The translations under genes and the position numbers were made by a program. Below are positions 1-64,000 of a stretch of DNA of 64,000 nucleotides, piece by piece (within the stretch, counting starts at the first letter, position 1; every line of letters begins with the position of its first letter). Origin of the DNA: Natrinema amylolyticum. Its GTDB lineage: Archaea > Halobacteriota > Halobacteria > Halobacteriales > Natrialbaceae. Below the pieces are notes generated by a model. The model made no database searches. It had not been told where the DNA came from and saw only the letters and a list, made by a program, of their open reading frames with translations. The stretch spans positions 496,001 through 560,000 of the forward strand of contig NZ_JAIWPJ010000001.1 of the NCBI RefSeq assembly GCF_020515625.1, written 5' to 3'.

Positions 1-264
1 CATCCCGGAAACGAGCGCGTACGCGCCCGCGTCGGTCGGCTCGGCCAGCGCCAACACGTCCGCGACGCGAACGCCCCGCCAGGTCAGGTCCTCGGCGACC
101 CACCCCTCGGCGCACGCGAAGTCGGCAGTGTCCGTCTCGAGCGGGAGCGCGGCGAGGTCGTCGGCCGACAGGTGGACGGCCCGCTTGACCGCTCCCGCGA
201 CGGTCAGCTCCCAGGCGTCCTCGTCGACCCCTGATCTGACGTCGAACTCTCTGAGACCGCTCAT
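1..264 (-). CDS. Molybdopterin-dependent oxidoreductase, sulfite oxidase-like (N-terminal part)
   Basis: The frame starts with ATG at 264 and runs off the left edge after 88 codons, so only the N-terminus is visible. Residues 49-72 carry a Cys in the context FACAEGW followed by TWRGVRVADVLAL. This is the cofactor-binding Cys and following segment of the sulfite-oxidase/MsrP-type molybdopterin domain. Proteins of this fold use Mo-pterin to transfer oxygen atoms, often with a separate membrane or Fe-S electron partner that is not seen here. There is no signal peptide, which suggests a cytoplasmic or independently targeted protein. The substrate cannot be inferred. Confidence 0.75.
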   Translation of the reverse strand, partial: MSGLREFDVRSGVDEDAWELTVAGAVKRAVHLSADDLAALPLETDTADFACAEGWVAEDLTWRGVRVADVLALAEPTDAGAYALVSGM

Positions 265-335
265 GCGAACGGAAACGGCCGCTCGAGGCATAAGTGACGG
301 ACCGAATATCTCCGGGCGAGGTGCAGTGGACGCCG

Positions 336-866
336 TTACTCTGACGGGGACCAGCCGACGAACTCCGTCTCGGTCGCGACGTCGAACGCGTCCAGCAGCC
401 GGGCCGTGGCGACGTAGTGACCGGCGAGCATGGCGACGCCGACGACAGTTTCGACGTCGTAGTGCTCGCGGAGTCGGTCGTGGTCCCCATCCCGCGGGTC
501 GCCGAGCGCGACGCCGCGGGCGTAGGCGACGAGGGCCGCGTCGCGGTCGCTGAGGACCTCGCAGTCGCCGTCGGTGATCGCGGTGATTTCCGCGTCGGTG
601 ACGCCCGCCTCGCGGCCCAGTCGGACGTGCTGGTGCCACTCGTAGGCGTGCTCGAGTGCTCGGGCCGCCGCGAGGATGACGATCTCGCGTTCGCGCTCGG
701 GGAGCACGTCCCAGAGCCGCGTCGAGTAGCGCATGTACCACTGCAGCAGTTCGGGGGCGTTGGCCATCGCCCGAAAGATGTGGGCGTCGCCCACGTCGTT
801 GTCCGTGAACAGATAGCGGTACTCCTCGGGCAGGTCCTCGGCCTCGAGTAGCGGCACGCGTGCCAT
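336..866 (-). CDS. Carboxymuconolactone decarboxylase (CMD/AhpD-fold) family protein
   Basis: A 176-residue all-helical protein with the CMD core: LPEREREIVILAAARAL, then AYEWHQH and later VAYARGVALGD. AhpD peroxidases have a redox CxxC at the helix that reads YEWHQH here, and no such pair is present. A thiol peroxidase role is therefore unlikely, and a lactone decarboxylase or unknown hydrolytic role is more plausible. It starts 6 nt after the MaoC-like gene ends, so the two are probably cotranscribed and may act on the same acyl or ring-derived substrate (inference). The substrate is unknown. Confidence 0.85.
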   Translation of the reverse strand: MARVPLLEAEDLPEEYRYLFTDNDVGDAHIFRAMANAPELLQWYMRYSTRLWDVLPEREREIVILAAARALEHAYEWHQHVRLGREAGVTDAEITAITDGDCEVLSDRDAALVAYARGVALGDPRDGDHDRLREHYDVETVVGVAMLAGHYVATARLLDAFDVATETEFVGWSPSE

Positions 867-872
867 GGCGGC

Positions 873-1325
873 TCAGTCCTCGCCCGGGTTCCGACGCGCG
901 ATCATGCCCAGTCCGACCCAGGAGATGACGACGTCGCCGTCCTGATTGACTCCCTCGAGCAGGCTGTCGACGTAGCCGCGCTCGGGGTCGCTCTCGGAGA
1001 CGCGCTTGTCGAGCACTTCGCTGCGAATCGAGAGCGTATCGCCGGGTCTGACCGGCTCTTTCCACCGGAGTTCGTCGACGCCGCGGGCTCCCATGCTGGC
1101 CCGGTCCTGCAGCGGGCCGTCGGCGAGCATCCGCATGCACATCGCGGCGGTGTGCCAGCCCGACGCGACCAGTTCGCCGAACGCGGAGTCCTCGGCGGCC
1201 GCCTCGTCGGTGTGGAACGGCTGCGGATCGTACTGCTCCGCGAACTCGATGATTTCCTCCTTCGTGACGTGATACTCGCCGAACTCTCGGGTCTCCCCGA
1301 CGTCGATATCCTCGTAGTAGCGCAT
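873..1325 (-). CDS. MaoC-like (R)-specific enoyl-CoA hydratase domain protein
   Basis: A 150-residue single hot-dog domain. The hydratase motif is seen as FAEQYDPQPFHTD, with Asp and His in the catalytic positions, followed by ASGWHTAAMCMRM. The family adds water to trans-2-enoyl-CoA or acts in related acyl-CoA steps in the cytoplasm. The length is normal for a stand-alone MaoC domain. ATG at 1325 begins MRYYEDIDVGE, which matches the usual family N-terminus. It lies directly upstream of the CMD-family gene on the same strand and is probably in one operon with it. Confidence 0.9.
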   Translation of the reverse strand: MRYYEDIDVGETREFGEYHVTKEEIIEFAEQYDPQPFHTDEAAAEDSAFGELVASGWHTAAMCMRMLADGPLQDRASMGARGVDELRWKEPVRPGDTLSIRSEVLDKRVSESDPERGYVDSLLEGVNQDGDVVISWVGLGMIARRNPGED

Positions 1326-1466
1326 GCCCGTGTGATGTGGTACGTACCGGCAAGAACCTGTGGGCCGAGGCAGCGTCGACTGCGAGAGCGGACCGCGGGC
1401 GGCGAGTTCGAGCGCGCCCTCGAGGGCGCGGATGATTCGCCAGCCGCTCGCGCGTCGCGTGACGGA

Positions 1467-2789
1467 TCACCCCGCCGTTCGTTCGACGTCGGCTCCGGAC
1501 TCGAGGCGCCGTTCGTTCCGCATCCGGACGTGGAGCAGGACGGCACAGGCCGCGGCGATCAGTCCGGACGCCGCCGCGATACCGAACGCGACCCGGTAGC
1601 CGAACTCCGTGTAGACGCGGGTCCCGTTGACGGTCTCGCCGGTCCAGTAGGCGTCGAGTGCGGCACCGAGGACGACCGGGAAGACCGCCGCACCGATCCA
1701 TCCCATGGTGTTGATGAGGCCGATCACGGTCCCGCTCGCGCCCTCGGGGTGGCGCTCCTTGATGACGGTAAAGGCGAGCGGAATCCCGCCGCGGAGAATT
1801 CGGGAGAGGAGGAAGATCGCACCGACGAGCAACAGCGGAACGACGCCGAAGACGGCAAAGACGCCCCAGGTCAGCCCGAAGACGACCGTCGAGAAGACGA
1901 TGAGCCCGGTTCGATTTCCCGACCGGTCCGAGAGCCAGCCGAACACCGTCGGGCCGATCATGCCGCCGACGTTACCGACGAGGAGGTAGACCGACGCCTC
2001 CGTCACGGAGATACCGTGGGTCTGGACGAGATAGGGGATCCCCCACAGCCCGAAGATCGTGATCCCGATCCCGGTCATGAAAAAGAGCATGATCCCCAAC
2101 AGCCAGGTTTCGGGCTCCCGGATCGCGTCTCGGACGTACCGCTCGAGCGTCTCGGCGTCGGTCACGTCCGGACGGTCCGGGACGTCTTCGATCGGCCGGA
2201 GACCAGCGGCGGCCGGGGAATCGTGCGACAGCAGGACGATGCCGACCGCGACCGCGAGTCCGACCCCGCCGAGCCCGACCAGCGAGCCCCGCCACCCGAT
2301 CCTCGAGACGGCGATCGCCAGCGGCGTCGTCGCGGCCAGCCCGCCCAGAATGCCGACGCTGAACGTCGCGCCGGTCATCGTGCCGAACTCGTCCGGACGG
2401 AACCAGTTCGCACAGAAGCGAAGCGCCGCGACGAACAGAACGCTCGCTCCGAGGCCGACCAGGAGTCGGCCGGCGAACGCCAGTGCGTACGTCGGTGCGA
2501 CGCCGAACGCGAGCGCCCCGAGGCTCATCAGGCCGGTCCCCGCCGCGGCGATCGCACGCGACCCGTAGCGGTCCGTCAACAGGCCGGCCGGCACCTGAAA
2601 CGCCGCGTAGAGGTAGAAAAACGAGGAGTGCAACAGGCCGAGGCTCGTCCCGGTCGTGTCGAACGAGCGCATCAGCTCCTCCGAGAGGACCGCCGTCGAC
2701 GATCGGTGGAGGCTCACGAGAAAGAACGCCGCGACGAGCAGCCCCCAGCCGATCCATCGCCGTCGATACGGGTTCGAGCGGAGACTCAC
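1467..2789 (-). CDS. Major facilitator superfamily transporter
   Basis: About 440 residues with twelve hydrophobic segments in two six-helix halves. The protein begins NPYRRRWIGWGLLVAAFFLVSL after the start. The loop between TM2 and TM3 contains LTDRYGSRAI, the classic MFS signature. A long acidic cytoplasmic loop near the middle (DVPDRPDVTDAETLERYVRD) separates the halves. A longer ATG reading exists to 2849, but a TTTTAATAAA box at about 2811-2820 lies 26 nt upstream of GTG 2789, so I take the GTG as a leaderless start. The substrate cannot be named; the best resemblance is to nitrate/oxalate-type or generic anion carriers. Confidence 0.88.
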   Translation of the reverse strand: MSLRSNPYRRRWIGWGLLVAAFFLVSLHRSSTAVLSEELMRSFDTTGTSLGLLHSSFFYLYAAFQVPAGLLTDRYGSRAIAAAGTGLMSLGALAFGVAPTYALAFAGRLLVGLGASVLFVAALRFCANWFRPDEFGTMTGATFSVGILGGLAATTPLAIAVSRIGWRGSLVGLGGVGLAVAVGIVLLSHDSPAAAGLRPIEDVPDRPDVTDAETLERYVRDAIREPETWLLGIMLFFMTGIGITIFGLWGIPYLVQTHGISVTEASVYLLVGNVGGMIGPTVFGWLSDRSGNRTGLIVFSTVVFGLTWGVFAVFGVVPLLLVGAIFLLSRILRGGIPLAFTVIKERHPEGASGTVIGLINTMGWIGAAVFPVVLGAALDAYWTGETVNGTRVYTEFGYRVAFGIAAASGLIAAACAVLLHVRMRNERRLESGADVERTAG

Positions 2790-3025
2790 CTGCGGAGATT
2801 CGGTATCACTTTTATTAAAACTACGTCCGAACCGGCGATACAGCGGCAAATCACCCCGATCAGACTCCGAACGAGTCTCTCCGAGCGCCCTCGGTTGTGT
2901 GGGCTCCCTGCGTCCGATCGCAGGGCCGGTTCGGTCGGGGCCGCGGGGCCACCGGTCGACTGCCGCTCCGTATCAGGCGCTCGGGCTTTCCCAACACCTA
3001 TTGACCGTCGAATGGGCTTTCCGGT

Positions 3026-3955
3026 ATGACCCTCGAGGGACAAGCCGTCCTCGTCACCGGCGGCGCGGGATTCATCGGATCGAACCTGGCGAACCATCTG
3101 GCCGAGGAAAACGACGTGACCGTCGTCGACGACGGTTATCTGGGGACGCCGGAGAACCTCTCCGACGATGTCGAGTTCGTCGAGGCGAGCGTGCTGGACG
3201 ACGATCTCCCGACCGATGTCGACGTAGTGTTCCACTTGGCCGCGCTGTCCTCGTACGCGATGCACGAGGACGATCCGACGACCGGTGCCAGGGTGAACGT
3301 CGAAGGGTTCGTCAACGTGGTCGAACAGGCCCGTCAGGACGGCTGCGAGACGGTCGTCTACGCCTCGACGTCGTCGATCTACGGCAGCCGAACGGAGCCG
3401 TCGCCGGAGGAGATGGACGTGAGCGTAAACACGGGATACGAGGCCTCGAAACTGGCCAGAGAGCGCTACGGCGAGTACTTCTCGAACCACTACGACATGT
3501 CGACGGCCGGCATGCGCTTTTTCTCGGTCTATCAGGGGTACGGCGGCGCTGAAGCGCACAAGGGCGAGTACGCCAACGTGATCGCGCAGTTCGCCGACGA
3601 CATCGCCAACGGCGAGTCGCCCGTCCTCTACGGCGACGGCACTCAGACGCGAGACTTCACGCACGTCTCCGATATCGTTCGCGGACTCGAGCAGGCCGCA
3701 GCGAACGAACTCGACGGGATCTACAATCTCGGAACGGGGGAGGCGTACGACTTCAACACGGTCGTCGAGATGATCAACGACGAACTCGGGACCGACGTCG
3801 AACCGGAGTACGTCGAAAACCCGATTCCCGATTCGGTCTACGTCCACGACACCTGTGCCGACGCCTCGAAGATTCGCGAGGCGGTCAGCTGGGAACCCCA
3901 GATCGATTTCGAGGAGGGGATTCGGCGGGTCTGTTCGCAGTACACGGACGAGTGA
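3026..3955 (+). CDS. NAD-dependent epimerase/dehydratase (UDP-sugar 4-epimerase type)
   Basis: A 309-residue extended short-chain dehydrogenase. The Rossmann motif TGGAGFIGSN is at residues 11-20. The acid-base pair is in the form YEASK (Tyr about 137, Lys about 141), preceded by STSSIYG. It shows the domain order of UDP-glucose 4-epimerases and related nucleotide-sugar enzymes, with the substrate-binding half after residue 165. It probably makes an activated sugar for the S-layer or lipid glycans in the cytoplasm. It is monocistronic by position. Exact sugar specificity cannot be read from sequence alone. Confidence 0.9.
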   Translation: MTLEGQAVLVTGGAGFIGSNLANHLAEENDVTVVDDGYLGTPENLSDDVEFVEASVLDDDLPTDVDVVFHLAALSSYAMHEDDPTTGARVNVEGFVNVVEQARQDGCETVVYASTSSIYGSRTEPSPEEMDVSVNTGYEASKLARERYGEYFSNHYDMSTAGMRFFSVYQGYGGAEAHKGEYANVIAQFADDIANGESPVLYGDGTQTRDFTHVSDIVRGLEQAAANELDGIYNLGTGEAYDFNTVVEMINDELGTDVEPEYVENPIPDSVYVHDTCADASKIREAVSWEPQIDFEEGIRRVCSQYTDE

Positions 3956-4339
3956 CGAATCGCAGCGCTGTGCGCTCTCGGCGTCCGATCGAGAACGCAT
4001 CGGCTCCGCTGTCGTCGCATCCGGTACGAGCGACTTCCGTGCGAGATTGTATTTGGTGAAATAATTGGAGATCGAGGACTACCCGCCGTTCGGAATTGAA
4101 TGCCGCAGCCGTTCGCATAGTCCATCTGAAACCAACGGCTCATAGAAATAATTTATATCTGTAGTAAATATCCGCAGGAGAGTTGCGGTATCGATAGCAA
4201 TCGGACCGGCGGGCGAACAGACCGACAAGGGTCGCTCGTCGGCCGAACGTCACCGCCAGTAACTATCACGGAAAACGATGTATGAGCCGGGCAGCACTCC
4301 TGCTAGGGGTTTTTACCATGGCACGCACATCCACACGAT
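3956..4339. other. Intergenic region upstream of ppc
   Basis: There is no convincing gene in these 384 nt. An AT-rich patch (aataatttatatct) lies near 4145-4160. A GTTTTTACC box near 4311-4319 sits about 25 nt upstream of the ppc ATG. That spacing fits a TATA box driving a leaderless or nearly leaderless ppc transcript (inference). Confidence 0.5.
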
Positions 4340-7030
4340 ATGCGACTTCACAACAGGGATGTCCGACAAGACGTTCGCGAACTCGGTGCGTTGCTCGGGA
4401 ACGTCCTCGAGGAGCAGACGTCCCGCAGGTCGTTCGAGACCGTCGAGTCCTGTCGACAGGCCGCCATCGAGTACCGTTCCGGGGACCTCGATTCCCGCGA
4501 GTCCTTGATCACGGAACTGGAGGGGCTCTCGCCCCATCAACAGCGGATCGTCGCCCGCGCCTTTACGACCTATTTCGAGCTGATCAATCTCGCCGAGGAG
4601 CGCGAACGGGTCCGCACCATCCGCACCGACTCCCACGAGGGAACCCTCGACGACAGCCTCGAGACCGCGGCCGAAGAGCTCGGTGAAGCCGACGTCGAGA
4701 CTGTCGAGCAGATCCTGGACGATGTTCTAATCGAGCCGACCTTTACGGCGCATCCGACCGAAGCGCGCCGGAAGACGGTCAAGTCCAAACTCCGGGAGAT
4801 CTCGACGTATCTCGAGACCTTAGACGAGCGGTTGCTGACCGACAAGGAGGAGAGCCAGCTCTGGCGGGACATCGACGCGGAGGTCACGAGCCTCTGGCAG
4901 ACGCCCCAGGTCCGCAACCGACAGCCGGAGCCCGAAGACGAGGCGCGTAACGTCCAGTGGTACCTCGAGAACACGCTGTTCGACGTCGTCGGCGAGGTCT
5001 ACGACGAACTCGACGACGCGATCGACGCGGAAGTGCCGGGCGACCTCGAGATACCGAAACTCTTCGAGTTCCGCTCGTGGGCAGGGAGTGATCGCGACGG
5101 CAACCCCTACGTGACGCCCGACGTCACCGCGAACACGCTCGAACGGCAGCGATCGGTCGTCCTCGAGCAGTATCGCGAACAGCTCAAGCGCCTCTCGGGC
5201 GTCCTGAGCCAGGACGGCAGCCGGATCGACGCCGGCTCCGAGTTTCAGGCCTCCCTCGAGCGGGACCGCGAGCGCCTGCCCGGCAGCGCTCGCACCGCCG
5301 AGGATCGCTATCCCGGCGAGCCCTACCGGCAGAAGCTCAAGCTCATGCGCGAACGGATCCGCCGCGTCGGTGACGTTCGACCGGGCGGCTACGACGACGT
5401 CGACGCCCTCCTCGACGACCTCGAGATTATCGCACAGAGCCTGCGTAACAACGGGGCCGAGAGCGTCGTCGACGCACACGTCGACCCGATCCGCCGGCAG
5501 GTCGCCACCTTCGGCTTCTCGCTGGCGAGTCTGGACCTGCGCGAGCACCAGGCGAAACACACCGACGCCATCGCCGAGGCCCTTGAGGCCGAGGGGATCG
5601 ATTACCACGGCCTCTCCGAGGACGAACGCGTCGAGTTCCTGACCGACGCCGTGTTACAGGAGGAACCGGTACTCGATCTCGGCGATACCGAGGCGATCTC
5701 CGACGACTCGGCGCGGGTCCTCCGGCTGTTCGACAGCCTCGCCGACTGGCAGACCGAGTACGGTAGCCACGCCATCGACACCTATGCCATCTCGATGACG
5801 GACGAGCCCAGCCACGTGCTCGAAGTCCTCTTCCTGGCCGACCAGGCCGGCGTCGTCTCCCTGCCCGAGCACGCGGGGATCGACATCGTCCCGCTGCTCG
5901 AGACCGAGTACGCCCTCTCGGGGGCCCGCCGGATCATGGGGACGCTCTTCGAGAACGAAGCCTATTCGCAGGCGCTCGAGGCCCGCGGCCGGACCCAGGA
6001 GATCATGCTGGGATACTCGGACTCGAACAAGGAGAACGGGTTCCTCGCCGCGAACTGGTCGCTGTACAAGAACCAGCGACGACTGGGAGAGATTTGTGAC
6101 GACTACGACGTGACCATGCGGCTGTTCCACGGCCGCGGCGGCTCGATTTCGCGCGGCGGCGGCCCGATGAACGAGGCGCTGCTCGCCCTGCCGAACTCGA
6201 CGGTCACGGGCCAGGTCAAGTTCACCGAACAGGGCGAAGCGATCGCCGAGAAGTACGCCAATCCCCGCATCGCCGAGCGCAACATCGAACAGATGCTCAA
6301 CGCCCAACTCCGGGCGCGCAAGCAGGCGATCGACCAGCCCGAGGAGGAGGTCCGCGAGGAGTGGGTCGAGGCCATGGAAACGATGGCCGATACCGCCCGC
6401 CAGGAGTACCGCGATCTCCTCGAGAGCGACGGGTTCGTCCGGTACTTCGAGCAGGCGACGCCGATCACCGTCATCGAGGACCTCGATCTGGGGTCGCGGC
6501 CGGCCTCCCGGTCGGGCGAGCGAACCGTCGAGGATCTGCGGGCGATCCCGTGGGTGTTCTCCTGGACCCAGTCGCGGTGTATCCTCCCCGGCTGGTACGC
6601 CATCGCGACGGGGATGCAGTCCTATCTCGAGGACGGCGGCTCGATGGAGACGCTTCAGGAGATGTACGAGGAGTGGCCGTTCTTCCGGACGACGCTCGAC
6701 AACGCCGCCCTCTCGCTCTCCCGAACCGAACTCGAGATCGCCGAGCGGTACGCGGACATGGCCGACGAGGACCTCCGCGATCGGTTCTTCCCCCGCGTCG
6801 CCGACGAGTACGAGCGAGCGGCCGACCTGATCACGGAGATCGGCCAGCGCGACCGACTGCACACTCGCGACTGGCTCGGTGAGAACTTAGAGCGACGGAA
6901 CCCCTACGTCGATCCGCTGAACATGCTGCAGGTCTACCTGCTCAACCGCACCCATCGGACGGATATCGAGGAACGGACCCTGCGGCTGACGGTCAAGGGT
7001 ATCGCGGCCGGCATGAAGAACACGGGTTGA
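4340..7030 (+). CDS. ppc: Phosphoenolpyruvate carboxylase
   Basis: An 896-residue enzyme that makes oxaloacetate from PEP and bicarbonate, the main anaplerotic step. The catalytic His is in FTAHPTEARRK (His138). Later come GYSDSNKENGFLAANW (about residue 557) and the mobile glycine loop FHGRGGSISRGGGP (about 595). The protein ends in the nearly invariant family C-terminus, MKNTG. Length and motif order are those of bacterial-type PEPC, so this is not the short archaeal form. The stop codon TGA (7028-7030) coincides with the edge of a tnpB element, which may supply the stop and whose hairpin may act as the terminator. Confidence 0.98.
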   Translation: MRLHNRDVRQDVRELGALLGNVLEEQTSRRSFETVESCRQAAIEYRSGDLDSRESLITELEGLSPHQQRIVARAFTTYFELINLAEERERVRTIRTDSHEGTLDDSLETAAEELGEADVETVEQILDDVLIEPTFTAHPTEARRKTVKSKLREISTYLETLDERLLTDKEESQLWRDIDAEVTSLWQTPQVRNRQPEPEDEARNVQWYLENTLFDVVGEVYDELDDAIDAEVPGDLEIPKLFEFRSWAGSDRDGNPYVTPDVTANTLERQRSVVLEQYREQLKRLSGVLSQDGSRIDAGSEFQASLERDRERLPGSARTAEDRYPGEPYRQKLKLMRERIRRVGDVRPGGYDDVDALLDDLEIIAQSLRNNGAESVVDAHVDPIRRQVATFGFSLASLDLREHQAKHTDAIAEALEAEGIDYHGLSEDERVEFLTDAVLQEEPVLDLGDTEAISDDSARVLRLFDSLADWQTEYGSHAIDTYAISMTDEPSHVLEVLFLADQAGVVSLPEHAGIDIVPLLETEYALSGARRIMGTLFENEAYSQALEARGRTQEIMLGYSDSNKENGFLAANWSLYKNQRRLGEICDDYDVTMRLFHGRGGSISRGGGPMNEALLALPNSTVTGQVKFTEQGEAIAEKYANPRIAERNIEQMLNAQLRARKQAIDQPEEEVREEWVEAMETMADTARQEYRDLLESDGFVRYFEQATPITVIEDLDLGSRPASRSGERTVEDLRAIPWVFSWTQSRCILPGWYAIATGMQSYLEDGGSMETLQEMYEEWPFFRTTLDNAALSLSRTELEIAERYADMADEDLRDRFFPRVADEYERAADLITEIGQRDRLHTRDWLGENLERRNPYVDPLNMLQVYLLNRTHRTDIEERTLRLTVKGIAAGMKNTG

Positions 7031-7160
7031 CATCCTCCCGCGCCTGAAGACGCGGGAATCCCACGGCATCGCACCGCTGGTTTGGGATATTAGGGTCTGC
7101 AGTCTACCACCTCTGCCCGAGGTTGGAATCCTCGGGAGAGGTCATGAAGGTAGACTTCAG
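7031..7160 (-). ncRNA. Candidate omega/reRNA scaffold at the 3' end of tnpB
   Basis: TnpB guide RNAs are transcribed from the tnpB 3' end and the element's right end. This stretch folds strongly. An outer stem pairs AGTCTACC (7101-7108) with GGTAGACT (7149-7156). It encloses ACCTCT/AGAGGT and CCCGAGG/CCTCGGG around a 7-nt loop (7109-7142). The right-end hairpin at 7037-7056 follows on the minus strand. If processed as in known systems, the guide would be taken from the last ppc codons just below 7028. The fold is seen in the sequence; the function is inferred from the family. Confidence 0.5.
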
Positions 7161-8409
7161 GCTGTGCCAACCAGCCGGTACTCCTATCCCCACCTAATTC
7201 GGGTGAAGACTCGGAGTTACTTTGATTCAAGTCAAGACGGATGTTCTCCGCCCTATTCACGTCAGCGTTGAACGCTGCGTTACACTCCTCACACACGTAC
7301 AGGCCACGTTCAACACGCTGATTATCGTCTTCTCTACCACAGACACAACACGTCTTACTCGTGTCGCGCTCTGACACTTCTACGACTTTGATGCCCTTGA
7401 CCTTCGCCTTGTATTCGAGGATATTCGTGAAGCGGTCGAACGCCCAGCCATGCAAGTTAAGGTTCCCGTGGCGACCCCAGTTCTTTGACTCGCCGTCCTT
7501 GGCTTCACGGACACCAGCGAGTTCTCCGACGCTGATTTGGCCCACTCCACGCTCTATACACTTTGCTATGATGTGTTTGGCGAGACTGTGGAAAAAGTGA
7601 GTACGGCGCTCCGACCACTTATTGTATAGTCGTGCGGCTTCTTCGCCGTCCGAGTCGTCGCATTTGGCGATTTCTTTCGGGAAGTAGTACCCGTCCTGTT
7701 TCAGGCGGTTACCGGGGTACAGGTCGGCTTGCTCGGTACTGTATGCAACCGCCGCGAAGTTGCAGATACCGAGGTCAACACCAGCCGTCTCAGTGCCGGG
7801 AGCGTTAGGCGTTTCAATCTCGTTTTTGCAGACGAGATGGAGTTCCCACCGCTCCTTTGCTTTGTCGTAGACTGCTCTGACCTGTTGCAGATTCTCGACA
7901 GAGACTCCGGGTTGAGTTTCGTACTCGACAAGGATATACTCCCACGCTTTCGGATGTTCCTTGTGATTTGCACCCTTCGAGAGCCGAACACGGTTGTTCG
8001 TCGCATCGTGGCGAATGCCGTTCTGTTTCCACGTCACCGTACTGCGGGGGTGTTCTTCGTGGACGCGACGGCCTTGTGAGTCGTAGTAGTTTTTCTTGCG
8101 GTAGCCGGGCGGATTCGCTCGATTATCGGACTTCCTCTTTTCTTTCCACGAGTTGAAGGATTCAGCGAGTTCCTCCAGAACACGCTGACTGGACTGTGAG
8201 TGCAGTCCTTTGTATTTGGTGTGACCTTTCAACTCGTCTTTGAGCTCACCGTGGTCGGGAATCTCGCCCGTATCCTTCCACACGTTGCGGGAGTGGTAGT
8301 TAGCGACGTTCCAGAGCTTGCTGGCACTCCACCCGTGCCAGTCAAGCGGTTCCTCTACCTGTGCGTGGTTGAGGATGTTCGCTCGGTGGGTGCGGTGAAT
8401 TTCCAGCAT
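7090..8409 (-). CDS. tnpB: RNA-guided endonuclease TnpB (IS1341-type)
   Basis: A 439-residue TnpB that appears intact. The split RuvC active site is visible: Asp212 in GVDLGICNF, Glu296 in ISVGELAGV and Asp383 in FNADVNRAEN. A four-Cys zinc finger lies between the last two (C354/C357 and C373/C376). TnpB nucleases use an RNA made from the element's right end to cut DNA matching the flank next to a short motif. The gene stands alone without tnpA. No frameshift or missing catalytic residue is seen, so it is probably active or recently active. Confidence 0.96.
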   Translation of the reverse strand: MLEIHRTHRANILNHAQVEEPLDWHGWSASKLWNVANYHSRNVWKDTGEIPDHGELKDELKGHTKYKGLHSQSSQRVLEELAESFNSWKEKRKSDNRANPPGYRKKNYYDSQGRRVHEEHPRSTVTWKQNGIRHDATNNRVRLSKGANHKEHPKAWEYILVEYETQPGVSVENLQQVRAVYDKAKERWELHLVCKNEIETPNAPGTETAGVDLGICNFAAVAYSTEQADLYPGNRLKQDGYYFPKEIAKCDDSDGEEAARLYNKWSERRTHFFHSLAKHIIAKCIERGVGQISVGELAGVREAKDGESKNWGRHGNLNLHGWAFDRFTNILEYKAKVKGIKVVEVSERDTSKTCCVCGREDDNQRVERGLYVCEECNAAFNADVNRAENIRLDLNQSNSESSPELGGDRSTGWLAQPEVYLHDLSRGFQPRAEVVDCRP

Positions 8410-8698
8410 TCTGAACGCCTGTATAATTACTTACACTCAGTTTCATTCTAAAGGTTCGGATTGAAAACAGTGGAATATCCAGTCTATCTATCGACGGTGG
8501 ACTGTGGAGGAGTTGTCGGATTCATCCCGCGCCTAAAGGCGCGGGTATTCTCCCTGCTCTTTATAACCGACGCCGCCGTGACGAGGCGTTCGTCGCGACT
8601 CGAGCGGGGCGGCTCCCGCTTCGGTCGTGAGAGAATCGCTATCGGGGAGAGCGAAAAATCGAAACCGGTAAAAAGGTCCCTCGGGTATGGAAGAGTGA
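8410..8698. other. tnpB upstream region, left element end and tRNA leader
   Basis: No gene is supported here. The first part holds AT-rich promoter-like sequence for tnpB on the minus strand (GTAAGTAATTATAC at about 8421-8434). The left-end hairpin is at 8526-8545 and AGGGAGAATA-like element sequence follows it. The rest, up to the tRNA, is GC-rich spacer with an A-rich patch near 8650-8675 (gcgaaaaatcgaaaccggtaaa in two blocks) that could be the tRNA promoter. Confidence 0.4.
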
Positions 8699-8783
8699 GC
8701 CGAGATAGCCTAGCCCGGCCAAGGCGGTAGATTCGAAATCTACTGTCCTCACGGACTCGGGAGTTCAAATCTCCCTCTCGGCG
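8699..8783 (+). tRNA. tRNA-Ser(CGA)
   Basis: The 85-nt sequence folds as a type II tRNA. The acceptor stem is GCCGAGA/TCTCGGC (8699-8705 with 8776-8782), with discriminator G8783. The anticodon stem GTAGA/TCTAC encloses the loop TTCGAAA, giving anticodon CGA (Ser). A long variable arm built around TGTCCTCACGGACTCG and a T arm GGGAG-TTCAAAT-CTCCC complete it. CCA is not encoded. The 3' end is repeated twice downstream, at 8908 and 9046. Confidence 0.96.
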
Positions 8784-9090
8784 CTTTTGCAGCAACAAAC
8801 AGATGAGCGCCGCGTAGCGGCGCGAATCGATTCTCGTTGCTGCAAAACGATTACGGGAGTTGAACGAGGTCAGTCGCACACAGCGTAGCGAGCACGTCTG
8901 ACCGTTGTTCAAATCTCCCTCTCGGCGTTTTCAGCAGCACAAAACGACGAGCGTAGCGAGTCGTCCGTGCTGAAAACTCCAAGGAGATTTGAATCAGGGA
9001 GGTCGCACGCTCGCGAACGAAGTGAGCGAGAACGACCGACCGTGGTTCAGTCTCCCTCTCGGCGTTTTTTACGGCGCAACACGGCGAGCG
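8764..9090 (+). repeat. Tandem array of tRNA-Ser 3'-end copies with stem-loops
   Basis: The last 20 nt of the tRNA (TTCAAATCTCCCTCTCGGCG, 8764-8783) recur exactly at 8908-8927. They recur again, with one A lost and one base changed, at 9046-9064. The spacing is 144 and 138 nt. Each copy is followed by a T-run and an inverted repeat: TTTTGCAGCAAC (8785-8796) with its exact complement at 8836-8847; TTTTCAGCA near 8925 with GTGCTGAAAA near 8969; and a weaker one after 9064. Partial reverse-oriented copies of the T-arm sequence lie at 8855-8864 and 8983-8994. The units could be serial integration scars or duplicated tRNA-terminator cassettes. Confidence 0.8.
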
Positions 9091-9324
9091 ACGCATGGCG
9101 TGTAGCGCAACGAAGCGAGTCGTCGTTTCGGTCCGACTCGAGTGTCACTCCCATCGCTCGAGACGGTGCCATTTTCGGCTCTCTGCGGAGCCGAATGGAC
9201 CGACATCGTCCGGATTCCCATCATTCGCAAGCAGGGTCACTATAGACATACTGGTGATATGTCCACCGACCCAAGTCACAATGATCGCCACTCGAGAGAC
9301 AGTAGACTGGACGCGGTGGGGACG

Positions 9325-10977
9325 ATGAGTTTCGACGACGAACCGACGGACGACGAGGAGACGTTCCACCCGCTCGGTGAGGCGTGGCAAGACGACCTCG
9401 AAGACGCGCTCGACGACACCGAGTACGATACGGAACTCGGCATGGAGATGGCGAAAGACGCCATGCGAGTGACGAAAGGAGAACTCGCAGAAGAGGAGTT
9501 CCACGAACGGTATCACGAGGAGGTGATGGAAGAGTTCGGCGAGGACGAGCGGCCGATCGCCAGCCCGGACGACGGAGACGGCGAGGAGGGCGGGATCGGG
9601 TCGACGCTCGCGGAACTCGCCAGTGGTGAGGAGTCCCGTCGAGAGATGCTCAAAAAGGCGGGGGCCGGCGTGGGATTCGCGAGTCTCGGATGGGGTGCGG
9701 TCGATCAGCAGGAGCCGGAGCAGTCCGTCGAGGAGGCGGGGGAAGTCGAGAACGCAGACGAGGGGACCCAGTGGGGAATGACGATCGACCTCGAGCACTG
9801 CGACGGCTGTCTCGCCTGTGTGACCGCCTGTAATCAGGAACACGGGTGGGACCAGGGAGCGAACTGGATGTACGTGCTCGCCTTCGAGGACGGCGAGGTC
9901 GAGTCTCCCGATCCCGACACTGTCGACGTCGAGGCCGGGAACTGCTCGGACGAGCCGATCGTCCACGAGTTCAACTACCTCGTCCGCCCGTGTCAGCACT
10001 GTACCGACGCGCCGTGCGAGAAGGTGTGTCCGACGACGGCCCGCCACACGCGCGACGAAGGCGGGTTGGTGCTAACCGACTACGAGGTCTGTATCGGCTG
10101 TCGGTACTGTCAGGTGGCCTGTCCCTATGGCGTCAACTACTTCCAGTGGGACGAACCGGACGTGGATCGGTCGGAGCTCGACCCGGAGGGGATCTACGAC
10201 GAGCGCGGCCGGCCGGTCAGTCGTCGCGCTCCCCGCGGCGTCATGTCGAAGTGCGTCTTCGATCCGGCTCGTCAGGACGGCAACGCGGGCGAGGGACTGA
10301 TCGGCACGAGCGCCTGTGAGCAGGCCTGCCCGCCGAACGTGATTCAGTTCGGTGACAAAAATAACCCCGCGAGCGATCCGGAACGGTACGCGGAACATCC
10401 GGCCAGGTCGCGAACGATCATTAATCTGTTCGCGGAGCTCCCGTCGCCGAATTCGGTCGAATCGTCGCTCGAGGGCGTCGATCCGTCCGTCGACGCCGTC
10501 GTCGATGCCGTCGACGGCTTTACCACCGGGAAGGTCGCGCTCGCGACGGCCGTCGAAATAACCCAGGAGGAGTACGAGGAAGAGGCGCCGCCGGGCGATA
10601 CCCTCCCGGAGAAGGAGCAAACGGTGCTCGACATCGTGAGCGCCATCGAGACCACCGGGCTCGACCTCGGGAGCGACGACACGCTCACACAGCTCGGGCT
10701 GACGGTCGAGGGGTTCGAGGGACCGAGTCAGGACGTCCAAGTCACCAGTCGAGAGGACGTCGCCTATGAACTGTTCGAAGACTACGTCGACGCACCGGAA
10801 GAGCAGTTCGAGCTGCTGGCGGACATGGGAACGAACCCGAACGTCACCTACCTCGGACACCAACCCGGACCCGAAGCCCATCAGGTCCCAGGGCCGGTCT
10901 CGTACGACGATGTCGGGATGCTCGACACGCGACAGGAGGCCCTCGACGATCAGACCGTCGGCCTCGATTACTCGTGA
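9325..10977 (+). CDS. Ferredoxin-like Fe-S subunit of a molybdopterin oxidoreductase (DmsB/NrfC type)
   Basis: About 550 residues. The centre has four Cys clusters: CDGCLACVTAC, CQHCTDAPCEKVC, CIGCRYCQVAC and a split CVF...ACEQAC. This is the pattern of four-cluster DmsB/NrfC/PsrB electron-transfer subunits. The N-terminal 130 residues are very acidic and contain a Tat-like SRREMLKKAGAG about 105 residues in, which is too far in for a normal signal. The C-terminal 200 residues are a haloarchaeal extension without recognised motifs. The frame extends up to 9142, with another ATG at 9259; I chose ATG 9325 (MSFDDEPT). No catalytic or NrfD membrane subunit lies next to it. Confidence 0.85.
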   Translation: MSFDDEPTDDEETFHPLGEAWQDDLEDALDDTEYDTELGMEMAKDAMRVTKGELAEEEFHERYHEEVMEEFGEDERPIASPDDGDGEEGGIGSTLAELASGEESRREMLKKAGAGVGFASLGWGAVDQQEPEQSVEEAGEVENADEGTQWGMTIDLEHCDGCLACVTACNQEHGWDQGANWMYVLAFEDGEVESPDPDTVDVEAGNCSDEPIVHEFNYLVRPCQHCTDAPCEKVCPTTARHTRDEGGLVLTDYEVCIGCRYCQVACPYGVNYFQWDEPDVDRSELDPEGIYDERGRPVSRRAPRGVMSKCVFDPARQDGNAGEGLIGTSACEQACPPNVIQFGDKNNPASDPERYAEHPARSRTIINLFAELPSPNSVESSLEGVDPSVDAVVDAVDGFTTGKVALATAVEITQEEYEEEAPPGDTLPEKEQTVLDIVSAIETTGLDLGSDDTLTQLGLTVEGFEGPSQDVQVTSREDVAYELFEDYVDAPEEQFELLADMGTNPNVTYLGHQPGPEAHQVPGPVSYDDVGMLDTRQEALDDQTVGLDYS

Positions 10978-11144
10978 GGCTTCCGCCGTCGTCGGGGGAC
11001 GCCTCTCGGTCGTTTTCGATGGCGAGACGCCGAGCGCGGGCCGGCTAACGCACTCGCAAGCCGATCCGGGCCGTCTCACATCGAACCCGCTTCGTCGGTG
11101 ACGGGGACAGATGTCTTCATAGTCTTCGAGACGAACGTCCGCCT

Positions 11145-11345
11145 ATGGAGCTACGTCAGCGGCTAGTCATTGGGTGTCTCTGGATCGGGGTCGCAGCGCT
11201 GATGGCGACCACTCTCGAGCCGGGGATTCCGTCGTCAGTCGGTGACCTCGCGCGGCTGTTCGCCGTCGTCATGGCCCTGTTCCTCGCGGCCGTGTACGTG
11301 ATCGATCCGTGGAACGTCGTGAGCCGCGTTCACGTCTATAACTGA
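11145..11345 (+). CDS. Small two-helix membrane protein
   Basis: A 66-residue protein with two hydrophobic segments, about residues 8-24 (VIGCLWIGVAALMATTL) and 37-53 (LARLFAVVMALFLAAVYVI), joined by a short Pro/Ser loop. It is unrecognised beyond that. It lies 168 nt after the Fe-S subunit gene on the same strand. It could be a small membrane partner of that subunit or an independent gene. Its clean membrane topology and codon use support a real gene. Confidence 0.6.
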   Translation: MELRQRLVIGCLWIGVAALMATTLEPGIPSSVGDLARLFAVVMALFLAAVYVIDPWNVVSRVHVYN

Positions 11346-11453
11346 GGTAGGCCGCGAAGCGAACGGAGTCGACCGCGACTCGAGCGGCCGCTGGGGCCAA
11401 ACGGTAACGGCGACTCTCGACGACGGAACCGGATCGAGACGGAGCGACGGCGA

Positions 11454-12938
11454 TCAGTCGTCGGCCGGCGCGAGCGGTTGCTGATCGGCCGCGAGCAGCC
11501 GATCGAGCGCGTCGACCATCGCTTTCACGCTCGCGCGAGTGATGTCGGCCTCGCTGCGGGCGACCGTCACCGAGCGGTCGTTGCGGACCATCGTCACTTC
11601 GACGGTGACGACGGCGTCGGTGCCGCCCGTCACCGCGTCGACGTGATAGGACTCGAGTTCGGCGTCGGCCATCGATCCGAGCGCCTCGCGGACGGCAGAG
11701 ACGGCGGCGTCGACGGGGCCGGAGCCGGTCCCGCTGGCGACGCGTTCCTCGTCGCCGACGGCCAGTCGAATGCTGGCGGTCGGCACGGCACCGCCGCTGG
11801 TAGCGGTGAGGTCGAGCAGGTCGACGACCCGCTCGCGGTCCTCGCCGGTGACGTCTTCGGCGATGGCGAGCAGATCGGCGTCCGTCACTCTGCGGCCGCG
11901 GTCGCCGAGCTCGGTCACGCGGGTCGCGATCTCGGCGATCTCGTCGTCGTCGGCCTCGACGCCGTGTTCCTCGAGCGTCGCCGCGACGCCCGCCCGCCCG
12001 GTGTGTTTACCCAGCGCGAGCCGCCGTTCGCGCCCGACGGTCTCGGGCGCGTATGGCTCGTACATCTTGTCGTCTTTGAGCGTTCCGTCGGTGTGGATGC
12101 CGCTCTCGTGGGTGAAGGCGTTTTCGCCGATGACGGCCTTGTTCGGCGCGAGCTGAACGCCCGTCGCTCGAGAGACGGTCTGTGCGAGGTCGTACAGTTC
12201 CTCGAGTTCCAGCGTCTCGAGGTCGTAGACGTGCGAGAGGGCGATCGCGACCTCCTCCAAGGCGACGTTGCCGGCGCGTTCGCCGAGGCCGTTGACGGTA
12301 CAGTGAACGAGGTCGGCACCCGCCGAAACGGCCGCCAAGGCGTTCGTGACGCCCAGCCCGAGGTCGTCGTGGGTGTGAGCGCTGACCGGGCCGATCTCGG
12401 CGAGTCGGGAGACCGCCTCGTGGGTGTGTTCCGGGCCGGTGTGTCCGACGGTGTCGGCGAAGCAAAAGCGGTCCGCGCCCGCCTCGAACGATGTTTCGGC
12501 CAGTTCCTCGAGATAGTCGAGATCCGCTCGAGAGCCGTCCTCGCCGATGACCTCGACCCAGAGGTTGTGGTCCTTGGCGTAGGCGACCAGTTCGGCGGTC
12601 TTCTCGAGGTTGTCCTCGCGGGAGGTGCCGACTTTGCCCTCGACGTGACGGTCGCTGGCGGGGACGACGATGTGGACGCCGTCGACGTCGCACTCGAGCG
12701 CGAGGTCGATATCGCCTTTCATTCCGCGACAGAAACTGGTGACGCGGGCGTCGAGATCGAGGTCGGTCACCCGCGAGATCGCCTGTCGCTCACCCGCGCC
12801 GGTACAGGCGCTGCCGGCCTCGATAACGGCAACGCCGGCGCGCTCGAGCGAGCGGGCGATCTCGACTTTCTCGTCGGGCGAGAGCGAGACGCCCGGCGCT
12901 TGTTCGCCGTCGCGAAGCGTCGTGTCGAGAAGGCGCAC
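11454..12938 (-). CDS. 2-isopropylmalate/(R)-citramalate synthase family enzyme (LeuA/CimA)
   Basis: A DRE-TIM metallolyase. LLDTTLRDGEQAPGVSL opens the barrel. HTHDDLGLGVTNALAA and NGLGERAGN give the metal His residues and substrate loop. A C-terminal LeuA-type regulatory domain follows, with SGGAVPTASIRL. It condenses acetyl-CoA with a 2-keto acid at the head of leucine or isoleucine synthesis. Haloarchaeal homologues are annotated either way and I cannot separate them. The frame is open up to GTG 13115, but a TTTTAAG box (13121-13129) would place transcription start downstream of that. I therefore use GTG 12938; TTG 12986 is an alternative. A 26-codon ORF precedes it. Confidence 0.88.
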   Translation of the reverse strand: MRLLDTTLRDGEQAPGVSLSPDEKVEIARSLERAGVAVIEAGSACTGAGERQAISRVTDLDLDARVTSFCRGMKGDIDLALECDVDGVHIVVPASDRHVEGKVGTSREDNLEKTAELVAYAKDHNLWVEVIGEDGSRADLDYLEELAETSFEAGADRFCFADTVGHTGPEHTHEAVSRLAEIGPVSAHTHDDLGLGVTNALAAVSAGADLVHCTVNGLGERAGNVALEEVAIALSHVYDLETLELEELYDLAQTVSRATGVQLAPNKAVIGENAFTHESGIHTDGTLKDDKMYEPYAPETVGRERRLALGKHTGRAGVAATLEEHGVEADDDEIAEIATRVTELGDRGRRVTDADLLAIAEDVTGEDRERVVDLLDLTATSGGAVPTASIRLAVGDEERVASGTGSGPVDAAVSAVREALGSMADAELESYHVDAVTGGTDAVVTVEVTMVRNDRSVTVARSEADITRASVKAMVDALDRLLAADQQPLAPADD

Positions 12939-13011
12939 TGTACGGTCCGATGCGATCGTCTGTTCGGGGGTGTGAGTTACAGGCAAGAGTGGTGAACTAC
13001 GGGTACTGCGG

Positions 13012-13092
13012 TTACGTTCGTCGGAGAATTTCGCATCCAGCCGGGTCGCCCCGACTTCCTCTATCCTCGTCAGATGGCGTATGAGATGCCAT
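13012..13092 (-). CDS. Possible 26-residue upstream ORF ahead of the LeuA/CimA gene
   Basis: An ATG at 13092 lies about 32 nt downstream of a TTTTAAG box, close to leaderless spacing. It opens a 26-codon frame (MASHTPSDED...CEILRRT) ending in TAA at 13012-13014. It is in a different frame from the synthase. The short ORF would be the first translated on the mRNA if the box is the promoter. Its function is unknown, and it could be a leader peptide or chance. Confidence 0.3.
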   Translation of the reverse strand: MASHTPSDEDRGSRGDPAGCEILRRT

Positions 13093-13208
13093 TGTGTCTC
13101 GTCACATCGTATCACGATGTCTTAAAACCGCCGGTTCCGAATCACCGCGACCGGGGTCGCGAGGACGGCGGTCGCTCCGATAGCCACCGGGCAGTGCGGG
13201 TCGACGTC

Positions 13209-13580
13209 TCACTCCCCCTCGAGACGGAGTCGGTCGCCGGGTTCGACGGCTGCCGCGTTGCCGGCGGGGAGTTCGACGATCAGGTCGGCGGTCTCGCGAG
13301 CGAAACCCCGCCACGGTCGGAGAGTCTCGACGCGCTGGACGACGTCGTCGACGACCCAGACGGCGTCGATGGGAAAGAAGACGAACAGCATGTGGAGGTC
13401 GCGGGTCTTCGCCGAACCGAACTGAAACGCCAGCGCGTAGTCGTCCGGAATAGACCGACGGAACATGAGCCCTCGCGTCTGGCTCAGGATCGAGTCGGCG
13501 AGATCGATCGTCGTCGCCAGCACGTCGCAGTCGGTTCCGTCGGCGGAGTCGTCGGCGGCCGATTCGTGGACGAGTCGCAC
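13209..13580 (-). CDS. DUF192 family protein
   Basis: A 123-residue protein matching the DUF192 pattern. It has LADSILSQTRGLMFRRSIPDD, then FQFGSAKTRDLHMLFVFFPID and AVWVVDDVVQRVETLRPW. It ends with a strand-rich VELPAGNAAAVEPGDRLRLEG. The family's biochemical role is not established. A long open frame runs through upstream, but GTG 13580 has a TTTTTG box about 28 nt before it and begins the conserved domain, so I use it. It follows the CPBP gene on the same strand. Confidence 0.82.
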   Translation of the reverse strand: MRLVHESAADDSADGTDCDVLATTIDLADSILSQTRGLMFRRSIPDDYALAFQFGSAKTRDLHMLFVFFPIDAVWVVDDVVQRVETLRPWRGFARETADLIVELPAGNAAAVEPGDRLRLEGE

Positions 13581-13675
13581 GCTCTCGAGTGCGAACGGGG
13601 CCAGCAAAAACCTTCCCGCTGACGGTGGATCGCGTCGCCGACTGCCGGTCGATACTCGGCACTCGGTGAGAGCGG

Positions 13676-14371
13676 TCAGAGGAACGCTATCGCGACGATA
13701 CTGGCCGACGAGACGAGATTGAGCAGGACGTGCGTGACCGCACTGCTCGCGGTGCCCCACCGGTGGCGAACGACACCGAAGAGGAAGCCGAGCGTGAGCA
13801 GCGTCGTGAGACGGATCACAGAGAGATCCACGATCACGTGCTTGAGCGCGAACAGAATCGCCGTTACCGCGATACCGACGGCCGCTCCCCGCTCGTCGAC
13901 GAGGTTCGTCTGGACGATCCCTCGCCAGACCTGCTCCTCGGCGATCGGGGCGACGATCCCGTTTCCGACGAGAAAGAGGATCGCGAGCGCAGGCCTGTCT
14001 TCGAACGCCGCCGCGAGCCCCTCGCCGATGGCCCCGCCCGCTTCGCCGAGGCCGAACAGCGCCGCGTCGACCTGCGAGGCCCCGGCCATCAGTCCCATCC
14101 CGACGACCGCAGCGAGGACGCCCAGTCCGAGGGCCCGCGGTGTCCGGTCCCAGCCCCACGACTTCCGGGTGGCTCCCCGCTCGAGCGCGTACCGAGAGAG
14201 GGCCGCCGCGATGAGCGGAAGGCCGATCGCGAGGACGAGATAGTCCGCTACTAGCGGTTCGATGCCGACCGCAGCGGCACCGGCGACGAGGCCGCGCCGA
14301 AGCGCGAACTCGAGGGCGATCCAGCCGGCGACGACGACCGCAGCGATGTGAGTCGGAGTCGATCGAGCCAT
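13676..14371 (-). CDS. CPBP family intramembrane glutamic endopeptidase
   Basis: 231 residues with about eight hydrophobic segments. The three CPBP (Rce1-like) motifs are present: EEQVWRG with the catalytic Glu pair and Arg, FALKH with a metal/catalytic His, and THVLLNL at the end. The family cleaves substrates within the membrane or acts in protein maturation. ATG at 14371 has AGATATAC about 26 nt upstream, fitting a leaderless start. The substrate is unknown. Confidence 0.88.
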   Translation of the reverse strand: MARSTPTHIAAVVVAGWIALEFALRRGLVAGAAAVGIEPLVADYLVLAIGLPLIAAALSRYALERGATRKSWGWDRTPRALGLGVLAAVVGMGLMAGASQVDAALFGLGEAGGAIGEGLAAAFEDRPALAILFLVGNGIVAPIAEEQVWRGIVQTNLVDERGAAVGIAVTAILFALKHVIVDLSVIRLTTLLTLGFLFGVVRHRWGTASSAVTHVLLNLVSSASIVAIAFL

Positions 14372-14559
14372 AGCCAAACATTATTCTGAACGTATATCTA
14401 TCTTTTAATTCAAGAATATCTCGGCAGATGTTCGGCACAGTTCCGAGTCCCACGGCGTCCGGTCACGGATGCATCACAAATAAAACGACTCCGACGGAGC
14501 GCGACAAACGAGGCGCTCAGTGCATTCAAATCGATTCGGCCCGAACCCGGACCCAGGGT

Positions 14560-15084
14560 ATGGAGAAAACGCCACAGGGAACCTCGGTCGGCGTCGACGA
14601 TCCGTACGAATTCGCGGGGGTCTGCGACCATCTCACAGGCGAGGGCCAGTGTCGATACGCCCTCGAACACTACGGCCACGACCCCGAGTTCGCCAGCGAG
14701 CGCGCCGCGGACGACTACGAGTGTCCCGTAGTCGACCCCGAATCGGACTGGTCGTGGGCCGACTGCCCGCACTTCCGGTCGCGCAATCGCGACCGCGAGT
14801 GCGTTCGCTGCGGGCTCGAGGAAAAACGAATGGCCCACGACGACGAGCGCCCGCTGCTCGAGGAACACCATCTCTCCTACGAACGCGACGGGGAGACGCT
14901 CTCCCACGAGATTACGGTCTACCTCTGTCGGTGGTGCCACTCGAAAGTCCACGACTCGTGGGCGCGGATCACCGACGACGCCGCGCTCGACCCCGACGCG
15001 ATCGCGGCGCTCGAGGAACGGCGCGGCCGCGAGCAGTCGGAACTGGGGTTCGAGTCGGCGGCCGAGCGATACGACGACGAGTGA
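14560..15084 (+). CDS. DUF7097-like zinc-binding, HNH-like protein
   Basis: A 174-residue protein starting MEKTPQGTSVGVDDPYEF. It has an N-terminal Cys-rich part (CDHLTGEGQC, CPVV, ADCPHF). A CVRCGLEEKRMAH unit follows, then EEHHLSY and YLCRWCHSKVHDSW. The paired CxxC units around HH and CH residues look like a beta-beta-alpha-metal (HNH-type) fold. I do not claim nuclease activity. The open frame extends up to 14428, but the conserved part begins at 14560. The family name is from memory of conserved haloarchaeal proteins. Confidence 0.75.
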   Translation: MEKTPQGTSVGVDDPYEFAGVCDHLTGEGQCRYALEHYGHDPEFASERAADDYECPVVDPESDWSWADCPHFRSRNRDRECVRCGLEEKRMAHDDERPLLEEHHLSYERDGETLSHEITVYLCRWCHSKVHDSWARITDDAALDPDAIAALEERRGREQSELGFESAAERYDDE

Positions 15085-15111
15085 CGAGGCACCGAGACGG
15101 CGACCCGGCGG

Positions 15112-16080
15112 TCAGACCAGTTTCCGCAGGAGGCCGTACACCGCATCGCGCAGTCGATCCGGCAGGTAGCGAGCGTACAGCCCGTACTGGGCGATCGGGC
15201 CGACGGGGTACCGCGCCGGCGGGTCGGGACTCGTCGCGGAGTCGAGGATCGCCTCGGCGACGTCGTCGGGTTCCGAGGCGAACGGACCGCCGCTCCCGCC
15301 GCCGACCAGTTGGGCCTCGTCGTAGAGTTCGTACAGCGACTCGTAGGCCGGCGTTCGCTCGTCGTCGGGGAGTTCCTCGTCGACCCGATTCGTGAACTCC
15401 GTCTCGACCGGGCCAGGTTCGACCACGACCACGTCGATACCGAACTCGTCGACCTCGGCGCGCAGCGAGTCGCTCATCGCCTCGAGAGCGTGTTTCGACC
15501 CGGCGTAGGCACCCGCTCCGGGGAACGAAATGCGCCCGATCACGCTCGAGACGTTGACGATCCGGCCCTCGCCCTGTGCTCGCATGTGCGGCAGCGCGGC
15601 GCGGGTGAGCCGGTGCGGGCCGTAGACGTTGACGTCGAACTGCCGGTGGAGGTCGACCGTCGCGACGTCCTCGAGGGGCCCCATCTGGGCGTAGCCGGCG
15701 TTGTTGACGACGCAATCGATCGAGCCGGCGACGTCGACGACCTCCTCGACGACCCGCGCGACCTGCTCGGGGTCGGTGACGTCTAACTCGAGGGTCTCAC
15801 AGCCGGCCTCTCCGAGGGCCGCGATGTCGTCGACGTTGCGCGCCGTCGCGAAGACCTGCCAGTCGTCCGCGAGGAAGGCGCGGGCTGTCGCGCGGCCGAT
15901 CCCGGACGAGCAGCCGGTGATGAGCACCGACTTCTTGCGCGTATAGCGATCGTCGGCGCTCGTCTCGGTGGTGACTTCGTCGCCGGTCCCGGTGGTGGTC
16001 TCGCGACCGCGATCGTCCTCGACGACGGTGCCGTCCGGCTCGTCGTCGCCTGTCCCTTCGACGTCCTCAGCGGTGGCCAT
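15112..16080 (-). CDS. Short-chain dehydrogenase/reductase with acidic N-terminal extension
   Basis: 322 residues. After a roughly 48-residue acidic, low-complexity N-terminus comes the classical SDR core: VLITGCSSGIGRATA (cofactor Gly motif), NNAGYAQMG, and the catalytic SSVIGR...YAGSKHALEA (Ser, Tyr, Lys). The C-terminus has a basic amphipathic stretch (YARYLPDRLRDAVYGLLRKLV). It is a cytoplasmic NAD(P)-linked oxidoreductase of unknown substrate. ATG 16080 lies about 28 nt below a GATACTTAGG box. The extension could instead mean the true start is internal, near TRKKSVLITG. Confidence 0.88.
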   Translation of the reverse strand: MATAEDVEGTGDDEPDGTVVEDDRGRETTTGTGDEVTTETSADDRYTRKKSVLITGCSSGIGRATARAFLADDWQVFATARNVDDIAALGEAGCETLELDVTDPEQVARVVEEVVDVAGSIDCVVNNAGYAQMGPLEDVATVDLHRQFDVNVYGPHRLTRAALPHMRAQGEGRIVNVSSVIGRISFPGAGAYAGSKHALEAMSDSLRAEVDEFGIDVVVVEPGPVETEFTNRVDEELPDDERTPAYESLYELYDEAQLVGGGSGGPFASEPDDVAEAILDSATSPDPPARYPVGPIAQYGLYARYLPDRLRDAVYGLLRKLV

Positions 16081-16200
16081 GTGTGATGGGTTCGTGAGAC
16101 GATACCTAAGTATCGACGGTTTGTCGCGCTATCCGTAATTTTCGGATTCGGACGAGATTCGACTGACTCGACCGTTCGGTTCAGAACAGCAAGCAGCCGG

Positions 16201-16304
16201 AAAGCCCCCGGTCGGCTCGAGTCGCCTGCCGGCGTGCGCTCCTCGCTCCCTGCGGTCGCTCCGGTGCTACGGCCGGCACGCTCCCCGGCCCGACCGGCCC
16301 CTTT
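16201..16304. repeat. Long imperfect inverted repeat between endonuclease V and SDR genes
   Basis: AAAGCCCCCGGTCGG at 16201-16215 pairs with CCGACCGGCCCCTTT at 16290-16304 (12 of 15 positions). Between them lie further self-complementary GC-rich blocks around GCCGGC. The element is followed by TCAGTCCCACCC. It may be a terminator for the upstream endonuclease V gene or a dispersed palindromic repeat. Confidence 0.45.
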
Positions 16305-16363
16305 CAGTCCCACCCACCGCAGGCGGTTCACGGTCAGCTGTAGCCGGTGGACAGTGGCGGAGT

Positions 16364-17155
16364 CTATTTGTCGAGGCCCTTTTTCGCTTCATCTGCGTAT
16401 TTGTCCGCCAATCGAACCGGCTCTGGGAGTTTGTACGACGAGGCGAGGTCGAGCGCGACGTCTGCCGCCGTTTCGGGACCGACCCGATGGCCGGGACTGA
16501 CGTAGAGCGGATTGATGTACCGGTCGGGCGAGTCGTACTGTCGGGTCTGGACGGCGTAGCCGAGCAGGGTCCCGTCGGGCGCGTCGACCCTCGAGTTCGA
16601 TTCGATGGCGACCGTCGTTCCCTCCGGGAGGTCGGCCGTGTCCTCGCGCGGCGTGCCACAGAGCAAGCTCTTGGCGACGCCGATGCTCGGCACGTCTCGG
16701 ACGACGCCCATGTGGGTCGCGATACCGGCCTGCCGGAAGTGAATGCGGCCGCTGCCGTCGAACAGGAACAGATCGGGGTCGACGGACAGTTCCTCGAGCG
16801 CCGCGAGGATCGGTGCCCCTTCGCGAAAGGAGAGGAGACCGGGGATGTAGGGAATCTCCAGGGACGTCACCGCGTGGACGCGCTCGATCACCTCGCCGCC
16901 GCGCATCGCGACGACGGCGCTCAGAGCGCGGTCCTGGTCGCCGTCCTCGTTCGTGAGAAACGACTGATCGATCCCGACGACGACCGGCGGTTCGTCGCCG
17001 CCCACAGTCGACGCGAGCGGGTTCGAGAGGGCGTCGGGATCGAACGAGAAGTCGTCCTCGAAGACGGCGGCGGCGGCGATCTCGCGCTGGAGGGCTTCCA
17101 TCTCCTCGCGCGAGAGGCCGGCGTCGGGTGCGAGGTCGGGGCGAGGGTCGTGCAT
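16364..17155 (-). CDS. nfi: Endonuclease V (deoxyinosine 3' endonuclease)
   Basis: 263 residues. GIDQSF carries the first catalytic Asp. IPYIPGLLSFREGAP contains the wedge Pro-Tyr and the catalytic Glu. FLFDGSGRIHFRQAG supplies the second Asp and His. GVAKSLLCG is the following conserved Lys segment. The enzyme nicks DNA one nucleotide 3' of deaminated adenine and starts repair. Length and motif order are typical. It is the last gene of a run on the minus strand with rhomboid upstream, and is probably separately transcribed. Confidence 0.95.
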   Translation of the reverse strand: MHDPRPDLAPDAGLSREEMEALQREIAAAAVFEDDFSFDPDALSNPLASTVGGDEPPVVVGIDQSFLTNEDGDQDRALSAVVAMRGGEVIERVHAVTSLEIPYIPGLLSFREGAPILAALEELSVDPDLFLFDGSGRIHFRQAGIATHMGVVRDVPSIGVAKSLLCGTPREDTADLPEGTTVAIESNSRVDAPDGTLLGYAVQTRQYDSPDRYINPLYVSPGHRVGPETAADVALDLASSYKLPEPVRLADKYADEAKKGLDK

Positions 17156-17224
17156 CTGTCTGGCGGTGATAGACGCCGCGAGAAAATCAGTTGCAGGGTT
17201 GTGCGAGAAGCCCCTCGGTTCGGT

Positions 17225-18169
17225 TCAGAATCGGCCGCGTCCGGGACCGCCGGGGCCGCCCGGACCGCCCGGGCCACCGGGCCCGCCACCGCCGAACTGG
17301 AGTTGGTTCGGCGCGCTGACGTTGCGGTTTTGCTTGACGTACTGCCCGTAGCCGAGGCCGATTACGAGGCCGATGAGGTGGGCCATGTGTGCGATGTTCC
17401 CGCCGCCGCCGGTGCTGAGGAAGAAGATGCTAATGAAGGCGTATCCGCCCGTGAGGACCCAGATCGGGACGGGCAAAATGAAGTAGAGATACACCTTGAG
17501 GCCGGGATTCAAGACCGTCAGGACGCCCATAATCGCGAGTGCGGCACCGCTCGCTCCGACGACGCCCGGTGTGAACGGTGTGACCGCACTCGTTTGGAGT
17601 ATCTGAATGCCGATCTGCCCGAGTCCGGCGAGCACACCGCTGACGAGGAAGAGGATCGCGAATTTCCTCGAGCCGACGTAGCGCTCGACGAGCGGGCCGA
17701 AGAAGAATATCACGATACTGTTACCGGCGATGTGATAGAGTCCGCCGTGGGCGAAGATCGACGTCACCCACGTCCAGACGTACTCCGGATAGTAGGGCCG
17801 AAGAACGAAGAGGGTCTGTGCCATTTCGATACCGAAGACCGCTCTGACGAGAAACTGGGCGATAAACGTGAGCCACATCAGCGCGAGGAACGTGTAGGTT
17901 GCGTTCCCGCGGAAGTACGCCAGCGGCCCGCCCGGTCCGGTATCGATCGGGACCTTGTCGGCGAGACTCGAGGCTCGAGACGTGCTCCCGCCCGAATTGA
18001 CGCCGTCGTCGAAACCGCTGTCGAAGACACCCTGCGGATCGTTCCAGTTTTGCAGCCCCGAGCAGTCGTGATTCTCGGGGAGTCGGTGGTCGGCACAGTA
18101 GGTGCCGCCGCAGTGCCGACAGTTGTACGGCATGTTTTCGTCCTTCCCACACACGTCGCACTTGGCCAT
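17225..18169 (-). CDS. Rhomboid intramembrane serine protease with N-terminal AN1-type zinc finger
   Basis: 314 residues. Residues 1-37 form an AN1-like zinc finger (CDVCGKDENMPYNCRHCGG then HRLPENHDC). A linker and six hydrophobic helices follow. The rhomboid dyad is present: GASGAA with the catalytic Ser at about 205 and HMAHLIGL with the catalytic His at about 261. HGGLYHIAGN is the conserved N-terminal loop. The C-terminus is a (GGP)n tail encoded by short CCG/CCC repeats and ending GRGRF. It would cleave membrane proteins. The fusion is common in haloarchaea. Confidence 0.93.
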   Translation of the reverse strand: MAKCDVCGKDENMPYNCRHCGGTYCADHRLPENHDCSGLQNWNDPQGVFDSGFDDGVNSGGSTSRASSLADKVPIDTGPGGPLAYFRGNATYTFLALMWLTFIAQFLVRAVFGIEMAQTLFVLRPYYPEYVWTWVTSIFAHGGLYHIAGNSIVIFFFGPLVERYVGSRKFAILFLVSGVLAGLGQIGIQILQTSAVTPFTPGVVGASGAALAIMGVLTVLNPGLKVYLYFILPVPIWVLTGGYAFISIFFLSTGGGGNIAHMAHLIGLVIGLGYGQYVKQNRNVSAPNQLQFGGGGPGGPGGPGGPGGPGRGRF

Positions 18170-18384
18170 TGACCGGGGGTATGTGGGGAGCCGCTAAGGG
18201 ATTTGGGGTTTCTGCCGGGATTTTTTCGAGGGACTTCGATCTCTCAGTAGGGTCAGGGGAGCGTTCCGTCGAGTTCTGGGCGGTACAGTCACGGAATCTG
18301 AGACGAGAGGGTGTTCGCCGTCTCCGCTCGCTCGATTCGCGTCGGGACTGTACATTTTTGCCTCCGCATCCCCCACGTTCCGGT

Positions 18385-18825
18385 GTGCAAGAGTACGAGC
18401 GCAAGCAACTGCTCGAGCGCGTCGAGCGCGAGGGCGCGACCGTCGGCGCGGACATCCCGGAGACGATCACGGTTCAGGGGGAGGAGATCGACCTCCAGAC
18501 CTTCGTCTTCGAGATCAAGCGCCGCGAGACGGTCCCGTCCGGCGAACGCGAGCGCGTCGAGCAGGCCAAGAAGAACCTGCGGCGCGAGCGCCTCGAGCGA
18601 CTCGAGCGGATCGAAGAGGACTCCATTAGCCGCGAGGAGGGCGAGGAACTCGCCCAGAGCATCATCGGCATCGACCGGGCGTTGAACGCCCTCGAGAACC
18701 TGGGGCCGACGGACTTAGAGCGCGAACAGCAGGTCCAGAAGGCTCAGGACCGCAAGCGCTGGATGTCCTTCCTGAAGAAGGCGTTGGGCCAGGAGGACGA
18801 CGCCAGCGCACGGAGGGGGCGCTGA
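18385..18825 (+). CDS. DUF5788 family protein, highly charged helical
   Basis: 146 residues, mostly helical and rich in Glu/Arg (VEQAKKNLRRERLERLERIEED), so probably a coiled coil. An N-terminal block, GADIPETITVQGEEIDLQTF, is well conserved in haloarchaea. GTG at 18385 with a TTTTTG box about 28 nt upstream fits a leaderless start. The stop overlaps the ATG of the polymerase X gene (TGATG), so the two are translationally coupled. That suggests a DNA-repair link, but no function is known. Confidence 0.82.
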   Translation: MQEYERKQLLERVEREGATVGADIPETITVQGEEIDLQTFVFEIKRRETVPSGERERVEQAKKNLRRERLERLERIEEDSISREEGEELAQSIIGIDRALNALENLGPTDLEREQQVQKAQDRKRWMSFLKKALGQEDDASARRGR

Positions 18826-20576
18826 TGGCGACCAACGCCGAAATCGCCGCCCGGTTCGAGGAGTTCGCGGATCTGCTCGAGGCCGACGACGTCGAGTACA
18901 AGCCTCGCGCGTACCGGCGGGCGGCCGAGAACATCCGCTCGCATCCGTCGCCGCTCGCCGACCAGATCGCGGCCGGCGACCGCGAGGCCGTCGAGAACAT
19001 CGACGGCGTCGGCGACGCCATCTCCTCGAAGATCATCGAGTACGTCGAGACCGGCGAGATCGACGAACTCGAGGACCTCCGCGCCGAGCTGCCGATCGAC
19101 ATCGCCGACATCACTCGCATCGAGGGCGTCGGCCCCAAGACCGCGGGGAAGCTCTATCGCGAACTCGGGGTCCAGACGTTGGACGACCTCGAGGACGCCG
19201 CCGAGGCCGGCGAGGTACAGGACGTGAAGGGATTCGGCCCGAAGACCGAGCAGAACATCCTCGAGAACCTCGAGTTCGCCCGCACGATCGGGCAGCGCCA
19301 GTTGCTCGGCGAGGCGCGACCGCTCGCGGACGACGTGCTCGACTTTCTCGAGTCGCTCGACGACGTCGAACGCTGTGAGGTCGCGGGCTCGATCCGGCGC
19401 TGGCGAGAGACGATCGGCGACGTGGACGTCCTCGCGGCGACCGAGGCCGGCGAGGACGTCATCGAGCGGTTCGTCGCATGGGAGTCGGCCGACGACGAGA
19501 TCGAGTCCGGCCCCGAGAAGGCCAGCATCCGCGTCGGCGAGATTCGCGTCGATCTGCGGGTGGTCGTCCCCGATGAGTTCGGCTCCGCGCTCCAGTACTT
19601 CACTGGGAGTAAGGACCACAACGTCAGCCTGCGCAACTACGCGATCGATCGCGGCATGAAGTTGAACGAGTACGGTGCCTTCGACGTTTCGGACGTCGAT
19701 GACGCCGAGGCGGGACAGCGCGTCGGCGAGCGGGTCGCCGGCGAGACCGAGGCGGGAATGTACGACGCGCTCGGGCTGCCGTGGATTCCGCCGGAGCTCC
19801 GCGAGGACCGCGGCGAGATCGACGCCGCCGAGAGCGGCGACCTCCCCGACCTAGTCACGCGCGAGGACGTCCGCGGCGACCTGCACAGCCACACCGAGTG
19901 GTCCGACGGCAACACCCCCATCGAGGCGATGGTCGAGGCCGCCGAGGCGCGGGGCTACGATTTCTTCGGGATCGCCGACCACGCCGAGGGCCCCGGCATC
20001 GTCGGCGGGATGGGTCTCTCCGATACCGAAATTCTCGACCAGGTCGAGGAGATTCGCGCGGTCGGCGACGACGCGGAGATCGAAGTCTTCGCGGGAATCG
20101 AGGCCAACGTCGACGCCGAGGGCGAAATCGACCTCTCCGAAGAGGTGATCGAGGCCCTGGACGTGATCGTCGCCTCGACGCACAGCGCGCTCGATCAGGA
20201 CGCGGAGACCGCCACGGAGCGACTCGTCCACGCCATCGAGAACCCGGCGATCGACGTGCTGGGCCACCCCAGCGGCCGTATGCTCAACGAGCGCTCCGGG
20301 CTCGACTTCGACGCGACCGCGCTCGGCGAAGCCGCCGCCGAACACGGTACCGCCCTCGAGGTCAACAGCAACCCTCGCCGACTCGACCTCTGGGGCAGCG
20401 CCGTCCAGGCCGCCCTCGAGGAGGGCGCGCCGATCGCGATCAACACCGACTCTCACCAGCCCTCGACGCTCGAGTACATGCGCTGGGGCGTCCACACGGC
20501 GCGTCGCGGCTGGGCCGAACCGGACGACGTGATCAACACCTGGGAGCTCGACGTCCTCCGCGAGTTCCTCCACTGA
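18825..20576 (+). CDS. polX: DNA polymerase X family protein with PHP domain
   Basis: 583 residues. Helix-hairpin-helix units lie in the first 150 residues (IDGVGDAISSKI, IEGVGPKTAGKL, VKGFGPKTEQNI). The nucleotidyltransferase palm has GSIRRWRETIGDVDVL (about 184-200) and a third carboxylate in IRVDLRVV. A C-terminal PHP phosphoesterase begins DLHSHTEWSDG at about 350, with GIADHAEGP, EANV and INTDSHQP supplying metal ligands. It fills gaps in base-excision or end-joining repair, and the PHP part trims 3' ends. It is coupled to the DUF5788 gene. Confidence 0.95.
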   Translation: MATNAEIAARFEEFADLLEADDVEYKPRAYRRAAENIRSHPSPLADQIAAGDREAVENIDGVGDAISSKIIEYVETGEIDELEDLRAELPIDIADITRIEGVGPKTAGKLYRELGVQTLDDLEDAAEAGEVQDVKGFGPKTEQNILENLEFARTIGQRQLLGEARPLADDVLDFLESLDDVERCEVAGSIRRWRETIGDVDVLAATEAGEDVIERFVAWESADDEIESGPEKASIRVGEIRVDLRVVVPDEFGSALQYFTGSKDHNVSLRNYAIDRGMKLNEYGAFDVSDVDDAEAGQRVGERVAGETEAGMYDALGLPWIPPELREDRGEIDAAESGDLPDLVTREDVRGDLHSHTEWSDGNTPIEAMVEAAEARGYDFFGIADHAEGPGIVGGMGLSDTEILDQVEEIRAVGDDAEIEVFAGIEANVDAEGEIDLSEEVIEALDVIVASTHSALDQDAETATERLVHAIENPAIDVLGHPSGRMLNERSGLDFDATALGEAAAEHGTALEVNSNPRRLDLWGSAVQAALEEGAPIAINTDSHQPSTLEYMRWGVHTARRGWAEPDDVINTWELDVLREFLH

Positions 20577-20609
20577 TCGGGCCGGACCGCTCTCGTCTCA
20601 CTCCTTCCC

Positions 20610-21086
20610 ATGCGCATCCTCCTCGACGTCATGTGCGGCGGTCTCGTCTCGTATCTCCGGATGTGTAACTACGACACCGCCTACGCGGGCGATCGCAGAC
20701 TCAAGGACGACGACGATCTCCTCGCCGTCGCGCGGGCCGAGGATCGGACGGTCGTCACTCGAGACGTCGACCTCGCGGGTCGCGCCGACGAGTCGATCCT
20801 GCTCGAGTCGCGCGATGTCGAAGACCAACTCGCGGCGCTCGACGCGGCGGGACTCGACCTCACGCCGGCGGACGATCCCGATTTCTGTGGGCGGTGTAAC
20901 GGCCCGCTCGAACCCGTCGACTCGACGGCGTCGACGCCGGAGTACGCGCCCGATCCGTCGGTACTCGAGGTCCGGCGCTGTCGCGACTGCGGGCAACACT
21001 TCTGGCGCGGGAGTCACTGGGATCGTGTCGCCGAGACCCTCTCGCAGATCCGGGGATCGACCGGGAGCCGCCCCGACGAGACGTAA
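20610..21086 (+). CDS. Mut7-C RNase domain protein with zinc ribbon
   Basis: 158 residues. The N-terminal PIN-like half begins RILLDVMCGGLVSYLR and continues with VVTRDVDLA, giving the acidic metal site. A C-terminal zinc ribbon has CGRCN and CRDCGQHFWRGSHW. This is the Mut7-C arrangement, predicted to be a ribonuclease; the target RNA is unknown. It lies 33 nt after the PolX gene on the same strand and is possibly cotranscribed. Confidence 0.9.
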   Translation: MRILLDVMCGGLVSYLRMCNYDTAYAGDRRLKDDDDLLAVARAEDRTVVTRDVDLAGRADESILLESRDVEDQLAALDAAGLDLTPADDPDFCGRCNGPLEPVDSTASTPEYAPDPSVLEVRRCRDCGQHFWRGSHWDRVAETLSQIRGSTGSRPDET

Positions 21087-21125
21087 GTATCGATGCAGGA
21101 GTTACCGACACAGGAGCGACCGCAC

Positions 21126-21890
21126 TCAGTAGACGGCGACGTCGTCGAACCGACCGTCGTAGGCGATGTGGTGTGGATGGGTCGGCTCCGTCCCCGAGAG
21201 GAAGAGGCGATCGACCTTCTTCCACGTGTTCTCGTAGACGAGGTGGCCGAGTTCCGTCGCCGTCGTGGCCCACCGCTCGAGACTGTCGTCGTAGACGACG
21301 CGGCGAGCGAACCCGTCCTCGAGCGCGGTCACGACGTCCGCCTCGGTCTCGATGGCCGCATCGAACGCGGTGTGGGCGACGCCGACGGACCGCCGAACGT
21401 GGGCGTACGACGAGGTGAACGGCGGTATCGAGAGCTCGTCGACGAGTTCTCGCGCGCGACGGTTGTTCCACGGAAAGTGTCGCGGGTTGAAAATTTCGAT
21501 GGCGTCGATCGTCTCGGCGTACGTCCGCAGATCCGCCTCAGAGAGACTCACGTTCGCGAACTCCGGATGCGGGACGAGGACGATCGCGTCCTGCCGGTCG
21601 AACTCGGCCATCGCCGCCTCGAGCGGGATGAAGTCGGGAACGGGCGCTTCGAGGCCGATCGCGAGGACGTGCTTGCGGTCTCGCCACGTGCCGGTAAACA
21701 CCTCGCGCCCGGGGACCACCAGCAGGTCCTCGTCGGAGTAAGCCGCCGCTCGATCGCGGATCTCCGGGAGGCGGGTGAAGTGAGGCGCGTAGACGATCGC
21801 GTCGAGGCCGGCCCGTTTGGCCCGTTCGACGACCGTCTCGTCCAGCACCTTCACGTGACAGTCGATTCGGAACGTCACTCCATCGGTCAC
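21126..21890 (-). CDS. PHP domain phosphoesterase-like protein
   Basis: 254 residues. VTFRIDCHVKVLDETVVERAKRAGLDAIVYAPH is the opening PHP strand-helix unit. VVPGREVFTG and LVPHPEF supply further metal ligands, and IEIFNPRHF and FTSSYAHVR follow. The first motif is DCHVK rather than DxHxH, as in a haloarchaeal PHP subgroup. The substrate is unknown. The open frame reaches 21959, but GTG 21890 lies about 28 nt below a GCATAACC box and begins the domain. It converges on the Mut7-C gene. Confidence 0.8.
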   Translation of the reverse strand: MTDGVTFRIDCHVKVLDETVVERAKRAGLDAIVYAPHFTRLPEIRDRAAAYSDEDLLVVPGREVFTGTWRDRKHVLAIGLEAPVPDFIPLEAAMAEFDRQDAIVLVPHPEFANVSLSEADLRTYAETIDAIEIFNPRHFPWNNRRARELVDELSIPPFTSSYAHVRRSVGVAHTAFDAAIETEADVVTALEDGFARRVVYDDSLERWATTATELGHLVYENTWKKVDRLFLSGTEPTHPHHIAYDGRFDDVAVY

Positions 21891-22227
21891 GAACACTACT
21901 TCCGGGACAGCCGGGTTATGCATTCTGATTTGGCGGCCGCTCGAGGCACCCTCGATCACGTCGACGATCGGCGCGACCGGTTCGTCGGGGTCGATCGAAA
22001 TGAACGGCTCGTCGTCGCCGACGTAGACGCGGCGATTTGCGAGAATCTATCGACGGGAGAGGATGCGACGAACTCGTCGCTGAAAGCGGCGTGTGCCGGA
22101 GAAGCGGGCGTGCTTCGTGAACTCCACGTAGACGGCCGTCTGGACGGCCGATCGGACGCGCATCTTCTGGTCGATGTGCGTCGCTGCGAAAGGATCATTA
22201 GGAGGGCGGTTCGAGTGTCAGTAACGA

Positions 22228-22515
22228 ATGGCCTGGGAATGCGGGATCGACGGCTGTGGTGCAGTCTTCGAGGACGTCGAGTCGGCCGTCGTCCATCAGG
22301 CGACGAAACACCAGCGTCGGGAGTGTAAGGTCTGTGGAACCGTCGTTCCCGATGGCTACCTCGCGATTCGACACGCCTTTACCGAACACAGCCGCGCCGA
22401 GTACGTCCGCGCCTACGGTGCCAGCTCCGAGGCGGTCAGAGAGCGCGAAGAACTGCTCGAGGAGATCGAATCGGAAGCGGATATGCAAGCGATCGCGACG
22501 GAACTGAAGCGGTAG
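22228..22515 (+). CDS. C2H2-type zinc-finger small protein (DUF7565-like)
   Basis: 95 residues. The first finger-like unit is CGIDGCGAVFEDVESAVVH followed by H four residues on (ATKH). The second begins CKVCGTVV, with HAFTEH. The C-terminal half is an acidic helix (EREELLEEIESEADM). It is probably a small nucleic-acid or protein-binding protein. ATG 22228 follows AACG. No operon partner is close by. Confidence 0.75.
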   Translation: MAWECGIDGCGAVFEDVESAVVHQATKHQRRECKVCGTVVPDGYLAIRHAFTEHSRAEYVRAYGASSEAVREREELLEEIESEADMQAIATELKR

Positions 22516-22673
22516 CGATCCGCCCCGCCGACGGTTTTCGTGACGCCCCTTGAGACTCTCAGAGCCCGGTACGTGCCGACTGTCCGGACGCTTTCTCGGA
22601 TCACCGCCGTCCGCTCCTCACGGCGAGTCGATGCCGACGGAACTGGGAGCGGACGATCGGGAGGCGGTCGCCG

Positions 22674-23480
22674 TCAATAGTTGTCGACGATCGCTGACAC
22701 GCAGCCGGTCTCTGCCCTATAAGCGGAGTGATCGGAGACCGAATCGCTCACGTCGACGTCAATGTAGTTGTCCGGCGTGGTACCGTCGCTGAACCAGCCG
22801 CCGCAGTCCGCCGGGCCACTCCCAAGTCTAGCGACGCCGTCGTTCGTCGAGTAGTAGTTGTGGACCGCGTCGGCCGACGCCTGGATGGCATCGAAGAAGG
22901 GGCCGTCTTCGCAGGGCGCGTCGGACGCCTCGAACGATCCGATGCCGTCCGCCGTCGCGACGGTAAACTCCCCGTCGATGGCCGCGAGCGTTTCCATCTG
23001 GACGATCCCACCCATCGAGTGACCGAGGATCCGGATCGTCGTCGACGGGTTCGCGTCGGTGTAGTCCGCGAGCCACGCGGCGAACAGCTGGCCCGTATCC
23101 CTGGCGCTCTGGACCGCCGTCGTCGGGAGACCGCTGTCGTCCCAGGTGACCGCCGTGACGGACTCGTCGTAGCCGACTGTTCTGGCCGTCTCCCGGAACG
23201 TCGCGGCCCGCTCGACGCTCGCCGACGAACTCGTATAGCCGTGAATCTTGAACACGACCTCGGTCTCGTCCTGCGGCGCGTCGGTGACGTCGGGGACGCC
23301 GTCTCGAAAGTCGAGCTCTGCGATTCCGTCGGTGTCGGCCGCGACCGATCCCGATGCGACGCTCAGGCCGACGCTCGCGACGACCGTCGCCGCCGTGGAC
23401 CCGAGGAGCCGCCGTCTCGAGACGGGAGTTGTCGAATCGCCGTTCTCTGCGGTCGAATTCGAGTGGTGGTTTGTCGTCAT
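22674..23480 (-). CDS. Tat-exported alpha/beta hydrolase (lipase-like)
   Basis: 268 residues. The twin-arginine signal SRRRLLGSTAATVVASVGLSV lies at about 20-40, ending near VAADTDG. The mature part has VVFKIHGYTSS (oxyanion region) and the nucleophile elbow GHSMGGIV. A late Asp and His (YIDVDVSDSVSDHSAY) probably complete the triad. It is an extracellular serine hydrolase, most like small lipases. Four Cys residues (PCEDG, DCGGW, GCVS plus others) could form disulfides outside the cell. Confidence 0.88.
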   Translation of the reverse strand: MTTNHHSNSTAENGDSTTPVSRRRLLGSTAATVVASVGLSVASGSVAADTDGIAELDFRDGVPDVTDAPQDETEVVFKIHGYTSSSASVERAATFRETARTVGYDESVTAVTWDDSGLPTTAVQSARDTGQLFAAWLADYTDANPSTTIRILGHSMGGIVQMETLAAIDGEFTVATADGIGSFEASDAPCEDGPFFDAIQASADAVHNYYSTNDGVARLGSGPADCGGWFSDGTTPDNYIDVDVSDSVSDHSAYRAETGCVSAIVDNY

Positions 23481-23784
23481 CGATGATCGTTCGCGTCAGA
23501 GACGCGAACGGGCGATCGTTCCACAAGGGACCGTATATTTTTTATCCGAGTTACTATATATTGGTATAAATACTTCGTATTATAGAAATATAGCCGGCGG
23601 AAACTCGGGCCGACGGGTACGAACGTCTCGTGGATGGTACGACCGCGGTCGATGAGAACTCGAGACGCTGGAGAAACGTGCTTTCCAATGTAGCGGTGTT
23701 CGCGGCGAGCGGACCGAGAAGAGACACCCCTCGGGTCGTCAGAATCGGCCCGCGATGTGACGGATCGGTACGGTAGTTGACGAC
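23481..23784. other. AT-rich intergenic region upstream of the lipase-like gene
   Basis: No gene is seen. A strongly AT-rich block near 23535-23590 (tatattttttat, tactatatattggtataaa in separate patches) probably holds the promoter of the hydrolase gene. It lies about 60-110 nt above its ATG, which would give a long 5' leader. The remainder is spacer after the spt5 stop. Confidence 0.4.
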
Positions 23785-24222
23785 CTACCGTTCGTCGCTA
23801 TCGAGCACGCGAATCTGGTCGCCCCGCACCGTCACGGGAATCGGGACCGTCGCCTCGTATAGTTCGACCGTCACCTGATCCTTGCCTTCGTCGATGCGCT
23901 GGACCTGTGCTTTCTCGCCCTTGAACGGGCCGGCGATGAGTTCGACGATGTCACCCTCGGCAATCCCTTCGACGTCCGGTTTCGGCGAGAGGAAGTGCTC
24001 GACCTCCGAGATGTCGGACTCGCCGGGGACGATACTCCGCGCGTGCGGAATGTCCTCGAGGACGCGATTGAGGACCGCGTTGCCTTCGGCTTCGACCATC
24101 ACGTAGGAGGTCAGCGAGTCGGGCGCGAGCGCGGCGTGAATTTCCGACTCCTCGCGGTTGATGATCATATCCGCGACGGTGCGTTCCTGGCTCGCCGTCG
24201 TTTTGACAGCGAAGATTCCCAT
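23785..24222 (-). CDS. spt5: Transcription elongation factor Spt5 (NusG-like)
   Basis: 145 residues. The NGN domain (residues 1-85) starts [20 protein letters not shown]. The KOW domain starts near [18 protein letters not shown]. Spt5 clamps RNA polymerase with Spt4 for processive transcription. Its ATG overlaps the TAA of the secE gene by one base, the usual archaeal secE-spt5 pair. Confidence 0.97.
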
Positions 24223-24398
24223 TAGACGCCACCACCGGGCAGGAGCAGCATGATCGTCGCGATGAGGAATCCAATGATACCGACCAGAATGATTCCTGCA
24301 CCGGCAATTTTCGATACCTGAAGGAACTCCTCAGTAGTGGGCGTCGTCGCCATCTTCAGCACCCGAACGTACGAGGTGAGGTCGTACGGAACGTCCAT
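24222..24398 (-). CDS. secE: Protein translocase subunit SecE/Sec61-gamma
   Basis: 58 residues reading [20 protein letters not shown], then [15 protein letters not shown] and a single C-terminal membrane helix ending LLLPGGGV. This is the standard archaeal Sec61-gamma form: an amphipathic helix followed by one tail-anchor helix, and it clamps SecY. The stop TAA (24222-24224) overlaps the spt5 ATG. ATG 24398 is directly preceded by ATAT. Confidence 0.95.
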
Positions 24399-24548
24399 AT
24401 ATGTCTATTCACAGCGCGGCGTCTTTTATCTGTCTTTCGTGTCCGCTCAGTGACCACGGTCGTCGCACGACCGATCGCGACGATGGGCCGATCCCGACGT
24501 TGCACTCGACGGCCCCGCGTCCAAACCGCTCGGATCCGAACGTCTGGT

Positions 24549-24758
24549 ATGGCCGAAGACGACTCCGACCGAGCGAACGAGTACGAAGCGGAACGAGAGG
24601 CGGAGGTCGAGGACGAACTCGAGCGGATCGACCGCGACCCCGACGAGGTCGACGAGGGCGACGGCGGACTCGGCACCCAGAACGCGCCACGCGAGGACGC
24701 CGACGACCTCGAGGACCTCGAGGAAGACGCGGAGAGCGAGGAGGCCGACGAGGAGTGA
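24549..24758 (+). CDS. Small, extremely acidic protein
   Basis: 69 residues beginning MAEDDSDRANEYEAEREAEV and ending EEADEE. It is almost entirely Asp/Glu with a short Gly-rich break (DGGLGTQNAP). It is probably a disordered or helical halophilic small protein of unknown function. Divergent from secE. An in-frame extension to 24450 reads as basic sequence and is unlikely to be coding. Confidence 0.6.
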   Translation: MAEDDSDRANEYEAEREAEVEDELERIDRDPDEVDEGDGGLGTQNAPREDADDLEDLEEDAESEEADEE

Positions 24759-24796
24759 GGGGCCGGGAGAGTCAAAGGAGCGCGACCGATAATCCG

Positions 24797-25747
24797 TTAG
24801 AACGACGGTAACACCGATTCTTCGTATAACTCGACGAACTCGGCCTGGTTCGAGCCGATCTGGTGGACGACCACGCGGTCGTATCCCGCGTCGACGTATT
24901 CCTCGATCGCGGCGACGTGGTCGTCGGCATCGTCACCGCAGACGATCAGCTCCTCGATCTCGTCCTCGGTCACCGTCCGCGTGGCCTGCTCGAAGTGGGC
25001 CGGCGTCGGCAGCTCCCACATCAGTTCGCCCGGTAGCCCCTCGATGGGCCAGATCTCGTGTGCGCGCTCGACCGCCGCGTCCGCGTCTTCGTCGTAGCAC
25101 ACTGTTACCTCGCCGTATCGGGGACCCTCGCCGCCCGCGTCCGCGAAGGTCTCGAGCAGGTCCGACTCGGGACTGACGCCGACGAGGCCGTCGCCGCGCT
25201 CGGCCGCGAATCGGGCCGCTCTCGGCCCGTCCGCGGCGATCGGGATCGGCGGGCGTTCGTCGGGGAGCGTGAACAGTCGCGCGTTCTCGACGGTGTAGTA
25301 CTCGCCGTGATAGCTCGTCGTCTCGCCCGCCCAGAGGGTCCGGATTATCTCGATGGCCTCGGCGAGCATCTCGAGTCGAACCTCGTGTTCCGGCCACCGA
25401 TGCCCCGTGACGTGCTCGTTCAACTGTTCGCCGGCACCGACGCCGAGGAAGAACCGACCGGGGAGCATCGCCGCGGCCGTCGCGGCCGCCTGCGCGACGA
25501 TCGCCGGATGCACGCGGATGATCGGGCAGGTGATCCCGGTCCCCAATCGCAGGTCGTCGGTCGCCTGCGCGATCGCGCCGATCACGTTCCAGACCATCGG
25601 GGACTCGCCCTGACTCGCGGTCCAGGGGTGGTAGTGATCGGAGATCATCGCGAACTCGAACGCCGAGTCGTCGGCGAGTCGGGCGTACTCGACGAGATCG
25701 TTCGGGCCGTGCTCCTCGCAGATGAGCTTGTAGCCGATTTCGGCCAT
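24797..25747 (-). CDS. F420-type LLM class oxidoreductase (TIGR03557-like)
   Basis: 316 residues of a luciferase-like monooxygenase TIM barrel. It begins MAEIGYKLICEEHGPNDLVE and continues with MISDHYHPW and LGTGITCPIIRVHPAIVAQA. RFFLGVGAGEQLNEHVTGHRWP is the typical flavin/F420-binding run. The family transfers hydride to or from coenzyme F420. The physiological substrate is unknown. It lies 17 nt downstream of the htrA-like gene and may be cotranscribed with it. Confidence 0.9.
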   Translation of the reverse strand: MAEIGYKLICEEHGPNDLVEYARLADDSAFEFAMISDHYHPWTASQGESPMVWNVIGAIAQATDDLRLGTGITCPIIRVHPAIVAQAAATAAAMLPGRFFLGVGAGEQLNEHVTGHRWPEHEVRLEMLAEAIEIIRTLWAGETTSYHGEYYTVENARLFTLPDERPPIPIAADGPRAARFAAERGDGLVGVSPESDLLETFADAGGEGPRYGEVTVCYDEDADAAVERAHEIWPIEGLPGELMWELPTPAHFEQATRTVTEDEIEELIVCGDDADDHVAAIEEYVDAGYDRVVVHQIGSNQAEFVELYEESVLPSF

Positions 25748-25764
25748 GTATTGTCGCCAGTCGA

Positions 25765-26931
25765 TTAGGAGTCCGTCGCCGGCGGTCGTTCGCTCGGGCC
25801 GCTCGGCACCGTCGTCTCCGGTCGTTCGAAGGCCGGCCGCTCCGCGAGCGTCAGTTCCACTGTCTGCCGTTCGCCGTCGCGGACGATCTCGAGTTCGATC
25901 ATGTCGCCGGGCGAGGTCTCGAGGGCGAGATACGCGGAGAGCTGATCCTGATTCGGGATCTCCTCGCCGTCGATGGCGACGATCACGTCACCGCTGCCCG
26001 GCCGCGTGGTACTGCCTGCCTCGAGGACGCCGTCCGCGGGCGAGTCCGGAACGACCTCCATGACTAACACGCCGGTGGCCTCCTCGAGGCCGATCGCTTC
26101 GGCGATCTCCGGCCCGACCGGTTGAACCCCGACGCCCATGTAGGGGTGCTCGTACGTCCCGTCCTCGATGAGCGCGGGGACGACCCGGTTCGCGAGGCGC
26201 GCGGAGATCGCGAAGCCGATGGTCTGGCTGGCCCCGGCGAAGACCACGCCGAGCACCTCTCCCTCGAGGCCCACCAGCGGACCGCCGCTGTTACCGGGAT
26301 TGATCGGTGCGTCGGTCTGGATCGCGGCCGGAATCGAGAAGCCGGTGGGGCTGGGGAGCGAGCGGTCGATCCCGCTGACGATCCCCTGAGAGACCGACGC
26401 GTCGAATCCGAGGGGATTGCCGATCGCGAGCACCTCCTGCCCGATCACGGGCTCGGACTCCGAGAGCGAGAGTCCGGCGGCGACGTCGGGCATGTCGTCG
26501 ACGCGCAGGACGGCGAGATCGCTGTAGGCGTCGGTCCCGACGATCGATGCGGTCCGCCACTCCTGATTGTTGAACTGGATCTCGATCCCGCCCTCGCTCG
26601 CGTTCTGGACGACGTGGTTATTGGTCACGATGTGCTGGTCATCGATGACGAATCCGGTGCCGAGCCCGCCGCCACCGCCGCCACCCGGAGCACCGCCCGT
26701 CCCGGAGACGGTGACGAGGACGACGGAATCGATGGTGTTGCGATACGTCTCCGTGTACGGGCTGTCGACGTCGCTCCCGCCGCCCTCCTGAGCCGTCGCG
26801 TTCGAGTCGGCGGTTTCGTTCTGTGCGACGCCGGCTCCGGAGCCTCCGAGGCCGATCGCCGCCGCGGCCCCGGTCGCTCCGACCGCGCCGAGTAGCCGTC
26901 TGCGAGTACACTGATCTGGATCTGGAGTCAC
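25765..26931 (-). CDS. HtrA/DegP-like secreted serine protease with PDZ domain
   Basis: 388 residues. A Tat signal (CTRRRLLGAVGATGAAAAIGL) is followed by a Ser/Gly-rich linker. The protease has His in VTNNHVV, Asp in YSDLAVLRV and Ser in NPGNSGGPL. A PDZ domain follows (YMGVGVQPV ... GDVIVAIDGEEI). It should degrade or refold damaged proteins outside the cell. ATG 26958 is possible, but a TTTTAT box overlaps it. GTG 26931, 7 residues before the twin arginine region, fits a leaderless start better. Confidence 0.92.
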   Translation of the reverse strand: MTPDPDQCTRRRLLGAVGATGAAAAIGLGGSGAGVAQNETADSNATAQEGGGSDVDSPYTETYRNTIDSVVLVTVSGTGGAPGGGGGGGLGTGFVIDDQHIVTNNHVVQNASEGGIEIQFNNQEWRTASIVGTDAYSDLAVLRVDDMPDVAAGLSLSESEPVIGQEVLAIGNPLGFDASVSQGIVSGIDRSLPSPTGFSIPAAIQTDAPINPGNSGGPLVGLEGEVLGVVFAGASQTIGFAISARLANRVVPALIEDGTYEHPYMGVGVQPVGPEIAEAIGLEEATGVLVMEVVPDSPADGVLEAGSTTRPGSGDVIVAIDGEEIPNQDQLSAYLALETSPGDMIELEIVRDGERQTVELTLAERPAFERPETTVPSGPSERPPATDS

Positions 26932-27036
26932 GCCCGTCTCCACCTCGACGAGGGGCATAAAACGGCCCCCAGCACCAGCAGCCGGTCGTACTGCGGTCGC
27001 TCGCGGGACGTGACGTCCCGGCGAGCCGGCGGTCGA

Positions 27037-27690
27037 TTACTCGCTTCGCGCCGCCGCGACCGCGTCGACGAACGACGCGGCGGTCTCTCGAACGCGATCC
27101 ATGTCGCCGTCGGCGACGGCCGCGTCGTCCACGATGGCACCGCCGGCACCGACGGCCACCGCGCCGGCGTCGAAGAAGTCCGCGACGTTGTCCCGCGAGA
27201 CGCCGCCCGTCGGGACGATGTCGACGTCGCCCAGCGGTCCCGCGAGCGCGCCGATGTGGCCCGGCCCGACCGTCGACGCGGGGAACATCTTGAGGAGATC
27301 CGCGCCGGCCTCCATCGCCGTCACGGCCTCCGTGGGCGTCATGACGCCGGGTGCGACGAGGACGCCGTGTCGGTTGCACGTCCGCACCACGTCCGCGTCG
27401 GTATGTGGCGAGACGACGAACGACGCGCCCGCGTCGATCACGGACTGCGCTGTCGGCGCGTCGAGGACGGTCCCCGCGCCGACGACCGCGTCGGTATCCG
27501 CGAGCTCCCGGTCGACGGCCGCGATCTGCTCGGCCGCGCGGGTCCCGTCCGCCGTGATCTCGAGCGCGTCGACCCCGGCGTCGTGGATCGCGCGGGCGAC
27601 CGGAACGATCTGCTTCTCGTCGATACCGCGGAGCACCGCGATGACGCCGCTGTCGACGATCCGTTCCCTAACCGCTCGCTTTCCGGTCAT
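27037..27690 (-). CDS. eda: KDPG/KHG-type aldolase (Eda family)
   Basis: 217 residues forming a small TIM barrel. IAVLRGI and ALEITADG carry the N-terminal conserved Arg and Glu. DLLKMFPAS contains the Schiff-base Lys, and VPTGGVS is the phosphate loop. It cleaves 2-keto-3-deoxy-6-phosphogluconate (or 4-hydroxy-2-oxoglutarate) to pyruvate and an aldehyde in the cytoplasm. Its place beside TrmB and the maltodextrin genes suggests it ends an Entner-Doudoroff-type glucose route. ATG 27690 overlaps the TGA of a 26-codon upstream ORF (ATGA). Confidence 0.93.
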   Translation of the reverse strand: MTGKRAVRERIVDSGVIAVLRGIDEKQIVPVARAIHDAGVDALEITADGTRAAEQIAAVDRELADTDAVVGAGTVLDAPTAQSVIDAGASFVVSPHTDADVVRTCNRHGVLVAPGVMTPTEAVTAMEAGADLLKMFPASTVGPGHIGALAGPLGDVDIVPTGGVSRDNVADFFDAGAVAVGAGGAIVDDAAVADGDMDRVRETAASFVDAVAAARSE

Positions 27691-27767
27691 GCGTCCGGCC
27701 CTCCCACAGCGGCCGCCGCTCGATACTCGCGTGCGATCCGTCCGGTTCCGTCGACGAGACGTTCCAT
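27687..27767 (-). CDS. Possible 26-residue microprotein coupled to eda
   Basis: ATG 27767 is preceded by GGGGAGG (a strong Shine-Dalgarno match) and by an AAATTTATT box about 33 nt upstream. It opens a 26-codon frame, MERLVDGTGRIAREYR followed by an Ala-rich end. The frame ends in TGA inside the eda start (ATGA overlap). Frame and signals suggest it is translated before eda. It may be a leader, or the frameshifted N-terminus of a longer gene. Confidence 0.4.
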   Translation of the reverse strand: MERLVDGTGRIAREYRAAAAVGGPDA

Positions 27768-27840
27768 CACAGCCTCCCCTGTGTGCTACGTGCTCAATAA
27801 ATTTACTCTCGGTCGAAAAAAGAAATCCATCCTGGAAACC

Positions 27841-28899
27841 TCACTCCTCGAGCGCGCGGATGGTGACCGACTCGGCCTCGTAGTCCTCGAGGAACGCGCC
27901 GGTGCCGCCGACGGTGTACCGCTCGCCGTCGACCTCGAGTTCGAACGCGTTCTCGATCGGCAGCGTCGAGGTGACCGGGCGGACGAGGCTCTGTCGGACG
28001 TCGACGACCTCGCCGGAGAGCGAGGACGGGAGGTCCCGGTCGCCGACCGGCGAGCCGGTGACCGAGGCCTCGATCCGCGTGTCCGTCGCGCGGTGGAGCG
28101 CGATCTGGAAGACGGCGCTCCGGAACCCCTCGTAGGTACAGGGGAGTTCGTTCGGGGTGGTGACGTAGCGCTCTTCCGCGGTCGGCCAGTAGTTCGCCAG
28201 GAACGAGCCGGCGAGGACGGGGGCGAGTTGCTCCTGCGAGATGGAGATCGCCCGCGTGTCGCTCGCGGACGTCGTCAGTATCTGGCTCGGTGCGAGCAGC
28301 CCGTGCCGCCCGTCGACGGTCAGCATCGTCGGCACGAGCGCGTCCCAGGTGCGGACCGTACTGGCCGTCCCGGCCAGCGACGCGATGTCTTGGTCGCCCT
28401 CGGTCGCACCCAGCAGGAGGAGGACGAGCACGCCGCGGTCGACCGTCGCCTCGAGCGTCGACCGGATTCGCGGGAGGACCTCGGCGGGCAGGGAGAGCGT
28501 CACTTCCGTTTCCGCGCCGGCCAGCAAGCTCTCGATCCGCTTGAGTACCGTCTGCCGGGACTTGATCACCTCGAACTGCTCGTCGGAGCGCTCCGTCGTC
28601 GTGTACCGCGATTGCAGCTCCGGTTCGATCTCAGAAACGCTGTCCGTGAGCCGATCGATGACCGTTTCGGGCCGGACGGGCCGGATCACCGTCGGCACCG
28701 CGTGATCGTCGACCTCGACGAACCCGCGGTCCTCGAGTTCCTCGCTGATGCTGTAGACGTAGCGTTTGGACACGTCGGCTGCGTCGGCGATAGTGCTCGC
28801 TTTCGACTCCCCGTGTTCGAGAATCGCGAGATAGGTGTCGGTCTCCTTCTCCGAGAGGCCGAATCGCTCGAGCAACTCGGCGAGCTCGTCGTCGTCCAT
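27841..28899 (-). CDS. trmB: TrmB family sugar-sensing transcriptional regulator
   Basis: 352 residues. An N-terminal winged helix (LLERFGLSEKETDTYLAILE ... SKRYVYSISEELEDRGFV) is followed by a coiled segment. The TrmB ligand-binding domain includes LANYWPTAEERYVTTPNELP and, near the end, FELEVDGERYTVGGTGAF. TrmB proteins bind maltose or glucose and control sugar transport and glycolysis/gluconeogenesis genes. Divergent from the GH15 gene and flanked by eda, so it is the obvious local regulator of the 27-38 kb cluster. Confidence 0.95.
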   Translation of the reverse strand: MDDDELAELLERFGLSEKETDTYLAILEHGESKASTIADAADVSKRYVYSISEELEDRGFVEVDDHAVPTVIRPVRPETVIDRLTDSVSEIEPELQSRYTTTERSDEQFEVIKSRQTVLKRIESLLAGAETEVTLSLPAEVLPRIRSTLEATVDRGVLVLLLLGATEGDQDIASLAGTASTVRTWDALVPTMLTVDGRHGLLAPSQILTTSASDTRAISISQEQLAPVLAGSFLANYWPTAEERYVTTPNELPCTYEGFRSAVFQIALHRATDTRIEASVTGSPVGDRDLPSSLSGEVVDVRQSLVRPVTSTLPIENAFELEVDGERYTVGGTGAFLEDYEAESVTIRALEE

Positions 28900-29089
28900 G
28901 TATATTCAGTACATCAGAGATTACGCGGTCAGTGTAAAATATGCTCGGTCCGGTCGCCCCGTTCGAGCCGCTCGCCGACGGCCGGCCCGAACCGCGTCGT
29001 TCGGTCGCGACGCCCGCCGTCGCGACTCAGAAAAGTGGGAATACATATTTCAACAAAGTTTATTGCCTCGGGAGCGAACTGTGAGAACG

Positions 29090-31126
29090 ATGGAACTACA
29101 CGGTGCCCTCAACGATTTCAAGCGGTCGCAGGGGGATCCACGGCGGTTTCCCGGCGAGCGCAGGTCGACGACGGGGCTCTTCTCCGGACTCGACGAACGG
29201 CTCGTTCACGTCGCTCCCGACGGATCGATCAGGGACTACTCCTACCCGCTCTCCGGACTCGCCGGCATCGAACGCTCCCGATTCGGGCTCGAGCGGGACG
29301 GCGACGTCCACTGGTTCGACGCCGACGGCGACCAGCGCTACGTCGACGACACTGCGGTCGTCGAGACGACGCACGCGGTCGGCGATGCGACCTGCGTGCA
29401 GTACGACCTCACGATCGGACGGCTCCACCTGACGCACTTCGCACTCGAGGGGGAGGACGGAGCCGCCGCCGACGTCACTCTCCGCGCGTGCATCGGATTC
29501 GCACCGGACGGGCGAGCGGGACGCGTCGGACAGCTCTGGCACGGAGACGCCGTCGAGGTACACCACGACACCGAACACGACTTCCTCGCGGCCTCGACGG
29601 AGCTGTCCGCGACGGGGCAGGTCCCAGAGCGGTTCGCGGAGCTACTCGCGGCCGAGCCAGTCGACTTTCCGCGATCACCGACCGACGATCGCTACGAGGA
29701 GGCGCGCCTCAGCCCGATCGCGATGACCGAACTCGAACTCACCGGCTCGTCCCCGAGCGCGACCATCGCGACGCTGCTCGCCGACGGCGACCGCACCGAT
29801 GCGCTCGAGCGCGTTCGGACCGCCGCGGCCGACTACGCCGACGGCGGGGCGGTGCTCGAGGCGGGCCGCGGCCAAGCTCGCGACCGGCTCCCCGATCCAG
29901 ATGGCATCGAGGGCGGCCTCGCGGACCTCCGTGCGCTCGCGCTGTTGCGTGCGCCGACCGGTGCGCGGATGGCCGGCCCCGAGTTCGATCCGTTCTACCG
30001 GTACTCCGGCGGCTACGGCTATACCTGGTTCCGCGACGACGCCGAAATCGCCGGGTTCCTGCTCGAGGCCGATCGCCGGCTGGCCCTCGGACTCGAGGAG
30101 TGGCACGCGAAGAGCGCCCGCTTCTACGTCGACACGCAGCTCGCCGACGGTACCTGGCCCCATCGGGTGTGGCCGCACAACGGGGCGCTCGCCCCGGGCT
30201 GGGCGCACGGCCGCGTCGAAGACGGCGACTCCGAGGAGTACCAGGCCGACCAGACGGCGAGCGTCGCGTCGTTTCTCGCGACGTACCTCCGTCGCGTCGA
30301 TGCCGACGACGAAGCGGTGCGGGAGGCGCTCGTGGCCGCCCTCGACGGGTTAGACGACTCCCTCGATGCCGACGGTCTCCCCGGACGCGTCCAGAACGCC
30401 TGGGAGAACATGACCGGGCGGTTCGCGCACACGACGGCGACGTTCCTCGAGGCCTACGCGGCGATCGCTCGAGCCCCGGTCGACGAGTCGCTCGCGGCTC
30501 GCGCCCGAGAACGGGCGGCGACCGTCTACGAGGCCCTCGACGATCTCTGGGTGCCCGAGCGCGGCGTCTACGCGATGCGCGTCGACGACGGTGACGTCGA
30601 CGACCGACTCGACGGGAGCACGCTCGCGCTGGTCGGGGCCCACCGGGCGTACGATGCGCTCGAGGGTGTCGACGATGAGCGACTCGACCGTCTCGTCTCC
30701 CACGTCGAGACGACGCTGGACGGCCTCTCTCGGAACCCGGACGGACCAGTCGAGGGGCTCGCTCGCTTCGAGGGCGACCCCTGGCGAGTCCGCGAGCAGG
30801 ACGTCCCAAAGATCTGGACCGTGACGACGGCCTGGGGGGCACACGCCGCCGTCGAACTCGGCGACCTCCTCGCGGCGAACGGCCGCGGGGAGGCAGAGGC
30901 GTTCCACGAGCGCGGTCGCACCCTGCTGGCGCTCGTCGGGCCGGGCGGCGCGCTCCGCCGGGCCGGCGGCTATCTCCCCGAACAGGTGTTCGACGACGGC
31001 ACGCCGGACAGCGCGACGCCGCTGGGCTGGCCCCACGCCATCCGGCTCGCGACGGCGAGTTCGCTCGCGGAGTCCGCGTCGCCCGCGCTCGCGGACGCCG
31101 AGGACCGCGCACCGCTGCAGGACTGA
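29090..31126 (+). CDS. Glucan 1,4-alpha-glucosidase (GH15)
   Basis: 678 residues. The N-terminal beta domain (FPGERRSTTGLFSGLDERLV) precedes an alpha/alpha toroid with GYGYTWFRDDAEIAGFLLEA, WPHRVWPHNGALAPGW and EEYQADQTASVASFLATY. These match GH15 substrate-binding and catalytic-Glu surroundings. There is no signal peptide, so it acts in the cytoplasm on imported maltodextrins, releasing glucose. ATG 29090 follows a TTTATTG-containing AT-rich stretch in the shared promoter region with trmB. Confidence 0.92.
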   Translation: MELHGALNDFKRSQGDPRRFPGERRSTTGLFSGLDERLVHVAPDGSIRDYSYPLSGLAGIERSRFGLERDGDVHWFDADGDQRYVDDTAVVETTHAVGDATCVQYDLTIGRLHLTHFALEGEDGAAADVTLRACIGFAPDGRAGRVGQLWHGDAVEVHHDTEHDFLAASTELSATGQVPERFAELLAAEPVDFPRSPTDDRYEEARLSPIAMTELELTGSSPSATIATLLADGDRTDALERVRTAAADYADGGAVLEAGRGQARDRLPDPDGIEGGLADLRALALLRAPTGARMAGPEFDPFYRYSGGYGYTWFRDDAEIAGFLLEADRRLALGLEEWHAKSARFYVDTQLADGTWPHRVWPHNGALAPGWAHGRVEDGDSEEYQADQTASVASFLATYLRRVDADDEAVREALVAALDGLDDSLDADGLPGRVQNAWENMTGRFAHTTATFLEAYAAIARAPVDESLAARARERAATVYEALDDLWVPERGVYAMRVDDGDVDDRLDGSTLALVGAHRAYDALEGVDDERLDRLVSHVETTLDGLSRNPDGPVEGLARFEGDPWRVREQDVPKIWTVTTAWGAHAAVELGDLLAANGRGEAEAFHERGRTLLALVGPGGALRRAGGYLPEQVFDDGTPDSATPLGWPHAIRLATASSLAESASPALADAEDRAPLQD

Positions 31127-31217
31127 GTCGTCGAGTCCGCTTTTTCGTCGTAGCGGCTACCTCTCTGGAGCGAAGCGGAAGTGACCGGAAAACGAGCCCG
31201 AGAGGGTGCTGTTCGCG

Positions 31218-32354
31218 TCAGGACGTGACCGTCGGCGCAGCGCGTTCGCGCGTCAGGACGTTGCGACCGGTCTCGGGATCGAACAGGTGGACGTCCGATT
31301 CGTCGAACGTGAGCGTCACTCGATCGCCCGGCTCGAGGCGCACGTCCGAGTCGACGCGGGCGATGAACTCGGTGGGCAGATCGAGGTGGAGGAAGTTGTC
31401 GGAGCCGACGGGTTCGACGACGTCGATGGCCGCCGTGATCGAGTCGGCCGCGCCCTCGTCGGTGACCGAGACGTTCTCCGGCCGGATGCCGAGCGTGTAC
31501 TGACTCGCGTCGAGATCGTCCCCGTGGCGGTCGATGTACGCCGCCGAGAGGTCGAACTCGAACCCGCCGTCGGGACCGGTCAGGTGGAGCCGATCGCCGT
31601 CGGACTCGACGGCGACGTCGACGAAGTTCATCGACGGCGAGCCGACGAAGCCGCCGACGAACTCGTTGACCGGGTTCTCGTAGACCTCGGTCGGCTTCCC
31701 CTGTTGCTGGAGTTCGCCGCCGTCAAGGATGACGATCCGGTCGCCCATCGTCATCGCCTCGTGTTGGTCGTGCGTGACGTAGACGGCGGTGATTCCGAGT
31801 TCGTTCTGGAGCCGCTGGATCTCCGCGCGCATGCTCGTCCGAAGCTTGGCGTCGAGGTTGCTGAGCGGCTCGTCGAACAGGAACAGGTCCGGCTCCCTGA
31901 CGATCGCGCGACCGAGCGCGACGCGCTGTTTCTGACCGCCGGAGAGCTCGTCGGGCTTGTCCTCGAGGAGGTTCTCGATGTCCATCATCTCGGCCGTGTC
32001 GACGACGCGGCGCTCGCGCTCGGACTCGCTCAGATCGGTGCTCATCCGGAGCCCGAACGCCATGTTCTCGAAGACGGTCTTGTGGGGATACAGCGCGTAG
32101 TTCTGGAACACCATCGCGACGTCCCGGTTCTTCGCGTGGACGTCCGTGACGTCCTCGTCGCCGATCCGGATTCGCCCGGACGTCGACTGCTCGAGCCCGG
32201 CCAACATCCGCAGCGTCGTCGTCTTTCCACAGCCCGACGGGCCGACCACGGTCACGAACTCGCCGTCTTCGATCTCGAGGTCGAGATCGTTGACGGCGAC
32301 GACCGACCCGGCGTCGTATTCCTTCCGCAGCGATTCGACCGTTACTCGTGCCAT
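31218..32354 (-). CDS. Sugar ABC transporter ATPase (MalK/UgpC-like)
   Basis: 378 residues. Walker A is GPSGCGKTTT, the Q-loop VFQNYALYPHKTV, the signature LSGGQKQRVALGRA, Walker B LFLFDEPLSNLD and the H-loop VYVTHDQHEA. A C-terminal OB-like regulatory domain has LGIRPENVSV. It powers the importer encoded by the next three genes. It is transcribed divergently from them across a 297-nt spacer. ATG 32354 has a GTTTTACG box about 27 nt upstream. Confidence 0.96.
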   Translation of the reverse strand: MARVTVESLRKEYDAGSVVAVNDLDLEIEDGEFVTVVGPSGCGKTTTLRMLAGLEQSTSGRIRIGDEDVTDVHAKNRDVAMVFQNYALYPHKTVFENMAFGLRMSTDLSESERERRVVDTAEMMDIENLLEDKPDELSGGQKQRVALGRAIVREPDLFLFDEPLSNLDAKLRTSMRAEIQRLQNELGITAVYVTHDQHEAMTMGDRIVILDGGELQQQGKPTEVYENPVNEFVGGFVGSPSMNFVDVAVESDGDRLHLTGPDGGFEFDLSAAYIDRHGDDLDASQYTLGIRPENVSVTDEGAADSITAAIDVVEPVGSDNFLHLDLPTEFIARVDSDVRLEPGDRVTLTFDESDVHLFDPETGRNVLTRERAAPTVTS

Positions 32355-32651
32355 TTCCCTGTTCGTTCGGCGAGGGTGCGTAAAACCTTTTCCCAAAATT
32401 TGGAATCTGAGAAGTAATATTACACCAAATATATTGCCGTTTGCCGTTCGCGAGACGATCGGGCTCTCAGCCGAGCGAATGCGACGCCCGATAGCGAAAT
32501 CGGAACTCATCTGGAAGACAGACTGAACCGGATCGTGGTTCCGAAACGGCCGATATGAGTGCTTTGCTGCTCACTACGGTGATCCGATCGCTCCAGCGAG
32601 GCGGCATCCTAACAACTAAATATGTGAAGATATTATTCATCACTGTTTGCC
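32355..32651. promoter_or_regulatory. Divergent promoter region between MalK-like and binding-protein genes
   Basis: A GGTTTTACG box near 32376-32384 serves the minus-strand ATPase. AACTAAATATG near 32613-32623 probably serves the plus-strand lipoprotein gene. Candidate operators are the palindrome CCAAA-A-TTTGG (32394-32404) and GTA-ATAT-TACACCA (32415-32428). The latter shares its TACACCA half-site and 4-nt spacing with the inverted repeat upstream of the GH13 gene. TrmB binding is an inference. Confidence 0.5.
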
Positions 32652-33866
32652 ATGACACTGTATCGCAGGAACGCACTCAAGGGTATCGGCGGGATGACGA
32701 CGCTGACGGTCGCGGGGTGTCTCGGGGGACTGCTCGGCGGCGGTGACCAGGGGACGACGCTGTGGACGCAGTTCGAAGAGGGCGAGGAGAGCTCCCTCGA
32801 GGAGCACCTCGGTACGTTCAACGAGGGACGGGACGACGCGATGAACTCCGAGAACATCTCGGAGATGGAATCGCAACTCGAGACGGCGTTACCGGCGGGC
32901 AACGGACCACACACGTTCGCGTGGGCCCACGATTGGATCGGTCAGTACCACGACCAGGACTTCGTCTACGACGCCGCCGACGATATCGACGTCGACCTCG
33001 AGAGCACGTTTACCGAGGCCGCCGCACAGGCGGTTCAGTGGGACGGTGCGGTACACGGTCTCCCCTACGCGGCAGAGACCGTTTCGCTCATGTACAATCC
33101 GGATCTGGTTGACGGACCGCCGGAGACGCTCTCGGAGATGGTCGCGGTAATGGAGGACCACCACGATCCGGACAACAACCAGTACGGGCTCTCGGTTCCC
33201 GCGATCGAGACCTACTTCGTCAGCGCGTTCTTGAACGCGTTCGGCGGCACCGTCTTCGACGAGGAGAGCGGCGAACTCGGCATCGAGGACGACGCGTTCA
33301 TCGAGGGCATCGAACTCCTCGAGGACGCTATTTGGCCCTACGTCTCTGCGGATCCGACGTACGAACCGCAGATAGCGACGTTTTCGGAGGGGAACGCGCC
33401 GTACGCGATTAACGGCCCGTGGCAGGTCAGCGGCTTCCGCGAGGCCGGTGTCGACGCGACCGTCGCGGCGCTTCCCGACATCGACGGTGGGGAACCGTCA
33501 CCGTACACGGGCGTCCAGACGTGGTACTTCACGACGCAACTCGAGAGCGCGGACGATACCGCGCTCGAGACGACCCTCGAGTGGGCCGAGTGGTACACGA
33601 CTACCGAGGACGTGATCCTGAGCAACGCACAGGACCACGGACTGATCCCGGTTCATCAGGAGTACGCGCAGTCCGACGAGCTCGGCGACGACGTCGAAGC
33701 GTTCGCCGAGGCCGTCGAAACGGGCGTTCCCCTCCCGACCGATCCACGAATCGGTGACGTCTGGACACCGCTCAAGGACGGGCTCCAGCGGGTCTTCAAC
33801 GGCCAGGCGAGCGCCGAGGAATCGATGGCGACTGCCGCCGAAGAAATCCGGGGTCGCTGGGACTAA
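32652..33866 (+). CDS. Maltodextrin-type ABC transporter substrate-binding lipoprotein
   Basis: 404 residues. The N-terminus YRRNALKGIGGMTTLTVAGCLGG combines a twin-arginine signal with a lipobox, so a lipid-anchored Cys at about 23 is likely. The mature protein is a type 1 sugar-binding fold (LWTQFEEGE, DWIGQYHDQDF, WDGAVHGLPYAAETVSLMYNP). Segments such as NAPYAINGPWQVSGF match maltose-binding proteins. It captures malto-oligosaccharides outside the membrane and delivers them to the two permeases that follow. Confidence 0.94.
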   Translation: MTLYRRNALKGIGGMTTLTVAGCLGGLLGGGDQGTTLWTQFEEGEESSLEEHLGTFNEGRDDAMNSENISEMESQLETALPAGNGPHTFAWAHDWIGQYHDQDFVYDAADDIDVDLESTFTEAAAQAVQWDGAVHGLPYAAETVSLMYNPDLVDGPPETLSEMVAVMEDHHDPDNNQYGLSVPAIETYFVSAFLNAFGGTVFDEESGELGIEDDAFIEGIELLEDAIWPYVSADPTYEPQIATFSEGNAPYAINGPWQVSGFREAGVDATVAALPDIDGGEPSPYTGVQTWYFTTQLESADDTALETTLEWAEWYTTTEDVILSNAQDHGLIPVHQEYAQSDELGDDVEAFAEAVETGVPLPTDPRIGDVWTPLKDGLQRVFNGQASAEESMATAAEEIRGRWD

Positions 33867-33892
33867 CTGACTGCGTTTGGCACCTCAATCCC

Positions 33893-34906
33893 ATGTCTAC
33901 ATCGTCATTTCTCAGACGGGTATCCGAACGCGGTCGGCGGCGACTGCCGGCCGGCCTCCGGGAGTACGATCTGTTCGGGCTCTTGCTCGTGTTACCCGGC
34001 GTCGTCCTGTTCGGCTCGTTCATGCTGTTCCCGATCACGTTCCTGGTCTACCTGTCGGTGACCGACGCGACTCACGCCGGAACGGTCATCGGGGGCGGCT
34101 CGAGCGTGATCGGGCTCGACAACTACGTCGAGCTCTTTTCGGATTCGCAGTTCTGGACGTCGCTCGGGGTCACCTGGCTGTTCGTGGCAGTGAGCCTCGC
34201 GATCAAGATCGTGCTCTCGCTCGGACTCGCGATGGTCCTCACTCACGGCCGCGTGCTCGGAAAACGGTTTCTCCGGGCCGCGGTCATCATCCCGATGGGG
34301 TTCCCGACGATCTTCACGATCACGGTCTGGCGGGGCATATTCAGCGGCGCTCGGTTCGGGCCGCTGAACGAACTGCTCTACAAGTACAACGACGCCGTGC
34401 TCTCACTCACGGGCCTGTTCGATGTCGCTGCGCCGGAGTTGCTGCTGCTTGAGTTACCGATCGGATGGCTCAGCGGGCGGTGGAGTTCGTTCTTCGCCTA
34501 CGTCACGACGGAGGTCTGGCTGGCGTATCCGTTCATGGTGATCATCATCGTGAGCGCGCTGCAGGACGTCTCGGCGGAGCTCCACGACGCGGCGAAAGTC
34601 GACGGCGCTGGCTTCCTGAACCGGTTCCGTCACGTCACGCTTCCGTCGATCAAACGCCCGGTCATGTTCGGATCGATCCTGACCGCGGCGACCTCGTTTC
34701 AGCAGTTCCTCGTTCCGTGGATCTTCAACCAGGGCGGTCCCTCTCGCCAGAACGAACTCATCATCGTCTACGGCTTCCGGGAGGCGACCGAACTCAACGA
34801 GTACGCGTTCGGATCCGCGATTATGGTCACGGCGATCGCGTTCATCGGCGCGTTCATGTGGCTCGCAGTGAAGAAAGGTGACCTCGCCGAAGGGGTGAAC
34901 TCGTAA
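33893..34906 (+). CDS. Sugar ABC transporter permease (MalF-like)
   Basis: 337 residues with about seven hydrophobic helices. The EAA loop is SALQDVSAELHDAAKVDGAGFLNRF, the ATPase-contact motif of binding-protein-dependent importers. A periplasm-side loop with GPSRQNELII lies near the end. It starts 26 nt after the lipoprotein gene, and its stop overlaps the next ATG (TAATG), so the three genes form one operon. Confidence 0.95.
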   Translation: MSTSSFLRRVSERGRRRLPAGLREYDLFGLLLVLPGVVLFGSFMLFPITFLVYLSVTDATHAGTVIGGGSSVIGLDNYVELFSDSQFWTSLGVTWLFVAVSLAIKIVLSLGLAMVLTHGRVLGKRFLRAAVIIPMGFPTIFTITVWRGIFSGARFGPLNELLYKYNDAVLSLTGLFDVAAPELLLLELPIGWLSGRWSSFFAYVTTEVWLAYPFMVIIIVSALQDVSAELHDAAKVDGAGFLNRFRHVTLPSIKRPVMFGSILTAATSFQQFLVPWIFNQGGPSRQNELIIVYGFREATELNEYAFGSAIMVTAIAFIGAFMWLAVKKGDLAEGVNS

Positions 34907-35808
34907 TGACAGCATCTGACGCAGAGACGCGGTCCGACGAACAGGCCGAGAGTAGCGGGCGGAATCCGCTGGACATCGCCAAGACGGTCGCCGCGACCGG
35001 CGGCGCAGTCGGGATCCTGGTGGTCCTCATGTTCCCCGTCTACTGGATCTTCACGGCCTCGCTCTCACAGGGGACCGGACTGATGAGCTCCAAAGGGATC
35101 TTCGCCGATCCGGCCACCTACAACCTCGAGGCCTACCGCTGGGTGCTCTTCGAGTCGGACTTCCGCGACGCGCTGGTCAACAGCCTGGTCGTCGTCTTCG
35201 TGACCGTCAGCGTCTCGATGTCGGTGGTCATTCCGGGCGCGTACGCGCTCTCGCGGCGAAGCTTCGTCGGTCGAGAGAAGGTCCTCTACGGCTACGTCCT
35301 GTTCACGCAGGTCGGAGCCGGCCTCTCGGTCGCGACGCTCGTCGCGCTGTACGCCCTGTTCGTCAACCTCGGGCTGAGCGACAGCCTCCTGGTGCTCGGG
35401 CTGTTCTACGCCGCGGGGGCGATCCCGTTCAACACGTGGTTGCTCAAGACCTTCATGGACAACATCCCCGTCTCCTACGAGGAGGCGGCGATCGTCGACG
35501 GTGCGGGCCGGTGGGACGTCATCCGGGAGGTGATCCTCCCGCTGTCGAAACCCGGAATCGCCGTCGTCCTGGTCTTCACCTTCCTGGCGGGGTGGAACGA
35601 GTTCATCGTCGCCCGGACGCTACTCAGTCCGGACAATTACACGCTCTCGGTCGAACTCTACTCGCTCGCGACGGCCGGCCGGTACGAGACGCCGTGGACC
35701 GAGTTCTCGGCGTTCGCGATCCTGTTCGCGATGCCGGTCGCGATCATCTACTTCTTCGCACAGAGTTACGTCGAGAGCGGCCTCTCCTTCGGCGGCATGG
35801 AGGGGTGA
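34906..35808 (+). CDS. Sugar ABC transporter permease (MalG-like)
   Basis: 300 residues with six hydrophobic helices after a charged N-terminus. The EAA loop reads IPVSYEEAAIVDGAGRWDVIREVILPLSKPG, and the C-terminus ends QSYVESGLSFGGMEG, both typical of MalG-type permeases. It pairs with the preceding MalF-like protein to form the channel. Confidence 0.95.
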   Translation: MTASDAETRSDEQAESSGRNPLDIAKTVAATGGAVGILVVLMFPVYWIFTASLSQGTGLMSSKGIFADPATYNLEAYRWVLFESDFRDALVNSLVVVFVTVSVSMSVVIPGAYALSRRSFVGREKVLYGYVLFTQVGAGLSVATLVALYALFVNLGLSDSLLVLGLFYAAGAIPFNTWLLKTFMDNIPVSYEEAAIVDGAGRWDVIREVILPLSKPGIAVVLVFTFLAGWNEFIVARTLLSPDNYTLSVELYSLATAGRYETPWTEFSAFAILFAMPVAIIYFFAQSYVESGLSFGGMEG

Positions 35809-35836
35809 ACCGGCTCAATCTTCGCTTCGCCGTCGG

Positions 35837-37942
35837 TTACAGACCGGCCGATTCGCTCGAGCCCGTCGTCTCGACCTCGAGGACGACGGCGGTGTCGACA
35901 GCGAGTTCGCGGGCCCACGAGTCGGCCGCACCATCACCGTCCGCGACCGCCTCGCCCGTCGGCAGGTCGGTTCCCTCGACGGGTTCGTCGATCCGCACCG
36001 TCGCCGTGCCGTCACCGAAGTGCAACGCGACGACGAGTCGGCGGCCGCTCGCCGGCGCTTCCCTCGCGAACGCGACGGCGGCGTCGGTGTCGGCCGCGTA
36101 CGGAATCCGCTCGAGGTCGGCATCGGACTGCAGCGCCGGATGCGATTTCCGGAGAGCGATCAACCGCCGATAGCGCTCGAACAGGTTCGTATCGAACGAC
36201 CCCCAGTTCATCGGGTCGCGCCGCCCCGTGACGCCGGTCTCCTGTCCGTAGTAGAGCATCGGTGAGCCGGGGAGAGTAACCGTCGCAGCGCCCGCTGCCA
36301 GCTGCGCGTCGCGACCGTATTCGGTGAGATACCGGTCCGTGTCGTGGTTTTCGACGTACAGCAACCACTCCGAGTCGGGGTGGGCACCCCGGCGCTGCCG
36401 GTCCTCGATCGCCTCGAGGATCGCGTCGGCGCTCGTCGCATTTAGACCGGCCGCGGAATCGGTGAACGCGTCCGCGACCGCGTCCCCCTCCGCAACCGCT
36501 GCCGTCTCGTCCGCAGCGTTGCCCACAGCCAACTCGTCCGCACTACCGTCCCCGAACGACTCGCCCAGTCGCTCGAGCGCGTCGTGAAGGACGTCGTCGT
36601 GGTGGGTGTGGAACCGACCGCCGCCCATCTCGACGTCGGAGGGCAGGGTCTCGTCCAGCAGGAACAAGTCGCCGTCCGCGCCGCTCACTCGGTCGGACAC
36701 CTCGGTCCAGAAACTCAGGGGGACGCCCCAGGCGACGTCCGCGCGGAAGCCGTCGACGCGCTCGGCCCAGAAGTCGACGACCTCGAGCAGATAGTCCCGG
36801 ACCTCGGGATTGGCGTAGTTCAAATTCGGAATGTCGTCCCAGCCGAAGTAGGTGTCCGCGTCGCGCTCGTCGAAGTCCTCCCACCGGTACCAGTCGCGGT
36901 ACCGCTCGTGGTCGGGATGCGTCTCGTCGACCGCAGCCTCGTAGAACGGATGCGTGTCCGCCGTGTGGTTGATCACGAGATCGAAGACGACCCGGATACC
37001 CCGTTCGTGACAGGCGTCGACCAGCGCCTCGAAATCGGCCATAGTTCCGAGCTCCGGATCGACCTCGAAGTAGTCCCGAGTATTGTAGCCGTGGGGACCA
37101 CCGCGCTCTGCGGGCGTCTCGAACCCGCTCTCGGCCTCGAGAAACGGCGACAGCCAGAGGACGTCGATCCCGAGGCGCTCGAGGTGGTCGAGCCGATCCG
37201 CGATCGTCTCGAACGTGGGCTCGTCCCGATCCGGGAATCGCCGGGTGAAGACCTCGTAGACGACCGCATCGACGGCCCACTCGGGCGGCTCGAACGGATG
37301 CTCGACGCGGACGGGCGGCTCGTCCGTCGCATCGTCGGTGGGGACCAGTTCGATCGCGTCCGGAACCGAGTGGCGCTCGTCGACAGCGACGGCGTAGACG
37401 CGGACCCGTTCGTCGATCGCATCGACCGGAATCGTCCCGTCCGGCGCGAGCACGTCCGCGTTCCGGTCATCGACGTAGTACTCGACGGTTGGCTCCCCGT
37501 CGCCGACGACGCTCGCGGTCGCCGAGAGACGGACCCGGCCGTCCGCGACCGTCGCGTCGAGTTCGACCTGCGGGCGCGGCGCGTCCTCGTCCGCCTCGGG
37601 AAACGCGCGGACCGTCAGTTCGTGCGTCCCGTCGGGGGCCTCGAGCGCGAGCGCGTACGTCCCCGGCACGTCCGGCTCGAACTCGGCGACCGGCCCGTCC
37701 GTCGGTGCCGCACTCGAGCCGTCGGGCGACTCGAGCACCCGCCAGACGTACGTCGCGTCGCCCTCCGGATTCCACGGCGCGAGATCGTCCCGCGTCTCCA
37801 TTTCGTTTCCATTCGGATCGACGATCCCCTCGCCGACGGTGACGAACCGCGGCGGACCGGGATGATGCGAGCCGTCGCCGCTCTCGAGCGCGGGACCGGA
37901 GTCGGGGTCACCGCCGTCCGTGCACAGTCGTCGCTGATCCAT
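35837..37942 (-). CDS. GH13 alpha-amylase family enzyme (cyclomaltodextrinase/neopullulanase type)
   Basis: 701 residues. The N-terminal 220 residues form beta-rich domains. The catalytic barrel follows, with VVYEVFTRRFPD, DLVINHTAD, GFRADVAWGVP (nucleophile Asp about 400), LFLLDETLP (acid Glu about 429) and LYVENHDTDR (Asp about 531). There is no signal peptide, so it should hydrolyse imported maltodextrins or cyclodextrins in the cytoplasm. It converges on the permease gene. ATG 37942 has a TTTATTC box about 26 nt upstream and an inverted repeat just above that. Confidence 0.94.
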   Translation of the reverse strand: MDQRRLCTDGGDPDSGPALESGDGSHHPGPPRFVTVGEGIVDPNGNEMETRDDLAPWNPEGDATYVWRVLESPDGSSAAPTDGPVAEFEPDVPGTYALALEAPDGTHELTVRAFPEADEDAPRPQVELDATVADGRVRLSATASVVGDGEPTVEYYVDDRNADVLAPDGTIPVDAIDERVRVYAVAVDERHSVPDAIELVPTDDATDEPPVRVEHPFEPPEWAVDAVVYEVFTRRFPDRDEPTFETIADRLDHLERLGIDVLWLSPFLEAESGFETPAERGGPHGYNTRDYFEVDPELGTMADFEALVDACHERGIRVVFDLVINHTADTHPFYEAAVDETHPDHERYRDWYRWEDFDERDADTYFGWDDIPNLNYANPEVRDYLLEVVDFWAERVDGFRADVAWGVPLSFWTEVSDRVSGADGDLFLLDETLPSDVEMGGGRFHTHHDDVLHDALERLGESFGDGSADELAVGNAADETAAVAEGDAVADAFTDSAAGLNATSADAILEAIEDRQRRGAHPDSEWLLYVENHDTDRYLTEYGRDAQLAAGAATVTLPGSPMLYYGQETGVTGRRDPMNWGSFDTNLFERYRRLIALRKSHPALQSDADLERIPYAADTDAAVAFAREAPASGRRLVVALHFGDGTATVRIDEPVEGTDLPTGEAVADGDGAADSWARELAVDTAVVLEVETTGSSESAGL

Positions 37943-37973
37943 GGGATTCCTTTCGGCCCGGGGAATAAATTTG

Positions 37974-37991
37974 TGGTGTAGTAGTACACCA
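37974..37991. promoter_or_regulatory. Inverted repeat operator candidate upstream of the GH13 gene
   Basis: TGGTGTA-GTAG-TACACCA is an 18-bp perfect 7-bp inverted repeat with a 4-nt spacer. It sits directly upstream of the probable TATA element of the GH13 gene. The TACACCA half-site recurs at 32422-32428 in the importer promoter region. It fits a dimeric regulator of the cluster. TrmB is the local candidate, but the motif differs from the TACT-N-GAGTA form described for Halobacterium TrmB. Confidence 0.5.
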
Positions 37992-38083
37992 TAGTTAGAG
38001 CTCGGCGGACTTGCGGTCGCCGTCGCTATCGACGATGCGGTTCCTGGAATCGAGTCAATCCAGCAACATCATATGCTTACTGG

Positions 38084-38262
38084 TCAGTCACCGTCAGTAG
38101 CTTCGTCAAAATCTTCTTTGTCCACGTGGGAGAACGATGTCCCGCCGCGTCTGCAACCATTTCGAGCCCCAATCGGGAGTATTTCTCCATCGTCAGTGGT
38201 CATAGCCGCATATGCGTTTCCACATCGGTCACAGATAGCGAGAAGATTTCGATCTTCCCCAT
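38084..38262 (-). pseudogene. Decayed small zinc-ribbon protein gene
   Basis: ATG at 38262 is followed by four Gs and shifts out of frame. With one more base the reading continues as EDRNLLAICDRCGNAYAAM, then TTDDGEILPIGARNGCRRGG and ends DEATDGD at TGA 38084. The total of 179 nt is one short of a full frame. The second metal pair is also damaged (GCRRGG where a CxC would be expected). A TTTAAG box lies about 30 nt upstream. A sequencing error in the G-run cannot be excluded. Confidence 0.6.
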
Positions 38263-38379
38263 ATGTTAAGAATCCTCCACTCCGCCAGACTACTTAAATT
38301 TGACAGGGAGTTAAGACAGTTCCCGATTGATTACACCAACTCCTCTACTTTACGAACAAGCATACCTGAGATCGTGTTC

Positions 38380-38628
38380 TCATTCCGTGGCTTCGATGAA
38401 CTCATTGAGCGGTTCCGTAAGTTCGTCTACCTGTTCGCCGTCCTTTTCCGTCGAGTACCGAATGATGATGACGTCCCTTTGATCGGTGTGACGTGCTGAA
38501 TCAACTTGCTGAATTCCCCGCCATATCCCAGTCACTTCGACGAGACCGAAGTTGTCATGTTCGTAGGTTTCGTCCCGTTCGACTACTTGATCCGACTCGG
38601 AGCCCGGTAGATCGTCCGAGTTACCCAT
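38380..38628 (-). CDS. Small haloarchaeal hypothetical protein
   Basis: 82 residues, acidic, with a compact alpha/beta look (DNFGLVEVTGIWRGIQQVD ... VIIIRYSTEKDGEQVDEL). No known domain is recognised. ATG 38628 lies below a TCTATAGATA box, consistent with a leaderless start. It sits in an AT-richer patch of small regulators, 43 nt after the end of the DUF7344 gene. Confidence 0.55.
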   Translation of the reverse strand: MGNSDDLPGSESDQVVERDETYEHDNFGLVEVTGIWRGIQQVDSARHTDQRDVIIIRYSTEKDGEQVDELTEPLNEFIEATE

Positions 38629-38670
38629 ACGAACCAGCCCTATCTATAGAATCATCCGAGTTACAAACCG

Positions 38671-38931
38671 TCAAAACCGCTCACCCCTTCTTACCTCATC
38701 CCTGTGGCGATCAAACTCAACAAACCCGTCAGCTTTCAATTCGGGGAGGTGGACGTGATGAAGTTCGTAGACGAGGGTGACGTACTCCTCACAGGAGAGG
38801 GTTTCATCATCCCAGAGAATCGGGGTTGCAGGAATAGTTCCATCCTCTAATAATGCAGATAGTATTCGACCTTTTTGCTCTCGAAGCACAGTCAAAAACT
38901 CCTTACTCCTCTCAGACGATTGTCTACTCAT
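38671..38931 (-). CDS. DUF7344-type HTH-like small regulator
   Basis: 86 residues. The core GRILSALLEDG ... LVYELHHVHLPELKADGFVEFD is the haloarchaeal DUF7344 pattern, a winged-helix-like domain in which the HHVHLPxL block ends the recognition part. It probably binds DNA or a partner regulator. It lies 15 nt downstream of the HalOD1 gene on the same strand, so probably in one operon. A second DUF7344 gene is at 40745. Confidence 0.7.
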   Translation of the reverse strand: MSRQSSERSKEFLTVLREQKGRILSALLEDGTIPATPILWDDETLSCEEYVTLVYELHHVHLPELKADGFVEFDRHRDEVRRGERF

Positions 38932-38945
38932 AACTATGATTCCAA

Positions 38946-39287
38946 CTACGTATTCTCCGTCGGTTCGGCCTCGATGACTCCCTCGCTGAATACGGTCACA
39001 TCAAATCCCTCGTACGAAAATGAGAGGCGGCCATCTCTCTGTCCGCCGTTGGCTGTGGTAGCGAACAGGTCATTAAGCGCGCCCGTATCAATCACGGAAT
39101 GGAGCGGGGACAATTCGTCGGGATCACTGCCAGCAACAGCGGCGACCGCTGCAACGACTGCTAGACTCGGTTGGTCCCGACTGCTGTTGTACTCTGCACG
39201 AAAGCGTTCCTCCTCAACGACGAACTCAACAATGTTTATCGAGTCAACGATTTCGACAGTGCGAATTGCTTCTTTAGAGGATTCCAT
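38946..39287 (-). CDS. HalOD1 output-domain protein
   Basis: 113 residues. PSLAVVAAVAAVAGSDPDELSPLHSVIDTGALNDLF and then GRLSFSYEGFDVTVFSEGVI match the halobacterial output domain 1. This domain is usually found alone or behind receiver/PAS domains, and its signalling role is poorly known. The frame could start at GTG 39290 or ATG 39287. It is followed after 15 nt by a DUF7344 gene. Confidence 0.8.
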   Translation of the reverse strand: MESSKEAIRTVEIVDSINIVEFVVEEERFRAEYNSSRDQPSLAVVAAVAAVAGSDPDELSPLHSVIDTGALNDLFATTANGGQRDGRLSFSYEGFDVTVFSEGVIEAEPTENT

Positions 39288-39365
39288 CACCAGAATAGAC
39301 GGCTTCTATGGGGATGACGATGGATATTGCTCCCGCAATACGTATTTAAGCAGCGTTTGTGCTGG

Positions 39366-40016
39366 TCATTCTTGAGACGTTATCAACGTGCTCGCCACAA
39401 GCCGTCGAATGCCGCGCTGTAACCGCGATGAGACCGTCTGCCTGGTGATCTCAAGCTCCTCTGCGAGATCGTCCTGCGTCGCATCTCGTGGTGAATCGAA
39501 GTATCCGCGAGAATACGCTAATACCAATGCTGTTCGTTGTCCATCTGTCAGATCGTACTCTCGATCCGATTTGAGCGATGAGAGTGCATGAAGCTGGGTA
39601 AGTTCGAGAGGAATATTATTTTCTCAACAGTATGTCTGAAAGTCAGATACTTCTTGTTGTTCATCGGCGCGGATTTCAAATGTCCACTTTTCTGCGTCTC
39701 CTATCCCGGAAAGGGGATTGACCTCTGTATTGGTGATCGCCGTGAGAACACTCTCATGATTGAGGTTCCACTCAATCCGGACAAACATCTGCTCCTCCAC
39801 TTCATCAATTATCTTCAACTGGTCAATCCCGATATCGTCACTCAAATCGGTTGTGAGGTCGCTGGTGTCCTCGGCATAAATCCAGAAGTAGGGGATTATA
39901 GCCTCGCTCGTGGGAACAATTCGATCCAGTTCGATAGTGGCATCGGCCAATTGATTGAAAACGGCACTCAGCGGGAAGTCTTCCTGGTCGATGGTGAATG
40001 AGGCTTCTATGGCCAT
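39366..40016 (-). pseudogene. Bat-type transcriptional regulator interrupted by an in-frame TGA
   Basis: The first 130 codons (MAIEASFTIDQEDFPLSAVF ... VSDFQTYC) are the bacterioopsin-activator sensor half. After TGA at 39624-39626 the same frame continues without further stops. It reads ENNIPLELTQLHALSSL and then the Bat HTH: YDLTDGQRTALVLAYSRGYF, ATQDDLAEELEITRQTVSSR, ending at TGA 39366. The total length (216 codons plus stop) is normal for a short Bat regulator. A single base change (for example CGA to TGA) would explain it. Only the HTH-less half would be made unless read through. Confidence 0.8.
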
Positions 40017-40119
40017 AGACACGAATAGCGATGCGGCCCTTTGAGTTGCTCGTTGACTCTTTACCGGCCAAGTATTGCACAGGGAAAACTCTCTTCGGTC
40101 GAACGAATCTAACGGCTCT

Positions 40120-40608
40120 ATGATTGGGCTTGAACTCGATGAGGTCGATCGCTCAATCCTTCACGAGCTTCAGGAGGACGCACGCACGACTACCGCCGAA
40201 GAGATGGGCGAGGAGGCAGGTGTCTCCGCTAGCACTATCCGCAACCGAATCGAGCGGTTGGAGGATGCGGATGTGATCGAAGGATACCACCCGCACATCG
40301 ACTACGAGGCAGCGAACTACCAACTCCACATCTTTATCATTTGTCGGGTACCGCCTGACGAACGTGCGGAACTCGCCGGAGAAGCGTTGAAAATCGTCGG
40401 TACGGTCACTGTCCGCGAGAGGTTGACTGGGGCGAACAACCTTCACATCGAGGCTATCGCCGAAGATTCCGATGCAGTAGATACCGTAACCGGGAAAATA
40501 ACGGATTTTGGCCTCGAAATCGTGAATACGGAGATTGTGAAGGAAGAACACGTCCAACCGTTCAATCATTTCGGCCCGGCACCCAGCACCGACGAGGACG
40601 AAGAGTAG
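40120..40608 (+). CDS. Lrp/AsnC family transcriptional regulator
   Basis: 162 residues. The N-terminal HTH (LDEVDRSILHELQEDARTTT ... VSASTIRNRIERLEDADVI) is typical of Lrp/AsnC. It is followed by a RAM-like domain with HIFIICRVPP and VRERLTGANNLHIEA. It probably senses a small molecule and binds DNA as a dimer or octamer. ATG 40120 is chosen; a TTG at 40075 would add 15 unlikely residues. It is transcribed away from the Bat pseudogene. Confidence 0.85.
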   Translation: MIGLELDEVDRSILHELQEDARTTTAEEMGEEAGVSASTIRNRIERLEDADVIEGYHPHIDYEAANYQLHIFIICRVPPDERAELAGEALKIVGTVTVRERLTGANNLHIEAIAEDSDAVDTVTGKITDFGLEIVNTEIVKEEHVQPFNHFGPAPSTDEDEE

Positions 40609-40744
40609 TTCTCACCACTGGTCTTCGATCGGATGAGGCCAACTGTTGAAGTCAGAGTGCTTTCCGCGATACGCTGTTGAAACCCCAACATCTCGTGCGG
40701 AGGTGCCCGTAATGTGCTTTTCCATACGGCCCTTTCCTGTATAT

Positions 40745-41113
40745 GTGAGTACGGATTTCCCAACTGAGCAAGACAGCTCGAGTTCCCGTTCGGACGGTCT
40801 GTCACACGATGTGATCTTCACGTTGCTTTCTCAACGCCACCGTCGTGCAGTCCTCGATTTGCTCCTCGCACAAGATCGGACATTGACTCTCCGGGATCTC
40901 CGTAATGAGATCGTCGAACGGGAACACAGCACCGAGATAACGGAACTTGACGACGAGCAAGCCAAACAAACGATGGTGTCGCTCCATCACGTCCACATCC
41001 CGAAACTGGCCGAGGCTGACATCGTCACTTACGATCAAGATCGGATGATCGTGGAACCGACAGAAAAGCTTGAACAGATGGAGTCCTTCCTTTCTTGCGC
41101 GTCTGAAACTTGA
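40745..41113 (+). CDS. DUF7344-type regulator (second copy)
   Basis: 122 residues from GTG 40745. The core LSQRHRRAVLDLLLAQDRTLTLRDL ... TMVSLHHVHIPKLAEADIVTYD is the same domain as the protein at 38671. It is preceded by a Ser/Asp-rich leader (TEQDSSSSRSDG). ATG 40712 would add 11 residues. It follows the Lrp-like gene by about 140 nt on the same strand. Confidence 0.72.
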   Translation: MSTDFPTEQDSSSSRSDGLSHDVIFTLLSQRHRRAVLDLLLAQDRTLTLRDLRNEIVEREHSTEITELDDEQAKQTMVSLHHVHIPKLAEADIVTYDQDRMIVEPTEKLEQMESFLSCASET

Positions 41114-41383
41114 GCCGGTAGTCCACCACCGGATTCAACGTGAAACAAACGACGATGTCGTGCCGAACTTATGCTCTGTATCTAACAAGGCGCTTCTGAT
41201 ATCTCTCAGAGAGATAGATGGTCGTTCCGGTAACACCTTCACCTGTACTGAACGTGAGTTTCCTAACTAACCCTGAAGAAATCGTATTACCAATACTGTT
41301 ATGCCGGGTCGAACAACCCGGAACAACGCTCCGTGAGCTTCGTCGAACAATGCAAATCAGAGATTTGCTGGCTTGACGTCGGC

Positions 41384-42622
41384 TTACGCCTCGTCAAACA
41401 GTTCGTCGCCCTCAACCATGTGCTCCTCGACGACGTCCATATCGAGCGTCACGCCGAGGCCCGGTTTCTCGGGAATCTCGATGTAGCCGTCCTCGATGAC
41501 ATCTTCCTCGACGAGGTCCTCCCACCAGCCGAGTTCGTAGGAGTGGTACTCGACGGCCAGCGAGTTCGGGACCGCCGCACCGACGTGGGCGCTGGCGACC
41601 GTCGCGACTGGCGAGGCAACGTTGTGCATCGCGACCGGCACGTAGTACATGTCCGCGAGATCGGCGATCTTCCGCGTCTCGCGCATGCCGCCGACCTTGG
41701 GCATGTCCGGTGCGATCATGTCGACTGCCTGCTCCTCGAGCAGGCGGCGCTGGCCGTGCTTCCGGTAGACATTCTCGCCGACGGTGATCGGCGTCGACGT
41801 CGACTGCGTGACCTCTCGCTGGACGTCGTGGTTCTCCGGCGGGACGGGGTCCTCGAGCCACCAGACGTCGTAGTCTTCCAGGCGTTTCGCGAGACGTTTT
41901 GCACTCCCACCGGAGAAGGTCCAGTGACAGTCGAAGGCGACGTCGGCTCGGGAGCCGACCCGTTCGGTGACCGCTTCGACGATCGAAACCTTGTGGTCGA
42001 TTTCGGGCTCGCGAAGGTGTCGGTTCGCGCGATCCTTCTCGTGGCCGCTGGGGACGTCGAGGTCGAATTTCAGGGCGTCGTACCCCAGTTCCTCGACGAC
42101 CCGTTCGGCCTCGTCGGCGCAGGCGATCGGATCGGCTTCCTCCTCGGTGTGGCAGTCACAGTACACTCGCATCTCGTCGCGGTACTTGCCGCCGAGCAGC
42201 TGGTAGGCCGGAACCTCGAGGATCTTGCCGGCGAGGTCGTGGAGCGCGACCTCGATGCCGGAGATGGCGGTGACCGTGACGCCGCCGATCGAGCCCTCGC
42301 CGGACATCTTCTGAACGAGGTGCTCGGTCAGTCGGTCGATGTCCAGCGGGTTCTCCCCCTGGAGGAACGGCGTCATCCGTTCGATCAGTTCCGGCGCGCC
42401 GGCACCCCAGTAGGCCTCGCCGGTACCGACGATTCCCGCGTCCGTGTAGATCCGGACGAGCGTCCACGGGAAGTTCCCGTCGACCATCGTCGTCTGGATG
42501 TCTGTGATCTCGACGTCTCGGCCGCCGCCGCGCTCCCGCGTGACGCCCATCGTCTCCGATGAGAGATCCCGCATCGTGTACTCGGCGTTCGGATCGTGCA
42601 ACTGTGAGTAGTCGACTCCCAT
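41384..42622 (-). CDS. Sugar-acid (aldonate) dehydratase of the enolase superfamily
   Basis: 412 residues. It begins MGVDYSQLHDPNAEYTMRDL. The enolase-superfamily barrel has ALKFDLDVPSG (Lys/Asp), ADVAFDCHW, WWLEDPVPPEN and TPITVGENVYR (metal Asp/Glu ligands), plus APDMPKVGGM and VAMHNVASP. It resembles haloarchaeal gluconate/pentonate dehydratases, which make 2-keto-3-deoxy acids. Such a product could feed the aldolase at 27 kb, although the genes are 14 kb apart. Exact sugar acid undetermined. ATG 42622 is preceded by ACTATTACTATC. Confidence 0.88.
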   Translation of the reverse strand: MGVDYSQLHDPNAEYTMRDLSSETMGVTRERGGGRDVEITDIQTTMVDGNFPWTLVRIYTDAGIVGTGEAYWGAGAPELIERMTPFLQGENPLDIDRLTEHLVQKMSGEGSIGGVTVTAISGIEVALHDLAGKILEVPAYQLLGGKYRDEMRVYCDCHTEEEADPIACADEAERVVEELGYDALKFDLDVPSGHEKDRANRHLREPEIDHKVSIVEAVTERVGSRADVAFDCHWTFSGGSAKRLAKRLEDYDVWWLEDPVPPENHDVQREVTQSTSTPITVGENVYRKHGQRRLLEEQAVDMIAPDMPKVGGMRETRKIADLADMYYVPVAMHNVASPVATVASAHVGAAVPNSLAVEYHSYELGWWEDLVEEDVIEDGYIEIPEKPGLGVTLDMDVVEEHMVEGDELFDEA

Positions 42623-42771
42623 GGATGGATATTCACTCCGAAGATAGTAATAGTTTCTACCTTCGCGGAACGGACTCCGGAATCTGATCAATGACTAGAA
42701 ACCGAGAGGAATGAACCCACTGCTTGCGAATGGCGGTATCCATCTCGAGTGAGAACCGCTGACTGCCGTCG

Positions 42772-43641
42772 TCACGTCCGCTCGAGTTCGTTCGGAACGT
42801 CCTCGAGATCGACGTTCGACGCCGCGGTCGCGGCGAACGCGGCCCGCTTCTCGGCCGTTCGTCGATCGATCGCCTGTGGGCCGACGGCGAACTCGATCCG
42901 AGTCACGTCCTCGGCGGGGCTCGAACTGCCGAGCACCGTGACGGGGCCGATCTCCCGAGTGTTGCGAACGTGAGTCCCGCCACAGGCCGACACGTCCCAT
43001 GGGTCCGCCGTGCCGTTCGCACCGACGAACCGGGACCCGCTCCGTCGGTCGTTCTCGCCCTCGATCGTGACGAGTCGAACTCGTCCCGTCTCGACTGCAC
43101 CAGCGTGGATCTCGGCATCGAACGCCACCGCTTCGCGCTCGCGCGCCGCCGCGATCGGCGCGTCGTCCCACGAGACCGGTCGCGACTCCCAGACGACGCG
43201 GGTAACCGTCTCGTCGAGTTCGATCAGCGTCTCGTCGTCGACGGTTGCCGTCGTCTCGAGGTCGATCCGGACCGTCTCCGGGCCGATCTCGAGGCCGGCA
43301 TCGGTCGCGTCCTCGAGGGATCGCCGCGCGGCCCCGAGGAGAACGTGGCCGGCGGTGTGGGCCCGCATACAGTACATTCGAAAGGACCAGTCGACCGAAC
43401 ACAGGACGCGATGGCCCGGTCTGAACGACGGCTCCGCGGCCAGCACGTGGACCTGTTCGCCGTCGACCAGTCGGACGTCGCTCACCTCGATATCGGCGAT
43501 CGTCCCGCGATCGGCCGGCTGCCCGCCGTTCGCTCCGTAGAAGTGACTGCGCTCGAGCCAGACCCGTCTGCCGTCGATCGACGTCACTTCCGTCTCGAAC
43601 CGCGTCGCGTACGGCTCCGCTGCCGCCCGTTGGCCGGTCAT
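42772..43641 (-). CDS. alaX: Alanyl-tRNA editing protein AlaX
   Basis: 289 residues. The zinc/editing site is RAHTAGHVLLG and ACGGTHVRNT, the HxxxH and CxxxH ligands of the AlaRS editing domain. FYGANGGQPADRG is the N-terminal Gly motif. The stand-alone AlaX removes mischarged Ser or Gly from tRNA-Ala. Length and order fit the AlaX-L/M type. Confidence 0.93.
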   Translation of the reverse strand: MTGQRAAAEPYATRFETEVTSIDGRRVWLERSHFYGANGGQPADRGTIADIEVSDVRLVDGEQVHVLAAEPSFRPGHRVLCSVDWSFRMYCMRAHTAGHVLLGAARRSLEDATDAGLEIGPETVRIDLETTATVDDETLIELDETVTRVVWESRPVSWDDAPIAAAREREAVAFDAEIHAGAVETGRVRLVTIEGENDRRSGSRFVGANGTADPWDVSACGGTHVRNTREIGPVTVLGSSSPAEDVTRIEFAVGPQAIDRRTAEKRAAFAATAASNVDLEDVPNELERT

Positions 43642-43720
43642 CAGTTGGAATCAGTCTGCTGCGGTTAAAAGTCTGCTCGCCGAGACTGTCATCGACGGAT
43701 AGAAATCGGCCGCCGACCGC

Positions 43721-44245
43721 CTACTCCGCGAGGGTCACGTCGAGGCGCTCCTCGAGGGCCTCGATCAGACCGCCGCCGACGCCGGCCTGGGTCGCGCGAC
43801 CCTGCTCGACGGCGAGGACGTCTTTCGCCGGTGCGCCGAGTTCGTCGGCGAGTTCCTCGCGCTGGAGGCCCGCCTCTTGGCGCGCCTCGACGAGTGCGTC
43901 CCCGTAGTCCGAGACGAGATACGGGAGTGGATCGTCGTCGTAGTTGGTCCCCTCGCTCTCCCAGTGTTCGGAGTCGCCGTCCCAGACCGGGTTCGCCTTC
44001 GCGACGTTCTGGGCCGCCTTCTGCGTACGGCTCGGTCCGTCGTCCGAACCCGCATCCTGTCCGCTTCGATTCCGGTTCCGGTCCCCGTCGTGTGCCTCGG
44101 AATCGTCGTGTGGCGCACAGTCCGGGCAGACCTCGAGTTCGGCTCCGGCGACCGAGGCGAGCGTGAGCGAATCGCTCTCGGCACCGCAGAGTTCGCAGTT
44201 CGTCCCGCCACCACCGCCGGACGAACCGGTCGAGTATTTGGCCAT
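43721..44245 (-). CDS. Archaeal multiprotein bridging factor aMBF1
   Basis: 174 residues starting MAKYSTGSSGGGGGTNCELCG. An N-terminal zinc ribbon (CELCG and CPDC) is followed by an acidic, disordered linker. A C-terminal Cro-like HTH has VEARQEAGLQREELADEL and VLAVEQGRATQ. aMBF1 associates with the translation and transcription apparatus. Upstream ATGs at 44260 and beyond are possible, but the conserved family start is MAKYSTG. Confidence 0.92.
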   Translation of the reverse strand: MAKYSTGSSGGGGGTNCELCGAESDSLTLASVAGAELEVCPDCAPHDDSEAHDGDRNRNRSGQDAGSDDGPSRTQKAAQNVAKANPVWDGDSEHWESEGTNYDDDPLPYLVSDYGDALVEARQEAGLQREELADELGAPAKDVLAVEQGRATQAGVGGGLIEALEERLDVTLAE

Positions 44246-44385
44246 GCGAGCGTTTGGCATCTGTCGCATTTCAACTGTTCGGTACCGCGTGTGTCCCGCG
44301 GAGTACCGACTGGGCTCTGTCGTTCGGTATGTGTTCCCACCGTCGTGAGAGAGGACTCGAGCCCATTGCGGAGAGCGGTCCGGAC

Positions 44386-45684
44386 TCACCGACCGAAATG
44401 TTTCATGATCGTCGCCCGCAGCGGGAGTCCCAGTCCGCCGAGCAACGGGAGGAACACGAACGCGGCGAGGTCGACGGGAAGCGACGTATAGCCGGCCGCC
44501 GCGGCCCCGAAGCCGACGAGCGGGGCGAGGACGGGGAGCACGTAGAGGTACGATGGCGTCCAGCCCCGCCCGCGCCTAGTGTGGCGGACGACGACGCCGA
44601 ACAGCAGCGGCATGAGCACCGCGCCCGCCAGCAGCGGGCCGCCGACGAGCGTCGTCGTGGCCGTCACCGCGAGCGCGACGACGATCGTCTCGTCGATCGT
44701 CAGCGGGCCCAAGGTGGTCTCCCGGCTGACGATCCGGACGACGAGCAGCGAGAGGAGCGCGAGCGCGACGACGCCCGCCAGCGCGCCGTACCACAGCGGT
44801 CGCTCGAGCGGCGGCGTCACGAATTCGACGCCCCGGACGAACGCGACCGTCGTCTCGAGTCCGTGGCGGCTCTCCGTGAGCAGGGTCCGGATCCCAGTCG
44901 GATCGGCACCGGTCGCGCGCAGTTCGGTCCAGAGCGATTCGAGGGAAGCGGCGTTCTCGAGCCCGAAGTGGGCGAGTCCGCCGGCGTAGACGAGCACCGA
45001 CAGCCAGAGCAGCGGCAGGGAGAAGTTCTGTCGCCGCCACCAGCGCGCGAGTGGGTTCCCGAACCCGCCGTCCGACGCCGACTCGGACCCGGTCGCGGCC
45101 CGGCTGGACTGACCGGTTTCACCGGCCGTCCCGGTGTTGGTACTGTCCGTTCGGTGACTCGCTCCCGCGCCGTTCCCTCCGGACCGCGACCCGGTTCCGG
45201 TGCCGGTCCCGCTCGCGCTCGAGGTCCCGTTCGCGGCCCCGGCCGAGGCCGACGTTCCGGTCGCGGACGCCGACCCGCTCGTCGCCGACGATCGACCGCC
45301 GGCGGTCGATCCGGACGCTGTAGCGCCGCCGGCTGCCGACGCGGTCGACGTCGACGCAGAGGCCGTCTCCGATTCCGAATAGCTCAGTTCCGTGCCGCTC
45401 GAGTCGTCGTCATCGTCGTCGCTCTTCCAGACGTCGGGAGAGGGCAGTCCGCTGGTTCGCTTCGCGACGTAGTCTTCGTGGCCGAGTCGATCGTAGGCCT
45501 GCCGTTCGACCGGATCGCCGAGGATATCGTAGGCCGTCTGCACCGCGGTGAACTGCGCCTGTGCGCGGTCGTCGTCGTTCAGATCGGGATGGTAGACGCG
45601 GACCTGTTCGCGATAGGCGTCCTTGATCTCGTCCTGCGGGGCGTCGGGCGGGATCTCGAGAAGGTCGTAAAAATCTTCTGTCAT
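44386..45684 (-). CDS. J-domain membrane protein
   Basis: 432 residues. The J domain (1-68) has YHPDLNDDD with the HPD at 32-34. Then comes a roughly 130-residue low-complexity Ser/Thr/Gly/Ala linker. The C-terminal 220 residues contain about six hydrophobic segments (LPLLWLSVLVYAGGL, ALAGVVALALLSLLVV and others). It probably tethers a DnaK-type chaperone to the membrane. No zinc-finger or DnaJ C-terminal domain is present. Confidence 0.9.
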   Translation of the reverse strand: MTEDFYDLLEIPPDAPQDEIKDAYREQVRVYHPDLNDDDRAQAQFTAVQTAYDILGDPVERQAYDRLGHEDYVAKRTSGLPSPDVWKSDDDDDDSSGTELSYSESETASASTSTASAAGGATASGSTAGGRSSATSGSASATGTSASAGAANGTSSASGTGTGTGSRSGGNGAGASHRTDSTNTGTAGETGQSSRAATGSESASDGGFGNPLARWWRRQNFSLPLLWLSVLVYAGGLAHFGLENAASLESLWTELRATGADPTGIRTLLTESRHGLETTVAFVRGVEFVTPPLERPLWYGALAGVVALALLSLLVVRIVSRETTLGPLTIDETIVVALAVTATTTLVGGPLLAGAVLMPLLFGVVVRHTRRGRGWTPSYLYVLPVLAPLVGFGAAAAGYTSLPVDLAAFVFLPLLGGLGLPLRATIMKHFGR

Positions 45685-45823
45685 GTGGTCATGCGGGCGG
45701 TGTGGTCTGCTAGAGGGATTGTCCGGGAGGGGTTATAATTTCAGTGTTCTTTCCGGTTCGGGAAGTGCTTTTGATGGCTCGAGGACCGCGGCGGGTCGGC
45801 CGGCGACGGTGACACACCGCCGC

Positions 45824-47233
45824 TCACGAGAAATCCGCAAGCGACGACTGACCGGCCGACGGACTCCCGCGAGCGGAGTCGGGGCCCGCGTCCGACGCCG
45901 ATTCGTCGTCGGGAGACGCCTCGTCGCTCCGGGTTCCGGCACCGTCCGCGTCCCGCTCCCAGCTCTCGAGGCTCGCCTGATCGGCGGCCGCGAACTCGAG
46001 GTTGGCGATCCTGACGCCGAGTTTGCGGACGGGCTCGCCTTCAAACTCGGTGAAGAGATCGCGAGCGATGCGATCGACGAGGTCGGGGTCGTCGATCGGT
46101 CCCGGCAGCGACCGCTCGCGCGTGTTGACGTCGTACGGTGGCGTGACGGCCTTGACGCCGATGGTCCGGTACAGCGCGCCCTCTCGCTGCGCGCGGTCGG
46201 CGACGGCCGCCGCGAGCGTCTCGATCAGTTCGTACTTCGGATCCGGGTCCTCGACGGGCTCGGCGAACGCCGACTCTCGAGAGAAGCTCTTCGGGTCGCC
46301 CTTCGGCTCGACGCGGCGGTCGTCCTCGCCGCGCGCGCGGTCGTAGAGCTCTCGACCGCGTTCCCCGAAGCGCTCGACCAGCGGTTCCGGATCGGCCGCG
46401 GCGACATCGCCCGCCGTCTGGAGGCCCATCTCGCGAAGTTCGCGGGCAGTGACGGGGCCGACGCCGTGGAGCAGGTCGACTGCGAGCGGTGCGAGAAACT
46501 CCCGTATTTCGCCGGGCTCGACGACGGTGAGCCCGTCGGGTTTGTCGAAGTCGCTGGCGATCTTGGCCGTGCTCATCGTCGGCGCGACGCCGACGCTGAC
46601 GGTGACGCCGACTTCCCGGCGGATCCGATCCCTAATGTGACGGGCGAAGCCGTCCGCGACCTCCCAGGCGGTCCGCTCGGTCACGTCGAGGTAGGCCTCG
46701 TCGATGCTCACCTCGCGGACGGCGTCGGCACAGTCGTGGAGGATCTCTCGGACGTCGGCCGCGACCGACTCGTAGTAATCCATGTCGACGGGTCGGTAAT
46801 AGCCGGTTTCCTCGCGCTCCCGCGGCGACTCGCTCGCGGGTCGTTCTTTCCCGCTCGCTTCATCGAGGCGCTCACTTCGTTCGCGCCTCGCACTGCTCGA
46901 GTCATCCGGGGCGCGCTGCGCCCCGCGCTCGAGGTCGCTATCGTCCGGCGTGCCGTTCTCGGAGGCGGCGCGCCTGGGGAGTCGCTCGAGGGCAGTCGAG
47001 ATGGCCTGCGCGCTCTCGACGCCGAACTCGCGGGCCTCGTAGCTGGCGGTGGCGACCGCGCCGTTGGTCTCTCCCTCCTCGTAGCCCATCCCGACGACGA
47101 GGGGTTCGCCTCGGAGCTCGGGTTCGCGCAGTCGCTCGCAGGCGGCGTAGAAGCAATCGGCGTCGACGTGGCAGACGATTCGATCCTCGTCGTCCTCGCC
47201 CTCGACGCCCGGCAGTCGCGGCCCGTCGGTCAT
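45824..47233 (-). CDS. dinB: DNA polymerase IV (DinB, Y family)
   Basis: 469 residues. The palm acidic residues lie in CHVDADCFYAAC and VSIDEAYLDVT. The little finger follows VGPVTARELREMG and KSFSRESAFAEP. The C-terminus is QSSLADFS, a PCNA-binding (PIP) motif. It performs translesion synthesis. Residues about 89-146 (DNA 46796-46969) form a charged, low-complexity insertion between the usual ALERLPRR and DMDYYESV segments. It is encoded by palindromic DNA, and the reading frame is kept. Confidence 0.94.
   Translation of the reverse strand: MTDGPRLPGVEGEDDEDRIVCHVDADCFYAACERLREPELRGEPLVVGMGYEEGETNGAVATASYEAREFGVESAQAISTALERLPRRAASENGTPDDSDLERGAQRAPDDSSSARRERSERLDEASGKERPASESPREREETGYYRPVDMDYYESVAADVREILHDCADAVREVSIDEAYLDVTERTAWEVADGFARHIRDRIRREVGVTVSVGVAPTMSTAKIASDFDKPDGLTVVEPGEIREFLAPLAVDLLHGVGPVTARELREMGLQTAGDVAAADPEPLVERFGERGRELYDRARGEDDRRVEPKGDPKSFSRESAFAEPVEDPDPKYELIETLAAAVADRAQREGALYRTIGVKAVTPPYDVNTRERSLPGPIDDPDLVDRIARDLFTEFEGEPVRKLGVRIANLEFAAADQASLESWERDADGAGTRSDEASPDDESASDAGPDSARGSPSAGQSSLADFS
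46865..46924. repeat. Palindromic repeats inside dinB
   Basis: Two hairpins lie inside the coding region: GAGGCGC-N11-GCGCCTC at 46865-46889 and GGGGCGC-GCT-GCGCCCC at 46908-46924. On the minus strand the first contains GCGAACGAAGTGAGCG, a 16-mer also found at 9013-9028 in the tRNA-Ser array. Both hairpins fall within the nonconserved insertion of DinB. Confidence 0.75.
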
Positions 47234-47320
47234 TCGTCTACCGATCGATTCGTCCGAACGGACGTGAACGTTGCGCCCCGTTTCGGGGACCGATCGGCAC
47301 GGTACTCTCTCCGGCGATGG

Positions 47321-48049
47321 CTACAGCTCGTACGCCATCATCACCTCGTCGACGTACTCGCCGTCGATCGTGTAGTGGTCCCTGCGGATCGCCTCGGTGT
47401 CCCAGCCGTGAACGGTCAGGAACTCGAGTGCGGTATCGTTGACGACGGGGACGCTGTTGTAGACCTTCCGGTAGCCGTTGGCTTCGGCCCACTCGACCCC
47501 TCGCTGCAGGAGTTTGGTCCCGATCCCGTTGCCCCGATAGGCGTCGCGGACGCCGACGGTCTGTTGGGCGACCTCCCGCACCGGATCGACCTGCTGGAGA
47601 TCGAGGTGGGTCCAGCCGACGACGTCGCCGTCGACCGTCGCGACGAAGAACCGCCGAGACTCTACTACGTTATGTCTGGTGACGGTGTTTTCGTACAACA
47701 GTTGTTCGGCGATCGTCTCGGCGACGACGTACGTCTCTTCGGCCGTGACGTCCCGGATGGTATCGACGAGACCGTCGAAATCCGCCTGTCGAGCCGGCCG
47801 AATCGTCACGGTAAACTCGCCTAACTCGTGTTTCTCGACGGCACCGAACTCGAGCGCGATCCGAAGGGTCCCCCCGTCCTCTTCGAGATAGCCGTCCGAT
47901 TTCAGCTCCTCGAGGCGCGTTCGGAACTCCTCGGCCGGGAGGGACACGATGTCCAGTACCTTGTGCCGTTCGACGGTTCCGTGCCGTTCGACGTACTCAT
48001 AAATGCGTCTGCTGGCCTCGGACGCAAACGTCGGCCGTTCTATCGCGTC
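47321..48049 (-). CDS. GNAT acetyltransferase with N-terminal winged-helix-like part
   Basis: 242 residues. The first 70 residues look like a small winged helix (ASRRIYEYVERHGTVERHKV ... LEELKSDGYLEED). The GNAT fold follows, with the acetyl-CoA motif VGVRDAYRGNGIGTKLLQRGVEWA and YNSVPVVNDTALEFL. Substrate unknown. ATG 48073 is also in frame; ATG 48049 (MDAIERPTF) is the likelier start. Confidence 0.85.
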   Translation of the reverse strand, partial: DAIERPTFASEASRRIYEYVERHGTVERHKVLDIVSLPAEEFRTRLEELKSDGYLEEDGGTLRIALEFGAVEKHELGEFTVTIRPARQADFDGLVDTIRDVTAEETYVVAETIAEQLLYENTVTRHNVVESRRFFVATVDGDVVGWTHLDLQQVDPVREVAQQTVGVRDAYRGNGIGTKLLQRGVEWAEANGYRKVYNSVPVVNDTALEFLTVHGWDTEAIRRDHYTIDGEYVDEVMMAYEL

Positions 48050-48180
48050 CATACGCGCAGTACGGAAGGCCATCGCTTATTCCTTGTCCATTGATATCGC
48101 ACGACATGCCATTCGCGGAGCGCCGGCTCGAGTCGGTTCTGATCGGTAGGTCGGGCGGGAGTACGCGCCCGAGCGCGATC

Positions 48181-48906
48181 TCACTCCGCCGGCGGCTCGG
48201 GGAACTCGACCAGGAGCCGTTTGCTCTCGGCCGCGAGATCGTCCCAGCTGATCGACCCCCGTTCTGCGATGGTCGCCGGCTCCATGTTCGGATCGGCGTA
48301 CACCAGTTCGGCGGTGAGCTCCGGCGGCCGGAGTTCGACCTCGCCGCCCTCGGTCTCGACGACCCCCTCCGGGCCGAAGTCGACCGTCGGCTCCCCGACG
48401 ACGATACGCATCACCATGCCGAAGATCTCGTGAGGCGAACACAGCACGTCGTAGACGCCGGGTTCGTCGAACCGGTACAGCCAGAACGCGTTCATCCCCA
48501 ACACCGGCGACGAGAACGGCGGGACACCTTCTGGGACGCGGCGCTGGCGACCGTGGTGTGCATGGTACGCGGTGACGGTGTGGTCGGGCGTCGCGAGCCG
48601 AAACTGGACGACATCTCCGGGCTCGACGAAGAGTCCGGTCGGCTCGAAGAAGAACTCCGGAATCGGTCGCCCCTCCGACGGCCGTATTTCCAACTCGACC
48701 GCGTGATCGGGCCGGAGCGATCGCGGCAGTTGCTCGTCGCCCTCGAGACCCGAATAGCCGAGCACCGGATGGATGCAGTTCGGCTGCGGACACGCTCGCC
48801 GTTCCGTCCCATCGGCGGTCTCGTCACCGTCTGCCGCGCCGAGTCCGGCTGTAAGGGGGATCGTCGACGTCACACCGGCCGCTTTCAGAACCTGTCTGCG
48901 GTCCAT
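48181..48906 (-). CDS. Tat-exported cupredoxin (halocyanin-like)
   Basis: 241 residues. The Tat signal is MDRRQVLKAAGVTSTIPLTA. A plastocyanin-like domain has the first His ligand in TPDHTVTAYH and CSPHEIFGMV with Cys, His and Met spaced as in type-1 copper sites. It should carry electrons or bind copper outside the cell. The C-terminal roughly 70 residues (GGEVELRPPELTAELVY) look like an added beta segment. Confidence 0.85.
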   Translation of the reverse strand: MDRRQVLKAAGVTSTIPLTAGLGAADGDETADGTERRACPQPNCIHPVLGYSGLEGDEQLPRSLRPDHAVELEIRPSEGRPIPEFFFEPTGLFVEPGDVVQFRLATPDHTVTAYHAHHGRQRRVPEGVPPFSSPVLGMNAFWLYRFDEPGVYDVLCSPHEIFGMVMRIVVGEPTVDFGPEGVVETEGGEVELRPPELTAELVYADPNMEPATIAERGSISWDDLAAESKRLLVEFPEPPAE

Positions 48907-50299
48907 GGCCACCGTTTGCCTCCGTTCGAGATTAGGTGTGGCAGACCATTGCACAACCAATCCATTCTTTATGTACGGATTTCACTTCTGAGACAATGTT
49001 ATGCGTTCGTACGATAGTACATTTTCGATCATAACGCCCGCTGTCGGAAACAGAGAATTACGGGACGAAACCGTGCTACACAGCGGCAGTATCGACGACT
49101 CGAGTCTCGTGGTAGAACTAGGACGAGTGCGTGCCAGTATCGTAGTGAGAGTCGGACTCAGTTGTACTTCCGCCAGCAGTTCCCAGAGTTGGTACACGTG
49201 ACGGACCGTGTTAGAGGCGCGGCGAGAACCGATCGAATGTAATGGATCAATCCGTCTCGTTGACCATTTCGATGTGGCTGATTTTGACAGTTGCTGACGT
49301 GAACTGTGGAAACCTTCGTCTGCCGTATCCGGGTCATCGCCGTCATTCCCCTCTGAAAGAACGGAACACGAGCAGCCAGCTACCCTTTTCGAATTATATA
49401 CTGTTACATCGCATGAAAACTGTATTCGTGTGTTCTACTTCCAGAGCTAATCTTGACTTTGCTTACTAACGGGAGCAAGTCGATTTAGTTCCTCGTATTC
49501 AAATGGACAAATTCCATGCGAAAGTGATCGATCTCAACCACCCATCAGCTGTTTCCACGTATGCGTTGCTGAAGTAGTTTGAAAGTAGTGAAGTTGATCT
49601 TCTTGTATCTCTAAGCACCCTTTCAACACGATCCCACCTACCATGTGTTTCGCCTCTGAAACCGAGGCCGTATCACTAGCGAGCACCGTTTAGTGGTTTA
49701 TCGTCATCGGTGAGAAACACGGCATCTTCGACGTGGTATTTCTCTTTAAATTCGCTTTGGTGATATCTCGAGGACTGCATCGTACGCGCTGAATAGTGTC
49801 GATCATGGCGGGAAACGGTCTATTTGGGACCGACGACGGGTACAGTTCGTAGTGCGAACCGTCGAGATAACTCACTAGCTCGTCGAGCACACTGAGATCC
49901 AGTCGTTTCCTGGCTGTTGGCTAGGGAGCGGCTTTTGCACCCGATGAGAGGTCGTCGATCGTACTCTCTCGGTCCAGAAATTACATAAAAAGGGACAATA
50001 TCTGAATTTGGTAGTTACGTAGATGGGGCAGGATATTTAATCGTCCCTCTCACGGTACCGATTCACGCTCCACGAAATTTGATTTGATACTGCTGTGAGA
50101 GCTAGTGTGGCAGAAGAGTTCTGGCGTGATATATAGAATGCCACCCGCCTCATTTTCAGACCTTCGCTGAATCGGTTTGGCAGTATCTCTCTATTGAATT
50201 CCGCAGTTCGATCCCTTTATCCAGCTTCATCTGATTTCACACTGTTGCTACTAAACGGTGGCCGCGATTTATACTGACGCCTCTACACCGTACCGTGAG
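48907..50299. other. Gene-poor region with a transposase remnant
   Basis: AT-richer DNA with no intact gene that I can support. It holds the decayed IS6-type transposase at 49499-49810 and scattered short frames whose translations show no domain. An AT-rich block near 49985-50035 (ttacataaaaaggg ... gatatttaat) may hold old or real promoter elements. Confidence 0.5.
49499..49810 (-). pseudogene. Degenerate IS6-type transposase
   Basis: Minus-strand translation in shifting frames gives EFKEKYHVEDAVFLTDDDK, then two stops, then YGLGFRGETHGRWDRVERVL, STSLLSNYFSN, and ETADGWLRSITFAWN, ending at TGA 49499. These match the C-terminal half of haloarchaeal IS6-family DDE transposases (DVDDAVFL.D, ERHGNRN.VERVF, SNAE.ETADDWLRSFAFAWN). 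At least one frameshift and two stops separate the blocks. The N-terminal half is not recognisable. Confidence 0.72.
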
Positions 50300-51652
50300 A
50301 TGAAATGGCAATCACTACTCAGTAGCGGGCTGGTGTCGCTGCTTTTGATAAGTATCAGTACTGTGGGTGTGACTCCGGCAACTGGAGCAGCGGCCGACGA
50401 TGAGGCAGTGACAGCAGTGGACGACGGGGCGCTTACCGACCGGAAGGGAACGGAGGAGTCGATCGAAGCCGAAACGGCGACACTCCAGAACGACGAGGAG
50501 TTCGAGGAGACGAACGCGTCTCGTGTCCGAATTGCTCACTTGTCACCGGTCTTCCCGGCTATGACGGTGACGGTCGATTCCGAGTCGATAGCCCGAAATC
50601 TAAGCTTCGGTGAGGTCTCCGATTACGAAGTCGTCGAGCCCGAAGAGCAGGAATTCGAGATAACGATCAACGAAACCGGTGAGGAATTAGAAGTCAGCCA
50701 GACTCTCGAACCGAACACGACGTACACGTTCCTCGCAGTTGCGAACGTCACAGAGAACGAGACGGTACAGTTCGAACCGCTACTCCTCCGTGACGAGTTC
50801 GCTCCGCCGAGCGAAACCGATGCGTCAGTTCGGTTCGTGCATGCGTCACCGGATATGCCCGCAGTGGATATCACGGTTGCAGAAACGAATATAACAGTCG
50901 CAAATAACGTGAGCTTCCGCGAAGATAGTGACTACGTCGCGCTTCCGGCCGCCGATATCCCACTCGAGATACGTCAGGAAGCGGACAACGACTCCGGTGA
51001 AGTACTCGATCGCGTCAACGTTTCGCTCGATAACGGGACGGTTCACTCGATAGCCGCTGTCGGATACCTGAACCCCGAGGCAGCACCGATCGACGCGCCG
51101 CTGAACGTCGGTCTGTTCCAGGATGCTCGACTCGAGACGAACGGAGACGACCCAGTGACCGATTCAGCAGACGCGGAACCGAATGAGGAAAATACCAACA
51201 CGACGAGCCCGATGATCGCCGTGGCTGACGCCGTAACGGACGTTGAGGACGCGACAGAAGACGTGAGAGACTCCATAGAAGATGCAGGTCAGGCGAACGA
51301 AACCGAGGACAGGGCGGCCGCGTTCGACGACGTCGAGGACGATCTCGGAGAGATGGAACGTGCACGACTCGACCTCGAATCGGGAGTCGAAAATGCGAGC
51401 AACGCGACTCTCAGCGACGAGGCCGAGATCGCATTGGACGCTGCTGACGATGCACAGGATGATACCGAAGACGCTATCGACGACGTACAGGACCTCCTCG
51501 AAGAGGACGTTCGAGACGTCGAAGATGCGGACGTAGACGAAGTCGCTGCAATCCTCAATATGACACTCGAGCAGGTGACGACCGCTATCGATGAGATCGA
51601 CGAGGTCGCTAATTCCGAGGCAGCCGAAAACGAGATCGAAGGCAATTCATGA
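50300..51652 (+). CDS. Secreted DUF4397 protein with helical C-terminus
   Basis: 450 residues. A Sec-type signal (MKWQSLLSSGLVSLLLISIS, cut near TGAAA) precedes two DUF4397 domains, VRIAHLSPVFPAMTVTVD and VRFVHASPDMPAVDITV, each ending in VANVTEN/AVGYLNP-type strands. The last 150 residues are acidic and helical (VTDVEDATEDVRDSIEDAGQ), probably coiled coils. There are many N-x-T/S sequons. It is probably a cell-surface protein. GTG 50258 would add 14 residues upstream. Confidence 0.82.
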   Translation: MKWQSLLSSGLVSLLLISISTVGVTPATGAAADDEAVTAVDDGALTDRKGTEESIEAETATLQNDEEFEETNASRVRIAHLSPVFPAMTVTVDSESIARNLSFGEVSDYEVVEPEEQEFEITINETGEELEVSQTLEPNTTYTFLAVANVTENETVQFEPLLLRDEFAPPSETDASVRFVHASPDMPAVDITVAETNITVANNVSFREDSDYVALPAADIPLEIRQEADNDSGEVLDRVNVSLDNGTVHSIAAVGYLNPEAAPIDAPLNVGLFQDARLETNGDDPVTDSADAEPNEENTNTTSPMIAVADAVTDVEDATEDVRDSIEDAGQANETEDRAAAFDDVEDDLGEMERARLDLESGVENASNATLSDEAEIALDAADDAQDDTEDAIDDVQDLLEEDVRDVEDADVDEVAAILNMTLEQVTTAIDEIDEVANSEAAENEIEGNS

Positions 51653-52105
51653 ACCGTCTCGGGACGTACTCTCTGGTAGTTCACGCGCCTGGGATCTCAC
51701 TGAGAGACTGCAGTACAACTTCGTGATCGAAAACGAGAACCAGATAGATATTCTGATAATTTCTATCCGCGCGGGCGAAGCGTCGTTGGAGATATTCTCA
51801 CTGAGTCGGTTGAATTCGCGAGGAGTTGCCCAAGACGGCGACTCGGCAAGGGTGTTCAGAGAGACAGTGGGCGACTCACTGAGGCCGCAAGCAGAGAAAC
51901 GACACTCCGGAGGCATCACAACGGGAAGAGTATCATGATCTATCATAAATGTTTTCCTATTGTCAGGATGCTGCGGTATTCACGCCTCACATCGAAATGC
52001 CAGAGATTGGTCCTCACACTTACTATCCCCCGAATAGCGACTAATCACGCCAGCGGCAACATACCTATTTAATATATCATATCGTACACTCAGATCGGGG
52101 GTACC
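51653..52105. other. Intergenic region, no gene seen
   Basis: 453 nt of mixed composition. The last part has TTTAATATATC near 52068-52078, which fits the promoter of the CMD-like gene starting at 52106. Short frames on both strands show no domains. Confidence 0.4.
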
Positions 52106-52693
52106 ATGGTCTCGAGAATGTCACCGGTCAAAGCGGCGGAATCAACCGATCAAAAAGTGACGGCAATACTCCGGGGAGCTGAAGAGGGATTGTGGATGGA
52201 CCCGGTGATGAGGGGGGGTGCCGCGCGCCGACCCCAGCTGTTCGACTCGATCGTCCCAGCCTTCGAAGCGATCCGGGAAGGCGGACGTATCGACCCAGAA
52301 CTTCTCAGGTTACTGCAGCTCAAGACCGGAGAGATCAATCGCTGCACGCACTACCTATTGGTGCGAACGAACTCCGTTCGAGACAGGGTTACTTCGAAGG
52401 AGGACCGTGTCTTCGCCGGGATCAACGAACGTGAACTCGCCCGACGTGAAGTGCTCGGCGTCCGATCGGCTGAAAAGATGGTCGACGATCCGAACGACAC
52501 CGAGAACGACCTCCGTGAGGAGTTCACCGACCCCGAAATCGTCGAACTGGTGTTCGCGAACGCACTCTTCACTCTCGGGGATGACTGTACCAGCAGAATG
52601 GTAATGAACACCGGGGAAGGAAGTCTGAATTCTACCGAACTCGAGTCTCCCCTTGATCATCCCCAGGAAATACTGCGCAATTCGGGTTCGTGA
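52106..52693 (+). CDS. CMD/AhpD-like protein lacking the CxxC pair
   Basis: 195 residues. The AhpD-like core reads LLRLLQLKTGEINRCTHYLLVRTNS, where the usual CxxC has become C80-T-H-Y83, so only one Cys remains. RREVLGVRSAEKM and FTDPEIVELVFANALFTLGDD complete the helical bundle. Its stop overlaps the GTG of the thioredoxin gene (GTGA), so the two are coupled. It may act as a thiol-dependent or nonperoxidatic partner of that thioredoxin; the reaction is unknown. Confidence 0.78.
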   Translation: MVSRMSPVKAAESTDQKVTAILRGAEEGLWMDPVMRGGAARRPQLFDSIVPAFEAIREGGRIDPELLRLLQLKTGEINRCTHYLLVRTNSVRDRVTSKEDRVFAGINERELARREVLGVRSAEKMVDDPNDTENDLREEFTDPEIVELVFANALFTLGDDCTSRMVMNTGEGSLNSTELESPLDHPQEILRNSGS

Positions 52694-53022
52694 GTCCAGT
52701 TATGCTGGTGCTCATCGTCCATATCGACGAAAGCAGCTACGAGTCTCTGGTCGAGAACGAGCGACTCGTGTTACTCTACTTTTGGGCAGAGTGGTGTGGT
52801 CCCTGTCAGGTTCTCGATTCAATGCTCGAGGAGTTAGCCGATGAATTTCCGGCTCTCGTGGTCGCAAGAATAGACACGGATACCAATGAGACTATTATGA
52901 ACGAATTCGGCGTTGAAACCATCCCGACATTAATTTTATTCGAACACGGTGAACCGGTCGAGATCTTCGCAGGGAAGGTCCCGTATCTGGACTTCAAAAA
53001 GAGAGTGGATCGCCATATATAA
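52690..53022 (+). CDS. Thioredoxin
   Basis: 110 residues with a single thioredoxin fold. The active site is AEWCGPCQ (Cys36, Cys39), and cis-Pro lies in VETIPTLILFEHG. GTG 52690 overlaps the previous stop; ATG 52702 is the other possible start. It reduces disulfides in the cytoplasm. The tight overlap with the CMD-like gene suggests a dedicated redox pair. Confidence 0.93.
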   Translation: MSPVMLVLIVHIDESSYESLVENERLVLLYFWAEWCGPCQVLDSMLEELADEFPALVVARIDTDTNETIMNEFGVETIPTLILFEHGEPVEIFAGKVPYLDFKKRVDRHI

Positions 53023-53128
53023 ATTTTGCTTTAGTATACCCTCTCCACTAATACTATTTTATCTTATATACTAATCAATTTACTCTACTCATCGGGTTAT
53101 TTATAACCAGCCCTTGTACCTTGTTGAC

Positions 53129-56100
53129 ATGGCTGCTGCGTCCACGATGGGGGATGAGTTCCTACAGAAAGTGGCACTTTCAGCCGCTGACGGACTCCTC
53201 TCTCTCGATGTGGAGGGTCAAATAGTATTCGCAAATCCGGCCGTTCACGACCTCCTGGGGTACGAACCGACGGAGTTGATCGATCGTTCGTTCGACCGAC
53301 TTCTCTCGGAAAAACGAGCGGTACCGTTCGAAGACCTCTCCGATCAAACGAACGAGGAAGCAACCCGCTCTCCCATCGAAACGACACTCCGCCATGCCGA
53401 CGGCTACGGAGTTCCCGTCTCGATAGAAGTCGAGACGACGGAATACAGTCAGCGTCAGTACGTCATATTAACTCTCCATGACATATCAGAAAGGATGGGG
53501 AAAGAAGAAGCAGTACGAGCTGCCGAAAATCGTTTCCAGAACATCCTAGAACACTCCAACGACGCGATACTGATCTTTGATCCGAAGGCTGGTGGTTTCA
53601 AAGAAGTGAACGGTCATGCTTGCGAGTTACTCGGCTATTCACGCGATGAATTGCTGGATCTCGATCCGTCAGAGATTCATCCGCAGGAACAGGAATTATT
53701 TCACTCGATTACAGAGGAGGTACTCGAAGACGGCAACGGCCGGACTGACGAACTCCGTTGCTACACCGCTGACGGAGAGGTCCTCCCTGCAGAGATCACT
53801 ATGTCGGTGATCGAATTCGGTGATCAGCCACATATCCTCGTAAGCATCCGGGACGTCTCTGAACGCAGAGAACGTGAACAGCAACTCCAGAACGATCGAG
53901 ATCGATTGGCGGCACTGTTCGAAAACACGAACGATCCGATCATTGAGGTAGAGTTAGAGGATGATATTCCGACTATCCTGACAGTCAACCCGGCATTCGA
54001 AGAAGTGTTCGGATACGACGCGGAGGAGGTCCGTGATCGGTCCCTCAAGAACGTTCTCGTTCCTGAACAGGCGGAAGAGCCCCTCTCCCACGAGACGATT
54101 GTCCACCGCGTCTTCGAAGAGGAGGAAGACGTCGAGACGGAAGTTACACGCCGAACCGTTGGTGGGTCACGGGATTTCTTGTTACGCGCCGTCCCGATCC
54201 CCGATGACGACGAGACGGGAAGAGCGTACGGCATCTACACGGATATCACCGAGCAAAAGGAATACGCTCGACAGCTCCGAGCCGTCAACGAGGCGTGTCA
54301 GCAGTTGGTAATCACGGAAACCAAGGACGACATCGCCGACATCGTCGTCGAGACTATCGAACAGGTGCTTGATCGTCCGCTTAGCAGCGTCTGGTCATAC
54401 GAACCCGACGAGGAAGTGCTTCGGGCGATAGCAGGGAGCGAGAAAGCACGATCGGTAGCCGAAGCGAACGACGACTCTGGAACGCTGACACCGATACAAG
54501 ACGGTACTGTCGAGATGGAGGTCTTCCGCGAAGGGGAGGCACGGCTTATCGACGACTATGGAACGGTAGAGAAAGCAGCACACCCGGAGATGCCGCTCGA
54601 TGCGCGTCTGGTCAAACCGTTAGGCGAGCACGGCCTATTAGCCGTCGGCGCAGCAACTGGCGATGACTTCGATCCCGCGATCCGGGATCTGTTCGGCGTC
54701 GTGGCGCAGTGTGCAGAGGCCGCATTCGATCGTCTCGAACGCGAACAGATGGCTCAGTTACAGTCAACAGCGATGCACGCTGCGATGGACGGAATGGCGA
54801 TTCTCGACAATGAGATGAGATACATGTACGTCAACGACGCCTACGCTACCATGCACGGGTACGATGACTCTACTGAGCTGCTCGGAAAAACGTGGGATCA
54901 TCTATACGACGAGAGCGCGATCAACCGGCTGAACGAGAGTATTCTTCCCGCGGTCTGGAATCAAGGGAACTGGCGAGGAGAGGTCACTGGAAGGCGAGCT
55001 AACGGGACGACGTATCCCCAAGAACTCTCGGTGACTACTCTCGACGGAACTGGGCTGATCTGTGTCATTCGAGACATCGCTGAGCGGAAGGAACGGGAAC
55101 AACAACTCGAATCGCTGAATCAGGTCGCAGGCGAACTCATGCAGAGTAACGATCGCGAGACGATTACTCGAGCGGGGACCGATGCAGTGAAGCGGATCCT
55201 CGGATTTCAGGTCGCATGTGTTCGGCTGTTCGATCACGAAACGAATAGCCTCGAAATCGCCGCGCTGACGGACGACGCACGGGAACTGCTGGAATCACGT
55301 ACGGCATACGATCTGGAAGCAACACAGGCCGGTCGCGCACTGCGGCGGGAGGAGACGGTACTCAACGAACGGTCGGACACGGATCACGACGACTCGGAAT
55401 CGAAGTACACGGCCCTTCACACACCTATCGGAGCGTATGGCACTCTCAGTGTCGTTGCCGACTTCGAGGACGCGTTCGACGATCACGACATCCAGATGGC
55501 AGAGTTACTCTCGGTAACAATCGAGAGGGCGATTGCCCAGGCGGAACGGAATCGGCTGCTCCGAAACCGCACCGACGAACTGCGGCAGCAACGAGACCAG
55601 CTCGAAACGTTGGATCAAATTAACACACTCATTCAGGCGATCGGAACGCAACTCGATGAAGCAGCAACTCGCGATGATCTCGAACGAATGATCTGTGAGC
55701 AACTTGTCGATTCGGAACTGTTCCAGAGTGCGTGGATAGGCGGGCTCGATGTCCCTGACGATCGTATCGTTCTTCACGCGAGTGCTGGTATCGATGAGCG
55801 GTATCGAGAGGTGCTCAACAGAATGCCACTTTCGATGCTCGGTGAGGGAACGGTACAACAGGCAATCGAAACCGGCGATGCCGAAATCATCCGACAATAT
55901 TCTGTCAGTAACTCCGAAACAGAAGGTGACTCCGGGGAGCGAACCGAGACGTTCGAAGCGATCGCAACGGTCCCCCTCGGATACGGTGAACGGACATACG
56001 GCGTCCTCGTCGTGACGACCACACGCGAGGACGTATTCAGCGAGAATACGATCGCAGGTTTCGAAGCTCTCGGGAAGATGACTGGCTTCGGTATCAATGC

Positions 56101-56809
56101 CACCAAAAATCGGGAACTACTGTTGTCGGACGAGATCGTCGAGTTGGAGTTCAAAGTCGCCGATCCAGAGGTGTTCTACATCCGACTCACTGACGAACTC
56201 GACTGTCGCTGTCTACTCACCAGTTCGGTTCCGCTCCCGGACGAGAAATCCATCAATTATCACCTGATCGAAAACGCAGACCCCGAGTCGGTCCTCGAGT
56301 TGGCCGAAGAGTCGGAAATGATCGAAGCGGCGGAGATCAATTCCGAGCGAGACGACGGATTCGTACTTCAGACCACGACAGCGCGGTCAGTAGTTACCCT
56401 CTCCATGGAGATGAGTGCCACTCTCCAGTCGGCCGTCTCGGAAAACGGGCAAGCGACCCTGGTTTTTGAGGTCCCATCGAGCGCTAGCGTTCGTAAAATG
56501 GCCGAGTCCTTGCAATCGATGTTCACAGATGTCGACCTGGTAGCCAAGCGAGAGCTCGAACGCTCCGTACAGACGGCTAGTACCTTTCACGATACCGTCG
56601 AGGCAGAGCTCACCGAGAAACAGCAGGCGACGCTCGAAGCAGCCTACGCTGCCGGGTACTACGACTGGCCACGCGAAGTCACTGCAGAACAGCTCGCTGA
56701 CACAATGGGAGTTTCCTCTTCAACGCTTCACCAGCACCTCCGCACGGGAGAACGCAAACTCCTCTCAGTCTTCTTCGAAGACAAAAGCAGCCGAGCCGAA
56801 CTGCAGTGA
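53129..56809 (+). CDS. Large PAS/GAF sensor with Bat output and HTH-10 domain
   Basis: 1226 residues. Three PAS domains (about 10-125, 130-250, 255-380) are followed by a GAF (about 390-550), a fourth PAS (about 560-675), two more GAF domains (about 680-830 and 850-1010), a bacterioopsin-activator output segment (about 1015-1160), and a C-terminal HTH. The HTH reads LTEKQQATLEAAYAAGYYDW ... TMGVSSSTLHQHLRTGERKL. It is a one-component regulator likely to sense redox, light or ligands. ATG 53129 lies about 26 nt below TTATTTATAACC, so the transcript is probably leaderless. It lies just downstream of the thioredoxin gene. Confidence 0.93.
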   Translation: MAAASTMGDEFLQKVALSAADGLLSLDVEGQIVFANPAVHDLLGYEPTELIDRSFDRLLSEKRAVPFEDLSDQTNEEATRSPIETTLRHADGYGVPVSIEVETTEYSQRQYVILTLHDISERMGKEEAVRAAENRFQNILEHSNDAILIFDPKAGGFKEVNGHACELLGYSRDELLDLDPSEIHPQEQELFHSITEEVLEDGNGRTDELRCYTADGEVLPAEITMSVIEFGDQPHILVSIRDVSERREREQQLQNDRDRLAALFENTNDPIIEVELEDDIPTILTVNPAFEEVFGYDAEEVRDRSLKNVLVPEQAEEPLSHETIVHRVFEEEEDVETEVTRRTVGGSRDFLLRAVPIPDDDETGRAYGIYTDITEQKEYARQLRAVNEACQQLVITETKDDIADIVVETIEQVLDRPLSSVWSYEPDEEVLRAIAGSEKARSVAEANDDSGTLTPIQDGTVEMEVFREGEARLIDDYGTVEKAAHPEMPLDARLVKPLGEHGLLAVGAATGDDFDPAIRDLFGVVAQCAEAAFDRLEREQMAQLQSTAMHAAMDGMAILDNEMRYMYVNDAYATMHGYDDSTELLGKTWDHLYDESAINRLNESILPAVWNQGNWRGEVTGRRANGTTYPQELSVTTLDGTGLICVIRDIAERKEREQQLESLNQVAGELMQSNDRETITRAGTDAVKRILGFQVACVRLFDHETNSLEIAALTDDARELLESRTAYDLEATQAGRALRREETVLNERSDTDHDDSESKYTALHTPIGAYGTLSVVADFEDAFDDHDIQMAELLSVTIERAIAQAERNRLLRNRTDELRQQRDQLETLDQINTLIQAIGTQLDEAATRDDLERMICEQLVDSELFQSAWIGGLDVPDDRIVLHASAGIDERYREVLNRMPLSMLGEGTVQQAIETGDAEIIRQYSVSNSETEGDSGERTETFEAIATVPLGYGERTYGVLVVTTTREDVFSENTIAGFEALGKMTGFGINATKNRELLLSDEIVELEFKVADPEVFYIRLTDELDCRCLLTSSVPLPDEKSINYHLIENADPESVLELAEESEMIEAAEINSERDDGFVLQTTTARSVVTLSMEMSATLQSAVSENGQATLVFEVPSSASVRKMAESLQSMFTDVDLVAKRELERSVQTASTFHDTVEAELTEKQQATLEAAYAAGYYDWPREVTAEQLADTMGVSSSTLHQHLRTGERKLLSVFFEDKSSRAELQ

Positions 56810-57009
56810 CAGTCTCTCCCCATCGGTCGATATTCACGGACTGTGGGGATAGTCCCCTCATTCGTAGTCGTTCGGAGGTTCTCGTGGGGTTCCGGGACGG
56901 TGCAGTACCTGCGAAAACGAGTACCGACGAGCCTCGGTGGTACTAGCTTACGTGACTAGGCTAGATTCCTTTTCCGCTGAGAGCCATTTCGTTACCTGTG
57001 AGAGAACCA

Positions 57010-57189
57010 ATGCACCACGAGGGACACGATGGAGATTCACTGTGCAAAACGAACGCCGTACAGTCCGACTCGCTCGAGTATCTGGTTTCTTTCACCACCG
57101 AGGCCGGGGAAGTCGTCATCTACGACGAACGGCAGCATACTCGCTGGATCAGTTCGACGAATGCTGTTGCCCTCGAGAGAATCCAGTGA
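57010..57189 (+). CDS. Small DUF7331-like protein
   Basis: 59 residues. The C-terminal part, LEYLVSFTTEAGEVVIYDER followed by HTRWISSTNAV, matches the small haloarchaeal proteins with a VVxYDxxN.xAWI pattern. The N-terminus is His/Asp-rich. Function unknown. GTG 56998 is in frame 12 nt upstream. The family name is a tentative recognition. Confidence 0.5.
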   Translation: MHHEGHDGDSLCKTNAVQSDSLEYLVSFTTEAGEVVIYDERQHTRWISSTNAVALERIQ

Positions 57190-57281
57190 CAGCCGTTCGG
57201 CTACTCGAGCCGATTCGGACGCACGCGAGATGGTGGGAACGGAGACGGGAACGACTGGTGAACGCCACTTCGCAGTCTTTA

Positions 57282-57357
57282 GTAGCCACTGAAAGTCGAG
57301 GCGCACCGAATCGCGTGCCAACATCGCGATCAGTGCGTAAATCGTTTCGGTGGCTAC
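57282..57357 (-). repeat. 76-bp terminally inverted repeat element, copy 1
   Basis: The element is bounded by GTAGCCAC(T)GAAA and TTTC(A)GTGGCTAC. Read on the minus strand it aligns without gaps to the copy at 60103-60178. The first 20 nt (GTAGCCACCGAAACGATTTA) and the last 17 nt (CGACTTTCAGTGGCTAC, which differs from copy 2 only at its first base) are nearly the same in both. It is noncoding, with an internal GATCGCG/CGCGAT inverted repeat. It looks like a miniature transposable element or structured RNA element. Confidence 0.7.
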
Positions 57358-58741
57358 GACAGCTGGCGGACCAGTAGTGGAATATTATTGGTATTATGCT
57401 ATCTACTTCGACGCTATTCTCACCCACAGTAGTCGTCTCAGTGTGGGTATCTTCGACACAGATCCTCGCTTTCGATTCCCGCTCTAATCGCTTCGTTGAA
57501 CTGTAACGTAGATACTCAAATGAGAGGATAGACAGTTGAGATGACAGTCAACCGATCCGAGAGCAGATCAGACAGCGTACTACACTGCTGTTGAAGAGTG
57601 GATATCCTCGAATCAAGCGATCCGCCGGTAACGAAGCGCCCGAGAGCGACAGCAAACGGTGTGAACTCGATCGGAAGCCGGCAACACCTGATCGCGGTCG
57701 GATACGACGAGTAGTTTCGTTGCGCCCGCTATCGGTGACGCCGTTACTCCCTTGCCGATATCGGACAATACCACGAATACATCTACAGGCGGAGCCGGTT
57801 AGCGAAGCCGAGAGATCCGTTCGAGTGTATTCACCCTAGTTTAGGGGTAGAATGTTTACGTCGGGTCAGGAACACTCGTACAGCGAAAGGTTCGAATGTT
57901 ACCATCTCGTCACTGGTATCGGCTCCAGAGAATACAAGCAGAAAACGGAAATTACGGTATGCAAGGGTGGTCTCGTCCGCGAACACCTGTTGCAGACTGT
58001 TCCGCCGAACGAGATTTCATCTCGGACAGCGGTGCTGAACCAGCGCCTTCGTCACGCTTCGTTCGTTGACAGACGTGACCACGACAAAAACCAACTGACT
58101 AACCCGTAACCAGGTCACTCTCCAGTTACGCGCCTATGTTTGTAAACCCACAGCGATCTACCGTATGATTGGTGAAACTGACTTTCACAAGAGTTCAGAT
58201 AGTGTGTTCTCTCGAGGATATCCGTTTGCCCCCGGAGCGGATGGCTACCCGAGTGAGGCGAACCCCAGGGAAGAACGGACGTCCTACCAGTCGCCGTCTA
58301 CTCGAGGACGTGAGACCGGTTGCCCATCTACTCTCGACCGATTCCTGCACCGGCGACAGAAATGAATCGAAAGAATACGGTCGACGAACACCGATTCACT
58401 CGTAGCGGAACCGCCACCAACAGTCCAGACGCGACCGCACACGGAGAGAGTCAGACGGTGATCCATCCTCCGTACTCTCGGTAGCAGAGCGACAGAAACC
58501 GATTGGCCGCTCTCGGAAGGCAGAGCGACGGGGTTCTGTGGCTTCCTCGAGGGGCGGACTAGCCGATGGAGACTGCCGGCGCGTCTCGGGACACGGGACA
58601 GTCGAGTCTCTGCGATCCGTGCGGAGAGGGAAATCGGATCCGTGTCTCCTACTCTTTCTCCTGGATCCACTCGCTCACGGACGACGGTCGTGTGCCTCAT
58701 CACGCATCGCGTCCGGTCGCTCGCTCTCTGGCCGTTTCCGT
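57358..58741. other. Long region without a recognisable gene
   Basis: About 1.4 kb between the first 76-bp element and the first acidic repeat protein gene. Frames of up to 139 codons occur on both strands, but the translations lack domains, haloarchaeal acidic bias or start signals. The stretch may contain decayed genes. The last part (58400-58740) is rich in short Ser/Arg frames that are shadows of GC-rich DNA. Confidence 0.45.
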
Positions 58742-59542
58742 TCAGTTGCCGGTCTCGACGTCGATACTTTCGTCATCGCTCTCGACGTCGTAATCGGCGG
58801 TCTCGACTTCGAGCGCGACGTCTTCCTGTTCGATATTGTAGTCGTCGGTTTCGAACTCGGTGCGACCGTCCCCGTCCTCGAAGTCGATGTCGTCGCTCTC
58901 GACGTCAAGTTCCTCGCCGAGCTGTTCGAGGTCCTGTCCGTTGACTTCGATATCGACGTCGTCGCCGTTGACTTCGACATCGATATCCGTTCCCTGGCGG
59001 GTCTCGAACTCGAACTCGTCGTCAGTCAGTTCGTAGTCGAGCGCATCCGATTCAACTTCGGCGTCACCGGCGGACTGTTGGATGTCGTAGTCGTCGGTCT
59101 CGACATCCGCGTCACGGCCGTCGTTCTCGAAGTCGATGCTATCGTCTGTGACTTCGAGTTCGTCACCGACCTGCTCGATCTCGATGCCGAGGAAATCGAT
59201 CTCGACGCCGAAATCTCTTCGATCGATCTCGACGGCCCCGTCAGTCGTCTCGAAATCCATCGTTCCGTTGTATCGCTGGTATTCGAATTCGTCCGTTTCG
59301 ACGTCGACGATATCGCCGTCCCGCTCGATCTCGTACCCGTCTTTCTCGACCTCGACCCGATCGCTGTCCCGCTCGTAATCGAGATCGTCGCTCTCGACTT
59401 CGGCCCACTCTTCTTCGTGTTCGACTTCGAAGTCCTCGGCATCGATGTCTACGTCGTCCGCGGCCGTAGCAGTCGGTATCACTGCCCCAACGATTGCTAC
59501 AACGACTAGCATGACCAGTAGTCGGTTTCGTATTCGCCTCAT
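58742..59542 (-). CDS. Secreted acidic repeat protein, paralogue 1
   Basis: 266 residues. After a short basic start (MRRIRNRL) comes a Sec signal ending near TATA-ADDVD. The rest is an almost uninterrupted run of beta-strand-like half-repeats of the form D-x-[DE]-[IFY]-[DE]-x(3-4)-D-G-x-x-V-[DE]. Examples are YEIERDGDIVDVETDEFEYQ and YDIQQSAGDAEVESD. There is no membrane anchor or lipobox. GGAGA at 8 nt before the ATG is a good Shine-Dalgarno. It looks like a beta-solenoid cell-surface or matrix protein. No known family is recognised. Confidence 0.72.
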   Translation of the reverse strand: MRRIRNRLLVMLVVVAIVGAVIPTATAADDVDIDAEDFEVEHEEEWAEVESDDLDYERDSDRVEVEKDGYEIERDGDIVDVETDEFEYQRYNGTMDFETTDGAVEIDRRDFGVEIDFLGIEIEQVGDELEVTDDSIDFENDGRDADVETDDYDIQQSAGDAEVESDALDYELTDDEFEFETRQGTDIDVEVNGDDVDIEVNGQDLEQLGEELDVESDDIDFEDGDGRTEFETDDYNIEQEDVALEVETADYDVESDDESIDVETGN

Positions 59543-59786
59543 TTTGTGTTCTCCTAGCCTGGACGTATCGTCGTCTACCCAGACTCGTGGATGCTATCTC
59601 TTCATATGGGCCGAACCCAATTAAATCTCAGACAACGTATTAGTCAGCCGATATACGCGCGGTAATGCCGTGACTGGTCCGATAGTACGTTACGTCACAG
59701 ACACTTCGTCGTCGCTACTGGTGAAACCATATATAATCGAGGTCGAATCGAGAGTACGGGACTCACCCGGGAGTTTTGGTGATGTG

Positions 59787-60044
59787 TTACACAACGGCCT
59801 CGATGACTGATGCAAAGAACCCCCTACAGGAATCGTCCGCGTGTCGCGAACTGTGTCCGCGATTTCGACATCGGCATTCGTTCCGTTCGACTGTCGGTCC
59901 CTCGCTCTCGATAGCGACTCCGTCGCTGGTCGTCTCGTTCTGAACTATCATTGTACCACCGCCTGCTGCCGCCGATATCACCATACCGAACGGACCAGCG
60001 AGCGCGAAAAACGTGGATAGCGCGAGCCGTATCGTTCGGTTCAT
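59787..60044 (-). CDS. Short, probably decayed member of the acidic repeat family
   Basis: 85 codons starting MNRTIRLALSTFFALAGPFG, a signal peptide nearly identical in opening to paralogue 2 (MNRTI). The mature part begins with an acidic stretch (TTSDGVAIESEGPTVERN), then turns into Cys/Arg-rich sequence. In another frame the same DNA reads TNADVEIADTVRD, in the style of the repeats. A frameshift near 59880 would explain this, so the gene is probably a remnant. A genuine Cys-rich tail cannot be ruled out. Confidence 0.45.
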   Translation of the reverse strand: MNRTIRLALSTFFALAGPFGMVISAAAGGGTMIVQNETTSDGVAIESEGPTVERNECRCRNRGHSSRHADDSCRGFFASVIEAVV

Positions 60045-60102
60045 GTATGGTCATTACAGTTCTCGGATCAGAGGTGTGATCGCGTTCTGGACCGCAACTA
60101 TA

Positions 60103-60178
60103 GTAACAACTGAAACGATTTACACGCCGATCGCACAGCCGTCGTGCGATCGGGTGTGCATTGACTTTCAGTGGCTAC
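60103..60178 (+). repeat. 76-bp terminally inverted repeat element, copy 2
   Basis: The element begins GTAACAACTGAAACGATTTA and ends TTGACTTTCAGTGGCTAC, with a perfect inner stem GATCGCAC-AGCCGTC-GTGCGATC. It is the same length as copy 1 (57282-57357) and in opposite orientation to it. Conservation is highest at the ends and weaker in the middle. It lies just upstream of the gene for the small acidic-family member. Confidence 0.72.
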
Positions 60179-60324
60179 TATATGTCATTCAATGAATTCT
60201 ATAAGAATGGGGTTACTGCAACACATGAGTACTCGGCAACGGACCCAATGAGACCGCAACTATCGGTCTCGGATAATTACGATTACTCGGAGAAGAAAAC
60301 GGGCTCGGACGAACGACTGGCTGG

Positions 60325-61185
60325 TCAGTCGCTTGTCTCGATGTCGAGCCCGTTCCGGTCGTTCTCGAAGTCGACGTCACGTGTCGTAACGTCGAGTCCG
60401 TTCCCATCCAGTTCGATGTCGGCATCGGCGGTCAGCGCGTCGATGCCGAAAATATCGTTTTCGAAGTCGACGTCGCGCGTCGTAACGTCGAGTTCATCGC
60501 CGTTCTGTTCGATATCGGCGGCGGCGGTCAGTACGTCGACACCGGATGCATCGTTCTCGAAATCTATCTCGTCGGTCTCGACCTCGAGTCCGTCATCGCT
60601 TCGCTCGATGTCGTGATCGTCGGTCTCGATCTCGATCTCGTCCCCGGTGACGTCGATATCGACCGGCCCAGCACCGTCGGTCTCGAGGTCGATGCTGCCA
60701 TCGCTGTCGACCTCGAAATCGATGCTATCGTCTTCGATATCGACACTGCCGTTGTTCTGTTTGATTTCGATACTGTCGGTCTCTATCTCGACGACGTTCC
60801 CGGTACCTTTGCTCTCGAAGTCGATATCGGCGGTCTCGACCTCGGCGATGTTACCGGTCCGTTCGATCTCGGTGTCGCCGGCATCGAGTTCGACGACTGC
60901 TCCGTTCTCGGTGCTCTCGAAATCGGTGCCGCCGACTTCGACAGCGACTGCGTCGTCGTCCCGCTCGATCTCGGTGTCCCCGACTTCCAAGTCGATCACG
61001 TCGCGGCCGTCCTCACGTTCGAAATCGACGTCGGCATCGTCTTCGGTTTCCGCCGCTTCCCCGCCGAATCCGACCGCTACATCGTCGCTTTCGATTTCTC
61101 CCTCGTCGATGGCAGTTGTCGGTACCGCCGTGCCGACTGTCAGTGCGAGAACGGCAACGAACGCAGTCAGTATCGTTCGGTTCAT
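60325..61185 (-). CDS. Secreted acidic repeat protein, paralogue 2
   Basis: 286 residues. The Sec signal MNRTILTAFVAVLALTVGTA ends near TTA. The mature part repeats the D-[TS]-[DE]-[IF]-E-x-x-x-[DN]-G-x-x-V-[DE] pattern (GDTEIERTGNIAEVETADID). Near the C-terminus a 32-residue unit occurs twice: DVLTAAADIEQNGDELDVTT and DALTADADIELDGNGLDVTT, each followed by RDVDFEND. No anchor is seen. It has the same architecture as paralogue 3 and is transcribed in the same direction. TATA-like ATTATACC lies about 75 nt upstream. Confidence 0.75.
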   Translation of the reverse strand: MNRTILTAFVAVLALTVGTAVPTTAIDEGEIESDDVAVGFGGEAAETEDDADVDFEREDGRDVIDLEVGDTEIERDDDAVAVEVGGTDFESTENGAVVELDAGDTEIERTGNIAEVETADIDFESKGTGNVVEIETDSIEIKQNNGSVDIEDDSIDFEVDSDGSIDLETDGAGPVDIDVTGDEIEIETDDHDIERSDDGLEVETDEIDFENDASGVDVLTAAADIEQNGDELDVTTRDVDFENDIFGIDALTADADIELDGNGLDVTTRDVDFENDRNGLDIETSD

Positions 61186-61497
61186 AGCGGGTAGTTCGGA
61201 CGGCTTCCATCACAGAGATGGAGCCACGAACCGGATCCGTTCAGGGTACACCCCAACTCGGTATAATACTTTTATTGACGTACGGGCGTGATGTGAGTAA
61301 TATAATCAAATCTGATTAACAGGATTATTACTGTTCGGTTCGGGTGTCACCGCTCGAACGGGAGAGTATTGTATCGTCGTACGCTAACAGAGTGATACCG
61401 TCACTCGAAAACCGGTACTATCCGTTCCGGAGAGAGCCGTCGCCCGTCGGATCGATCCGCCGATAAAATAAAATGGGACCAGCCGATCGTCGGCTAG

Positions 61498-62448
61498 TTA
61501 GTTGTCCTCGACCTCGACGTTTTCACCGTCGGTTTCGATGTCACGGCCGTTCTCGACTGCGAGCTCGTCGTCGGTCAGCTCGATGCTAACGTCGTCCTCG
61601 AGTTCGAGTTCGCGGTCGTCGTTCTCGAAGTCGACATCGTTCGTCACGGTTTCGAGTTCGCCTTCAGCCTGCTCGATGTCGGCGTCGCTGGTCAACGCTT
61701 CGACGCCGGTGGGATCGTTCTCGAAGTCGACGTCGCTCGTCACGGCTTCGAGTTCGCCTTCAGCCTGCTCGATGTCGGCGTCGCTGGTCAGCGCTTCGAC
61801 GCCGAATTCGTCGTTCTCAAAGTCCGTGTCGCCGTTCCGGACCTCGAGGCTGTCGCTGGTGTGTTCGATGTCGTGTTCGTCGGTCTCCAGTTCGACTTCG
61901 TCACTCTCGAGGTCGAGATCGACGCCTCCGACACCGTCCGTCTCGATGTCGACGCCGTCGTTGACCTCGTAATCGAGGCTGTCGTCGTCGATTTCGGCGT
62001 CGCTACCGTCTTGCTCGATGTCGGTGTCGCCGGCGGCGAGATCGACGGTGTCGCCGTCACTCTCACTTTCGAAGTCGGTGTCGCCGGCCTCGACTGCAGC
62101 GTCACCGTCGGATTGATCGATCTCGGTATCGGCGGCCTCGAGATCGACGGTGTCGCCGTCACTCTCACTTTCGAAGTCGGTATCACCGGCCTCGACTGCA
62201 GCGTCACCGTCGGATTGATCGATCTCGGTGTCACCGACTTCGGCATCGACCGTTTCGCGATCGTTCTCGGATTCCAGATCGACGTTATCGTACTCGACGT
62301 CCGCATCGTCACCGTCGAATTCGATGTCGGAATCGTCGTCCTCGATATCCACCCCGTCGTCTTGGGCGGCCGCCGGTATCGCCATCATGCCGACGGTCAC
62401 CGTCAGCGCGAGGAGCGTCACGAGTACAGTTTGTGTCGTTCGATTCAT
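61498..62448 (-). CDS. Secreted acidic repeat protein, paralogue 3
   Basis: 316 residues. The Sec signal MNRTTQTVLVTLLALTVTVG ends near PAAA-QDD. About fifteen half-repeats follow. One 34-residue unit (DTEIDQSDGDAAVEAGDTDF onward) occurs twice in tandem with almost identical DNA (102-bp period, 62040-62243). A 32-residue unit (EALTSDADIEQAEGELEAVT onward) occurs in tandem with a 96-bp period (61621-61813). The C-terminus ends in short acidic strands with no anchor. Of the three paralogues it has the most exact repeats, suggesting recent expansion or recombination. Confidence 0.78.
   Translation of the reverse strand: MNRTTQTVLVTLLALTVTVGMMAIPAAAQDDGVDIEDDDSDIEFDGDDADVEYDNVDLESENDRETVDAEVGDTEIDQSDGDAAVEAGDTDFESESDGDTVDLEAADTEIDQSDGDAAVEAGDTDFESESDGDTVDLAAGDTDIEQDGSDAEIDDDSLDYEVNDGVDIETDGVGGVDLDLESDEVELETDEHDIEHTSDSLEVRNGDTDFENDEFGVEALTSDADIEQAEGELEAVTSDVDFENDPTGVEALTSDADIEQAEGELETVTNDVDFENDDRELELEDDVSIELTDDELAVENGRDIETDGENVEVEDN
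61621..61813. repeat. 96-bp tandem repeats inside paralogue 3
   Basis: GTTCTCGAAGTCGAC begins units at 61621 and 61717, and a related start occurs at 61813, an exact 96-bp period. The stretch TTCGAGTTCGCCTTCAGCCT and the following GCTCGATGTCGGCGTCGCTG are identical in the two full copies. Confidence 0.85.
62040..62243. repeat. 102-bp tandem repeat inside paralogue 3
   Basis: GATCGACGGTGTCGCCGTCA begins at 62040 and again at 62142. About 90 nt after each start match with only two or three differences. The unit encodes 34 residues. Confidence 0.85.
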
Positions 62449-63246
62449 ATGTAGGTGGTCGTCACAGATTCCGGGCAGGGAGGCGGTCATCCCGGACTGT
62501 GACTGTACCAGAGACTACCGATCACACGCCCATAAAGATAAGGCAACTGATTGGTCATCGAATTAATCATTGGTAAGGTCGTAACCCTCGAGAGAGATCC
62601 TTACCGACTCGTTATCTCATATCCGACCGTTCACCGGGATAGTCGAAGGGACAGCATGGCAGAGTCGACTGGCCCTTCTCGCTACCTCGGGCCAGATAGG
62701 GGCGACGTACCGGTGCGTCAGCCCGGTCTGAAGGTCGATCGCGTTACCGAATCACGCAGACTCCGCTGGAGTACTGCCCTGATTACATCAACGGACGTGG
62801 CTGTCCTCCCGTTTCGAAATCCGATTTCGATTCGCTCGACGTGTCTGATCCGGATGAGAGGACCTGTTGTTGACAGTCCGTAGTCGTCTCTCGTCATCAC
62901 TCGCCGCCGCAATAGCGAATTGCGCAGGGCAAGCGACGGACACGGTCGCTCTCTCTGTATCAGTTCCCGGTCTCGGACACGGGTCACACGGTAGAAGGGA
63001 GGGCGCGGTCAGTCACGCTGATCACCGGGCCGAGGATTAGAGCCGACGCCGGCCGCGTACGTTCCCTCGAGTACCGAGGTCGGGACGTTCACGACGGCGA
63101 CGAAATCGGGATCAAAAGTGGACAGAGACGATTGCCAGAGTCGACTATCCGGTCCCGAAACCTGTCGAATTTGGTGGGTGAACCGCCCGTAACCACCTAA
63201 CCGATGGGTAATCGAAACTTTATGATCGTACGGAATCTACGGAAAC
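62449..63246. other. Intergenic region upstream of paralogue 3 and of the isoprenoid-type gene
   Basis: About 800 nt without a convincing gene. CTTTATGGG (minus strand, about 62530) may be the TATA element for paralogue 3, giving a leader of about 60 nt. CTTTATG at about 63218-63225 is a TATA candidate for the gene starting near 63281. Frames such as 62551-62883 on the plus strand show no domain. Confidence 0.4.
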
Positions 63247-63280
63247 ATGTACGCATCAGTACCCTCCTACTCCAGCGAAT

Positions 63281-64000
63281 ATGAGCCATGACCCACGACG
63301 GATTTCAGCGATCGCCGATGAAGTGAGAGCGGTCTACTACTCGCTCATCCGGGATGTCGACGCCCACGATGACGGGATCGGTCGAGAGCCACCCGCTGAC
63401 TTCGGCGTCGATCCAGTCGCTGATCAACTGTACCTGCCGCTGGATCTCTGGAACAGCGACCGGAAGCCGTCGCGGACAGTTCCCGCACTCGTCGCTTACG
63501 ACCCGTATCTCGACCGGAAAGACAGACACGAACTCCAGCGTATCATGGTCGGACTCGATGTCCTCGTCACGATGCTCGACGAGTTCATCGACTCGGCCCA
63601 GTCTCACAGTGAGTATCGACTTCAGTTGGCCGTCAATATCGCGTTCGCGAGTCTCCTGTCCTTCGAAAGCATCCCCGATGACGCGGCGGAGATCCACGAG
63701 GCGGTGGTAAGTTATCTCGTCGAGACCGCGCGAATTCCGACGATCGAACGCACCGTCCAGCGGGAACTCGACGAAATCACCTCGCCGGAGCGTGCAATGG
63801 AACTGATGCGGTTCTCGTACGCCTCCCGGGCGCGAGACATCTCCGTGTTCGGTCAGCTTCCCGCGTATCGCTCCGACGTCGACGACGGGACCGCCAGCCG
63901 TATCGTGAGCGACCTCGAGACGTACAGGGCGCACTATCTCCTGTTCGACGATATACGTGACGTACGGCAAGATGCTCGTAACGGTATCGAGACGCCCGTC
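63281..64000 (+). CDS. Class 1 isoprenoid-synthase-like protein (C-terminus beyond window)
   Basis: 240 codons from ATG 63281 stay open to the right edge. The protein is all-helical. VGLDVLVTMLDEFIDSAQ and LLFDDIRDVRQDARNGIETP resemble the two Asp-rich metal sites of class 1 prenyltransferases and terpene synthases, though the first is degenerate (LDEFID). It could make or modify an isoprenoid, or be an inactive homologue. A 14-codon frame from ATG 63247 ends in TGA overlapping this start region, so translation may be coupled. Confidence 0.62.
   Translation, partial: MSHDPRRISAIADEVRAVYYSLIRDVDAHDDGIGREPPADFGVDPVADQLYLPLDLWNSDRKPSRTVPALVAYDPYLDRKDRHELQRIMVGLDVLVTMLDEFIDSAQSHSEYRLQLAVNIAFASLLSFESIPDDAAEIHEAVVSYLVETARIPTIERTVQRELDEITSPERAMELMRFSYASRARDISVFGQLPAYRSDVDDGTASRIVSDLETYRAHYLLFDDIRDVRQDARNGIETPV

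What the first reader, a model, noticed from the sequence alone, without database searches (positions are those of the whole stretch)
57282..60178. Two inverted copies of a 76-bp element with terminal inverted repeats
57282-57357 (minus) and 60103-60178 (plus) align end to end without gaps. The ends are GTAGCCACTGAAA/TTTCAGTGGCTAC and copy 2 has an internal perfect 8-bp stem. Ends are conserved more than the middle, and compensating differences in the stem are likely. That fits a MITE or a structured noncoding RNA. The pair brackets the first acidic gene and may mediate inversion of the 2.7-kb segment.
Basis: partly seen in the sequence, partly recalled or inferred. Interest (0 to 1): 0.66.

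Follow-up and report, generated by a model that had tools for sequence, protein, structure and literature searches.

The report
Haloarchaeal IS630-type miniature transposon (84 bp)
The two inverted 84-bp repeats are copies of a tiny gene-less jumping element found in 22 well-kept and a few decayed copies in this salt-loving archaeon and in about two fifths of sampled haloarchaeal genomes, most probably moved by IS630-family transposases; it is a new, widespread member of a known kind of element.

Summary
The host genome holds 22 well-preserved and about six decayed copies. A covariance model finds the family in 159 of 391 sampled Halobacteria genomes (43 of 86 genera). Six host copies have empty sites in relatives with exactly one TA between unchanged flanks, which demonstrates insertion with TA duplication. 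Insertions prefer CTAG (77 of 140 sites; 1.9% of TA sites in comparable DNA are CTAG). Haloarchaeal IS630-family elements share this preference (26 of 39), begin with the same TATAGTA and resemble the ends further in. It is therefore most probably an IS630/Tc1-mariner-type MITE moved in trans. No autonomous element with identical ends was found, and the host genome has no DDE_3 transposase. Compensatory changes occur in the terminal repeats and the inner stem, so a hairpin is conserved. More than a quarter of the insertions examined abut a reading frame whose new stop codon lies in the element (often adding Tyr-Ser-Ser-His). The proposed inversion of the 2.7-kb segment is not supported. New member of a known kind.

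The parts
57278..57361 (-). copy 1 of the element, 84 bp including both flanking TA positions; ends partly decayed
   Evidence: model positions 1-84, 75.9 bits
60099..60182 (+). copy 2 of the element, 84 bp including both TA positions; intact TATAG...CTATA ends, subfamily with left end TAGTAACAACTGAAA
   Evidence: model positions 1-84, 100.8 bits; 100% identical over exactly these 84 bp to G072:C1:220755-220838
60101..60115 (+). left terminal repeat of copy 2 (TAGTAACAACTGAAA)
60166..60180 (+). right terminal repeat of copy 2 (TTTCAGTGGCTACTA)
60127..60153 (+). inner stem and loop of copy 2 (model columns 29-55); base-paired with compensatory changes across copies
57280..57294 (+). terminal repeat of copy 1 on the low side (TAGTAGCCACTGAAA)
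57345..57359 (+). terminal repeat of copy 1 on the high side (TTTCGGTGGCTACGA, partly decayed)
60099..60100 (.). TA, first half of the target-site duplication of copy 2 (inferred from the empty sites of other copies)
   Evidence: other loci
60181..60182 (.). TA, second half of the target-site duplication of copy 2 (inferred from the empty sites of other copies)
   Evidence: other loci
58742..59542 (-). acidic secreted-type repeat protein gene lying between the two copies; context, not part of the element

Best explanation
The two repeats are members of one family of IS630/Tc1-mariner-type MITEs of Halobacteria. Each is an 80-bp non-coding element with 15-bp terminal inverted repeats (consensus TAGTAGCCACTGAAA) that inserts into a TA, preferably within CTAG, and duplicates that TA. 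It is most probably cut and pasted in trans by transposases of the haloarchaeal IS630 family whose ISs begin with TATAGTA. The TA duplication, mobility and target preference are shown from sequence; the transposase is inferred. Copies end up almost only between genes, partly (inferred) because CTAG is rare in this DNA and TA is common in stop codons. When a copy lands at the very end of a gene, a stop codon inside the element (usually TAT AGT AGC CAC TGA) ends the frame after four extra codons. The two window copies are separate insertions and not a unit with the gene between them.
For: 22 well-preserved and about 6 decayed copies in the host genome. Six host loci with empty sites in relatives that hold a single TA between unchanged flanks (candidates). 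Window copy 2 and a copy in G072 are identical over exactly 84 bp and not beyond. Identical copies in several genomes, e.g. at least 10 in G059 and 7 in G169. Target: CTAG at 77 of 140 MITE sites and 26 of 39 IS630 sites, against 1.9% of TA sites. IS630 ISs of the same genus and class begin and end with TATAGTA and match the MITE at up to 15 of the next 21 positions (consensus ends 10-12 of 21, shuffle p 0.002-0.017). An IS630 sits in a CTAG inside a MITE copy (L327). Genomes with MITE and with IS630 overlap more than by chance (85 of 391 have both, odds ratio 2.7, p = 3e-6; related genomes, so not independent). Bacterial IS630-family ISY100 duplicates TA, and its paper lists Tenzen & Ohtsubo 1991, titled on preferential transposition of an IS630-associated transposon to TA in CTAG (PMC2170065).
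Against: No autonomous IS with identical ends was found in the IS630 loci read. 74 of 159 MITE-bearing genomes, the host included, and 28 of the 81 with many copies have no DDE_3 domain at E <= 1e-12. The match of MITE ends to IS630 ends inside TATAGTA is modest. The inner stem has compensatory changes that transposition alone does not require.
Confidence: 0.87

Rival explanations
1. The element is mobile, but is now kept as a functional hairpin, for instance an RNA element at gene ends that affects termination, processing or mRNA stability.
For: 15 pairs with changes on both sides against 6.0 in shuffles, including the inner stem; nearly constant length (94 of 102 copies are exactly 84 nt); frequent position at gene ends, with a stop codon supplied.
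Against: Family members descend from one another, so constant length is expected of any MITE, and symmetric terminal-repeat changes are expected if one transposase binds both ends. Individual copies are often missing at the same place in relatives; only one orthologous retained copy was seen, strongly diverged (L036/L270). No Rfam match at the copies. No expression data.
Confidence: 0.15
2. The pair is an inversion device for the 2.7-kb segment between the copies.
For: Inverted orientation; the pair brackets one gene.
Against: The copies agree at only 62 of 84 positions, a poor substrate for homologous recombination. In G069, which has no copy between the corresponding genes, the gene has the same orientation relative to its neighbours. 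The element occurs in many unpaired copies with their own empty sites.
Confidence: 0.02
3. A palindromic REP/PATE-like element moved by an IS200/IS605 (Y1) transposase.
For: A long imperfect palindrome with a conserved asymmetry; PATEs are common in the haloarchaeon Haloquadratum (PMC3119063).
Against: True terminal inverted repeats and a TA duplication. According to PMC3119063 PATEs lack terminal repeats and make no target duplications.
Confidence: 0.03
4. A mobile element driven by a DDE transposase family other than IS630.
For: Several genomes rich in copies (G075, G065, G097, G157, G248, G164) hold no DDE_3 domain.
Against: TA duplication plus CTAG preference and the TATAGTA end are shared with haloarchaeal IS630s. 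In G157, most end sequences pair at MITE distance or belong to decayed copies; no longer element was recognised.
Confidence: 0.08

Closest known systems
IS630 family (Tc1/mariner-related) insertion sequences, here the haloarchaeal clade with TATAGTA ends (about 1.06 kb, DDE_3/PF13358)
   Same: CTAG preference, TATAGTA ends, similar positions further in the ends; TA duplication is known for the family
   Different: Codes for a transposase; ends TATAGTAACCGTTAGAA / TATAGTAGACGTTAGAA rather than TATAGTAGCCACTGAAA; no shared internal sequence seen
Neisseria Correia element and pneumococcal RUP
   Same: Short gene-less elements in many intergenic copies (PMC10969869). From memory, RUP is linked to an IS630-type transposase and Correia ends also begin with TATAG
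   Different: Other hosts and other sequences; Correia is 204 bp in the review cited (RUP about 107 bp from memory); those ends were not compared here
Haloquadratum MITEs, PATEs and small mobile repeats (SMRs; HqIRS41 is 80 bp)
   Same: Short transposase-free mobile repeats of haloarchaea; SMRs have terminal repeats (PMC3119063)
   Different: PATEs lack terminal repeats; SMRs are reported to make no target duplication and to have ends unrelated to known transposons. HqIRS41 was not compared in sequence, so an overlap with this family is not excluded

Membership tests
MITE (miniature inverted-repeat transposable element) | short, no coding capacity | tested here: met
   80 bp; 94 of 102 aligned copies are exactly 84 nt with both TA
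MITE (miniature inverted-repeat transposable element) | terminal inverted repeats | tested here: met
   15-bp repeats; perfect in 49 of 86 distinct copies
MITE (miniature inverted-repeat transposable element) | many dispersed copies and evidence of movement | tested here: met
   22 well-preserved copies in the host; six clean empty sites
MITE (miniature inverted-repeat transposable element) | ends shared with an autonomous element that supplies the transposase | tested here: inconclusive
   TATAGTA and partial similarity with IS630 ends, but no identical ends found
IS630/Tc1-mariner-type mobilisation | insertion into TA with TA duplication | tested here: met
   loci L033, L035, L042, L043, L045, L046
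IS630/Tc1-mariner-type mobilisation | preference for CTAG, as in the title of Tenzen & Ohtsubo 1991 for IS630 | tested here: met
   77 of 140 sites; haloarchaeal IS630s 26 of 39; background 1.9% of TA sites
IS630/Tc1-mariner-type mobilisation | movement catalysed by an IS630 transposase | not testable with these tools
   needs a mobilisation assay
PATE / IS605-type palindromic element | no terminal inverted repeats, no target duplication | tested here: not met
   terminal repeats and TA duplication present
described RNA family | match to an Rfam model | tested here: not met
   no match at either copy, even at E up to 5

The most novel reading that the evidence does not exclude
An ancient, class-wide MITE of haloarchaea that targets CTAG, a rare motif reported to be methylated in many haloarchaea, and whose hairpin is under selection: a transposon-derived module at gene ends that supplies stop codons and a structured 3' end.
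Probability: 0.15. Interest if true: 0.65.

Novelty: new member of a known kind. Interest (0 to 1): 0.42.

Why it matters
It gives a likely identity and mechanism to a very common small repeat of haloarchaeal genomes: about two fifths of sampled species carry it. It also links a rare motif for which a methylase is widely distributed among haloarchaea (CTAG; abstract of PMC8281068) to transposon targeting. Copies at gene ends that supply stop codons, and compensatory changes in the inner stem, are specific, testable points. No description of this family was found in the open-access papers searched, but subscription journals and ISfinder could not be searched.

Tried and rejected
Rfam search of the region: nothing at the copies. 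Viral contigs: no full element; five hits to the 16-base end are chance matches in unrelated DNA, mostly of 35% GC. Phage records: one partial chance hit only. Autonomous partner: looked for in IS630 loci of the genus and class and by pairing all end sequences in G157 and G161; not found. Doubled ends of some IS630s (L332, L347, L352) lie next to N positions and were set aside as assembly artefacts. Joined-flank alignments at L034, L040, L044 and in some relatives at L042 and L045 show no insertion in the relative, but the junction is too diverged to place the TA, so they are not counted. The gene finder is home-made and misses some short genes, so context counts are approximate.

Full report
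Observation. Their full extent is 84 bp: 57278-57361 (-) and 60099-60182 (+). The outer two bases on each side are the duplicated target TA, so the element proper is 80 bp. The two copies agree at 62 of 84 positions. Both strands of each fold much better than shuffled sequence with DNA parameters (z -4.8 to -6.8).

Copies. blastn of the host genome (4.71 Mb, 11 contigs) with the two copies gives 22 well-preserved full-length copies and about six decayed ones. With a consensus, 97 of 125 genomes of the family match at E <= 1e-6. A covariance model of 50 copies (R1) matches 159 of 391 genomes sampled from the class, in 43 of 86 genera and several families. Named carriers are Natrinema, Haloterrigena, Natronolimnohabitans, Natrarchaeobius and Halostagnicola species and plasmids of, among others, Haloarcula hispanica, Halomicrobium mukohataei and Natrialba magadii. 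No full element was found in viral contigs or phage records. Match counts per genome are capped by the tools and are not copy numbers.

Mobility. Flanks of host copies, joined with one TA, were searched in the genus, and the hits were aligned. At six loci (L033, L035, L042, L043, L045, L046) a relative has exactly one TA between unchanged flanks. The insertion therefore duplicates TA, and the bases outside TA belong to the target. At L036 the relative G051 holds a strongly diverged copy at the corresponding site. At other loci the relatives lack the element but the junction cannot be read. Copy 2 is identical to a copy in G072 over exactly 84 bp, and several genomes hold many identical copies, which points to recent movement.

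Mobiliser. Of 140 distinct MITE sites, 77 are CTAG; only 1.9% of TA sites in comparable DNA are. Haloarchaeal IS630-family ISs, found by their DDE_3 domain, in one large clade begin and end with TATAGTA and lie in CTAG at 26 of 39 sites. Beyond TATAGTA the consensus ends match the MITE at 10-12 of 21 positions, single ISs at up to 15 (shuffle p 0.002-0.017). One IS630 lies in a CTAG inside a MITE copy (L327). The ISY100 paper reports TA duplication by an IS630-family transposase and lists a 1991 paper titled on preferential IS630 transposition to TA in CTAG (PMC2170065). This makes an IS630-type transposase the likely mobiliser, but no IS with identical ends was found. 74 of 159 MITE genomes, the host included, have no DDE_3 domain at the cut-off used. 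Likely readings are loss of the transposase after use, or cross-mobilisation by related ISs; this step is inferred.

Structure. In 86 distinct copies aligned to the model, 15 of 34 pairs show changes on both sides (shuffles 6.0, none of 500 as high; slid controls 6-11), 8 of them in the terminal repeats with TA and 6 in the inner stem. The alignment was fitted to this structure, which favours it. An unfitted MAFFT alignment of 50 copies gives 11 pairs against 4.0. Symmetric changes in the terminal repeats are expected if one transposase binds both ends; changes in the inner stem are not, and remain unexplained.

Context. Of 66 copies examined with a home-made gene finder, 58 lay between two predicted genes, 7 could not be placed because a neighbour was missing in the stretch read, and one overlapped a predicted gene. 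Among 272 ends (136 sites), 40 are entered by an apparently coding frame, 32 of them with TA at codon positions 1-2; the commonest tail is Tyr-Ser-Ser-His-stop. At L035 the relatives' gene ends ...DWPYDD* (read directly from the alignment) and the host's ...DWPYSSH*.

The pair in the window. Copy 1 lies in a stretch without predicted genes; copy 2 lies between two acidic repeat-protein genes. G069 has a related array of acidic genes in the same orientation, without the element between the corresponding genes. There is no sign that the pair inverts the segment.

Known or new. MITEs, PATEs and SMRs are known in haloarchaea (PMC3119063) and MITEs in prokaryotes generally (PMC10969869). No description of this family was found in seven searches of the open library. 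It is filed as a new member of a known kind.

Noticed in passing
window 58742-62490 (-): Array of three acidic secreted-type proteins with repeated short D/E-rich motifs; the relative G069 has a related array of at least four such genes.
   Followed up: partly
window 59787-60044 (-): Small open frame (85 aa) with a start similar to the acidic proteins' signal peptide (MNRTIRLALSTFFALAG...), probably a gene remnant, 54 bp from copy 2.
   Followed up: no
L327 1363-2503 (G046): IS630-family IS inserted into a CTAG inside a copy of this MITE.
   Followed up: yes
L318 and L319 (G157): End-like sequences TATAATAGCCACTGAAA and TATAGTAGCCATTAAAA followed by non-MITE sequence that shares AACAGTTCTCACAC; possibly ends of another element or an IS inserted next to a MITE remnant.
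   Followed up: partly
L212 567-650 and 801 (G061): A MITE copy and a further end-like sequence about 600-900 bp from an IS630 copy.
   Followed up: no
L163 1412-1495 and 1502-1585 (G058); G075:C5:50921-51090; G097:C15:51838-52010: Two MITE copies side by side, a few bases apart.
   Followed up: no
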